A stretch of DNA of 36,364 nucleotides from a virus. Made by a program: the position numbers and the translations under genes. The stretch spans positions 1 through 36,364 of the IMG/VR virus record IMGVR_UViG_3300009124_000042; one strand, given 5' to 3'. The notes beneath the pieces were generated by a model. The model did not search any database. It saw only the letters and a list, made by a program, of their open reading frames with translations, and was not told the DNA's origin. Every line of letters begins with the position of its first letter. The stretch's first letter is position 1. This document shows, piece after piece, positions 1-36,364 of this stretch.

Positions 1-48
1 TTCCACAATGTACGATAGGCTGGAACGAGAACCTTGTGCGAAGGCCAT
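1..48 (-). CDS. Tail tube protein, N-terminal fragment
   Basis: Only the first 16 codons are inside the window, reading MAFAQGSRSSLSYIVE; the gene runs off the left edge. The ATG at 48 follows a GGAGAA ribosome-binding site at 55-60. The start resembles the N-termini of siphovirus major tail (tube) proteins, and it lies directly after the tail terminator gene, where a tube gene is expected. The assignment rests on this short N-terminus and gene order only; another tail structural protein is possible. Confidence 0.55.
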   Translation of the reverse strand, partial: MAFAQGSRSSLSYIVE

Positions 49-59
49 AATGTATTCTC

Positions 60-482
60 CTAATTGTTATAGACGTACCATCCGATATTAATCGGAACGT
101 AGTACCAAGGCGCATCTAAGAAACCTTGCTGTCTTTCAGCGTAATCTATAGATACAGTTATTGTTTCATCCCCAGTGTAGGAGATCTTAGTGGTTGCTTC
201 AAAAGCCTCTAAAATAGTGTTAGCTAGGGCATCAGCAGCGGCGGGGCCATTACCTTCTGGGGTGTAGGCAGTTACAACAAACACACCATCGTATCTCTGT
301 TGTGGGTTTAAACCTCTTACAGCGGGTCTGCGGAGTGTCGGGAGAAAATTAGTCTGTAGGTAGCTTGTACCTGTAGTTGGGCTAAATGAAACATTCTCAT
401 AAGCTATACCACTAGGTAAATTAGCAGTATTAGCTAACTTGTTCTCAAGTGCCGCCCGTATGTCATTATAGATACTAGCCAT
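60..482 (-). CDS. Tail terminator-like protein (DUF4128)
   Basis: This 140-aa protein resembles the DUF4128 family, which is related to lambda gpU-like tail terminators that cap the tail tube and join it to the head. It begins with a helix (MASIYNDIRAALENKLAN), followed by a beta-rich core ending in PINIGWYVYNN. Its start overlaps the end of the upstream gene by 8 bp, consistent with coupled translation. The flanking genes (HK97 gp10-like protein upstream, tail tube downstream) fit this role. The family call is from sequence pattern and position; the exact function is inferred. Confidence 0.7.
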   Translation of the reverse strand: MASIYNDIRAALENKLANTANLPSGIAYENVSFSPTTGTSYLQTNFLPTLRRPAVRGLNPQQRYDGVFVVTAYTPEGNGPAAADALANTILEAFEATTKISYTGDETITVSIDYAERQQGFLDAPWYYVPINIGWYVYNN

Positions 483-885
483 GAATGTTTCTCACTTGAG
501 TAAATACGAAGTATGGGGGTCTTATCCAGTTCTTACCACCATATTCAACAGCAACAGCATGAGGACTATTATTACGAAGTACTATGCTTGTAGTGTCTAG
601 TAGGGAAGGTATTTTAGATATATCTTCCATAAGATTGTCCATACCTTTCTGACGCATAGCTCTGTCATTACCCTTTGGCTTATTCTTAGAGCTTTTACCT
701 CTAGGTCTGCCAGCGCCAGTAGAAAAGGAGAAGGATGTTACATATGCACCAGTGTATACTGGAGAGAGATTAACAGCGGTTTGTGCTATGTCAACTAGCT
801 TACGCTCTACTTGTTGTTCAGCTAAAGCCTTAAGACCATCTATCTTCCTCTGTAGGGAAGGCATGACCTTTAACTCAGTTCTCAT
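475..885 (-). CDS. HK97 gp10-like tail completion / head-tail joining protein
   Basis: This 136-aa protein has the pattern of the HK97 gp10 family: an N-terminal helical part with a run like AQTAVNLSPVYTGAYVTSF, a basic flexible segment (PRGKSSKNKPKGNDR, about residues 60-75), and a C-terminal SPHAVAVEYGG block. Members sit at the head-tail interface of siphoviruses. The start abuts the stop of the upstream head-closure gene, and its end overlaps the tail terminator gene. The family match is good; whether it acts in the neck or in tail completion cannot be seen from sequence. Confidence 0.7.
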   Translation of the reverse strand: MRTELKVMPSLQRKIDGLKALAEQQVERKLVDIAQTAVNLSPVYTGAYVTSFSFSTGAGRPRGKSSKNKPKGNDRAMRQKGMDNLMEDISKIPSLLDTTSIVLRNNSPHAVAVEYGGKNWIRPPYFVFTQVRNIHG

Positions 886-1247
886 TACTCTCTCACATCA
901 CACAAGAAACAAATCTTGACCCCATTAGAAAATATAGTAACAACAGAAATAACATTAACTGTGTCACCGTTACCAATAATCTGATCTTCGTCATCGGGTT
1001 CTACTGCCAATCCTAAAGCTGGGACTACGCATTTACGGGTGCCTCTGCGGATCTCATCTACATTAGCTATGATACCTTGATCGTAGTTGTAGAAGTAACC
1101 TTCAAAGCTGTAGTCGGTTGTAGCTGAACCTGTTACTGAACCTGTAGTAGGATCGTAGGTTCCTGCTGTAGTCTTCTTGCGTAGAGTAAGTGGTTCACCA
1201 AACTCCTCTACCATCTTGAGTAGGTTATAACCTCTTGAGAATGCCAT
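885..1247 (-). CDS. Head-closure / head-tail adaptor protein
   Basis: This 120-aa, beta-rich protein has the pattern seen in phage head-tail adaptor or stopper proteins: a basic strand segment near residue 20 (PLTLRKKTTAGTYDPTTG), then SFEGYFYNYDQG and a conserved GNGDTVNVISV region near the C-terminus. It lies between the connector protein and the gp10-like protein, the standard place for a head-closure protein that seals the portal after DNA packaging. No catalytic motif is expected or seen. The function is inferred from size, fold pattern and synteny. Confidence 0.6.
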   Translation of the reverse strand: MAFSRGYNLLKMVEEFGEPLTLRKKTTAGTYDPTTGSVTGSATTDYSFEGYFYNYDQGIIANVDEIRRGTRKCVVPALGLAVEPDDEDQIIGNGDTVNVISVVTIFSNGVKICFLCDVRE

Positions 1248-1257
1248 GACCTATCCC

Positions 1258-1719
1258 TTAACTATAGTCGTAATCATCACCACTATAACTTGGTGGGTTC
1301 TTGAATCTATCCCTACGGAAGGATGGTGGAACACGATCTGTATTTTGTCTTACAGCATCTACTCTAGCTATGCTAATACCACCAGCAACTACACCCACAC
1401 TAGCTCCAGCCTTCTTACCGTTAAGCTCAAGGTCTAAAGCTAGTTGAGTATACTGATTAGCTAGGTCACTGTAGTTAGCACTGAGAGCGCCTGACAGGTT
1501 CTGTGTGACCCTACGAGAGTATTGTGCAGCGATTGTTCTAGCGGTCCAAGCACCAGCTTGATATATGTTGTTACTTGTCTGGGCTAGAGCAAAAACTATT
1601 TCTTCATTCTGAACTTGTTGGTCGTTAGTGTCAGTGTCTCCCACAAGGAGCCGTACAGAGTTTAAACGCCCAGAGGCTGTACTTGTACCCAAATCAGTTG
1701 CATCATACGACCAAGCCAT
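1258..1719 (-). CDS. Head-tail connector (adaptor) protein
   Basis: This 153-aa protein contains the block RLLVGDTDTNDQQVQNEEI near residues 23-42, followed by helices (ARTIAAQYSRRVTQ). This pattern is typical of siphovirus connector proteins of the HK97 gp6 / SPP1 gp15 type, which dock under the portal ring. The C-terminus is basic, then acidic and Tyr-rich (SGDDYDYS). The neighbours are a small capsid-module protein upstream and the head-closure protein downstream. The connector role is inferred from the conserved block and gene order. Confidence 0.65.
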   Translation of the reverse strand: MAWSYDATDLGTSTASGRLNSVRLLVGDTDTNDQQVQNEEIVFALAQTSNNIYQAGAWTARTIAAQYSRRVTQNLSGALSANYSDLANQYTQLALDLELNGKKAGASVGVVAGGISIARVDAVRQNTDRVPPSFRRDRFKNPPSYSGDDYDYS

Positions 1720-1722
1720 TCT

Positions 1723-2115
1723 TTAAGTCTCCATGTGACCATAATTTCTACGCCAGCTACGAATAAGCCCACGCTGTTTATCAACTATCTTAGACTTCTT
1801 ACACTTCTTCTTTTGGAACTCAGCTTCAGATTTTGTCTTAGAGTTTACTTTATCGTTGATACTGTCCACAAGACCATGCAAACCATCTATGTCTAGTTGC
1901 TCTAGTCCATCACCAACTTTAAGCTTTACTTCAAACTCTGAGTTATGATGAATGAAACCTTGTGTGTATAAGATTAGTGCTTTATCTTCACTTACACCAA
2001 TCTCTTTCCATTTAAACTCATCACCCTTCTTTAGCTGTCTACCCCAAGATTGAAACGGGCGCTTAACAAATACTGGACGGTCTAGTTGAAATGGCATATT
2101 CTCTTGTCGGATCAT
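1723..2115 (-). CDS. Small capsid-module protein of unknown function
   Basis: I do not recognise a defined family. The 130-aa product has a compact N-terminal part (PVFVKRPFQSWGRQLKKGD, then KALILYTQGFIHHN) and a strongly basic C-terminus rich in Lys and Arg (about residues 95-125). It lies between the major capsid protein and the connector, where short head-completion proteins are common. Two starts are possible: ATG at 2115, preceded by an AAGG sequence at fair spacing, or ATG at 2097 (MPFQLDRP). The first has the better ribosome-binding site. A structural or head-completion role is a guess from position. Confidence 0.55.
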   Translation of the reverse strand: MIRQENMPFQLDRPVFVKRPFQSWGRQLKKGDEFKWKEIGVSEDKALILYTQGFIHHNSEFEVKLKVGDGLEQLDIDGLHGLVDSINDKVNSKTKSEAEFQKKKCKKSKIVDKQRGLIRSWRRNYGHMET

Positions 2116-2144
2116 TGTACTACCTTTTGTCGGGGAAGGATGGC

Positions 2145-2166
2145 AGGGGCCATTACTACAGCCCCC
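2145..2166 (-). terminator. GC hairpin after the capsid gene, possible attenuator
   Basis: Between the capsid stop codon and the next gene, GGGGC and GCCCC arms form a hairpin with a 10-nt loop. No T-tract follows, so it is not a classical terminator. It may reduce transcription after the highly expressed capsid gene or stabilise the mRNA 3' end. Confidence 0.35.
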
Positions 2167-2177
2167 ACCAATGTAAA

Positions 2178-3164
2178 TTAAGCTACAGCAGCAGCGAAGA
2201 GGTAACCCAAGTCAGCGCCTACGACTTTCATATCGTAAGACATTTTAACTTGGATCATCTCAGCGATTTGCTGACGCTTCAGAGCATCATCTGAGAATGA
2301 CTCAACAGTGATACCTAAGTTGTTCACACCTTCTAGGTTATTCCAAGCGAAGGTCAAACCAGCGGCTGGTGACATAAGACCAGCATTGTTTGGTGTGTAA
2401 GCCAACAGAGCATTTTTACCACCGATGAACGCATTGCTTTCTGCAACACCTTCTACTGATGAGTTCTTGACAGCTTCCATGATGTAGAAGTTCTCTACTT
2501 CAAAGATTTCAGCCAACTTAGCATCTGTGATCAACGCAGTGTTAGTTACAGTTGCGCCACCGTTCAAACGTGCCAGAATGTCTGGGTGATTGATCAGTTT
2601 ATCACGTACTTCTTTACCAACAACCATTGTGTTTGGCTTGAAGCCACCAGAAGCCAACTGTACTGCACGACGAGCAGCAGTTACATCTTGGATTGGTGTT
2701 GAGTTGGTGTAGTCTGACCACTGTGAAGTGCCTGACAATGTGTTGTCTGTTCCCCAAACTCCTGTTGAGAAGAAGTTGGTTGCAAACTGCTCTTCACGAT
2801 GGATCATAAGACGCATCGCCAAAGTTTCAGCACCAGCAGAACGGATGTCCAACATAGCATCTTCGTTAGCCAAAGTCTGCTCATCGAAGTCCATACCAAG
2901 ACCGTATACGTCAGCAAAGTAGCTGCTGGATGACAAAGTCATACCGATACGGTTTACTTCTGTACGTGGAGCCAATTTAGCTACATCACCAGTACGGTTC
3001 ATGTTCGCACGGTCATAGATGTAGTATTTGTCAGATTGTTTTGAAACACCGACAGTTGGGAAAACTTTATCAGCAATAAAGTTCTCTTGTGATTGTGCGT
3101 AGGCCAGCGTGAGGTTAGTCAGCGGCTGGTCAATATGCACTGCGGATGGAGTTAGCAAGGGCAT
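2178..3164 (-). CDS. Major capsid protein
   Basis: This 328-aa protein has the length and layout of an HK97-fold major capsid protein of the kind found next to XkdF proteases and DUF2190 decoration proteins. Visible hallmarks are the N-terminal arm (ENFIADKVFPTVGVSKQSDKY), an R-rich central helix (LAMRLMIHREEQFATNFF), and a P-domain segment with FKPNTMVVGKEVRDKLINHPD. It ends in a small-residue tail (YLFAAAVA). It follows scaffold and decoration genes and precedes connectors, the standard order. No signal peptide is present; the product assembles in the cytoplasm. Confidence 0.88.
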   Translation of the reverse strand: MPLLTPSAVHIDQPLTNLTLAYAQSQENFIADKVFPTVGVSKQSDKYYIYDRANMNRTGDVAKLAPRTEVNRIGMTLSSSSYFADVYGLGMDFDEQTLANEDAMLDIRSAGAETLAMRLMIHREEQFATNFFSTGVWGTDNTLSGTSQWSDYTNSTPIQDVTAARRAVQLASGGFKPNTMVVGKEVRDKLINHPDILARLNGGATVTNTALITDAKLAEIFEVENFYIMEAVKNSSVEGVAESNAFIGGKNALLAYTPNNAGLMSPAAGLTFAWNNLEGVNNLGITVESFSDDALKRQQIAEMIQVKMSYDMKVVGADLGYLFAAAVA

Positions 3165-3185
3165 TTAATTATTCCTTTCTTGCAA

Positions 3186-3557
3186 TTAAGCAGCAGCGTT
3201 GCCACCTTGGATCAACTCGATAGCCATAACTTGACCGTCAACTGCTGCTTCCAAAGCGTAACCCATGATGATATTTGTTGAAGCTGCGGTAACTGCGTCA
3301 CCAGAAGCATCAGTTGCAACGGCTGCACCAGCGGCAATACTACCACCAGCAGTTACCATAACCTTACCTGAGACTGCTACAGTTGCAGCAGCGCCAGCGG
3401 CAGGGTTATTCAACAGAACACCAATGCAATTTTCACCAGCAGAATCTGCTAGATCTACTTGACCGTCACTCTCAAGAGTAACGAATTTAAATTGTGCTGC
3501 GGTGAGGCTTTCACCAGCAACAAAAGACCGTGTATCACGGGACTGCATTACAGCCAT
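3186..3557 (-). CDS. Head decoration protein (DUF2190-like)
   Basis: The 123-aa product is rich in Ala, Gly and Val and resembles DUF2190 capsid decoration or cement proteins. It has GESLTAAQFKFVTLESDGQV near the N-terminus, CIGVLLNNPAAGA in the middle, and VSGKVMVTAGGSIAAGA after it. Such proteins form trimers that stabilise expanded HK97-fold capsids. It lies directly upstream of the major capsid gene with a 21-bp gap, as in many siphoviruses. The family is clear from pattern; the cementing role is inferred from relatives. Confidence 0.75.
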   Translation of the reverse strand: MAVMQSRDTRSFVAGESLTAAQFKFVTLESDGQVDLADSAGENCIGVLLNNPAAGAAATVAVSGKVMVTAGGSIAAGAAVATDASGDAVTAASTNIIMGYALEAAVDGQVMAIELIQGGNAAA

Positions 3558-3559
3558 AT

Positions 3560-4366
3560 TTATTCTCCTTTATAGGATTTGTTGATAAGAGCTTTACCTT
3601 CATCGGTCTTAGCAACTGCGGCATAAGCTACAGCATATTGGCTCTTCTTGATTTTGTTTTCGTCCATATAAGACTTAACGAGGGCATCCAGCTTGTCCTG
3701 TGCTGTAGCGAAGTTGCCATCAGCATCAGACTTACCAAATTCTTCCATAGACTCTCCGAATACTGCATCAGCACCCTTCAGAGCTTCCATAACTGCTTCA
3801 TCTGTATCAAACTTAGCAATAAGTGTTTTAGCTACGTCGATATTGAAGTTAGGTAGAGCTTCTTCTGCACGTTTAGTCAGTTCAGCATCTGCCTTAGCAA
3901 CTTCAGCTTCTTCCAGAGCCTTAAGGATAGGCGCAGGGATGTCAGCTTTGTTGATTTGCTCACCATCATATTCTACATACTCAGGCTCGACTTTCTTCTC
4001 AATTACGTCAGCTTTAATGACATAACCATTTTCGATGAGAGACTTGCGAAGACGCTCGTTCTCTTCCTTAAGAGCAACTTCAGAAGCCTTAAGTGTTTCG
4101 ATTTCAAGCTCTTCAGCGGTTGCATCATCAGCTTTCTTCATGTCCATGTTGTACATCTTCATGGCTTCTTCTTCAGACATACCTTTATCCATGTATGGCT
4201 TCAGTTTGGCCTTCAGATCATCAGACATTTTTTCTGTTACTTCATGTTCCATAGGTTCTCCATTGGAATTATCACGCTTGTACAAGGAGACTATTGCCTG
4301 TGCATTTGCTGGACGATCCACCAAAGACAACTCTTCCAGTTCAAGCTGTTTTAAAAGGTTAGGCAC
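3560..4366 (-). CDS. Scaffold-like protein carrying the last protease-fold strand
   Basis: The product (268 aa) is highly charged and helical, rich in Glu and Lys, with coiled-coil-like stretches (ASEVALKEENERLRKSL, about 95-111), as expected for a capsid scaffold. I place the start at GTG 4366: AAGGAGGA lies 5 nt upstream, and the GTG overlaps the protease stop in GTGCCTAA. An ATG at 4450 would add 28 residues inside the protease gene without support. The N-terminus (LELEELSLVDRPAN, about 8-21) matches the block that follows the catalytic Ser in S78-type proteases. So the protease fold and scaffold may be shared across two ORFs. The scaffold role is inferred. Confidence 0.7.
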   Translation of the reverse strand: MPNLLKQLELEELSLVDRPANAQAIVSLYKRDNSNGEPMEHEVTEKMSDDLKAKLKPYMDKGMSEEEAMKMYNMDMKKADDATAEELEIETLKASEVALKEENERLRKSLIENGYVIKADVIEKKVEPEYVEYDGEQINKADIPAPILKALEEAEVAKADAELTKRAEEALPNFNIDVAKTLIAKFDTDEAVMEALKGADAVFGESMEEFGKSDADGNFATAQDKLDALVKSYMDENKIKKSQYAVAYAAVAKTDEGKALINKSYKGE

Positions 4367-5552
4367 TATAGTCCTCCTTGATTGCACGACCCCCAATAGA
4401 GAAGGCCGCAAGTTCACCAGACTTAACCTTCGCCCAGACATTATCGTCATAGACTTTGAAAGCTACAATCCAGCCTTCACGGTCACTCTGAATGCCAAGG
4501 GATTCACCAATCTCTTTAGTGATAGGCATAGAATGAATAACTGCTCCAATCTGATCCCCTGTATGCATCTGTTTACCGACACGGATATGCTCCATAAAGC
4601 CATTGACAGCCTTAACGAGTGTGTCAGGTTCGATTACGTCACCTTGACGGTCAACCACTGGCTCACCTTTCTCAGTAACGACTGAGGCCCATCCATAGAC
4701 TAGACGCTGTTCGTCATCTGCCTTGAGGATTTGACCTTCAACACTTTTAGTAAGTTCGGACACTGATGTTCCACCTTCCCACATACGACAAGACCAGTAA
4801 CCTGCTGTAGTCTTATCTTTCTTGGTATCGCAAGAATGGCGGGAGCGGAAATTAGCTCTGGCTTTGGGGTCATCTCGACGGATCTCCATGTTAGGATCTC
4901 CAAAGGTAACTCTCTTTACCTTATCACCATCTTGCACGAATACTTCAAACTTCTTATTGCCACCTTGAATACGGCGAGGCTTGTTTAAAGTTACTTTCTC
5001 ACCTTGGTACTCAGCCTTAGTGAACTCTTCCTTCATCACTTCCTGTACGATAGCTCTGAGGGCGTCTAAGCGGTTCACTGATGGCTCTTCAGGTTCTTCA
5101 GCTACCTCATCACGAGAGTAATACGCTAGGTACTCTTCATGGCTACCACAGGGCATATACACCGCCTGTCCTATGCCATCTTCATGTACATGGATCTTAC
5201 CTTCACAACCCATGTCCATACTTCTAGCTCTGGCTTCCATCTCAGTAGAGAATACATCATTAGCTAGTTTAGCTTTAGCTATTGACTTCTTGCTGCTAGA
5301 TGGGTGACCTGATGGTAGTAAATCTTTGTCGTGATTAGCCTTCTTGGAGCCTCTGACAATCTTAAGGAAGCTATTGACACGAGCCATAGCCCATTGCTCA
5401 GGGCCAGTGACATTAGGACGTACTGACTGAGGGTTTGTACGGTAGGCACCTACACCTCTATCATAAACAGCCTCAAGCATACGCATAGTTACCTTATGCT
5501 TAGACTTCTTGTTATGCTCTTCCATTTTATTCTTAAGGGCTGTCTTAGGCAT
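4359..5552 (-). CDS. Prohead protease, XkdF / S78-like, with N-terminal phage domains
   Basis: The 397-aa protein has three parts. Residues about 1-90 match a phage N-terminal domain (DUF5824-like) with GAYRTNPQSVRPNV and PEQWAMARVNSFL. Residues about 185-265 hold a Cys-containing module with FGDPNMEIRRDDP and SCDTKKDKTTAGYWSCRMWE. Residues about 272-397 are an XkdF-like serine protease domain: RLVYGWASVVTEKGEPVVD, a His-containing stretch (KQMHTGDQIGAVIHSM), and AAFSIGG with the likely catalytic Ser385. It would trim scaffold and capsid proteins during head maturation. It ends 12 residues after SIGG, earlier than most S78 proteases; the missing strand is encoded at the start of the next gene. 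Confidence 0.8.
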   Translation of the reverse strand: MPKTALKNKMEEHNKKSKHKVTMRMLEAVYDRGVGAYRTNPQSVRPNVTGPEQWAMARVNSFLKIVRGSKKANHDKDLLPSGHPSSSKKSIAKAKLANDVFSTEMEARARSMDMGCEGKIHVHEDGIGQAVYMPCGSHEEYLAYYSRDEVAEEPEEPSVNRLDALRAIVQEVMKEEFTKAEYQGEKVTLNKPRRIQGGNKKFEVFVQDGDKVKRVTFGDPNMEIRRDDPKARANFRSRHSCDTKKDKTTAGYWSCRMWEGGTSVSELTKSVEGQILKADDEQRLVYGWASVVTEKGEPVVDRQGDVIEPDTLVKAVNGFMEHIRVGKQMHTGDQIGAVIHSMPITKEIGESLGIQSDREGWIVAFKVYDDNVWAKVKSGELAAFSIGGRAIKEDYSA

Positions 5553-6265
5553 TAGTCATCCAATTCCTCATTTACTAGCACACCTTCACCGAAGACATTC
5601 ATTTCATGTGTTCCAGATTTAGTCCTGAGTTGAAACTGTATGTCAGTTGTAGCATCGTATTTAAAAGGTAATCTACGTTGAATATTCATCTGGTTCTGAA
5701 AAGTAGTTCTAGCTACATTAAAAGTAACTCCGTTTCTATCTCGTGTAAAATTCTTAAACACTCCAGTCTTAGGAGAGGTACTGTCATTAGAGAAAGCATC
5801 AATACGGTATAGATAGAAACAATGACCAGCGGGTACAGTGTAGATACTGGCTTGGTTTCTTCCATCCCCAATTCTTATAGCTGCATAAACTGTACCACCA
5901 TTGGAAACTGTAATTAAACCTTGATTACCATCTGTATTGAAATAAATAACATCATTAATTCTAAAGAAGGCTTTAGTAGATGTAGCTGGTATAGTTACAT
6001 CTTCAGAGATAATATCATAGTTTGCATCTAATCCTATAATACGAGCAGTATATCCATTATCATTTGCAGCATCTGTACTAGCTACATCCATTGTTACAGC
6101 AGAGGTTGGATAGGTATAAGCTGTAGCGTACTCCCAAGCAGGTATAAAGTTAGTGGTTACATTCTCTTGGTAGCCAAATATATTACGGACTGACAGATAG
6201 TTTGACTCACCTTTAGCTATTGCTAGGGGGTCATGTTCGTATAGTTGTCTAGTCCATGTTGTCAT
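5552..6265 (-). CDS. Probable virion structural protein, unknown role
   Basis: I recognise this only as a type common in marine phages, beginning with a sequence like YEHDPLAIAKGESNYLSVRNIF. The 237-aa product is beta-rich with no membrane segment, signal peptide or enzyme motif. It contains short aromatic-rich strands (HCFYLYRIDAF) and ends in EGVLVNEELDD. Its stop codon abuts the protease start, and its start abuts the next upstream gene's stop, so it belongs to the same transcript. Position between appendage genes and the protease suggests a capsid or fibre component; this is inference. Confidence 0.55.
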   Translation of the reverse strand: MTTWTRQLYEHDPLAIAKGESNYLSVRNIFGYQENVTTNFIPAWEYATAYTYPTSAVTMDVASTDAANDNGYTARIIGLDANYDIISEDVTIPATSTKAFFRINDVIYFNTDGNQGLITVSNGGTVYAAIRIGDGRNQASIYTVPAGHCFYLYRIDAFSNDSTSPKTGVFKNFTRDRNGVTFNVARTTFQNQMNIQRRLPFKYDATTDIQFQLRTKSGTHEMNVFGEGVLVNEELDD

Positions 6266-6591
6266 TAGACAACGTCCTTCTTGATAACTACGTTTATTGG
6301 CTCAGTATTAGGAAAGGTCTCTCTCTTACCATCTGATTTTATAACTTCAAACTCTGCAAAGAATGTCCCAGATGTATCCGTATCTCCCGCTTGCCATTCG
6401 TAGCTAACAACACCATTTGCAGCGTCATCTATGGTAACTGCTTGGCTTACCTTTACTTCTTGAACAGAGTTAACCATTTTAAAAGTTACACTTTGCACCC
6501 CTGTTAAGTTCTCGCCAGAACCTTCAGGACCTTTCAATGTAGCTTGGAAAGTAGGAGAAGTGTCGTTTTGTTTTATAAAGAAGTCTGGCAT
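6265..6591 (-). CDS. BppU-like Ig-fold appendage protein
   Basis: The 108-aa product has the pattern of the BppU N-terminal family and related single-domain phage proteins: FIKQNDTSPTFQATLKG, then LTGVQSVTFKMV, then IDDAANGVVSYEWQAGDTD and a final AEFEVIKSDGKRETFPN block. In Gram-positive phages such domains anchor receptor-binding proteins to the baseplate. Here it is a free-standing small protein next to a long repeat protein, so it may attach an appendage to the virion. The domain call is moderate; its partner is unknown. Confidence 0.55.
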   Translation of the reverse strand: MPDFFIKQNDTSPTFQATLKGPEGSGENLTGVQSVTFKMVNSVQEVKVSQAVTIDDAANGVVSYEWQAGDTDTSGTFFAEFEVIKSDGKRETFPNTEPINVVIKKDVV

Positions 6592-6592
6592 T

Positions 6593-8797
6593 CTAACCTA
6601 CGCTATTTCTTGATAAGTTTACTGTGGTTGAGTTCTTACTCAAAGGGAGTGTAACTGAGTTCTTACTTAAAGTTACAACAACTGAGTTTAGTGCCCCTAC
6701 CTTACCTTTGAATACAAAGCTAGTCTGACCTACTTCTGCTAACGCTGTAGTTATATCTGCAGTTGCAAGTGAGTGGTCTTGCAGGAATACTACATTTGTA
6801 AAGGGTGGAGAGCCTGACGTAATAGGTGTCGGAGAAAAACTTAAGGTAGTCTCTACAATATCTGGAGACCCTACATCAGGTGTACCTGCGCTTACATCAT
6901 TAATAGGAGAGTTATTTTGATAGGAAACGTCACCTATATCAGGAACACCTGCTGAGGTGTCACTAGGTGTTATTACCTGAGCTTGAGAAACACTTGGACC
7001 ACTGATTACATGGGGCTGTGCCGTAACACTGTTAGCTTGCAGAGATTGATCTTGATTAAGATCAGCAGTAGATGCAGAAGGGGCTTGAGAGTCTACATTT
7101 GATAGTGTTAAAGAGTGGTCTTGGCTTATAGAGGAATTAGAAACAGAAGGAGACTGAGCCTCTACATCACTTACACCTAAAGAATGATCTTGGGTAATAG
7201 CTGAGGAAGCTATAGTGGGTGTGCCAAGATCTACACTATTAGCTTGAAGTGACTGACCTTCAGATAGGTCAGGGGAACCTATGGATGGTGCAGCAGTACT
7301 AAATCCTAGTAAGCCTACACCAGTTAACAGATGTGTTAGTGTTGCATCTGTTGTAAGGAAAGGTTGAGGGGGGTTAAACCTAGTAATGTAAGGTCTAGGA
7401 GAGGCAGTGTAGTAGTTACCAGTATATTGCCCATATATAAATATCTGCCACCTATCTAATTCAAAAGTAAACCCTATAAGTTGTCCACTTGGATAGTTAG
7501 GTATATTATAAGTATCATATGTAGAGCTGCCAGATTTTAATTGATACTCAGACTGGTCTTGTGTATTGTCTCTATTTATTGTTACTGTAAATGCGGTGCT
7601 ATCACTATCACTGTGACTTACATTATCATCCATCCAATCCATAAGACCAGAGGAATTAACATAGTTAAGTACACCAGCTACATCCGTATGATTACTTGTA
7701 CCTGCATTTGGAGGTGTACCACTGTAACTAGACCCTAGAGTAACAGTACCTGTTGTACTCCCTGTTTTATATAGAGTAACATTTGCTTCTACCCAACTAG
7801 AAGAGTTTGAATATTGTCTTTTAAAATAAGTTTTAAAGAATATACTAGAGGATGTCTCTGTTATACTTGAAATAGGTACAGAGTTTTTATGTTGAGACAG
7901 ATAGTAACTGCTACTTGTCTCTAGGTAACCACCTCTGGTAGATGCAGTACCATTAAAGAAATTGTTTCTGGCGTTGTTATAACCAGCAAGTCTTTCATCA
8001 CCTATGTTAGGTGTACCTGCTGTGAGATCATTAGCAGATAGTACAAGATCAAAGGCACTAAATGAAGGACTGTCTAAAGTTGGAGAACCTGTAGTAATGC
8101 CTGATGGTGTTAAAGACTGCTCTTCATCTAAGTCAGGGCTACCTGTAACAGGAGAACCAGATGTTGTATCGCTAAGAGATACAGAATGTACCTGAGTTAT
8201 AACTGTTGTATCAACACTTGAAGCATCGGTGGAAATATCCGCAGTGCTAACTGTGTGAACTTGAGATAGTGCAGTGCTACTTACTACAGGGCTACCAGCA
8301 GTAGTGGAGTTTGGTACTAGTGCAAAGTTCTGTGTAGAGCTAGTGTTACCTACAACAGGTGTACCTGTAGAAATATCAGCAGTAGAGAGACTGTGTACCT
8401 GTAATACACTTGAACTGTCTACAACAGGGTTCTGTGTAGTTACACCTGTAGCTGTAAGAGAGTGTACCTGTGTTAGGGATATATTACTTACAGAAGGTAC
8501 ACCAGAGGTTACTGTGGTAGGTGTTAGACCTTGGGTTTCATCTAGGTCTGTAGAACCTACTGTAGGTGTACCAGCAGAAATATCAGAGGTACTTAAAGAA
8601 TAGTTTTCCCCTATCGAAGTGCTTGCTACTGTAGGTGTACCAGTAGAAATATCTGGTGATGTTAGTGAGTGTACTTGGGTAAGGGTTGCATTGGCTATAG
8701 AGGGAGCTTGAGTAGAGACACTAACTGTCGTTAGCTCTACCTTAACTAATCCGTCATCGGCTAGTGGTGCTGATGCGAGAGGATTAAAGCCTAGCAT
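6593..8797 (-). CDS. Large repetitive fibre-like protein with 23-residue repeats
   Basis: This 734-aa Ser/Thr/Val-rich protein has about ten tandem repeats of exactly or nearly 23 residues in its N-terminal third (about 30-270). The repeat core is DIS-T-GTPTV followed by LTQVHSL. A non-repetitive domain (about 270-485) rich in Tyr, Ser and Asn follows, then about eight more diverged 23-residue repeats. It ends with short LSKNSV repeats. The pattern suggests a beta-helical or bead-like rod with a central globular insert, such as a tail or head fibre. No catalytic motif is visible. A ribosome-binding site (GAAGG) lies inside the end of the small upstream ORF, so translation is probably coupled. 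Confidence 0.6.
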   Translation of the reverse strand: MLGFNPLASAPLADDGLVKVELTTVSVSTQAPSIANATLTQVHSLTSPDISTGTPTVASTSIGENYSLSTSDISAGTPTVGSTDLDETQGLTPTTVTSGVPSVSNISLTQVHSLTATGVTTQNPVVDSSSVLQVHSLSTADISTGTPVVGNTSSTQNFALVPNSTTAGSPVVSSTALSQVHTVSTADISTDASSVDTTVITQVHSVSLSDTTSGSPVTGSPDLDEEQSLTPSGITTGSPTLDSPSFSAFDLVLSANDLTAGTPNIGDERLAGYNNARNNFFNGTASTRGGYLETSSSYYLSQHKNSVPISSITETSSSIFFKTYFKRQYSNSSSWVEANVTLYKTGSTTGTVTLGSSYSGTPPNAGTSNHTDVAGVLNYVNSSGLMDWMDDNVSHSDSDSTAFTVTINRDNTQDQSEYQLKSGSSTYDTYNIPNYPSGQLIGFTFELDRWQIFIYGQYTGNYYTASPRPYITRFNPPQPFLTTDATLTHLLTGVGLLGFSTAAPSIGSPDLSEGQSLQANSVDLGTPTIASSAITQDHSLGVSDVEAQSPSVSNSSISQDHSLTLSNVDSQAPSASTADLNQDQSLQANSVTAQPHVISGPSVSQAQVITPSDTSAGVPDIGDVSYQNNSPINDVSAGTPDVGSPDIVETTLSFSPTPITSGSPPFTNVVFLQDHSLATADITTALAEVGQTSFVFKGKVGALNSVVVTLSKNSVTLPLSKNSTTVNLSRNSVG

Positions 8798-8801
8798 TTT
8801 T

Positions 8802-8897
8802 TTAGCCTTCTAGTTGGGCTGATAGGATAAAAAACTGACCGCTAGTAGCATGGTTTAGGACGTTAGCTATGTTACCAAGATTGCGGTTGTTGCTCAT
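8802..8897 (-). CDS. 31-aa peptide, possible remnant of a fibre domain
   Basis: A short ORF begins with an ATG overlapping the upstream stop codon (ATGA) and encodes a 31-residue peptide starting MSNNRNLGNIANVLNHATSG. Its N-terminus resembles the start of longer phage fibre or hypothetical proteins with NNRNLGNIANV. It fills the gap between two structural genes and contains the ribosome-binding site of the next gene. It may be a truncated fibre domain or a leader that couples translation. Confidence 0.45.
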   Translation of the reverse strand: MSNNRNLGNIANVLNHATSGQFFILSAQLEG

Positions 8898-9253
8898 TCA
8901 ATTAAACTCCAAGCCTGATTAGTCTCATCCCACTCATACTCATTGTCATCTGAGGGGTGTGCTACTGGTGCTTGCCAATGGCAGTTTTCTTCATCCAGCG
9001 TCCAAGACGCAAACGGACGGGGTGGTAGAAAAGCATCACGGGATGTGTCATAGCTAAAGCCAGATGCAGCAAAGTTTTTACGAATAGTGCCGTTGTAGCT
9101 TGTCTGTTTCCAAGTACCGCCTAACAAGTCTGTGCAAAATGCAGCGCCTAGTGCTTCTTGCTCAACACCATTCTCATCAAGCAAAACTTCATTTGCTACC
9201 ACAATTACTCGTTGAACAATGCTCTGATCGTTTATTTCTGCAAAGTGTGCCAT
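8894..9253 (-). CDS. Small phage structural protein with PFASW/WDE motifs
   Basis: The 119-aa product starts MAHFAEINDQSIVQRVIVV and contains NGVEQEALG, WKQTSYNGTIRKNFA, and FLPPRPFASWTLDEENCHW, a pattern I associate with short proteins next to fibre genes in marine phages. It ends with YEWDETNQAWSLIE. It has no membrane segment or enzyme motif. The start overlaps the stop of the glycine-rich gene, so both are likely translated together. A role as a fibre-associated or virion protein is inferred from neighbours only. Confidence 0.6.
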   Translation of the reverse strand: MAHFAEINDQSIVQRVIVVANEVLLDENGVEQEALGAAFCTDLLGGTWKQTSYNGTIRKNFAASGFSYDTSRDAFLPPRPFASWTLDEENCHWQAPVAHPSDDNEYEWDETNQAWSLIE

Positions 9254-10248
9254 CAGAAAGTAATGCTCCCTGATCCAGTAAATTTATAAATATTGTAAGA
9301 GCCATCTTGTGAGGTAACACAGCCCGAAACAGTATCTCCAATAGTGTAAGAAGTATTACCGTTTAAATTAGAGGCTTTAGAGTAAGATCGAACTATAACA
9401 ACGCCAGATCCACCAGCGGCACCGTAGTTGTTTGATTCTGAACTACCAGATGCACCACCACCACCGCCGCCTGTGTTAGCCTCTCCATCAGTCGCCCTAC
9501 TTTCAGCACCAGTACGGCCCGCAGAGGTTCCTTCACCGCCTTTGCCGCCGCCACCGATACCACCGTGACCACCGTGTTTTCCATCTTCTGTTCCACCACC
9601 GCCGCCGCCAGCATACGGTGTTATCGTTCCTGTGATGTTGCTGTACACCCCATCGCCACCGTGACCACCTTCATAATTTGCAGCGTTACCGCCAACAGAC
9701 CCAGCCCCGCCGCCACCGCCGCCGCTATCGTCACTTGCTCCCGTACCCGTTGTTGCATTACCACCATTATTACCTTGACCCGCAGTTCCATTGCCACCAG
9801 TTGTACCATTGCGTCCACCACCGCCGCCTCCAGAGCCTCCAGCGTTTGTAGAACTTTGATCAGCGCCACTACCCCAAATGCCACCTCGGCCTCCACCAAT
9901 AGCAGTCAAGCCAAAGGCGGTTGTATCTTGTCCTGCGTTTCCATAATCATTAGTGTCTGCAAAATTTTTGGAAGCACCGCCAGCGCCAACAGTAATAGTG
10001 TATTCAGTTCCTCTGGTTAGTTCCATTGTGTTCGTTAATAGACCGCCAGCACCACCACCCCCGCCACACGCAGTATCAGCGCTAGTTGCGCCACCGCCTC
10101 CACCAGCAACAATAAGGTATTCAATGAAAACTACTTCAGCGCTGGGCCAATTTGACTCAGAAACTCTTTTGGAAACCTGCCCTATAGAAAAAACGCCAGA
10201 GGAAATGCCGTTATTATTCTCAGGTGATGAACCTAAGTAGCGAGGCAT
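9253..10248 (-). CDS. Glycine-rich fibre / adhesin-like protein
   Basis: I start this gene at ATG 10248 (MPRYLGSSPEN), which overlaps the upstream stop in TAATG and follows AGGAG at good spacing; a TTG 24 nt earlier lacks this support. The 331-aa product has an N-terminal attachment-like part (about 1-45), a long glycine-rich domain (about 50-285) with many runs of four to six Gly, and a C-terminal beta domain ending in GSGSITF. Glycine-rich domains of this type form polyglycine-II bundles in phage adhesins and fibre tips. It probably contributes to host binding; direct evidence is limited to composition and position. Confidence 0.65.
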   Translation of the reverse strand: MPRYLGSSPENNNGISSGVFSIGQVSKRVSESNWPSAEVVFIEYLIVAGGGGGATSADTACGGGGGAGGLLTNTMELTRGTEYTITVGAGGASKNFADTNDYGNAGQDTTAFGLTAIGGGRGGIWGSGADQSSTNAGGSGGGGGGRNGTTGGNGTAGQGNNGGNATTGTGASDDSGGGGGGAGSVGGNAANYEGGHGGDGVYSNITGTITPYAGGGGGGTEDGKHGGHGGIGGGGKGGEGTSAGRTGAESRATDGEANTGGGGGGASGSSESNNYGAAGGSGVVIVRSYSKASNLNGNTSYTIGDTVSGCVTSQDGSYNIYKFTGSGSITF

Positions 10249-10601
10249 TAGCTGATCTCCTCGTAGCTGCAAACAGCTTCCAAATCAGAGGCAACACTGG
10301 CTGTAAGTCGAAGGCTGTCACCTTCCTCTAGGTAAATAGATTTGCTCAAAATGTCTAAAGTAGCATCGGCTGGAATGCTAACTGTCTTAGCAACGTGATA
10401 AGCAGTGCTTGATCTATATATATCAATGCTAACGGAAGCAGCGTTAATACCATCAACATTGCTCACATACAGCGCATTTACTTTTAACACTTTGCCAGAA
10501 GAAGCTGAGTTTGTAACGATTGCCGTTGCAGAAGTGCCAACTGCTTGCACCGCCGTTTTACCTGTAATGGTAGAGACACTTACTATGTTAGGTGCTGTCA
10601 T
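10248..10601 (-). CDS. Small beta-rich virion protein
   Basis: The 117-aa product starts MTAPNIVSVSTITGKTAVQAV and contains SSGKVLKVNALYVSNVDG, SVSIDIYRSSTAYHVAKTV and YLEEGDSLRLTASVASDLEAV. The pattern is that of a single beta-sandwich domain seen in many marine phage and cyanophage genomes next to fibre genes. Its stop overlaps the ATG of the glycine-rich gene. There is no membrane or catalytic feature. A structural role, perhaps as a fibre adaptor, is inferred. Confidence 0.6.
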   Translation of the reverse strand: MTAPNIVSVSTITGKTAVQAVGTSATAIVTNSASSGKVLKVNALYVSNVDGINAASVSIDIYRSSTAYHVAKTVSIPADATLDILSKSIYLEEGDSLRLTASVASDLEAVCSYEEIS

Positions 10602-10604
10602 ATT

Positions 10605-11633
10605 TTAACCTCCAAACACGATGGCCATAGCAATCGCCTTTCCTGTGCTAATTCCCGACTCTGCTAATGAACCGTGTTCGACTACCTCAACCACATCGTT
10701 AGCTACAAAAGCTGAAAAGCCTGTGATTGAAGTGCCGTTGCTTGCTGTGAAATCTACGCCGCCGCCTCTAAGCTTAACACCGTTCTTGTATACCGCCACT
10801 TTATCAGGGGTGTAGTCTACAGTTACTGAGGTTGCCCCTGTCGTGACTGTAGGAAACGTACTGGCATAAGGGCTGGCAAAGGGTGCGCCATATTCAACGA
10901 CTTCTACAATATCGCCTACAGCCGCTGCGCTGATAGTAATCTGCGTATCAGTAGCCGTAACTTCGCTGTCTTGCAGCTTAACGCCGTTGAGAAACACTGC
11001 AATATTAGCAGCCTTCCATGAGCCAGTGAATATAGTTTGACCCGCCGTAGCTACAGTTTTAGTTGTGGTAATAGGTACTAAAGAGCCGCCAGAAGAACTA
11101 CTGCCACTAGCCGTGACTACGCCAGAGCCATCTATGCTAAGGCCGCTGCCAATCTTAATCCCGCCAAGCGTAGAGCTAGAGGCAGTCGGCAAAGTGTAGC
11201 TGGTGATGTCGCTGTGATTGCCCAAGCGAACCCAATTACCGCCATGAGCAAAATACATAGCTCCATCGCCATGCACATGAGCTATACGCCCGTGATTGCT
11301 TGAGGCTGATGGTAAGTCGTTGGTGGAACTGTAGACCTCAACGTATTGTAAATCTTCTGCCGCTGGGGATATAAAGACCTTGGCGCTACCTGATAAGTTA
11401 AGCAAGCTGCTAGTAGATGAGCTAGTTAAAGATCGTGTGAGAGTGGTCCCTGAGTGTGTATAGGTTCCAGTACCAATCTCCCAAGCTGTACCGTCTTCAA
11501 TAACATAGCGAATAGTCTCGCCATCCAAAGAAGAAGGTACTGCTTGAAACCCAGACTCAGCAGAGCCTAGAGTAACTGTACCTGTGCCAGTGGTAGACGT
11601 AGCTACCTTTACACGATCTGCGAACTTAGCCAT
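10605..11633 (-). CDS. Tail-fibre-like protein with duplicated C-terminal module
   Basis: The 342-aa product begins [20 protein letters not shown], a typical N-terminal attachment module of marine phage fibres, followed by a beta domain with [15 protein letters not shown]. From about residue 190 a module is present twice: each copy has a V-N-GVKL motif ([24 protein letters not shown]), then DIVEVVEYG or DVVEVVEHG. Such modules are common in marine phage fibres. The gene sits in a run of five virion genes after the portal. Fibre function is inferred from composition and modules; the receptor is unknown. Confidence 0.65.
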
Positions 11634-11644
11634 TTAAGAGCCTA

Positions 11645-12007
11645 TTATGATGGGTCTGGGATACCAATATCAAACGTAGCTAGTGAGAAAGTGTTACCAT
11701 TTGTCACAGACTGAGAAGCTGATAAGGAGCCAGTTACCAAGAGACGAGTACCGTCTACGATAGCATAGTGAGTTGCTGTGCCTGTACCAGTAACAGAACC
11801 AGTGGTAACGGCAGGTACAGCCACCTTACGGCCTCCACCTGTACGATCAGTCGCTGTAGGGATAGAAACACTTACGTTACCTAAGTCATAAGTAGAAGTA
11901 GCTTCTGTACGTGTTGTAGCCTCTTGCGAGGTAATGTGAATTGTTGTTGTAGCAGTGTTGAGTACGTTCAACCCACTATCAAAGATGTCGTCAGCTAAAA
12001 AAGCCAT
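11645..12007 (-). CDS. Small virion protein next to portal
   Basis: The 120-aa product starts MAFLADDIFDSGLNVLNTAT, with TTTIHITSQEATTRTEATSTY, then GRKVAVPAVTTGSVTGTGTA and HYAIVDGTRLLVTGSLSAS. This pattern recurs in fibre-region proteins of marine phages. It ends with FDIGIPDPS. The start directly abuts the stop of the portal gene. No enzymatic or membrane features are seen. It is probably a structural component of an appendage or head surface. Confidence 0.6.
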   Translation of the reverse strand: MAFLADDIFDSGLNVLNTATTTIHITSQEATTRTEATSTYDLGNVSVSIPTATDRTGGGRKVAVPAVTTGSVTGTGTATHYAIVDGTRLLVTGSLSASQSVTNGNTFSLATFDIGIPDPS

Positions 12008-13347
12008 TAGTCAGTTTCCTTTTGTGTTTGAGTTGACCCTACGTCTGGGTCGTATCTAAGTTCAGCAATATCCATCAGGTCTTGGATAACCTCTGGGTGA
12101 TCACTGACATTAATATCTGCACCATTTAGGTTGCGTAGGAACCCAGCAATTTCTCTTAGATCATGTGGTGCAACGTCCCCAGCCACAATCTGTGGCATAA
12201 GGTCATAGTTCAGACCGTTCAACTCCCAGAGGCGCTCGACAAGCTGTTTATTGAGGACATCTACAATAGCTTGGATATAACTCTCTAATGCACGAAGGAA
12301 CAGGTCTGTCTTAGACTTGGAGAGGGCGTAAGAGCCAGTATTACCACCACCAAGCATAAGAAACTCAGAAAGGACACTACGAGCAATATCGTGCTGGTAA
12401 CGTCTTACAATAGGATCAATGTCAATATTACGACTACCACTAGAAGACATAAGCTCAACATCTACCAGTTTCTGGTTGGTAGGCGCTCCGTCTTTATCGG
12501 GATAGGTGTCGGAAGGCAGAATAATGTATCCCTGCTCATTGAACTTGACATCCCTGAGAATAGATTGCAGGTTATTGACAAATCCAGATTGTGCGGCTGT
12601 TGCATCCCCTGACAAGTACTCAGCAGGGATACGGGCAACAGGAATACCAGCAAGTTCCCTCTCAACTGCTATGGCCTCAATAGACTGTAGGTTATTGACA
12701 TATTCATAAGAAGTATAAGCATTGCGAAGAATAGACCTACCAGCAGGGTCACCGTTAATCGTTGTCGTGCGGTAGTACAGACTTTTACGAGTAGGTATAT
12801 AATTAGAGTTGTTATAGCCCGACCCATCTTGATAAATACCCTTAACATCACCAGTCTGTTGATCTACATCAAACCGAGAGATTGTCCAAGGCGCACGAAT
12901 AGCGACCTTGCGGATACCCATACGACCGTCAGAATACTTAGAGCGGCCTTTGTCGCTTCTTGTAGTCGGTCCATTGCGTCTCTTATAGATAACCTCAAAC
13001 CACGCAAAGCCGTAAGAAAGGCTTGAAAGGGCTTCAGCAACATGGTCATCAAGAGTGTGATCCATGTCATCAAGGACAGATTCAACAAAGTCAGCTTCTC
13101 TTTTAGCTTCTGCACTATCATTGGCTGGCATTACCTTTAGATCTACGTCACGAAGGACTTGTTCTGTAGCGTACATAACAGCACCAATAGTACTGTCGTT
13201 ATCTCTCATCTCACGGTACTTGCGTATAGCCTTCTTGCCACGCAACTCAGGTAGAAACTCATCAGCCCGTATCTGACCATTGTAGGTGTTATCACCAGCT
13301 ACACCTAATATCTTCTTGGCCTCTGTTTCTGAGAGCTTCTTAACCAT
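12007..13347 (-). CDS. Portal protein (DUF935 / Mu gp29-like)
   Basis: The 446-aa product matches DUF935-type portal proteins. Visible features are the early RKYREMRDNDSTIGAVMYA block (about 41-60), a middle AWFEVIYKRRNGP segment, PAGRSILRNAYTSYEYVNN, and GIPVARIPAEYLSG. Portals form a dodecameric ring at one capsid vertex through which DNA is packaged and ejected. The gene directly follows the large terminase, with adjoining start and stop, as expected. Length is close to that of the family, and no truncation is seen. Confidence 0.85.
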   Translation of the reverse strand: MVKKLSETEAKKILGVAGDNTYNGQIRADEFLPELRGKKAIRKYREMRDNDSTIGAVMYATEQVLRDVDLKVMPANDSAEAKREADFVESVLDDMDHTLDDHVAEALSSLSYGFAWFEVIYKRRNGPTTRSDKGRSKYSDGRMGIRKVAIRAPWTISRFDVDQQTGDVKGIYQDGSGYNNSNYIPTRKSLYYRTTTINGDPAGRSILRNAYTSYEYVNNLQSIEAIAVERELAGIPVARIPAEYLSGDATAAQSGFVNNLQSILRDVKFNEQGYIILPSDTYPDKDGAPTNQKLVDVELMSSSGSRNIDIDPIVRRYQHDIARSVLSEFLMLGGGNTGSYALSKSKTDLFLRALESYIQAIVDVLNKQLVERLWELNGLNYDLMPQIVAGDVAPHDLREIAGFLRNLNGADINVSDHPEVIQDLMDIAELRYDPDVGSTQTQKETD

Positions 13348-14690
13348 TACCTTAATCCTTTGGCGCTACTATACGCTAATTTAAGCGTAGGTTTTGCGTA
13401 GCCATTCAATGAGAGGTCCGTTATAGCCCAAACTAAAGCATCAAGACGGTCTGGTGAGCCTATGGACCCTAGAGGTTCCCACTGTACCATCTGATCTTCT
13501 AAATCATTAAGCCCTCTTACGTGTCTAACCTTATCCTGTTCATATAATGCGGATACTGGTTCAGCCCTTGCCATCTTCCCTCTGGATGCATGTACGAGCT
13601 TTACTGGGACTGTTTCATCTTCTGTGTGTAATGTGTGACGAACCATATCGCCACCTTGGTTTTTTTCAGCTACAATCCTATCAGCCATGTGTTCTCTATA
13701 GAGTTCTACAGCTTTGGATGCCCACTGTTGAGGAGTATATCTACCTGTGTGATCTTCTAAGACGTAAGCTATTCCGTTGACATCTACACCAGCAACTACA
13801 ATACCAGTCATGTCACTTTCTGCATTTGACGTAATAGCCGGATCAATAGAAATAACCACCCTATTAAGAGATGGTACGTCATCCTTGTCTATCTCACACT
13901 TAGCAAGTTGTTGTCTATTCCATAATGCGCCAGATGCTTCATCAAGTATTTCTGCATATAGTTCTTGTCTACCTAACCTTGTTCCCTCATAAGTCTTCTT
14001 TACTGCATCTAAGAAGGTATCTGCTAGATTGGCTGCATTATCATAGGTACTCCCTTTGCTAATGGTAGTCTTATCATCGTCTAGTATTGTGCGTATCAGC
14101 TTGGTTGTCTTAGGTGTCGTCGTTACAAACACTTGAGGACGCTTACCTAAACGTAAACCAAACTGTAGCATATCCCAAGTTTCTTGGGCATTTCTCCATG
14201 CACAGAGTTCGTCTGTCCATGCTGAGTAGGCTTGTGGCCCACGTAATCTCTCTGGGTCTTCAGCGGAGAAGAATACAGCCTTAGAGCCATTCTCCCATGT
14301 CAGAGTATTGTTGGTAGGCGACCAAGTAGGAAATCCAATATGCTTTCCCCTATATGTCTTATCACCCTTCCAACAGACATTGAGTAGACCTGAGTCACCC
14401 TCAACCATAACCCTGCGAACATCACCTTTAGTAGGTGCGACACAATGAACGATCTTATCGCCCTTCTTGATCCTGTGTCTGACCCATTCGGCACCAGCAC
14501 GGGTCTTACCCCAGCCACGACCAGCAAGTGCAACCCAAACATTCCATATACCCTCTGGTTCTAACTGTTCAGGTCTAGCCCAAAATTCCCAGTTGTGTTG
14601 TAACTCTTCAGTCTTCTTGGGGCCTAGTTCTTCTAATAGTGCAGCTACATCAGAGTCTGGTAAGTCTCTAAGTACTTGCGCTGTTATCAT
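13347..14690 (-). CDS. terL: Terminase large subunit
   Basis: The 447-aa protein is the DNA-packaging motor ATPase and nuclease. It has a Walker A-type motif AGRGWGKT (residues 56-63), an acidic Walker B-like segment YSAWTDELCAW around 160, a likely coupling motif FVTTTPK near 190-195, and nuclease-domain acidic residues in VVISIDPAIT and RLDALVWAITDL. The order and spacing fit the Terminase_6/gp17-type family common in alphaproteobacterial phages. The start overlaps the small-subunit gene by 23 bp. Packaging strategy (cos or pac) cannot be judged from the window. Confidence 0.9.
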   Translation of the reverse strand: MITAQVLRDLPDSDVAALLEELGPKKTEELQHNWEFWARPEQLEPEGIWNVWVALAGRGWGKTRAGAEWVRHRIKKGDKIVHCVAPTKGDVRRVMVEGDSGLLNVCWKGDKTYRGKHIGFPTWSPTNNTLTWENGSKAVFFSAEDPERLRGPQAYSAWTDELCAWRNAQETWDMLQFGLRLGKRPQVFVTTTPKTTKLIRTILDDDKTTISKGSTYDNAANLADTFLDAVKKTYEGTRLGRQELYAEILDEASGALWNRQQLAKCEIDKDDVPSLNRVVISIDPAITSNAESDMTGIVVAGVDVNGIAYVLEDHTGRYTPQQWASKAVELYREHMADRIVAEKNQGGDMVRHTLHTEDETVPVKLVHASRGKMARAEPVSALYEQDKVRHVRGLNDLEDQMVQWEPLGSIGSPDRLDALVWAITDLSLNGYAKPTLKLAYSSAKGLR

Positions 14691-15072
14691 CTGTACGGGT
14701 CTTACCTAACAAGGTCATCAAGGAGTCTATAGCTGACTCATCTACATCGGGGTCTTCTACCTGATCTACTTCATTAACTGTAGATGTTGGTGACCAACCA
14801 CCCTTACTACGAAGAAAGAGTTCCTGGGACTTGAAGTCACCATCTAAGGCTTGCTGTACAACTACAGAACCTACAGCACCTACAATAGAAGCCTTCTCTT
14901 CAGCTATGTCCTCACCATATAGTTTATAGAAGGTAGCTGTACTTGAGGGGGCATTCTGATACTTCTGGATACTACTAAGAATATCTTTAACAGATACTCC
15001 ACTACGAATACCTTCTCTAACCTTCTTAGCTATAATATTACTATATGGGAGTTTATCTTTACCAGCTGGCAT
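14668..15072 (-). CDS. Terminase small subunit-like protein
   Basis: The 134-aa product has the pattern of small terminase proteins: a basic N-terminal DNA-binding-like region (KKVREGIRSGVSVKDILSSI, about 16-35, helix-turn-helix-like), then SSTATFYKLYGEDIAEEKA and an acidic C-terminus (VDQVEDPDVDESA). It is the first gene of the late block and overlaps terL. Small terminases bind the packaging site, which would probably be nearby. The family is inferred from position, size and the N-terminal pattern. Confidence 0.65.
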   Translation of the reverse strand: MPAGKDKLPYSNIIAKKVREGIRSGVSVKDILSSIQKYQNAPSSTATFYKLYGEDIAEEKASIVGAVGSVVVQQALDGDFKSQELFLRSKGGWSPTSTVNEVDQVEDPDVDESAIDSLMTLLGKTRTDDNSAST

Positions 15073-15294
15073 AGGTACATCTCTACTATACTACTATAAG
15101 GAATCATCCTCTACCATCGGCAAGTCACATCCAGTACATAACTACATCCCTAAGTATAGGGGTCTAGGTTCACTATGGTTGACAGAGGAAGAACAGGGGA
15201 GGGTACTAAAGAGTACACATGATATACTAAGGTATATACTATATCTTTATATTACTACCATACCTACAACTATAGACCTGGCGGAATACCCTTT

Positions 15295-15314
15295 CATATA
15301 TATATAGGCACCTA
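15295..15314 (-). promoter_or_regulatory. Late promoter candidate with TAGGTGCCTA box
   Basis: On the minus strand TAGGTGCCTA (15314-15305) is followed by an A/T-only ATATAT-type box. The same 10-mer, with a TATAAT-like hexamer 3 nt after it, lies upstream of the primase-helicase and SSB genes. The 15 nt upstream also resemble those at the SSB site (CTTATATT start). Transcription from here would give a leader of about 210 nt before the small terminase and would drive the whole late block. Confidence 0.6.
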
Positions 15315-15421
15315 AAATGAAATAATATAAGTAACATTTTTGAAATATATTGAAACAATTCGTGAGATCTTATTAAGTCATTGTTTTCCCACAAATCTTT
15401 TTTTTTTTGTGTATGCGGTCA

Positions 15422-15440
15422 GCCCCCTCCAGTGGAAATG
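15422..15440 (+). repeat. Copy of the dispersed CAGTGGAAA motif
   Basis: CCCCCTCCAGTGGAAATG is the leftmost full copy of the motif family found through the early region. It is intergenic, upstream of the minus-strand cassette, and oriented on the plus strand like all others. Confidence 0.7.
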
Positions 15441-15544
15441 TGGATACTACCGTGGGAATTTAGAATAGCAAGGGCAAAGTAAATTTCTTATGTTGTAGAT
15501 ATAGTGGGTAACACCCCCACCCGAAAGTATAGCCGTATAATCCG

Positions 15545-15628
15545 AAGGGTCCCTTGACAATGCGTAGGTATAGTGGAAATATACTTAAGGATAGGTTTAA
15601 TCGCATCAGAGATGCTTGACAATGCGTA
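15545..15628 (+). repeat. Two hairpins, each followed by TTGACAATGCGTA
   Basis: AAGGG-T-CCCTT (15545-15555) and GCATC-AGA-GATGC (15603-15615) are small perfect hairpins with different stem sequences. Each runs into or abuts the same 13-mer TTGACAATGCGTA (15554-15566 and 15616-15628), 62 bp apart. Each is also preceded by a TNTAATC-like sequence. TTGACA resembles a -35 box, but no good -10 lies at standard spacing in both copies. The rest of 15073-16028 (956 bp) holds no convincing gene; it is A/T-rich with a T-tract at about 15396-15407 and small palindromes near 15210 and 15225. Confidence 0.5.
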
Positions 15629-15751
15629 AGAGTAGCCTGGGCTGTGACATTTATGCAACACTTTTGTAATTTACTGAATAAAAACAATGGTAAACGAAAA
15701 TAAATATTGACATTCGGCGAGCGAGATGGCTGCACCCACTACACCACCATT

Positions 15752-15780
15752 GTTACATTATAACATTACAACCTTGTAAC
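15752..15780. repeat. Inverted repeat around ACAACCTTGT
   Basis: TTACAA-CC-TTGTAA at 15766-15779 is a perfect palindrome, and an outer GTTACA (15752-15757) pairs with TGTAAC (15775-15780). It contains the ACAACC core of the repeat family found upstream of the cassette at 17.7-18.1 kb, so it may be an operator for the same regulator. Confidence 0.45.
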
Positions 15781-15910
15781 ATTTCGTGAACTGATGCCAA
15801 TTTAACCCCATAATATCACTACATAAAGAGAACATGCTCCCACACTCGATATTAGCGCTGCTGAGTAGGGCAAAAACATTATCATTAGCGCATTCCTGAG
15901 CCAATAACTT

Positions 15911-15950
15911 ATAGGTTGTAGGCTCGCTATTGTAGTACAACCTATGCGAG
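15911..15950. repeat. 10-bp inverted repeat of the ACAACCTA family
   Basis: ATAGGTTGTA (15911-15920) and TACAACCTAT (15936-15945) are perfect reverse complements separated by 15 nt. The right arm is followed by GCGAG, as are two copies at 18.03-18.09 kb; CTCGC lies in the loop. This places the repeat family on the downstream side of the 496-aa gene as well as upstream. Confidence 0.55.
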
Positions 15951-15973
15951 TTTTCCAGTTGCTATAGAATAAC

Positions 15974-16020
15974 AAAAAACCCACACAAGGGCGGGCTTAA
16001 TGTTTTAGTTTATGTGGGGT
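15974..16020 (-). terminator. Rho-independent terminator of the 496-aa gene
   Basis: Reading the minus strand after the stop at 16029, CCCACA (16018-16013) pairs with TGTGGG (15985-15980), and a run of six T follows. The loop is long (27 nt) and contains a GC-rich segment. The element would end transcription of the cassette before it reaches the late promoter region. Confidence 0.65.
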
Positions 16021-16028
16021 TGCTTATG

Positions 16029-17519
16029 TCATGCTGCTGCAGAGAATAGATCCAATTGATTGTCCACAACTATCATGCCTTGCATTGGGCAATCGTGTAG
16101 TTCTAACCAAGGCTTCAAAACATAAACCCTTTCAAGGTTTTCTATGTGTCTCCCTTCGCCCTCCATGCCGTTACGGTCAAAGCTTAGGTTGTAAAACCTA
16201 TGACGGGTTCTCCATACTATAGACTTCTTAGACGTTACTAGCCAATGACCACTTTCTATTGCTTGGTCATGCGTTATATGCGCCGTTGTTGGTAGTTCTG
16301 CCTTTTCATCAATAGAATAAACATCACCATCTATATCTGATGTAAACCATGTGTCGTTTTCATCACTCACCAAAAACCATTCGTCAGAATATTCTGAGTA
16401 AACCGTTTCATCTATGTGAGCATAGTTGCCGCAAGTTGTGTGAACAATATCGCCCTCATTATTCACGCAATGGTCACATATTAAACCTTCAAATCCTATT
16501 ACCTCATTGCCATTATGATTGGGTTCATACTCATCACAACCCTCACAATAAAAGAATTGATCATGGAAACAATCTTCGCAATAGGTACCATCTTGAGCAT
16601 GATGCATGTCATATTCACTTAAACCCGTGTTACAACTTTCGCAATGGTATTCGTAGTCACTAATTACGCCACTTGTAGTAGTTAATTCTAAATCGCCGTA
16701 CTTAGATATTTTAAGCTTATCGCCTAAGTCTTTAGCGCTCGAGTAATTGTCAAAATACGGCGCTATAAGCTCGTCCGAATTATGATTCTCTATTCTGAGT
16801 AGTTCAGCATTTATCCAACTTGCTTTATCGGGTTGCTCGCAAGCTTGCTTTCGCTTGGCTATTTCAGCCTCAAGCATATCGGCTGCCAAGTTGCTATTTG
16901 TATAAATAGGTGCGTTAGCATAACGACCATTGCGTGTACAAATAACGGCACGTGCCAATAGTTGCTCTTGGCTATTTTCTATCCATACAATTTCAAAATC
17001 GCCTGAACCATATATTTCAGTTGGATGACAAATTAAATGGTCAAAACTATAGCGCATACAACTTGCCGCTAATGACTTGCGAGAACAACCTAATCTTGGA
17101 TCTGATGCGCTCGCTTGTTTCATTGTGTAAACCCGTGCAAAGTCTTTACGATTCTTTGAGGATTTAAAAACTAAACCTTGAGTCGCCAAGAAATAGGTTT
17201 CTTTAAACCATATCGCAAAAGCTTCAAAGTCTACACTTGATCCAATAGGTAAAATTTTACGCAATATCTTAGCAGGTTTTCCTGATGTTCTTTTGCCCTT
17301 TTCCAAATCATCTGCTGACAAGTAAACTGACATTAATCGGTTGTCTTTATCATCAGGTTTAGGTGATAGCCAAATTAAATAGCTAAACGCTATTGATCTA
17401 TCGTCAGTTAATGGCCGCACTATATGGTCTAATTTACTAAGCAAGTCACGATCAAGATTTGTATCATTAGTTGCTAGTGATGATTTAAATTCTGCTGTTT
17501 TGTCTTCAAAGAAACACAT
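16029..17519 (-). CDS. Zinc-finger protein with C-terminal beta-clamp-binding motif
   Basis: I do not recognise a named family. The 496-aa product has an N-terminal domain without motifs I can name (1-285). A Cys-rich segment (293-363) carries CESC, CEDC, CEGC and CDHC pairs at 293/296, 314/317, 325/328 and 348/351, like LIM or treble-clef zinc fingers. A third domain ends with DNQLDLFSAAA. QLDLF (488-492) is an exact match to the QL[SD]LF motif that binds the bacterial DNA polymerase sliding clamp (DnaN). A GAGGGA site precedes the ATG. With its own terminator and upstream repeats it looks like a separately regulated cassette. It may act on host or phage replication; that is inference. Confidence 0.7.
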   Translation of the reverse strand: MCFFEDKTAEFKSSLATNDTNLDRDLLSKLDHIVRPLTDDRSIAFSYLIWLSPKPDDKDNRLMSVYLSADDLEKGKRTSGKPAKILRKILPIGSSVDFEAFAIWFKETYFLATQGLVFKSSKNRKDFARVYTMKQASASDPRLGCSRKSLAASCMRYSFDHLICHPTEIYGSGDFEIVWIENSQEQLLARAVICTRNGRYANAPIYTNSNLAADMLEAEIAKRKQACEQPDKASWINAELLRIENHNSDELIAPYFDNYSSAKDLGDKLKISKYGDLELTTTSGVISDYEYHCESCNTGLSEYDMHHAQDGTYCEDCFHDQFFYCEGCDEYEPNHNGNEVIGFEGLICDHCVNNEGDIVHTTCGNYAHIDETVYSEYSDEWFLVSDENDTWFTSDIDGDVYSIDEKAELPTTAHITHDQAIESGHWLVTSKKSIVWRTRHRFYNLSFDRNGMEGEGRHIENLERVYVLKPWLELHDCPMQGMIVVDNQLDLFSAAA

Positions 17520-17542
17520 TGTTTTATCCCTCTATGCTAGGT

Positions 17543-17710
17543 TTAGTTTTCGATAGTTAAGCAAATTGCGAAAGCGATAGTTGCCGCAATTAATGTAGAA
17601 GTTGCCAAAACGCCTAAAGGCGAGACAAATAAAATCGGCGCTGCAAAAATACAAATTGCGATAGTTAACATGGCGCAGATCCAAGCGATAAAAGCGAAAA
17701 GGTTAGTCAT
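17543..17710 (-). CDS. 55-aa small membrane protein
   Basis: A short ORF starts at ATG 17710 with AAGGA upstream and ends at 17543, 23 bp before the 496-aa gene, so the two probably share a transcript. The product begins MTNLFAFIAWICAMLTIAIC, giving one membrane segment. A second follows (about 28-50, with LGVLATSTLIAATIAFAI) before the end LTIEN. It is almost entirely hydrophobic with no long soluble part. It may be a holin-like or exclusion peptide, or a membrane anchor for its neighbour; the role is unknown. Confidence 0.6.
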   Translation of the reverse strand: MTNLFAFIAWICAMLTIAICIFAAPILFVSPLGVLATSTLIAATIAFAICLTIEN

Positions 17711-17740
17711 TTTTTATTCCTTATATATGTAACGTATAAA

Positions 17741-18085
17741 ACAACCTAAGCTTTGCCCGTTCTCTTTTCAATAGTTGCGAGCCATTTTACTATTCAAGGT
17801 TGTAGACTTTATTTTATACACGTTTAAGGCGAACTGGTGATTTTTTCAACTACAGGTTGTACGCCTGGATTTATACACTTTTAAGGCGAGTAACAAAAAA
17901 TATAGTTTAGGGGTTGAACTATACAACCGGAAGGTATAGATAGTTTAGAGGTTGAACGATACAACCTAAAAATGTTTCTGCGGTGCAGCATACACGTTAC
18001 AACCTAAGGTTGTGGCGAGTGATTTTTGTAACCACAACCTATAGGCGAGGAGAATATGCCATTGTATACACAACCTAAAAGCGAG
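17741..18085. promoter_or_regulatory. ACAACCTA repeat cluster upstream of the cassette
   Basis: About eight copies of ACAACCTA or its complement occur in 345 bp. They include a near-perfect palindrome ACAACCTAAGGTTGT (17999-18013) and two 28-bp near-identical units (about 17901-17928 and 17939-17966), each with GGTTG and CAACC arms. Two copies are followed by GCGAG: CACAACCTATAGGCGAG at 18033-18049 and ACACAACCTAAAAGCGAG at 18068-18085. The cluster lies between the minus-strand cassette and the plus-strand early block and looks like a multi-site operator or iteron region. No gene is supported in 17711-18449. Confidence 0.6.
17797..17889 (-). promoter_or_regulatory. Two composite repeats with TATAAA / DnaA-like boxes
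   Basis: AGGTTGTA, then 8 nt, then a 20-mer TTTATACAC-N-TTTAAGGCGA occur at 17797-17832 and again at 17854-17889, 57 bp apart, with one mismatch in the 20-mer. On the minus strand each gives TATAAA, a possible -10 box for the 55-aa and 496-aa genes, with TACAACCT about 8 nt downstream as an operator. On the plus strand TTATACACG and TTATACACT each match the DnaA box TTATNCACA at 8 of 9 positions. The two readings are alternatives. Confidence 0.45.
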
Positions 18086-18134
18086 TCGTATTCAAATATT
18101 CAAATCCTGGCATGTGTTGCAAAAAAGTCACACG

Positions 18135-18224
18135 ACCCCCACCGATGGAAAATGACCCCACCAGTGGAAAATGACCGTAGACCCCCCACAGTGGAAATGC
18201 GGAGCCACACCCCCGCAGTGGAAA
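18135..18224 (+). repeat. Tandem array of four dispersed-motif copies
   Basis: Four copies of the CCCC-N2-CRRTGGAAA motif lie in 90 bp, with TGGAAA at 18146, 18165, 18192 and 18219 (spacings 19, 27 and 27). The last two share the flank TGGAAATGCGGAG. Two more copies follow at about 18352-18366 and 18394-18409. All lie upstream of the early block. A 72-codon ORF (18056-18274) crosses the array; its Pro/Val/Glu/Met repeats come from the motif, so I do not call it a gene. Confidence 0.75.
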
Positions 18225-18259
18225 TGCGGAGCATTGAAGAAATTAAGAGCCAAGATTTC

Positions 18260-18292
18260 TACGGTCTGAACTAACTTTTTTACGGTCTGAAC
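18260..18292 (+). repeat. Direct repeat TACGGTCTGAAC
   Basis: The 12-mer TACGGTCTGAAC occurs at 18260-18271 and 18281-18292, exactly 21 bp (two helical turns) apart, each after a T-rich stretch. The spacing suits binding of a dimeric regulator on one DNA face upstream of the early block. Confidence 0.45.
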
Positions 18293-18390
18293 AAATAAAT
18301 TACTAACAAGCGTCACAAAAGTGCCGTTAGACGTAGTATATAAGAGTGATACCCCTACAGTGGAAATTAATAATTATTTTGTAGTCACCC

Positions 18391-18416
18391 CTTGACCCAC
18401 CGATGGAAATACCTAT
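18391..18416 (+). promoter_or_regulatory. Candidate early promoter
   Basis: TTGACC (18392-18397) and TATATG (18414-18419) are 16 nt apart and resemble host sigma-70 -35 and -10 boxes. The spacer is a copy of the dispersed motif (CACCGATGGAAATACC). The position would give a leader of about 25 nt before the peptidase gene. The weak -35 match keeps this tentative. Confidence 0.35.
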
Positions 18417-18449
18417 ATGTACATTAACAGCAACAACTATGGAGATTAT

Positions 18450-19373
18450 ATGACAACAACACAAACTTATATCGAGATGTTATCTTACATGCGACCAGAG
18501 GGTGCCAAAGCTCAACGCAAGTTCTGTAACAGATTCCTACGACCTATCTTTGGCAATCCTGACAACCGTGGCAATTACATCTTACGTGTAGGTAACAACC
18601 CTACCATTGCCTTCATGTCACATCACGACACAGTTCACACTCATGGCGGTAGACAGAAAGTAGTTGTCGGCTCAGATAACTTTGTCACTACTACACAAAA
18701 CTGCTTAGGCGCTGACTGTACTACAGGCATCTACATTATGATGCGTATGATAGAGGCTGGTGTAGAAGGCTTATACATCGTACATGCCGCAGAAGAAGTT
18801 GGCTGTCGTGGCTCAGGTTACATTGTGCAGCACACCCCAGAGGTAGTTGACGGTATCCAAGCCGCTATCAGTTTTGACCGCTATGGTTACAACTCAATTA
18901 TTACTCACCAGTCAGGGGTTCGTACATGTTCAGAAGAGTTCGCAGACAGCATCGCAAGCATCCTAGATCTAGGCTACAGCCAAGACAGTGGCGGCTCGTA
19001 CACAGACAGTAACGAGTACAGAGGTATCATCCCTGAGTGTACCAACTTATCTGTAGGTTACTTCAATCAACATGCCAAGTCAGAGCATCAAGACCTAGAG
19101 TTCATGGAGACTTTATCAGATGCTTGTATCAATGCCGATTGGTCTAAGCTTGTAATAGTTCGTGACCCAACTGACAAGGATGACTTCTGGTCAGATGCAT
19201 TCTGGTCTCAAGATGACCGCTACTATCCCTACGCTGATGACATTGCTGTAGATGTCAGCTTAGAAAAAGTTATTGCAGATCACCCAAAAAGTGTAGCTTT
19301 GCTATTGCAATCGTATGGTTATGATGCTAAAGGTTTACTCACAGACTTAGGACGCATCAGGGAAGGATACTAA
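18450..19373 (+). CDS. M20/M28/M42-like zinc metallopeptidase
   Basis: I start at ATG 18450 (MTTTQTYIEML), preceded by GGAG; an ATG at 18417 lacks a ribosome-binding site. The 307-aa product has the metal-site layout of di-zinc aminopeptidases and deacylases: H58-x-D60 in SHHDTVH, bridging D89 in LGADCTTG, catalytic and metal E115/E116 in HAAEEVGCRGSGY, D143 in SFDRYGY, and H208 in SVGYFNQHAKSEHQD. The residue after D89 is Cys, where GADD is more usual. No signal peptide is seen, so it should act in the cytoplasm. It is the first gene of the early block. A substrate cannot be inferred; roles in host takeover or peptide scavenging are speculation. Confidence 0.75.
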   Translation: MTTTQTYIEMLSYMRPEGAKAQRKFCNRFLRPIFGNPDNRGNYILRVGNNPTIAFMSHHDTVHTHGGRQKVVVGSDNFVTTTQNCLGADCTTGIYIMMRMIEAGVEGLYIVHAAEEVGCRGSGYIVQHTPEVVDGIQAAISFDRYGYNSIITHQSGVRTCSEEFADSIASILDLGYSQDSGGSYTDSNEYRGIIPECTNLSVGYFNQHAKSEHQDLEFMETLSDACINADWSKLVIVRDPTDKDDFWSDAFWSQDDRYYPYADDIAVDVSLEKVIADHPKSVALLLQSYGYDAKGLLTDLGRIREGY

Positions 19374-19374
19374 T

Positions 19375-19617
19375 ATGCAGATGTTTATTGAAGTAGATAA
19401 TTATGACATTGACGTTGATACACTAGAGTATGGCGTTGCAACCGTAGAAGGAGACGAGATGGGAAAATACTTTAACATTGAAGAGCAACCAATATTCAGC
19501 TTCAGTTCTTATGATGATGATGGTGAGTTAGTTGACCTACCTGATCATGTAGTTAAGAAAGCCCAAGATCTAATAGAAGATTACTATTGGGAGTGGCATC
19601 AGGATTATATGTACTAA
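19375..19617 (+). CDS. Acidic small protein of unknown function
   Basis: The 80-aa product is strongly acidic (many Asp and Glu) with Tyr- and Trp-rich ends; it finishes DYYWEWHQDYMY. No family is recognised. It starts 1 nt after the peptidase stop, and its own stop overlaps the next ATG (TAATG), so the three genes form a tight translational chain. Small acidic early proteins of phages sometimes mimic DNA or inhibit host proteins, but nothing specific supports that here. Confidence 0.6.
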   Translation: MQMFIEVDNYDIDVDTLEYGVATVEGDEMGKYFNIEEQPIFSFSSYDDDGELVDLPDHVVKKAQDLIEDYYWEWHQDYMY

Positions 19618-19790
19618 TGTTACATAAGCTCAACAAAGAAGTGTGTCATGAGTGTGAGAGCATCCACGACATGCACGACATAGACGAGTGGGGTTGCCCT
19701 AGTTGTAAGCAGGAAGACCCCACCGATGAAAATATAGATTGGGATGAGCAGGAGTGTGCTTATTCAAGATGGAGGGAAGAGAATGATTAA
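19617..19790 (+). CDS. Small zinc-ribbon-like protein
   Basis: I start at ATG 19617, overlapping the upstream stop in TAATG, rather than 30 nt earlier. The 57-aa product has two CxxC pairs (CHEC near residue 9 and CPSC near 27) spaced like a small zinc ribbon, followed by an acidic tail (EDPTDENIDWDEQE). Zinc-ribbon peptides are common among phage early genes. A copy of the dispersed motif with one change (ACCCCACCGATGAAAAT) lies inside the coding sequence at about 19717-19733. Function unknown. Confidence 0.6.
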   Translation: MLHKLNKEVCHECESIHDMHDIDEWGCPSCKQEDPTDENIDWDEQECAYSRWREEND

Positions 19791-20703
19791 TGTACTTAGT
19801 TTATTTGATGGGATGTCCTGTGGTCAGATTGCACTGGAAAAAGCTGGCATAGAGGTTGGTAAGTATTATGCAGCAGAGATCGACAAGTATGCAATCAAGG
19901 TAGCCAAAGCTAACTATCCTGACATGATACACTTGGGTGATGTACGTGAGGTTAAAGCTGATAGCTTACCCAAGATTGATTTGCTTATCGGTGGCTCGCC
20001 TTGTCAGGGCTTCAGCTTTGCAGGTAAGCAACTCAACTTTGATGACCCCCGTAGCAAATTGTTTTGGGAATACGTGCGCTTGTTGAAGGATCTTAAACCT
20101 AAATACTTCTTGCTTGAGAACGTCAAGATGAAGAAAGAGAGCATGGATGTTATCACTGAGGCGCTGGGTGTTGAGCCTATCTTCATCAACAGCAACCTAG
20201 TGTCAGCGCAGAATAGGCAGAGATACTATTGGACAAACATCCCTATGGATAAACTGCCTGATGATAAGGGTGTTGTGCTTGCTGACATCTTAGAGAATGG
20301 TAATGTAGATCGTGACAAGTCGCATTGCATTGACGCTAACTACTTCAAGGGTGGTAATCTAAAGTCATACTTTGAGAAGCACCGTAGGCAACTTGTGTTC
20401 AGTGATGATGGAATGTGTCATGTAGGTGATGCAGATCTCAAGGGTCATGACTACAACAGATGGGTGTATCATCCCGATGGAAAAGGACCAAGCTTATGTG
20501 CCAGCAGCGGTGGCAATCTTGAGCCTAAAACCTATATTAAACCTAACTCTTGGCGCAAGCTAACGCCGCTAGAATGTGAGCGTTTACAGACTGTACCAGA
20601 GGGCTACACTGATCACGTCTCTAACACTCAGCGTTACAAGATGCTAGGCAATGGCTGGACCGTAGATGTAATCAAACATATCTTTGAAGGAGTAAAGCAA
20701 TAA
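19783..20703 (+). CDS. DNA (cytosine-5) methyltransferase
   Basis: The start is ATG 19783 (MINVLSLFDGMSCGQ), with GGAGGGA upstream; an earlier in-frame ATG has no such site. The 306-aa protein shows C5-methyltransferase motifs in order: motif I LSLFDGMSCGQIAL, motif IV GSPCQGFSF with catalytic C74, motif VI LLENVKM (about 110-116), motif VIII AQNRQRYYW, and motif IX/X RLQTVPEGYTDHVSN then YKMLGNGWTVDVI. It would methylate cytosine in phage DNA using S-adenosylmethionine, most simply as protection against host restriction. No partner endonuclease is adjacent. The target sequence is unknown. A dispersed-motif variant lies in the gene at about 20472-20484. Confidence 0.88.
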   Translation: MINVLSLFDGMSCGQIALEKAGIEVGKYYAAEIDKYAIKVAKANYPDMIHLGDVREVKADSLPKIDLLIGGSPCQGFSFAGKQLNFDDPRSKLFWEYVRLLKDLKPKYFLLENVKMKKESMDVITEALGVEPIFINSNLVSAQNRQRYYWTNIPMDKLPDDKGVVLADILENGNVDRDKSHCIDANYFKGGNLKSYFEKHRRQLVFSDDGMCHVGDADLKGHDYNRWVYHPDGKGPSLCASSGGNLEPKTYIKPNSWRKLTPLECERLQTVPEGYTDHVSNTQRYKMLGNGWTVDVIKHIFEGVKQ

Positions 20704-20849
20704 TGACCCCTGAGATGGAAATGGAGCTACGGGAACTGGGTATTCTTCTGCCTACTGAGGATCAATGTGAGCAGGAGAATGAGCTTGTACGCTACGACCT
20801 AAGCTACAAGATGCCTGAGCTAGATGAGTATGGAGAGCCACCGTGGTAA
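20703..20849 (+). CDS. 48-aa acidic peptide
   Basis: The ATG overlaps the methyltransferase stop (TAATG), and the ORF encodes a 48-residue peptide starting MTPEMEMELRELGILLP and ending DEYGEPPW. It is acidic with no recognised family. The dispersed motif variant CCCCTGAGATGGAAATG covers its first codons. The tight overlap and downstream coupled ORF support translation. Confidence 0.5.
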   Translation: MTPEMEMELRELGILLPTEDQCEQENELVRYDLSYKMPELDEYGEPPW

Positions 20850-20968
20850 ATAGAAAGCCTAACCCTATGGCTAAAGATCTGAGGCAACCTAAATATAAAC
20901 CAAGGGTTGTCCCAGATAAAAAGAAGCCTATATTAAGCAGGAAGCGTAAACATAAGAAGGAGATTTAA
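20843..20968 (+). CDS. 41-aa highly basic peptide
   Basis: A GTG start at 20843, with GGAG 9 nt upstream, overlaps the end of the previous ORF. The peptide, beginning VNRKPNPMAKDLRQPKYKPR after the initiator and ending SRKRKHKKEI, is rich in Lys and Arg. Similar small basic proteins occur in other marine phages. Nucleic-acid binding is plausible from charge alone. Confidence 0.5.
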   Translation: MVNRKPNPMAKDLRQPKYKPRVVPDKKKPILSRKRKHKKEI

Positions 20969-21124
20969 ATGTATTGTGTAATTAACAGTGACAACATTAT
21001 CATAGCTCTATTCTTGTCGGAGTTAGACGCTAAAGATTTTGTGTATTGTTGTCGTAACCCCTACAGTAGAAAAAACTACAAAGTGGAATACAAAGAGGAG
21101 TATTTATATGTCAAACTCGATTGA
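20969..21124 (+). CDS. 51-aa small protein overlapping thyX
   Basis: ATG 20969 follows the previous stop directly, with GGAG 6 nt upstream (in AAGGAGATTTAA). The peptide starts MYCVINSDNIIIALFLSELD and ends EEYLYVKLD, extending 17 nt into thyX. The middle encodes NPYSRKNY where a motif copy (ACCCCTACAGTAGAAA) lies. The N-terminal pattern (sensor of hydrophobic strands, then DAKDF) looks like a small alpha/beta protein. Function unknown. Confidence 0.5.
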   Translation: MYCVINSDNIIIALFLSELDAKDFVYCCRNPYSRKNYKVEYKEEYLYVKLD

Positions 21125-21758
21125 AGTAACATATGTAGATCACATGGGATCTGACTTATCTGTAGCTAATGCAGCAAGGGTAAGCTTTGGTAAGAAGAGC
21201 GAGATGGATACAAGTGACGTGTGGGGTCCACCCAAGCTAAAGGATAAGGATGCCAAGCTGATCCGTTACTTAGCCAAGCACAAACACATCAGCCCATTCG
21301 GACATTGCTTTGCGAGCTTCCATATCAAGGCACCTGTGTTTGTAGCACGTCAGCTAGTCAAGCATAAGTTCCTACGGTGGAATGAGATCAGCCGTAGGTA
21401 TGTGGATAGTGAGCCTGAGTTTTATGTACCTGCTACATATCGTGGACGTAGCCTTGATAAAAAGCAAGGTAGTACAGGTAAAGTAACTGTATCTGACAAT
21501 GGCTTTAATGAAATTGCAATGACTGAGTATGAGTACCTACTAGATTTAGGCGTATGCCCTGAGCAAGCCCGTATGGTACTGCCACAGTCTATGATGACTG
21601 AGTGGTATTGGTCAGGTAGCTTAGATGCCTTTGCTGATATGTGTGCGCTGCGCTGTAAGCCTGACACACAAGCAGAGACAACAGAGGTAGCGTGGGAAAT
21701 TGATTGTAGTATGGTAAAATTGTTTCCTGTGTCGTGGAGAGCATTAAGGAATGAATAA
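21108..21758 (+). CDS. thyX: FAD-dependent thymidylate synthase ThyX
   Basis: The start is ATG 21108 (MSNSIEVTYVDH), with GAGGAG 8 nt upstream; a longer reading frame from 21039 has no site. The 216-aa enzyme makes dTMP from dUMP using FAD, methylenetetrahydrofolate and NADPH. The ThyX signature is present in variant form: RQLVKHKFLRWNEISRRY (about 82-99), compared with RHRxxSxNExSxRY, so Lys replaces Arg twice and Arg replaces the first Ser. Other ThyX blocks are ISPFGHCFASFHIKAP, EPEFYVP and a C-terminal LRCKPDTQAETTEVAW. It supports DNA synthesis with NrdJ and MazG downstream. Confidence 0.88.
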   Translation: MSNSIEVTYVDHMGSDLSVANAARVSFGKKSEMDTSDVWGPPKLKDKDAKLIRYLAKHKHISPFGHCFASFHIKAPVFVARQLVKHKFLRWNEISRRYVDSEPEFYVPATYRGRSLDKKQGSTGKVTVSDNGFNEIAMTEYEYLLDLGVCPEQARMVLPQSMMTEWYWSGSLDAFADMCALRCKPDTQAETTEVAWEIDCSMVKLFPVSWRALRNE

Positions 21759-21909
21759 ACGTATACCTATGAAAGGCGGTGATGAATATGATGCCCTAAG
21801 TAAATCACGTAAGTTCCTACGATGGAAAACAGGACAGATAAAGAAGATCAAACGTGCCTATAACAAAAGGTTCCGTAAGTATAGTAAAGGAATAAACTAT
21901 GAAGAGTGA
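21751..21909 (+). CDS. 52-aa basic phage peptide (MNKRIPMKGGDEYDAL type)
   Basis: ATG 21751 overlaps the thyX stop by 8 bp (ATGAATAA). The peptide begins MNKRIPMKGGDEYDALSKSR, a pattern I recognise from many marine phages, then turns strongly basic (IKKIKRAYNKRFRKYSKG). A dispersed-motif variant (CTACGATGGAAA) encodes LRWK in the middle. Probably nucleic-acid binding; function not established. Confidence 0.6.
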   Translation: MNKRIPMKGGDEYDALSKSRKFLRWKTGQIKKIKRAYNKRFRKYSKGINYEE

Positions 21910-22063
21910 TATAGTTAAAATAACAGAGATAGAAGAGCATGAGGATGGTAGTGCTACACTACAAGTAGAGTGTGATCCAGAAACCTTTATGGCTATCTTT
22001 AATGTAGGCTTTGTTGAGTTAGTAAAGGCTGGCTTAGATAAGGAGAAAGAAGAAGATGGGTAG
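21899..22063 (+). CDS. 54-aa acidic peptide
   Basis: ATG 21899 overlaps the previous stop by 11 nt, with AAAGGA upstream. The product starts MKSDIVKITEIEEHEDGSAT and ends GLDKEKEEDG. The middle (LQVECDPETFMAIFNVGFVELV) looks like a small alpha/beta fold seen in short phage proteins. No function is recognised. Confidence 0.5.
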   Translation: MKSDIVKITEIEEHEDGSATLQVECDPETFMAIFNVGFVELVKAGLDKEKEEDG

Positions 22064-22223
22064 GTATGTAGTGGAAATAGAGGTAGAGAAGGGGGAATAT
22101 ACCTTCGTAAGGAAGGAGAACCCTTGGACGTATGACACTGAGGTGTGGGTCTTTAGTAGCCGTAAGGATGCTGAGAGAGAAGCTAAGAACTGGAGTACAG
22201 GTAGTGTAGTGGAGTATCTATAA
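22056..22223 (+). CDS. 55-aa small protein
   Basis: ATG 22056 overlaps the previous stop by 8 nt, with AAGGAG about 15 nt and AAGAAG 6 nt upstream. The peptide starts MGRYVVEIEVEKGEYTFVRK and ends SVVEYL, with a helical SSRKDAEREAKNW stretch. It appears as a compact beta-beta-alpha domain. Function unknown; it belongs to the coupled chain of small ORFs after thyX. Confidence 0.5.
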   Translation: MGRYVVEIEVEKGEYTFVRKENPWTYDTEVWVFSSRKDAEREAKNWSTGSVVEYL

Positions 22224-22441
22224 TGTTGTTCTATACTGTCCTTGTGTTGAGCTATACGCTTAATGGTGACTACCTACAATCTAATATCATCTTCCCTAGT
22301 GCTAGGGCCTGTGGAGACGCTCTACCAGCCTATTACGAGCCTGTGTATGCCCTAGATAGGAATGCCATAGGTCAATGCCTAAAGACTGAGGTTATATCAG
22401 CCTCTATCAAACCTAAGAGACGTCCCGATGGAAACGGGTGA
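22223..22441 (+). CDS. 72-aa secreted-like small phage protein
   Basis: The start overlaps the previous stop (TAATG). The N-terminus is hydrophobic (MLFYTVLVLSYTLNGDYLQ), followed by two Cys (in SARACGDALP and AIGQCLKTE) and a basic Pro-rich tail (SIKPKRRPDGNG). Similar short proteins occur in marine roseophage-like genomes. The Cys pair and hydrophobic start could indicate an envelope location, but the N-terminal segment is a weak signal. The dispersed motif at its end (CCCGATGGAAA) also supplies the next gene's ATG. Confidence 0.5.
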   Translation: MLFYTVLVLSYTLNGDYLQSNIIFPSARACGDALPAYYEPVYALDRNAIGQCLKTEVISASIKPKRRPDGNG

Positions 22442-22568
22442 GTTAATCCCTTACATAATAACTATGGGTATTGTTATATCTGCACTTGCAGCACTGCCCG
22501 TAGGAATTATGTTAGGTTTATATATAGCAATTAGAGATACCATGAAGTGGTGGAAAGATAAGACATGA
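22428..22568 (+). CDS. 46-aa single-span membrane peptide
   Basis: ATG 22428 lies in a dispersed-motif copy (CCCGATGGAAA) and overlaps the previous gene by 14 nt. The peptide starts METGELIPYIITMGIVIS, continues as one membrane helix with GIMLGLYIAIRD, and ends KWWKDKT. Its stop overlaps the next ATG (ATGA). A phage membrane peptide of unknown role. Confidence 0.5.
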   Translation: METGELIPYIITMGIVISALAALPVGIMLGLYIAIRDTMKWWKDKT

Positions 22569-23158
22569 AACCAGAAACAATTATGATGATGTGCGAGGGC
22601 TTGGCCCGTAGATATAAAAACCCTAATCACTACGATGACCTTGTAGGTGAGGGTGTATTACAATGCTACGAGATCCTAGCTGAAGATCCTAAATCCCATC
22701 CAGCGAAATTATATCGTGAGGCTAATCGTAGGATGCACGACTACCTTAACTTAGATATATTTCCAGTCGATATACCCGCCTCTGATGTATCACGTAGGCT
22801 CAGTAGAAATATAGATACAGAGGAATTTGGGGATCATACTTGGAGCGAGGACGGTATTAATTATCTAAGAAACATTCTTAGCTCTGAGATCATACCTTTT
22901 GATACAGCGTCTTTGTTTAACGAGACAGTTGAGGAGAACTACGAAGAGACGGACTTTTACAACAAACTAAATGAACAGATAGAATTGCAGCTAGATGAAG
23001 ATGAGAGGTTGTTGCTACATATGAAGTTTGTTGAGAGCATGACCCAAGTAGATATGGGAGACTTCTTTGGTATTAGCCAGCCAGCTATTGTACTTAGGGA
23101 AACTAAGATCTTCTCTAAGCTAAGGTCCATTGTGACTAAATTGCAACAGGTAATCTAA
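22565..23158 (+). CDS. Sigma-70-family-like RNA polymerase sigma factor
   Basis: The 197-aa protein looks like a small phage sigma factor. Residues about 1-60 resemble sigma region 2 (YDDLVGEGVLQCYEILAED, then REANRRMHDYLN). Residues about 140-195 resemble region 4: LDEDERLLLHMKFVESMTQ, then a helix-turn-helix DMGDFFGISQPAIVLRETKI. An acidic linker lies between. It starts in ATGA overlap with the membrane peptide. It would direct host RNA polymerase to phage promoters; the TAGGTGCCTA/TATAAT sites, one of which follows this gene directly, are candidate targets. The fold call is from motif pattern; the target link is inference. Confidence 0.7.
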   Translation: MKPETIMMMCEGLARRYKNPNHYDDLVGEGVLQCYEILAEDPKSHPAKLYREANRRMHDYLNLDIFPVDIPASDVSRRLSRNIDTEEFGDHTWSEDGINYLRNILSSEIIPFDTASLFNETVEENYEETDFYNKLNEQIELQLDEDERLLLHMKFVESMTQVDMGDFFGISQPAIVLRETKIFSKLRSIVTKLQQVI

Positions 23159-23189
23159 ATGTAATTCTACAACTGATAAAAAGGAGATG

Positions 23190-23208
23190 TAGGTGCCTAT
23201 AGTATTAT
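23190..23208 (+). promoter_or_regulatory. Middle promoter candidate before primase-helicase
   Basis: TAGGTGCCTA (23190-23199) is followed after 3 nt by TATTAT (23203-23208), the same spacing as at the SSB promoter. The start of the primase-helicase gene lies about 50 nt beyond the expected initiation point. CTACAAC (23167-23173) and GTTGTAG (23233-23239) flank it as an inverted repeat. Confidence 0.6.
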
Positions 23209-23266
23209 GTCCCCCTTTCGTTAAGGCCGATTGTTGTAGGTATGGTAGTAATAATAAGGAGTAAGT

Positions 23267-24841
23267 ATGAATACAGATGTACATGATAACGTGAGAGATC
23301 AACCGTGTCCCTATGTGGACTGTGGTTCATCAGATGCTTTTAACTATAACACTAGAGGCTTTGGTAAGTGCTTCTCTTGTGGGAGTAGTTATCCTTCTAG
23401 GAAGGCAACCTTTGATTGGGCTAATGAAAAGTATCCCGTCAGTGGAAATACGACCTCAGAGAGCTTAAGAGAGGCTCAGGATGGTGGTAGTTATACAGCT
23501 ATGCGAGGTATATCAGAACGCACTATGGAGCAGTATGACGTTCTTACATATCCTAACGGTACTCAAAACTACGTGTACCCCAGCGGGGGAATAAAAACCA
23601 GGAATCTTAAGGAGAAGGATTTCTATGCAAGCAAAGGGTTTAAGACTGACGAGTTGTTCGGTATGAACTTCTTTACTGCTGGCTGCTCTAATGTCTTAAC
23701 GATAACAGAGGGTGAGGTAGATGCCATGTCTGCTTACCAGATGTTAAGCTCTAGGGATACTTACCTCAATCCTGTAGTTTCTCTACCATCAGCTACCCCC
23801 TCCAAGGCACTTTGGGAGAAGTGTAAGCCTTACCTAGATAGCTTCCAGAAGATTATCTTGTCTGTAGATAATGATGAGGCTGGCAACGGTATTGCCGCAA
23901 AGATCGCTAAGATGTTTCCTAACAAGGTGTATCGTGTCTCTCACAATAAGTATAAGGACGCTAATGACTTCTTGACCGCTGGTGCAACAACAGAGTTTAA
24001 GAATGCTTGGTTCAACTCCTCTAAGTATGTACCTGACAATATCTTCAATACTACTGAGCAGTTCCTTAACTTGTACCATGACACTCCAGAACACCAGTAC
24101 GTTCCTACAGGTATTGAGGCTTTAGATGAGAAAATCTTAGGTCTCATGCAAGGTCACTTCACAGTTATCAAGGCACCTACAGGTATAGGTAAGACAGAGG
24201 TAATGCGGTACTTAGAATATAACATGCTCAAGCGTAAGGTTCCTATTGCTACATGGCACCTAGAGGAAACTAAGTTACGTTCTTTGCTTGGGCTTGTGTC
24301 TTATGAAGCTAAGGACAATCTTACACGTAGGGATCTTATTGAAGAGTCTGGCTCAGAGGAAGAGGTTATCAAAGCTATTGAGAGCTTAACCAAAGATGAG
24401 TTACTATATCAATTCTATCTTGAGGAGAACCAAGGGGCTGATGATCTATGTGATCAAATACGTTTCTTTAGTCAGGCTTGCGGATGTAAGTTTATATTCT
24501 TCGAGCCGATACAGGATGTAGTTACTGGACATTCAGAGGAGAGTAAGGAACAACAGCTTGCTGACTTATCGGTTAGATTATCTAAGCTTGCAGCAGACCT
24601 TAACGTAGGTATTGTAACTATTGCTCACACCAATGAGTATGGAGATCCTAAGTATTGCAAGATGATTGGTCAGAGGGCTTCTGTAGTCTTAGACTTAGAA
24701 AGAGACAAGGAAGCTGACACATTAGAAGAGAGGAATACTACATTGATTACGGTACAAAAAAACCGACCCTGTTCCATCGAAGGCAAGGCCGGTAAGCTGA
24801 GATTCAGCACTGATACGTTTATGTTAAGAGAGGTACTTTAA
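23267..24841 (+). CDS. T7 gp4-like DNA primase-helicase
   Basis: The 524-aa protein primes and unwinds DNA at the phage fork. An N-terminal zinc ribbon has Cys14, 19, 35 and 38 (CPYVDC and CFSC). TOPRIM primase motifs follow: ITEGEVDAMSAY (about 145-156) and SVDNDEAGNG (about 197-206). The RecA-like helicase domain begins near 275, with Walker A APTGIGKT (about 303-310), Walker B-like FIFFEPIQDV, a GIVTIAHTNEYGDP stretch, and QKNRPCSIEG near the C-terminus. AAGGAG precedes the ATG. Length and order match the T7 gp4/Twinkle family. A dispersed-motif copy lies in the linker after the zinc domain (23434-23450). Confidence 0.9.
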   Translation: MNTDVHDNVRDQPCPYVDCGSSDAFNYNTRGFGKCFSCGSSYPSRKATFDWANEKYPVSGNTTSESLREAQDGGSYTAMRGISERTMEQYDVLTYPNGTQNYVYPSGGIKTRNLKEKDFYASKGFKTDELFGMNFFTAGCSNVLTITEGEVDAMSAYQMLSSRDTYLNPVVSLPSATPSKALWEKCKPYLDSFQKIILSVDNDEAGNGIAAKIAKMFPNKVYRVSHNKYKDANDFLTAGATTEFKNAWFNSSKYVPDNIFNTTEQFLNLYHDTPEHQYVPTGIEALDEKILGLMQGHFTVIKAPTGIGKTEVMRYLEYNMLKRKVPIATWHLEETKLRSLLGLVSYEAKDNLTRRDLIEESGSEEEVIKAIESLTKDELLYQFYLEENQGADDLCDQIRFFSQACGCKFIFFEPIQDVVTGHSEESKEQQLADLSVRLSKLAADLNVGIVTIAHTNEYGDPKYCKMIGQRASVVLDLERDKEADTLEERNTTLITVQKNRPCSIEGKAGKLRFSTDTFMLREVL

Positions 24842-25623
24842 TGATAATATCTTGGTGGAGTGCGGGTGTTACAAGTGCAGTTGCAACTAAGCTTGCTATC
24901 CAAGAGTTTGGTGATGAAGTTAAGCCTATCTATTTTGGCATTGACTCTGCACATAGTGACAACGCTAGGTTTAAAGAACAATGTGAAGAGTGGTATGGTT
25001 GTGAAATAATAACTGAACGTGCGCCAGAAAAGTACAAAGATCAATTTGATGTCATAAGTAAAGACAAGTATGTTAATGGTCCAGCTGGGGCTAGGTGTAC
25101 TCTTGTTCTAAAGAAGCGTGTTCGTCAGAGGTTAGAAAAGGAGCTTGATTATAGAGGTCAGATCTTTGGTTTTGAGTACAGTAAGAAGGAGGTCAACAGA
25201 GCCATACGTTTCAAGGAACAATATCCAGACGCTAAACCTTTCTTCCCTCTGATAGAAAAGAGAATGACTAAACCTGAGTGTCTATACTTCTTACAGGAGG
25301 CTAATATAGAAGTTCCAACCATGTATAAGTTAGGCTACAAAAACAATAACTGTATTGGTTGTGTTAAAGGTGGCGCAGGGTACTGGAATAAGATCAGAGT
25401 GGACTTTCCCGAACACTTCGATAGGATGGCAAAGGTTGAAAGGGAGGTAGGTAACTCTTGTTTACGAGGGGTCTTCTTAGATGAGCTTGACCCTCAAAAG
25501 GGACACAAACAAAAAATAGTCATGCCTGACTGTGGTAACTTCTGTGACATAGAGTTTGAGGAGTTAGATCATCCGCAGCTAGATATGATGCTTGAGACAC
25601 CAGAATTAATGAGAGGAATATAA
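24841..25623 (+). CDS. PP-loop ATPase, PAPS-reductase-like
   Basis: The 260-aa protein belongs to the adenine nucleotide alpha hydrolase/PAPS reductase superfamily. It starts with the PP-loop WWSAGVTSAVATKLA (S7-A-G-V-T-S12, where SGGxTS is common) and a following FGIDSAHSDN strand. A GPAGARCTLVLKKR block (about 80-93) and Cys-rich NNCIGCVKGGAGYWNKI are also present, plus a C-terminal CGNFCDIEFEEL. Relatives activate substrates by adenylation in sulfur assimilation, tRNA thiolation or DNA phosphorothioation (DndC). Start and stop adjoin the neighbouring replication genes. No Dnd or sulfur-pathway partners are in the window, so the substrate is unknown. Confidence 0.75.
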   Translation: MIISWWSAGVTSAVATKLAIQEFGDEVKPIYFGIDSAHSDNARFKEQCEEWYGCEIITERAPEKYKDQFDVISKDKYVNGPAGARCTLVLKKRVRQRLEKELDYRGQIFGFEYSKKEVNRAIRFKEQYPDAKPFFPLIEKRMTKPECLYFLQEANIEVPTMYKLGYKNNNCIGCVKGGAGYWNKIRVDFPEHFDRMAKVEREVGNSCLRGVFLDELDPQKGHKQKIVMPDCGNFCDIEFEELDHPQLDMMLETPELMRGI

Positions 25624-27458
25624 TGAGAATATTTGATATAGAAACAGATGGCTTCAATAGCACAAAGATCCACGTAGTATCTTGGTCAGATGACTTAGGT
25701 AAGACAGTAAACTCAACACATGACTACGATGAGATGCGTGAGGTATTTAAAGTTGATACACTCGTAGGACACAGCATTGTTAGGTTTGACATCCCCGCAG
25801 TAGAAAAAGTGCTAGATATAAAAGTTAAGGCTCGTCTCATAGATACCTTAGCTGTAGCTTGGTATGTAGATCATGAACGTGGTAAGCATGGCTTAGAAGG
25901 CTACGGAGAAGACTACGGAATACCTAAACCTAAGATTACTGATTGGCAAAGTCTGACACCTCAACAATACGCTCACCGTTGTGAGGAGGACGTTAAGATC
26001 AACTCTAAGTTATGGGTAGCTTTAGACAAGAAGCTTAACAAGCTGTACGACAACAAAGAGGATAAAAACCGCCTTATAGACTACCTAACCTTCAAGATGG
26101 AGTGTGCAGCAGAGCAAGAAGCCCTACAGTGGAAATTAGATGTAACTAAAGCTCGTACACACCTAGAGGTATGGGAGACACTGAAGGCTGAGAAGATCGA
26201 ACAGTTAGCTAATGCTATGCCAGAGGTTAAGAAGTATAAGATGGCAAGCAAACCCTCACAGATGGAGAAGAAGAATGGGGAGTTGTCTGTAGCTGGTGAG
26301 AACTGGGTGACTCTTTGCAGACAGTATAAAGTTCCAGTGACTACAACAAAGATGCAAGTGCTGCATAGGGTCGAGAGAGCTAACCCTAATTCTCCTGATC
26401 AAGTTAAGTCTTGGTTGTATAGCTTAGGTTGGGAACCAGCTACTCATAAGTATGTTAAGGATAAGGATGGTAAGAATGAAAGAAGTATTCCGCAGATCAG
26501 GCGTGATGCAGAATTATGCCCCTCAGTCTTACGACTGGCCCCTAAAGACAAAGCTATACACCTTCTTGATGGGCTTTCTGTTCTCAGCCATCGTATTTCT
26601 GTTCTTAAAGGCATGGTTGATTCAGAGCGTGATGGATACGTGCAAGCAACTATCGCAGGATTTACCAACACAATGCGCTTCCGTCATGCAAGACCGTTAG
26701 TCAACCTCCCTTCAGTGGAAAAGCCCTATGGTGCTGAGATACGTGGATGTCTGACTGCACCTGATGGCTACACCTTATGTGGGGCTGACATGACTAGCTT
26801 AGAGGACACAACCAAGCGTCACTACATGAAACCATTAGATCCTGATTATGTAGCTGAGATGAGTAAAGAGGGCTTTGATCCACACTTAGACTTAGCTAAA
26901 CATGCTGGTGTTATCACACAAGATGACATCGACAAGCATAACTCAGGGGAACGTAGCTTGAAGTCACTACGCAAGAACTACAAGGTGGTGAACTACAGTG
27001 CTACATATGGCGTAGGAGCGCCTAAGCTGGCCCGTGAGACGGGTATGAGCTTAAGAGAGGCTAAGGCACTAATAGATGCCTTTTGGTCACGTAATTGGTC
27101 AGTACAGAGGGTCGCAGAGGTAGCTAAGGTTAAAGAGTGCCTGGATGGATATTGGTTATTTAATCCAGTCTCTAAATTCTGGTATAGTTTACGCAATGAG
27201 AAAGACAGATTCAGTACACTTAACCAAAGCACAGGAGTATATTGCTTTGATAGTTGGGTTGCTGCATGTAGGAAACAGGGCATTAAAACCATTGGTCAAT
27301 TTCACGATGAAGTTATCGCCTTGGTAGAAGAAGGAGCAGAAGCAGATGTAAAAGATAAGATGGAAAAGGCAGTATCTCAGCTTAATAAAGAGCTAAGTTT
27401 GAACGTACCATTAGGTACAGATGTGCAATTTGGCAACACTTATGCAGAGATACACTAA
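25623..27458 (+). CDS. Family A DNA polymerase, T7-like, with 3'-5' exonuclease
   Basis: The 611-aa replicative polymerase has exonuclease motif I FDIETDG (D5, E7), motif II GHSIVRFDIPA and motif III YAHRCEEDVKIN. Polymerase motif A is CGADMTSLEDTTKRHYM (about 386-402), motif B KNYKVVNYSATYGVGAPKLAR (about 450-470) and motif C FHDEV (about 560). It is shorter than T7 polymerase (704 aa), mostly in the region between exonuclease and palm. The gene starts with the previous stop (TAATG). Three motif copies lie inside it (25795, 26123 and 26709 regions), encoding AVEK, QWKL and SVEK. It works with the primase-helicase upstream and SSB downstream. Confidence 0.92.
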   Translation: MRIFDIETDGFNSTKIHVVSWSDDLGKTVNSTHDYDEMREVFKVDTLVGHSIVRFDIPAVEKVLDIKVKARLIDTLAVAWYVDHERGKHGLEGYGEDYGIPKPKITDWQSLTPQQYAHRCEEDVKINSKLWVALDKKLNKLYDNKEDKNRLIDYLTFKMECAAEQEALQWKLDVTKARTHLEVWETLKAEKIEQLANAMPEVKKYKMASKPSQMEKKNGELSVAGENWVTLCRQYKVPVTTTKMQVLHRVERANPNSPDQVKSWLYSLGWEPATHKYVKDKDGKNERSIPQIRRDAELCPSVLRLAPKDKAIHLLDGLSVLSHRISVLKGMVDSERDGYVQATIAGFTNTMRFRHARPLVNLPSVEKPYGAEIRGCLTAPDGYTLCGADMTSLEDTTKRHYMKPLDPDYVAEMSKEGFDPHLDLAKHAGVITQDDIDKHNSGERSLKSLRKNYKVVNYSATYGVGAPKLARETGMSLREAKALIDAFWSRNWSVQRVAEVAKVKECLDGYWLFNPVSKFWYSLRNEKDRFSTLNQSTGVYCFDSWVAACRKQGIKTIGQFHDEVIALVEEGAEADVKDKMEKAVSQLNKELSLNVPLGTDVQFGNTYAEIH

Positions 27459-27499
27459 AGTGTAAAAAAATACCCAGAGGTGCTTATATTTTATTCTTT

Positions 27500-27518
27500 T
27501 AGGTGCCTAATATATAAT
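27500..27518 (+). promoter_or_regulatory. Middle promoter candidate before the SSB gene
   Basis: TAGGTGCCTA (27500-27509) is followed after 3 nt by a perfect TATAAT (27513-27518). The upstream CTTATATT-containing A/T stretch matches about 21 of 25 positions upstream of the late promoter on the opposite strand. It opens the operon 27547-33222. Confidence 0.65.
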
Positions 27519-27546
27519 ACAGCCCTAACGAAAAGGAACTCGACAC

Positions 27547-28095
27547 ATGGCTAAATACACAATGGATATGGTACTACAGTACGCTAAAGTATTCCCTGAG
27601 AACGCTGACTACGGAGACCCTAAAGGTAATCGTGTGGCTAAGAGTATCGCTGATAAAGGTGGTCAATATATCGTACAGGCATACTTCACAGACCCAGATC
27701 AAATCAGTCAACTCTTAGAAGAGGGTTTAGATCCAGAGCCAATGAATAGCCCCCGTATTATCGACGGAGATGCTCAGTATGGTATTGGTAAATACATGAA
27801 GCTCAAGCGTATGGTTAAAGATGTTAAGAAATTTACTGACCGCTACGGTAAGCCCTTTGAGAAAGACTATGGTGGCGCACCAAACATTGTCAATCTTACA
27901 AATGGTATGGATAAGAAGACACTGTGGAATTTTGAAGAGGATGGACCTCTAGGTAACGGAACTAAAGCCAAGGTTCAATTTGAGACTTACTCTAATGGTG
28001 CTGGTGTACGCCTTCTTAACGTAGGTATTACTGAGCATGTACCTTATACTTCAGGAGAGCCAACTGAAGACGATAAAATGTTTATGGTGGGGTAA
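27547..28095 (+). CDS. T7 gp2.5-like single-stranded DNA-binding protein
   Basis: The 182-aa product has the pattern of phage gp2.5-like SSBs: MAKYTMDMVLQYAKVFPEN, then QYIVQAYFTDPDQISQLLEEG, GIGKYMKLKRMVKDVKKF, and an acidic tail (GEPTEDDKMFMVG) like those that bind replisome partners. It would coat single-stranded DNA during replication and recombination. AAAGGA lies upstream, and the gene is first after the TAGGTGCCTA promoter. Position after polymerase and before exonuclease fits T7-type modules. The OB fold is inferred, not visible. Confidence 0.75.
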   Translation: MAKYTMDMVLQYAKVFPENADYGDPKGNRVAKSIADKGGQYIVQAYFTDPDQISQLLEEGLDPEPMNSPRIIDGDAQYGIGKYMKLKRMVKDVKKFTDRYGKPFEKDYGGAPNIVNLTNGMDKKTLWNFEEDGPLGNGTKAKVQFETYSNGAGVRLLNVGITEHVPYTSGEPTEDDKMFMVG

Positions 28096-28099
28096 TCAA

Positions 28100-28300
28100 A
28101 TGAAGGTAACAATCATCTTTGAGAGCGACAGTGAAGACGATGGGTTTGAGGGTAAGAATGTTATTGAACGTCACAACATAGATGATCTCTGGGCTTTATC
28201 TAATGCATATACTGACGCAACTAAGGCAGCTGGGTTTTGTTATGTTACAGATGTAGCCTTTGAGAAAGACGATGGTAAGATGGTCTTTGGGAGCTTCTGA
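28100..28300 (+). CDS. 66-aa protein of unknown function
   Basis: I start at ATG 28100 (MKVTIIFESDSEDDG), just after the SSB stop; a longer frame from 28037 lies inside the SSB gene. The product has a beta-strand start, an acidic turn, a helix (NIDDLWALSNAYTDATKAAG) and a final strand, suggesting a small alpha/beta fold. Its stop overlaps the next ATG. It lies between SSB and exonuclease in the replication operon, so a replication accessory role is possible, but no family is recognised. Confidence 0.55.
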   Translation: MKVTIIFESDSEDDGFEGKNVIERHNIDDLWALSNAYTDATKAAGFCYVTDVAFEKDDGKMVFGSF

Positions 28301-29013
28301 TGATAGATGGGAAGGTTTTAATAGATGGTGACATTGTAGCCTATCGTGCGGCTCACGTTACCGATAAAGACTTTCCTGAAGATGCCAAGAGTAAGGTAGA
28401 TGAGCTTATGGGGGATATACTGGATAAAACTACATTGTTCAGTCTTCCCGATGAGTACACCGTCTACCTTACAGGCAAAGGTAACTTCAGGTACTCTATA
28501 GCTACTAAGAAAGCTTATAAGGGCAATAGAGTAGCAGCCGTAAAGCCCAGATACCTACCTCTCATCAGGGATTACTTAACTGTGAACTACAATGCTATCA
28601 CTAGCGAAGGAGAAGAAGCAGATGATCTTATAGCTATAGAAGCAACTAAGCTTGGTCCTAGCACTACCATAGCTTCCACAGATAAGGACTTTATGCAGAT
28701 ACCTTGTCATCATTACAACCTAACTAAAGAGACCTTTACAAAAGTCAGTAAGGAAGAGGCTATGCGAGCTTTTTATACCCAACTACTGACAGGCGATAAA
28801 ATAGATAACATAGGTGGCGCTCCTGGAATTGGCCCTAAGAAAGCCGTTCAGATCTACAAGGGTTGCAAGACAGAGGGAGACTTCTGGAAAGCAGCCCTTG
28901 AAGCTTACAAAGGGGATATAGATCACGCCATAGAATGTGCAAGGTTGCTTTGGTTAAGACGTAAGGAGGGTGAGCTATGGGAACCACCAGTGAACGTAGA
29001 AGACACGCAATAA
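28300..29013 (+). CDS. T7 gp6-like 5'-3' exonuclease / flap nuclease
   Basis: The 237-aa enzyme removes RNA primers and 5' flaps. PIN/FEN motifs are visible: KVLIDGDIVAYRAAH with metal-binding Asp near the start, GEEADDLIAIEA (about 106-117), STDKDFMQ (about 126-133), and the helix-hairpin-helix DNIGGAPGIGPKKAVQIY (about 168-185). Length is somewhat shorter than T7 gp6 (300 aa). Translation starts in an overlap with the upstream stop (TGATG), and the end overlaps the endonuclease gene by 37 bp, where AAGGAGG provides the next ribosome-binding site. Confidence 0.85.
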   Translation: MIDGKVLIDGDIVAYRAAHVTDKDFPEDAKSKVDELMGDILDKTTLFSLPDEYTVYLTGKGNFRYSIATKKAYKGNRVAAVKPRYLPLIRDYLTVNYNAITSEGEEADDLIAIEATKLGPSTTIASTDKDFMQIPCHHYNLTKETFTKVSKEEAMRAFYTQLLTGDKIDNIGGAPGIGPKKAVQIYKGCKTEGDFWKAALEAYKGDIDHAIECARLLWLRRKEGELWEPPVNVEDTQ

Positions 29014-29378
29014 AGAATGGCTACAGATCTGGTTTAGAAGATGACATAGCTAAAGATCTTAATGATCGAGGTGTAGAGTTTGAATATGAGAAGCTAAAAG
29101 TTCAGTGGCAACTTATTGAGAACAAGACTTACACTCCTGACTTTAAATTACCTAACGGTATCATCATAGAATCCAAGGGCAGGTTTGTAGCAGCAGATAG
29201 GAAGAAGCACATAATTATTAAACGACAACATCCTTTCCTAGACATAAGGTTTGTTTTCTCTAACTCCAGAGCTAGACTATATAAAGGCGCAAAGAGCACA
29301 TATGGAGATTGGTGTAGTAAATATGGCTTCTTATACGCAGATAAAAGGATACCCGACGAATGGTTAAAACAATCCTGA
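28977..29378 (+). CDS. T7 gp3-like endonuclease I (Holliday junction resolvase)
   Basis: The 133-aa protein matches the T7 endonuclease I family, which cuts branched DNA and helps degrade host DNA and mature replication products. The PD-(D/E)xK-type core is visible: an acidic RSGLEDDIAKDLNDRG helix (about 17-32), FEYEKLKVQW, then YTPDFKLPNGIIIESKGRF with D, E and K as metal-site residues (about 52-70). It overlaps the exonuclease gene. Length is close to that of T7 gp3 (149 aa). Confidence 0.85.
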   Translation: MGTTSERRRHAIKNGYRSGLEDDIAKDLNDRGVEFEYEKLKVQWQLIENKTYTPDFKLPNGIIIESKGRFVAADRKKHIIIKRQHPFLDIRFVFSNSRARLYKGAKSTYGDWCSKYGFLYADKRIPDEWLKQS

Positions 29379-29605
29379 TTAAAGTCCATCGTGTTCTTGA
29401 TGGCCCTTACGAAGATGAAGATGGTAATTACTGGTTAAACTGTAGAGTAGAAGACCCCCAAGAAAGGAACCCAAGTAAGGTTATGTTTGATGAAGAGATC
29501 CCGTTTGTCTCCTTTGATGCAGCCTATGAGTTTCAGAACCACTTCTACAGATCAATCGAACCCATACTGATAGAATTTGAAATGGATACCCGATATGACA
29601 GCTAA
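29360..29605 (+). CDS. 81-aa protein of unknown function
   Basis: The product starts MVKTILIKVHRVLDGPYEDE and contains DGNYWLNCRVEDPQERNPSK and FDAAYEFQNHFYRSIEPI. It appears as a small beta-alpha fold with many acidic residues. It overlaps the endonuclease end by 19 bp and the phosphoesterase start by 11 bp. I recognise no family, and no motif suggests an activity. It is probably part of the replication operon. Confidence 0.55.
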   Translation: MVKTILIKVHRVLDGPYEDEDGNYWLNCRVEDPQERNPSKVMFDEEIPFVSFDAAYEFQNHFYRSIEPILIEFEMDTRYDS

Positions 29606-30371
29606 GACAGCAGTAGTATTCTCCTGCGCTCACTCAGACCCCTCGACGGGAAATGAGCGTTTCGACTGGCTAGGGGAATTAATCTATGAGGTAAACCCTA
29701 CCTACATAATTGACTTAGGTGATGGTGCTGATATGCGCTCTCTTAACACCTTTGATACACGTTACCCAGAGGCTATCGTAAGTCAGAACTACGAACAGGA
29801 CATCAACTGCTACAATGAAGCAATGGATCGTCTACGGAAGAAACCTAGCGAAAGAAAGTATAAGCGCCCGTATTGGATTGGCTTTGAGGGGAACCATGAG
29901 AATAGAATCAAAAAGGCTATCGCACATGAACCAAGACTACAGGGAGACAAGTACGGGATTTCCTTCAGCCATCTTCAAACAGACCACTGGTTCGACGAAT
30001 ACCACGAATACACTAATAGCGCCCCCGCTATCGCTGACTATGATGGCGTTTCTTATGCTCACTTCTTTAGTAGTGGTAATTTTGGTTCAGCTATGTCTGG
30101 TTTACATCACGCTAATAGCTTACTCGCCAATCGTAATCACAGTTCTACTTGTGGGCATAGCCATAAACGTGATCTTAAGTTTAAAGATGGCGCACACCCT
30201 AATGGGATTATCGGTTTGGTTGCGGGTTGCTACAAAGGCTCAGAAGAAGCGTGGGCTGGACAAGCAAATAGAGATTGGTGGAAAGGTTGTGTAATTAAGA
30301 GAGAAATAAGGCAAGGGGTATATGAACCCGAATTTGTATCACTAGAAAGACTGAAAGGATTATACGGATGA
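29595..30371 (+). CDS. Calcineurin-like metallophosphoesterase
   Basis: I choose ATG 29595 (MTAKTAVVFSCAHSD) over a TTG 18 nt upstream; neither has a strong ribosome-binding site, and translation is probably coupled. The 258-aa product has the family's metal motifs in order: SCAHSD (about 10-15, a D/S-x-H variant), IIDLGDGAD (about 39-47), EGNHENR (about 96-102) and CGHSHKRD (about 183-190). Members hydrolyse phosphodiesters or phosphoesters. Phage versions have unknown substrates; DNA 3' ends or nucleotides are possible. A degenerate motif copy (CCCCTCGACGGGAAATG) encodes DPSTGNE near the start. Confidence 0.75.
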   Translation: MTAKTAVVFSCAHSDPSTGNERFDWLGELIYEVNPTYIIDLGDGADMRSLNTFDTRYPEAIVSQNYEQDINCYNEAMDRLRKKPSERKYKRPYWIGFEGNHENRIKKAIAHEPRLQGDKYGISFSHLQTDHWFDEYHEYTNSAPAIADYDGVSYAHFFSSGNFGSAMSGLHHANSLLANRNHSSTCGHSHKRDLKFKDGAHPNGIIGLVAGCYKGSEEAWAGQANRDWWKGCVIKREIRQGVYEPEFVSLERLKGLYG

Positions 30372-30703
30372 TTACAGCGAAAGATATGAAAGACATGATT
30401 GATATGTATTCTCAGTTTGTAGAAGACAAGATGATTACTAAAGGTCGGGAGCGTCTAATTGAGAATGCTCTTGGATTGACTGGCGAAGCTGGTGAGGTAT
30501 CAGAGAAGATTAAGAAACTATTTCGTGACAACAGGATTGATGATGATGCAGTCTTGAAAGAATTAGGTGACGTACTATTCTACACTGTAGCTCTCTCTAA
30601 CATCTTTGGTGGCAGCTTGATTAAGATTATTGAGTTGAACATGGAGAAGTTAAATGCCCGTGTAAAGAACGGTACACTACAAGGATCAGGTGACAACCGA
30701 TGA
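30368..30703 (+). CDS. mazG: MazG-like nucleotide pyrophosphohydrolase
   Basis: The 111-aa protein has the MazG helical metal-binding layout: LTGEAGEVSEKIKKLF (about 37-52, with the E-x2-E type acidic pairs) and LKELGDVLFYTVAL (about 64-77, E-x2-D). It hydrolyses NTPs or dNTPs, or may lower (p)ppGpp as proposed for other phages. It overlaps the previous stop (ATGA) and the next start. It sits with ThyX and NrdJ in nucleotide-pool control. Length fits single-domain phage MazG. Confidence 0.85.
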   Translation: MITAKDMKDMIDMYSQFVEDKMITKGRERLIENALGLTGEAGEVSEKIKKLFRDNRIDDDAVLKELGDVLFYTVALSNIFGGSLIKIIELNMEKLNARVKNGTLQGSGDNR

Positions 30704-30918
30704 GTAAGAAGACGACTGGTATGTCATGGTTCTGGAGATACATTAACTATCTTGCAACATGGCGAACCCACAGAATAGCAATTAAACAGCTTAACCAACT
30801 AACAGATAAAGAGTTAAATGACATAGGTATAGCTAGATCAGATATTGACCGTCTAGTTTGGTTAGAAGAAGATTTGACAATGCGAGCGAGAGGAAGAAAC
30901 ACTTATGACGATGAATAA
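30700..30918 (+). CDS. DUF1127 (YjiS-like) small protein
   Basis: The 72-aa product ends with a clear DUF1127 domain: AIKQLNQLTDKELNDIGIARSDIDRLVW (about 26-54), after an aromatic N-terminus (SWFWRYINYLATWRTHR). Bacterial DUF1127 proteins are short, Arg-rich and common in Alphaproteobacteria, where members act in RNA turnover, phosphate and stress responses. This copy is overlapped by mazG and nrdJ, so it is part of the nucleotide-metabolism segment. A role in remodelling host regulation is inference. Confidence 0.8.
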   Translation: MSKKTTGMSWFWRYINYLATWRTHRIAIKQLNQLTDKELNDIGIARSDIDRLVWLEEDLTMRARGRNTYDDE

Positions 30919-32809
30919 TTACCTACCAACAGACTACCAGACTTTTATTGCTAAGTCTCGCTATGCTAAGTACATCGACGGTCAAGGCCGTGAGGATTGG
31001 GGCGACACAGTAGAACGCTACATGGATAATGTGGTACGTCCTAAAGCTGGTAACGATTCTTATGTCAACCAACTACGGGATGCCATCTTAAACCTAGAAG
31101 TTATGCCCTCTATGCGAGCTATGATGACTGCTGGCCCAGCACTGGCCCGTGACAATACTGCTGGGTACAACTGTAGCTACTTACCAGTAGATGACCCTAA
31201 GTCCTTTGATGAAGCTATGTTTATTTTGTTGTGTGGTACAGGTGTAGGCTTCTCAGTAGAGCGTCAGTTCATCCAGAAGTTACCAGAGGTTCCTGAGCTA
31301 TTTGAAAGCGACACAGTGATTGTAGTTAAAGATAGTAAAGAGGGTTGGGCTAAAGCCTTTAGGCAAGTCCTTGCGCTTCTCTGGGCTGGTGAGATCCCTA
31401 AGTGGGATGTATCTCGTGTACGCCCTGCTGGTGCTAGACTTAAGACCTTTGGTGGTAGAGCATCTGGACCTGCACCTCTAGTTGAGTTATTTAACTTTGC
31501 AGTTACTACATTCAAGGCTGCACAAGGACGTAAGCTATCCTCTATTGAGTGCCATGACCTTATGTGTTTTATCGGTCAGATTGTTGTAGTTGGTGGTGTT
31601 CGTCGTTCAGCTATGATTAGCTTATCTAACCTGTCAGATGATCGTATGCGTTACGCTAAGTCTGGACAATGGTTTGAAACTGCTGCTCATCGTGGATTAG
31701 CTAACAACTCAGTAAGCTACACAGAAAAACCTGACATGGAAACATTTCTACGGGAGTGGCAAGCCCTAGTGGAAAGTAAATCAGGTGAACGTGGTGTCTT
31801 TAATCGTCAGGCAAGTAAGGTACAGGCAGCTAAGAATGGACGTAGAGATCCTAACTATGAGTTCGGTACTAACCCCTGTAGCGAAATTATCTTACGACCA
31901 AATCAGTTCTGTAATCTGACAGAGGTTGTGATAAGGGCTACAGACACTGTAGATGACTTAGAGCGTAAGGTACGTCTAGCTACAATACTAGGCACTATCC
32001 AATCTACTTATACCAAGTTTCCATACTTGCGTAAGATATGGCAGAAGAACACAGAAGAGGAGAGATTACTAGGTGTATCCCTAACGGGCATCATGGACAA
32101 CCGATTAACTACCAGTCAAAATGCTGGTCTTGAGAAAACCCTGGAAAGGTTAAAAAATGTTGCAATATCTACGAATGCTGAGTGGGCTGAACGCCTTAAC
32201 ATCCCTGTTGCTACTGCTATCAGTTGCGTTAAACCAAGTGGTACTGTCTCCCAACTTGTTGATTCTGCTAGTGGCATTCATGCTCGTCACAGCCCTTACT
32301 ATGTTCGTACTGTGCGTGGAGATAACAAAGACCCGCTGACTAGGTTTATGATTGATCACGGAATACCTAATGAGCCAGAGGAGTATAATCCAGAGCAAAC
32401 TACAGTCTTTAGCTTCCCTATCAAGTCACCAAAAGGAGCAGTCACTAGAAACGATATGACAGCCGTAGAGCAGCTAGAGATGTGGTTGACATATCAACGC
32501 TTCTGGTGTGAGCATAAGCCCTCAGTGACGATCTCAGTGCGTAATGAGGAATGGTTAGAGGTAGGTGCCTTTGTCTACAAACACTTTGATGAAATGTCAG
32601 GGGTATCATTCTTACCTCACTCAGATCATAATTATGTACAACCACCTTATCAAGATTGTAGCAAAGAGGAGTATGAGGCGTTATTAGCTACAATGCCAGA
32701 ATCTATTGATTGGTCTAAACTCTCAGAATATGAGAATGAAGATAATACTGCTGGTAGTCAGACAATGGCTTGTAGTGGTGACACTTGTGAAATAGTAGAT
32801 TTAACATAG
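30905..32809 (+). CDS. nrdJ: Adenosylcobalamin-dependent ribonucleotide reductase (class II)
   Basis: The 634-aa enzyme reduces ribonucleotides to deoxyribonucleotides using B12. Class II features are MPSMRAMMTAGPALARDN (about 53-70), LCGTGVGFSVER (about 109-120), NPCSEIILRPNQFCNLTEV with the thiyl-radical Cys (about 322-342), CVKPSGTVSQL (about 440) and a C-terminal redox Cys pair CSGDTC (about 623-628). Size is like monomeric Lactobacillus-type enzymes (about 740) but shorter. It starts inside the DUF1127 end. The host must make or import cobalamin. A motif copy (CCCTAGTGGAAAG) lies at 31766. Confidence 0.92.
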   Translation: MTMNNYLPTDYQTFIAKSRYAKYIDGQGREDWGDTVERYMDNVVRPKAGNDSYVNQLRDAILNLEVMPSMRAMMTAGPALARDNTAGYNCSYLPVDDPKSFDEAMFILLCGTGVGFSVERQFIQKLPEVPELFESDTVIVVKDSKEGWAKAFRQVLALLWAGEIPKWDVSRVRPAGARLKTFGGRASGPAPLVELFNFAVTTFKAAQGRKLSSIECHDLMCFIGQIVVVGGVRRSAMISLSNLSDDRMRYAKSGQWFETAAHRGLANNSVSYTEKPDMETFLREWQALVESKSGERGVFNRQASKVQAAKNGRRDPNYEFGTNPCSEIILRPNQFCNLTEVVIRATDTVDDLERKVRLATILGTIQSTYTKFPYLRKIWQKNTEEERLLGVSLTGIMDNRLTTSQNAGLEKTLERLKNVAISTNAEWAERLNIPVATAISCVKPSGTVSQLVDSASGIHARHSPYYVRTVRGDNKDPLTRFMIDHGIPNEPEEYNPEQTTVFSFPIKSPKGAVTRNDMTAVEQLEMWLTYQRFWCEHKPSVTISVRNEEWLEVGAFVYKHFDEMSGVSFLPHSDHNYVQPPYQDCSKEEYEALLATMPESIDWSKLSEYENEDNTAGSQTMACSGDTCEIVDLT

Positions 32810-32818
32810 GAGACTATA

Positions 32819-33064
32819 ATGGCTAAGTGGGACTTAAGCAAGATGGAATCTGATAATGTAAACAGTCCACCACATTACGGACAAGGCACTATTGAGTGTA
32901 TCAAATACATTGAGGACTTCCTAAGCAAGGATGAGTTTGTAGGATACCTACGAGGGAATATAGCTAAGTACCTTCATAGGTGGCGCTACAAGAATGGCTT
33001 AGAGGATCTTAAGAAGGCTGACTGGTACTTATCTAAGCTCATACAGGTGGAGAGTAAGAAATGA
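32819..33064 (+). CDS. DUF3310 protein (putative nucleotide kinase type)
   Basis: The 81-aa product carries the DUF3310 pattern: NSPPHYGQGTIECIKYIEDF (about 14-33) followed by FVGYLRGNIAKYLHRWRYKN and LEDLKKADWYLSKLI. Databases name such proteins SaV-like or protein of unknown function/nucleotide kinase, with weak experimental support. AGGAG precedes the ATG. Its stop overlaps the next ORF (ATGA). Its place after nrdJ fits a nucleotide-metabolism role, which is not proven. Confidence 0.75.
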   Translation: MAKWDLSKMESDNVNSPPHYGQGTIECIKYIEDFLSKDEFVGYLRGNIAKYLHRWRYKNGLEDLKKADWYLSKLIQVESKK

Positions 33065-33222
33065 TAAGCCTAGATCAGTCAGTAGACTTAATACACTTAG
33101 GTATTACACTCTACTTGGTCTGGAAGGTACATAAACTACAACAAGAAGTAGACTATGCTTACTTTACACTAAGTAACCTACTAAAGTCTTTAACCAGTAC
33201 ATTTAAAGCAATGACACAATGA
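33061..33222 (+). CDS. 53-aa small membrane-associated peptide
   Basis: ATG 33061 overlaps the DUF3310 stop (ATGA). The peptide starts MISLDQSVDLIHLGITLYL, has a short hydrophobic stretch, then KVHKLQQEVDYAYFTLSN. It ends directly at the terminator. Gene order and coupling support it as the last gene of the plus-strand operon; function unknown. Confidence 0.5.
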   Translation: MISLDQSVDLIHLGITLYLVWKVHKLQQEVDYAYFTLSNLLKSLTSTFKAMTQ

Positions 33223-33265
33223 AAAAAGCCCCTGCGTCCAACTAAGGATACAGGGGCTTCTTTAT
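33222..33265. terminator. Bidirectional terminator between convergent blocks
   Basis: AAGCCCCTG (33226-33234) pairs with CAGGGGCTT (33251-33259), flanked by A-runs on the left and a T-rich stretch on the right. The stem has 9 perfect pairs with a 16-nt loop. It lies between the last plus-strand gene and the last minus-strand gene, so it can stop transcription from both sides. Confidence 0.85.
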
Positions 33266-33296
33266 TGTATACACCAGCTAAGGTGGTTTTTGTGAA

Positions 33297-33647
33297 TTAT
33301 TTAACGAAGAATTTAGATACCGATCTAATTCCTATGGATGCTGATACGATCCCACCAAGGGAATACTGATACCATATTGGCATAGTCTCAAGTGCTGCAA
33401 AACCAGCTTGTACTATAGCATTACCCCAATCACCACAGAAGGCTAGTATCAGGGGAATACTGAAGAGTAGGGTTATCCATTCATCTTTCCAACTATTCTG
33501 TGTAGCTTGTATTGCAGCTAGATCCCAGTCTATCTCACCTGTAAGTTGTTTCTTCTTAATCTCAGCCTCAGTTAGTTTGATCTGTGTCTTACTGTCGATT
33601 ACACTTGTAGCTAGACCAGCTACACTACTTAAGATTTGTCCTATCAT
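33297..33647 (-). CDS. Holin-like membrane protein
   Basis: The 116-aa product has a short amphipathic N-terminus, a charged helix (KTQIKLTEAEIKKKQL), and hydrophobic segments WITLLFSIPLILAFCGDW (about 57-74) and YSLGGIVSASIGIRSV near the C-terminus, ending KFFVK. Two or three membrane segments and position in the lysis region fit a holin, as in marine phage proteins of the 3TM type. Its start abuts the next upstream gene. Holin action is inferred. Confidence 0.6.
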   Translation of the reverse strand: MIGQILSSVAGLATSVIDSKTQIKLTEAEIKKKQLTGEIDWDLAAIQATQNSWKDEWITLLFSIPLILAFCGDWGNAIVQAGFAALETMPIWYQYSLGGIVSASIGIRSVSKFFVK

Positions 33648-33850
33648 TATTTCTTCTCCGAATTAAGCCATACAGCTATCGTACCAGTCATAGCACCACT
33701 AACGACACTGATCATAGCACTCTGCTGAGTACTTAAGTCATCCAAGCTAATGCCCCACTCTATAACACGTATATACATAAGGGTCATAACTACCATCATA
33801 AGTCTGGGTAGGATCTTCCACTCTAGGAATCTTTCCATAGTCACAGTCAT
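33647..33850 (-). CDS. Putative holin, two membrane segments
   Basis: The 67-aa product has two membrane segments: LMMVVMTLMYIRVIEWGIS (about 17-35) and MISVVSGAMTGTIAVWL (about 46-62), with a basic/charged N-terminus and NSEKK at the end. This resembles short class II-type holin candidates in marine phages (WKILPR-MM start). It lies between two other lysis-region genes. It would make the membrane lesion that releases or activates the endolysin. Which of the membrane proteins here is the true holin cannot be decided. Confidence 0.6.
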   Translation of the reverse strand: MTVTMERFLEWKILPRLMMVVMTLMYIRVIEWGISLDDLSTQQSAMISVVSGAMTGTIAVWLNSEKK

Positions 33851-33851
33851 A

Positions 33852-34145
33852 TTAAACCTCTACGTCTAGTATCTTACCTACTTCTATAGGTGCTACAATT
33901 CTACCATTTGGACTGTAGGCTATCTCAGCCATGCTTCTCTGTCTATTTAAGAGTTCTTCAGCCTTCTCTTGCCAGTACTTATCAAGTCTTATGGTAACTT
34001 CACTACGTGTAGCTGGCTCCACAACCCTTGGCTTGTCAGTGCTAGTCTTAGCTGGGGGAGTAGGTGCTGTAGTCACAGTCGTAGCTGTAAACTCAGGGAT
34101 CTGATACATCTGGAATGGAAAAGTACCTTTAGCTTCTAAACCCAT
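33852..34145 (-). CDS. 97-aa protein of unknown function in lysis region
   Basis: The product starts MGLEAKGTFPFQMYQIPEF, has a Thr/Pro-rich low-complexity part (TTAPTPPAKTSTDKP), then a charged helical end (LDKYWQEKAEELLNRQRSMAE). It has no membrane segment. I do not recognise a function; the layout of Pro-rich linker and C-terminal domain occurs in some marine phage proteins near lysis genes. Its start abuts the neighbour's stop. Confidence 0.5.
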   Translation of the reverse strand: MGLEAKGTFPFQMYQIPEFTATTVTTAPTPPAKTSTDKPRVVEPATRSEVTIRLDKYWQEKAEELLNRQRSMAEIAYSPNGRIVAPIEVGKILDVEV

Positions 34146-34588
34146 TATAACATTCCCTTTGATGACATTATTATAAGTACAGCTATACCTGTTATAATAG
34201 ACAACACAGTTACTGTACCCCCAATGACAACTATCTTCTCTACCATCTCCTGCTTACGGAGCCTATTAGCAGCTTCTCTCTCTTTACGTTCTCTACGTGT
34301 CCTAGCTCTGATTTCCTGTAGCTCACCCCAAGCGGAGTAACCTCTGGTAGCTATCACAATGGCTCTGAGTTCTTCTTCAGCATCCTTAGCCTTCTGTAGT
34401 TTAACGAAGGTTTCCATACTGTTTTCATCATCACCTGAGAAGAGACTGTTCTTCTTTTTATTGTGGTTGTTCCTTAGTTCATCGACACCATCAAAGAACT
34501 CACCAATCTGTTTAGTAACTGAGACAAGCTCTTTACCCGCACTGACAGCAGTCTTGACCGCAGCCAAAGCTGTAAATGGATCTACCAT
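34145..34588 (-). CDS. Tail-anchored coiled-coil protein, possible lysis accessory
   Basis: The 147-aa product begins MVDPFTALAAVKTAVSAGKE, continues with charged coiled-coil-like helices (about 25-118), and ends with a membrane segment (IVVIGGTVTVLSIITGIAVL) followed by IIMSSKGML. Similar proteins are common in marine phages near lysis genes. A spanin or holin-partner role is possible. Its ribosome-binding site AGGGG is the complement of the CCCCT of a dispersed-motif copy directly upstream. Confidence 0.55.
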   Translation of the reverse strand: MVDPFTALAAVKTAVSAGKELVSVTKQIGEFFDGVDELRNNHNKKKNSLFSGDDENSMETFVKLQKAKDAEEELRAIVIATRGYSAWGELQEIRARTRRERKEREAANRLRKQEMVEKIVVIGGTVTVLSIITGIAVLIIMSSKGML

Positions 34589-34596
34589 AATGCACC

Positions 34597-34634
34597 CCTA
34601 CAGTGGAAATTAAAACTACCCCCTACAGTGGAAA
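34597..34634 (+). repeat. Tandem pair of dispersed-motif copies between late genes
   Basis: CCCCTACAGTGGAAATTA occurs twice, 25 bp apart (CAGTGGAAA at 34601-34609 and 34626-34634), and fills nearly the whole 46-bp gap between two minus-strand genes. The motif points along the plus strand, opposite to transcription here. On the minus strand its CCCCT becomes AGGGG, the likely ribosome-binding site of the next gene. Confidence 0.75.
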
Positions 34635-34904
34635 TTAGTCTTCATTAGCCATTTTTTCTACTGACTGTCGGATTGCTTTAATGTTTTCATCTATACGGGC
34701 CATAGATACTGCTTGTCTTTGTGTAGCATCTTCTACGATAGCCATCCTAGACTGTAGACGCATGATTTCTTCACCATTACGTTCAATGTCTGACATCATC
34801 ATAGAGACAGTCCACACTATAGCTGCTGCTTGAGCTATAAGACCAAAGATAAGGGTTATAGGTACACTTCTGGAGAGGTGCCAATTATCTTCATCTTTGG
34901 TCAT
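34635..34904 (-). CDS. N-terminally anchored coiled-coil protein (i-spanin-like candidate)
   Basis: The 89-aa product has a charged start (MTKDEDNWHLSRSVP), one membrane segment (ITLIFGLIAQAAAIVWTVSM, about 17-36) and a long coiled-coil-like periplasmic helix (EEIMRLQSRMAIVEDATQRQ to IRQSVEK). This type II membrane layout fits an inner-membrane spanin or a holin-associated protein. It overlaps the endolysin gene by 4 bp. The call is from topology and neighbours only. Confidence 0.55.
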   Translation of the reverse strand: MTKDEDNWHLSRSVPITLIFGLIAQAAAIVWTVSMMMSDIERNGEEIMRLQSRMAIVEDATQRQAVSMARIDENIKAIRQSVEKMANED

Positions 34905-35281
34905 GCTGGGTAGACTTTACGATCAAGTTCAAAGTGAGGGGCATCATAGAAGCTCTTCCAGTCACCACCCCATACGATGGAAATGTCAAGCTCTTCTGCT
35001 GCATCCTTCATGGCTTTAGCCATAGTTTCAAACCTATCTAAATCTTCCCAGTCTACAGGCCAAGGAACCATGTCCACAGCATGACCTGTAATGTGTCTTG
35101 AGTTAAGGGTAGTTGACTTACCCTCTTTGAGTAACTGTCTTTGACGATCAATATGACGTATGCCTTCGATAACTGTGAAGTCTACCTCAGTGATCTCTAT
35201 TGCCTTCTTAACTACAGCTTGCATATCAGGGTGAACGCCTGACAAGTTCTGTAAGCTACGTGTTCCTAGTTTATATCCCAT
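34901..35281 (-). CDS. Endolysin, M15-type L-alanyl-D-glutamate peptidase
   Basis: The 126-aa enzyme has the M15 zinc-peptidase motifs: SRHITGHAVD (H63 and D70 as zinc ligands) and DAPHFEL (D113 as base and H116 as third ligand), with a preceding EGIRHIDRQRQL block. It would cut peptidoglycan cross-peptides to lyse the cell. No signal peptide or SAR helix is seen, so it needs a holin. A motif copy (CCCCATACGATGGAAATG, 34967-34984) lies inside the gene on the opposite strand. Confidence 0.88.
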   Translation of the reverse strand: MGYKLGTRSLQNLSGVHPDMQAVVKKAIEITEVDFTVIEGIRHIDRQRQLLKEGKSTTLNSRHITGHAVDMVPWPVDWEDLDRFETMAKAMKDAAEELDISIVWGGDWKSFYDAPHFELDRKVYPA

Positions 35282-35299
35282 TGTCAGGCATCCCTTTAA

Positions 35300-35539
35300 T
35301 TAAGCTGCTTGTTGTTGCTGTTCTTGCTGTGGCTCTGGATCTGGCTTAAGAGTTTCCTTAAGAGCATTCATAAATGCCCCACGACCCACATTAAGCTGAT
35401 CTAAGTTAAACTTAGTGCTACCGATCTTACGATCTAAATCCATAACGTGGTTAATCAGAACCTTCTGTTCATCTGTAAAGTCTTCCACGTTGTATTCTAC
35501 TTCATCAATCATAATGGTTTGTGTTTGTTTCTCGCCCAT
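35300..35539 (-). CDS. Small DUF6447-like protein
   Basis: The 79-aa product reads TIMIDEVEYNVEDFTDEQKV at its start, then a helical VMDLDRKIGSTKFNLDQLNVG, and ends in a Gln-rich tail (PEPQQEQQQQAA). This matches the pattern of short DUF6447-type proteins found near fibre and lysis genes. It has no membrane segment. Function is unknown; a fibre-assembly or tail-associated role has been suggested only by position. Confidence 0.6.
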   Translation of the reverse strand: MGEKQTQTIMIDEVEYNVEDFTDEQKVLINHVMDLDRKIGSTKFNLDQLNVGRGAFMNALKETLKPDPEPQQEQQQQAA

Positions 35540-35563
35540 TACGTTTCTCCTTCTAGGTTATGT

Positions 35564-35869
35564 CTACCACGGTACTCCGCTTGCAGACGTTGGATTAGCT
35601 ATCGCATCAATCTTAGCAGCAATAGCAGCTTCAGTATCATCCTTTGATACATGACCCCAGACCCAGCCTTGAGCTTGAGCCTCAGTAATATCGTCATAAG
35701 GTGTGAAGTCAGGCGCAGAGGCATCGTAGGTTAAACCACAAGTGCCATAGTTAGATGCGCTGTTGCCATCTTCATCAACACCTGTGCATCTCCAATGTGC
35801 AATGTATACGCCACCATCTGATGTGTGACGCTCAAGTGTTGGAATTGTCCACGTGTAAGTTATTGCCAT
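35564..35869 (-). CDS. Small conserved marine-phage protein (DUF7936-like)
   Basis: The 101-aa product starts MAITYTWTIPTLERHTSDGG, then VYIAHWRCTGVDEDGN and YDDITEAQAQGWVWGHVSKD, and ends GVPW. The same pattern is widespread in marine myo- and siphoviruses next to fibre genes. It looks like a beta-sandwich domain with a helical C-terminus. Likely a virion or fibre-associated protein; the function is not known. Confidence 0.65.
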   Translation of the reverse strand: MAITYTWTIPTLERHTSDGGVYIAHWRCTGVDEDGNSASNYGTCGLTYDASAPDFTPYDDITEAQAQGWVWGHVSKDDTEAAIAAKIDAIANPTSASGVPW

Positions 35870-35880
35870 AGTGTTTCTCC

Positions 35881-36364
35881 TTAAATAGCTGCAATAATGA
35901 ACGCTAGTAATTCGCTGTAGCGAACACCCATGCGTGTACGTTCTTTGCCAGTTTCTTCGTCAGTCCATGTGCTTGAGATAAACATAGCATAGTCACCAGC
36001 GTCTAAACCCTCTGCTGCAAATGCTGCTTGTAGGTCTTGTGCAATAATACCAAAGTGTGTTCTGGCTTCATCACCCTTCTCAGCTACTGCATCCTTCCAT
36101 CGGAACTTACGCAGTAAGCCTTTGGCAGCTACAGCTACACGTTGCTCTGCATCTGTAAGCTCTGCAATGTCTTGCTTTTCGTTGCGGTCAGATGTTTGGA
36201 TTGTGCCGTTGGTGGCGTAGATGTCTTTGAAGCGGTTGGTGGACATGCCCAAGTTTAATGCGTTGTCAATTCTTGCAGCATTTTTGCTAGGCACAATAGT
36301 GTTTGTTGCAAACTCTAACCCAGATGTGGCACTATTACCGTTGATATAAAACCCAGTAGAAGCA
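35881..36364 (-). CDS. Tail fibre C-terminus with S74 chaperone domain (partial)
   Basis: The reading frame is open to the right edge (in frame from 36363) and encodes at least 160 residues, so the gene's 5' part lies outside the window; a GTG at 36294 is internal. The C-terminal domain is an S74 intramolecular chaperone: the TSDRNEKQDI motif holds the Ser-Asp cleavage site, followed by LRKFRWKDA, HFGIIAQDLQAAF and GVRYSELLAFIIAAI. Such domains trimerise a fibre and then cut themselves off. Preceding sequence (GFYING, LNLGMSTNRFKDIYATNG) is typical of fibre ends. Confidence 0.85.
   Translation of the reverse strand, partial: ASTGFYINGNSATSGLEFATNTIVPSKNAARIDNALNLGMSTNRFKDIYATNGTIQTSDRNEKQDIAELTDAEQRVAVAAKGLLRKFRWKDAVAEKGDEARTHFGIIAQDLQAAFAAEGLDAGDYAMFISSTWTDEETGKERTRMGVRYSELLAFIIAAI

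Follow-up and report, generated by a model that had tools for sequence, protein, structure and literature searches.

ORF X, a zinc protein encoded in the 36,364-nucleotide stretch of viral DNA analysed here (the window, a virus record of 36 kb), ends in a peptide that matches the consensus for binding to the bacterial sliding clamp DnaN. With moderate confidence, and judging from sequence, we regard it as a phage-encoded protein docking on the DnaN of its host via this C-terminal peptide, most likely so as to disturb the replisome of the host or to redirect it. Docking of the tail on a clamp is the strongly supported part of this proposal as far as sequences can tell; that ORF X actually binds DnaN, which host is concerned and that the host is shut off is what we infer from it. 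ORF X does not appear to represent a categorically new system but would be a ligand for the canonical clamp pocket on a previously unstudied phage protein. A phage protein with the strongest known clamp-binding peptide, and with natural swaps between penta- and hexapeptide, would offer a handle on the takeover of host replication by marine lytic phages, and it would provide the first lead on a large unstudied pair of phage genes (KP34 gp10-gp11 type).

The gene occupies positions 16029..17519 on the minus strand, with an ATG start at 17519 and the stop codon at 16029-16031, and encodes 496 residues in a frame that is conserved in homologues. The initial annotation had correctly delimited this gene and gave its coordinates without a strand; plus-strand coding at 16029-17519 was ruled out as that strand is full of stops. 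A terminator-like stem-loop (15977..15998, minus strand) follows directly, although it is weak when taken alone and the number of such sites, 2 found versus 2.7 expected, is that of chance. The protein ends in ...IVVDNQLDLFSAAA, where QLDLF takes up residues 488-492 (16044..16058, minus strand) and only SAAA follows. The motif had accordingly been placed near the C-terminus, its distance of "six residues from the end" being a loose description of the four residues that come after it. QLDLF is indeed the consensus DnaN-binding peptide (PMC12309361, PMC11139829), with an affinity of about 7 nM in the context of E. coli Pol III alpha (PMC12309361). In shuffled versions of the ORF X protein, QL[SDE]LF arises anywhere in 7.5e-4 of shuffles and within the last 15 residues in 1.5e-5, and among the ORFs of at least 40 codons scanned in the window ORF X is the only one with QL[SDEN]LF.

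Relatives of ORF X were collected from marine viral contigs in several scans, and at 31-90% identity they retain a clamp-type tail with one degenerate case, QPMLL in L091. The tail reads QLDLF in the window and in ten relatives (L001, L003, L005, L010, L026, L027, L030, L080, L085, L086), QLELF in three (L002, L022, L024), QLGLPL, an Hda-type hexapeptide, in five (L004, L006-L009), QIELAL in L089 and QLELPI in L093/L069. Close relatives (85-92% identity) carry QLDLF, QLELF or QLGLPL, the C-terminus of a second clade (44-48% identity) is NRQL[DE]LFETEES, and the remaining relatives at 31-48% identity show QLDLF, QIELAL, QLELPI or the degenerate QPMLL. When 16 tails are aligned on Q, every one of them keeps this residue and the second L, and F alternates with P-L, A-L or P-I. 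This alternation fits the published rule for clamp ligands, Q-phi-x-[LM]-[FL] or Q-phi-x-[LM]-x-[FL] (PMC13254535), the final I of L093 and the P of L091 lying just outside it. Loss of the motif from close homologues had been raised as a concern, and the QLDLF string is in fact gone from the five relatives with QLGLPL; the hexapeptide of the Hda type, however, binds the same clamp pocket as QLDLF. The exchange of QLDLF and QLGLPL is one between two known classes of clamp ligands (PMC13254535, PMC12309361), and together with the conservation it constitutes strong sequence evidence that clamp binding is under selection. In a tree, the tails switch from one string to another several times within a single group, outside of which the sequences devoid of the motif fall, although several of the deep branches are long. 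ORF X combines conservation in homologues with a motif of ligand form at a tip of low predicted confidence.

An AlphaFold model from a 22-row alignment (pLDDT 83.4, pTM 0.53) has values below 50 for the last six residues, which puts the motif at a flexible C-terminal tip of the predicted structure and speaks against burial, a further concern of the initial annotation. The four CxxC pairs noted in that annotation (C293/296, C314/317, C325/328 and C348/351; 16467..16643, minus strand) may form two LIM-like or treble-clef-like zinc sites between residues 293 and 351, and all their cysteines are invariant in an alignment with ten homologues down to 33% identity. The region gives weak LIM matches by sequence and by fold and resembles tandem LIM-like knuckles, so that of the two roles proposed for it, nucleic-acid or protein binding, the latter is as likely as the former. 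LIM domains are spaced as CX2CX16-23HX2CX2CX2CX16-21CX2(C/H/D). Membership in this family was rejected, since 7 residues, not 2, separate the second CxxC of ORF X from the third. The family core (residues 140-275; 16695..17102, minus strand) comprises the elements KSL-ASCM, HP..IYG-GD, AR, IYT, PYxD and D.G, possibly in a GNAT-like fold, with S153-C154-M155 and R190 invariant. Single-sequence searches of Pfam, PHROG, NCBIfam and PDB with ORF X returned no informative family, and scans of genome contigs, sensitive to fairly close relatives only, detected no cellular homologue.

The nearest isolate to the virus of the window is Roseobacter phage CRP-6 (portal 84%, DNA polymerase 66% identity), a podovirus infecting an RCA roseobacter (PMC6918029). 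The window encodes a primase/helicase, a PolA-type polymerase, an exonuclease, a ribonucleotide reductase, a thymidylate synthase and a sigma-like protein; neither a sliding clamp nor an RNA polymerase was recognised among the ORFs scanned, and the polymerase of the phage itself carries no clamp-binding motif. These observations agree with the annotated replisome that makes no use of a clamp, and for the same reasons the partner of ORF X would be the clamp of the host. A gene for a phosphoadenosine phosphosulfate reductase-like protein (phrog_424, 24841-25620) lies between those for primase/helicase and DNA polymerase.

ORF X belongs to a widespread uncharacterised phage family, the kin of KP34 gp10, phrog_13313 and phrog_6980, with which it shares the core SCM...GD...R...Y...PYxD..G by profile and fold matches. 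The initial view that no described family has its layout does not hold for this core; it does hold in that the family is uncharacterised and the tail is confined to a marine clade. The distant relatives, in Bradyrhizobium phages and of the KP34 gp10 type, have 15-25% identity. Among such homologues are those in Rhizobium phage Pasto and Bradyrhizobium phage BDU-MI-1, and a deeper profile reaches gp10 of Klebsiella phage KP34 (E=2e-16) and gp30 of Vibrio KF1 (1e-10), neither of which was part of the profile. The core is common to these four and the clamp tail is absent from them. Strong fold matches among predicted viral proteins include uncharacterised ones from Klebsiella KpV48, Vibrio DE17, Pectobacterium Nobby and CB5 and Caulobacter Lullwater. 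Marine relatives keep the tail, whereas distant relatives keep the core without it; the tail is therefore a feature of the marine clade that, by sequence comparison, some members of an older family have gained or others have lost. Since relatives of no more than 25% identity (L013, L014, L039, L040, L095, L096) lack it and the QPMLL of L091 is non-canonical, the basic job of the family should be independent of the clamp.

Divergent from ORF X lies a gene for an M28-like metallopeptidase (phrog_4191, E=1e-77; 18417..19373, plus strand), which is linked to X-family genes in most relatives: the two adjoin each other in the window and in all marine contigs that leave space for both, as well as in Pasto, BDU-MI-1, CX5, KP34 and KF1, Lullwater being the exception. 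In CRP-6 neither a relative of ORF X nor the peptidase gene was found, and GP88 (PF17338) is encoded near the place of ORF X. The two genes accordingly make up an accessory module, kept across phages while CRP-6 lacks both, and the function of ORF X is dispensable in this phage group. The phrog_4191 peptidase was matched in about 370 phage records, mostly from Klebsiella, Pectobacterium and Vibrio phages, and often adjoins an X-family gene where examined. Compared with the clade of the window, ORF X is inverted relative to its neighbours in L022-L030 with the linkage kept, so that one clade has it directed toward the terminase genes and the other has it facing away from them.

Between ORF X and the peptidase gene, an array of the repeat CCCCNNCNGTGGAAA extends over 18137..18366 on the plus strand, upstream of the peptidase gene and near a switch in GC skew and gene direction. 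Further copies lie at 15424, 21058, 23434, 26121, 26707, 34595 and 34620; with up to 1 mismatch the window contains 12 matches versus 0.05 expected, and irrespective of gene direction each of them is on the plus strand. Most marine relatives have the array too, and no exact match is listed for CRP-6; it is a candidate for an origin, an operator or a promoter element. The intergenic region at 17785-18078 contains more direct repeats, namely 48-nt and 27-nt pairs and copies of TACAACCTAA.

We propose that the QLDLF tail would fit the canonical hydrophobic pocket of the host clamp and concentrate ORF X, whose body may combine two zinc knuckles with a phage domain of old origin (the "SCM" core, perhaps with a GNAT-like fold), on loaded host clamps. 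Bound there, it could compete with host polymerases and repair factors and/or present an activity of its own, perhaps together with the peptidase. Host DNA synthesis would be shut down or redirected while the PolA-type replisome copies phage DNA. That the replisome is interfered with or redirected we infer by analogy with phage inhibitors of DnaN (PMC11139829, PMC3594737).

Rather unlikely, in our judgement, is recruitment instead of sabotage, with the host clamp serving ORF X as a mobile platform on phage DNA, for example so that phage genes are transcribed or processed in step with replication, in the way T4 gp33/gp55 work with the T4 clamp gp45. The T4 proteins have the same layout, C-terminal clamp-binding motifs on divergent linkers (PMC2988020), the phage of the window encodes a sigma-like protein, and ORF X adjoins the strand-biased repeat array near the switch in gene direction and GC skew; yet no similarity of ORF X to gp33/gp55 or sigma was found, the phage has no recognised clamp, and host clamps would need to be loaded or stolen by a PolA replisome. 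It appears very improbable that the tail has no clamp partner and merely forms a C-terminal strand of the structure or resembles a clamp ligand by chance. The residues directly before the motif (I/V-I/V-N/D-N/R) include conserved hydrophobics and a strand is predicted at 481-485, which makes a structural role possible for part of this block, and a relaxed pattern including the hexapeptide occurs in 0-7% of shuffled 30-residue tails. On the other hand, the motif recurs in seven divergent lineages with interchange of penta- and hexapeptide, the residues behind it vary freely over a length of 0 to about 19, the tip has low pLDDT, and changes in the Leu/Phe codons of QL[DE]LF tails are synonymous only. 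Its conservation in relatives makes a chance origin of QLDLF very unlikely.

A reading that starts from the body of the protein is improbable as well: ORF X could be a GNAT-fold enzyme resembling acyl- or aminoacyl-transferases that modifies proteins together with the M28 exopeptidase, the marine tail directing it to replisome proteins. Nearly all of the best PDB fold matches to the model are GNAT-type enzymes (FemX, VipF, GCN5, L/F-transferase, ATE1) and LIM fingers, with probabilities up to 0.96, the linkage to the peptidase holds across very different phages and the core has its invariant residues. All PDB matches have E-values of 0.045 or worse, however, and the pTM is low; moreover, comparison of ORF X with Pfam and PDB profiles gave no hit to a GNAT family, no PDB chain was matched by a profile built from the core alone, and inspection by eye did not reveal the acetyl-CoA loop signature. 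We give equally little credence to the fuller version in which a GNAT-like zinc protein and the exopeptidase make up a protein-modification module that gained a clamp tail in marine roseophage relatives and acts on the host replisome.

The preferred reading, docking on host DnaN, sets ORF X beside several known systems. With bacterial beta-clamp ligands it shares the short motif classes, among them PolC QLSLF, in which the motif is likewise C-terminal, the tight ligand Hda QLSLPL (PMC12309361) and QFKLPL, by which alphaproteobacterial HdaA from Caulobacter binds DnaN (PMC3836487). Penta- and hexapeptide forms interchange among ORF X homologues, and the body of ORF X is unrelated to these ligands and phage-encoded. 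The examined kin of KP34 gp10 (phrog_13313, phrog_6980) have a homologous core by profile and fold and the phrog_4191 peptidase as the next gene; unlike ORF X, to which they are at most about 25% similar, they lack a C-terminal clamp motif and mostly have fewer zinc cysteines. T4 gp33/gp55 also present a C-terminal clamp epitope on a divergent linker, but their clamp is the phage-encoded gp45 and they bind RNA polymerase; homology to ORF X was not found. A search of open-licence papers turned up no phage protein in which a clamp motif binds the pocket; those attacks of phages on DnaN that are described there use other surfaces. N4 gp8 of E. coli phage N4 attacks the clamp machinery of the host at the clamp-loader subunit HolA (PMC3594737). 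The DnaN inhibitors gp168 of Staphylococcus phage Twort and gp240 of G1 are phage proteins aimed at host DnaN, as proposed for ORF X; compared by description, Twort gp168 blocks the DNA channel and not the peptide pocket (PMC11139829), whereas ORF X carries the motif for the pocket.
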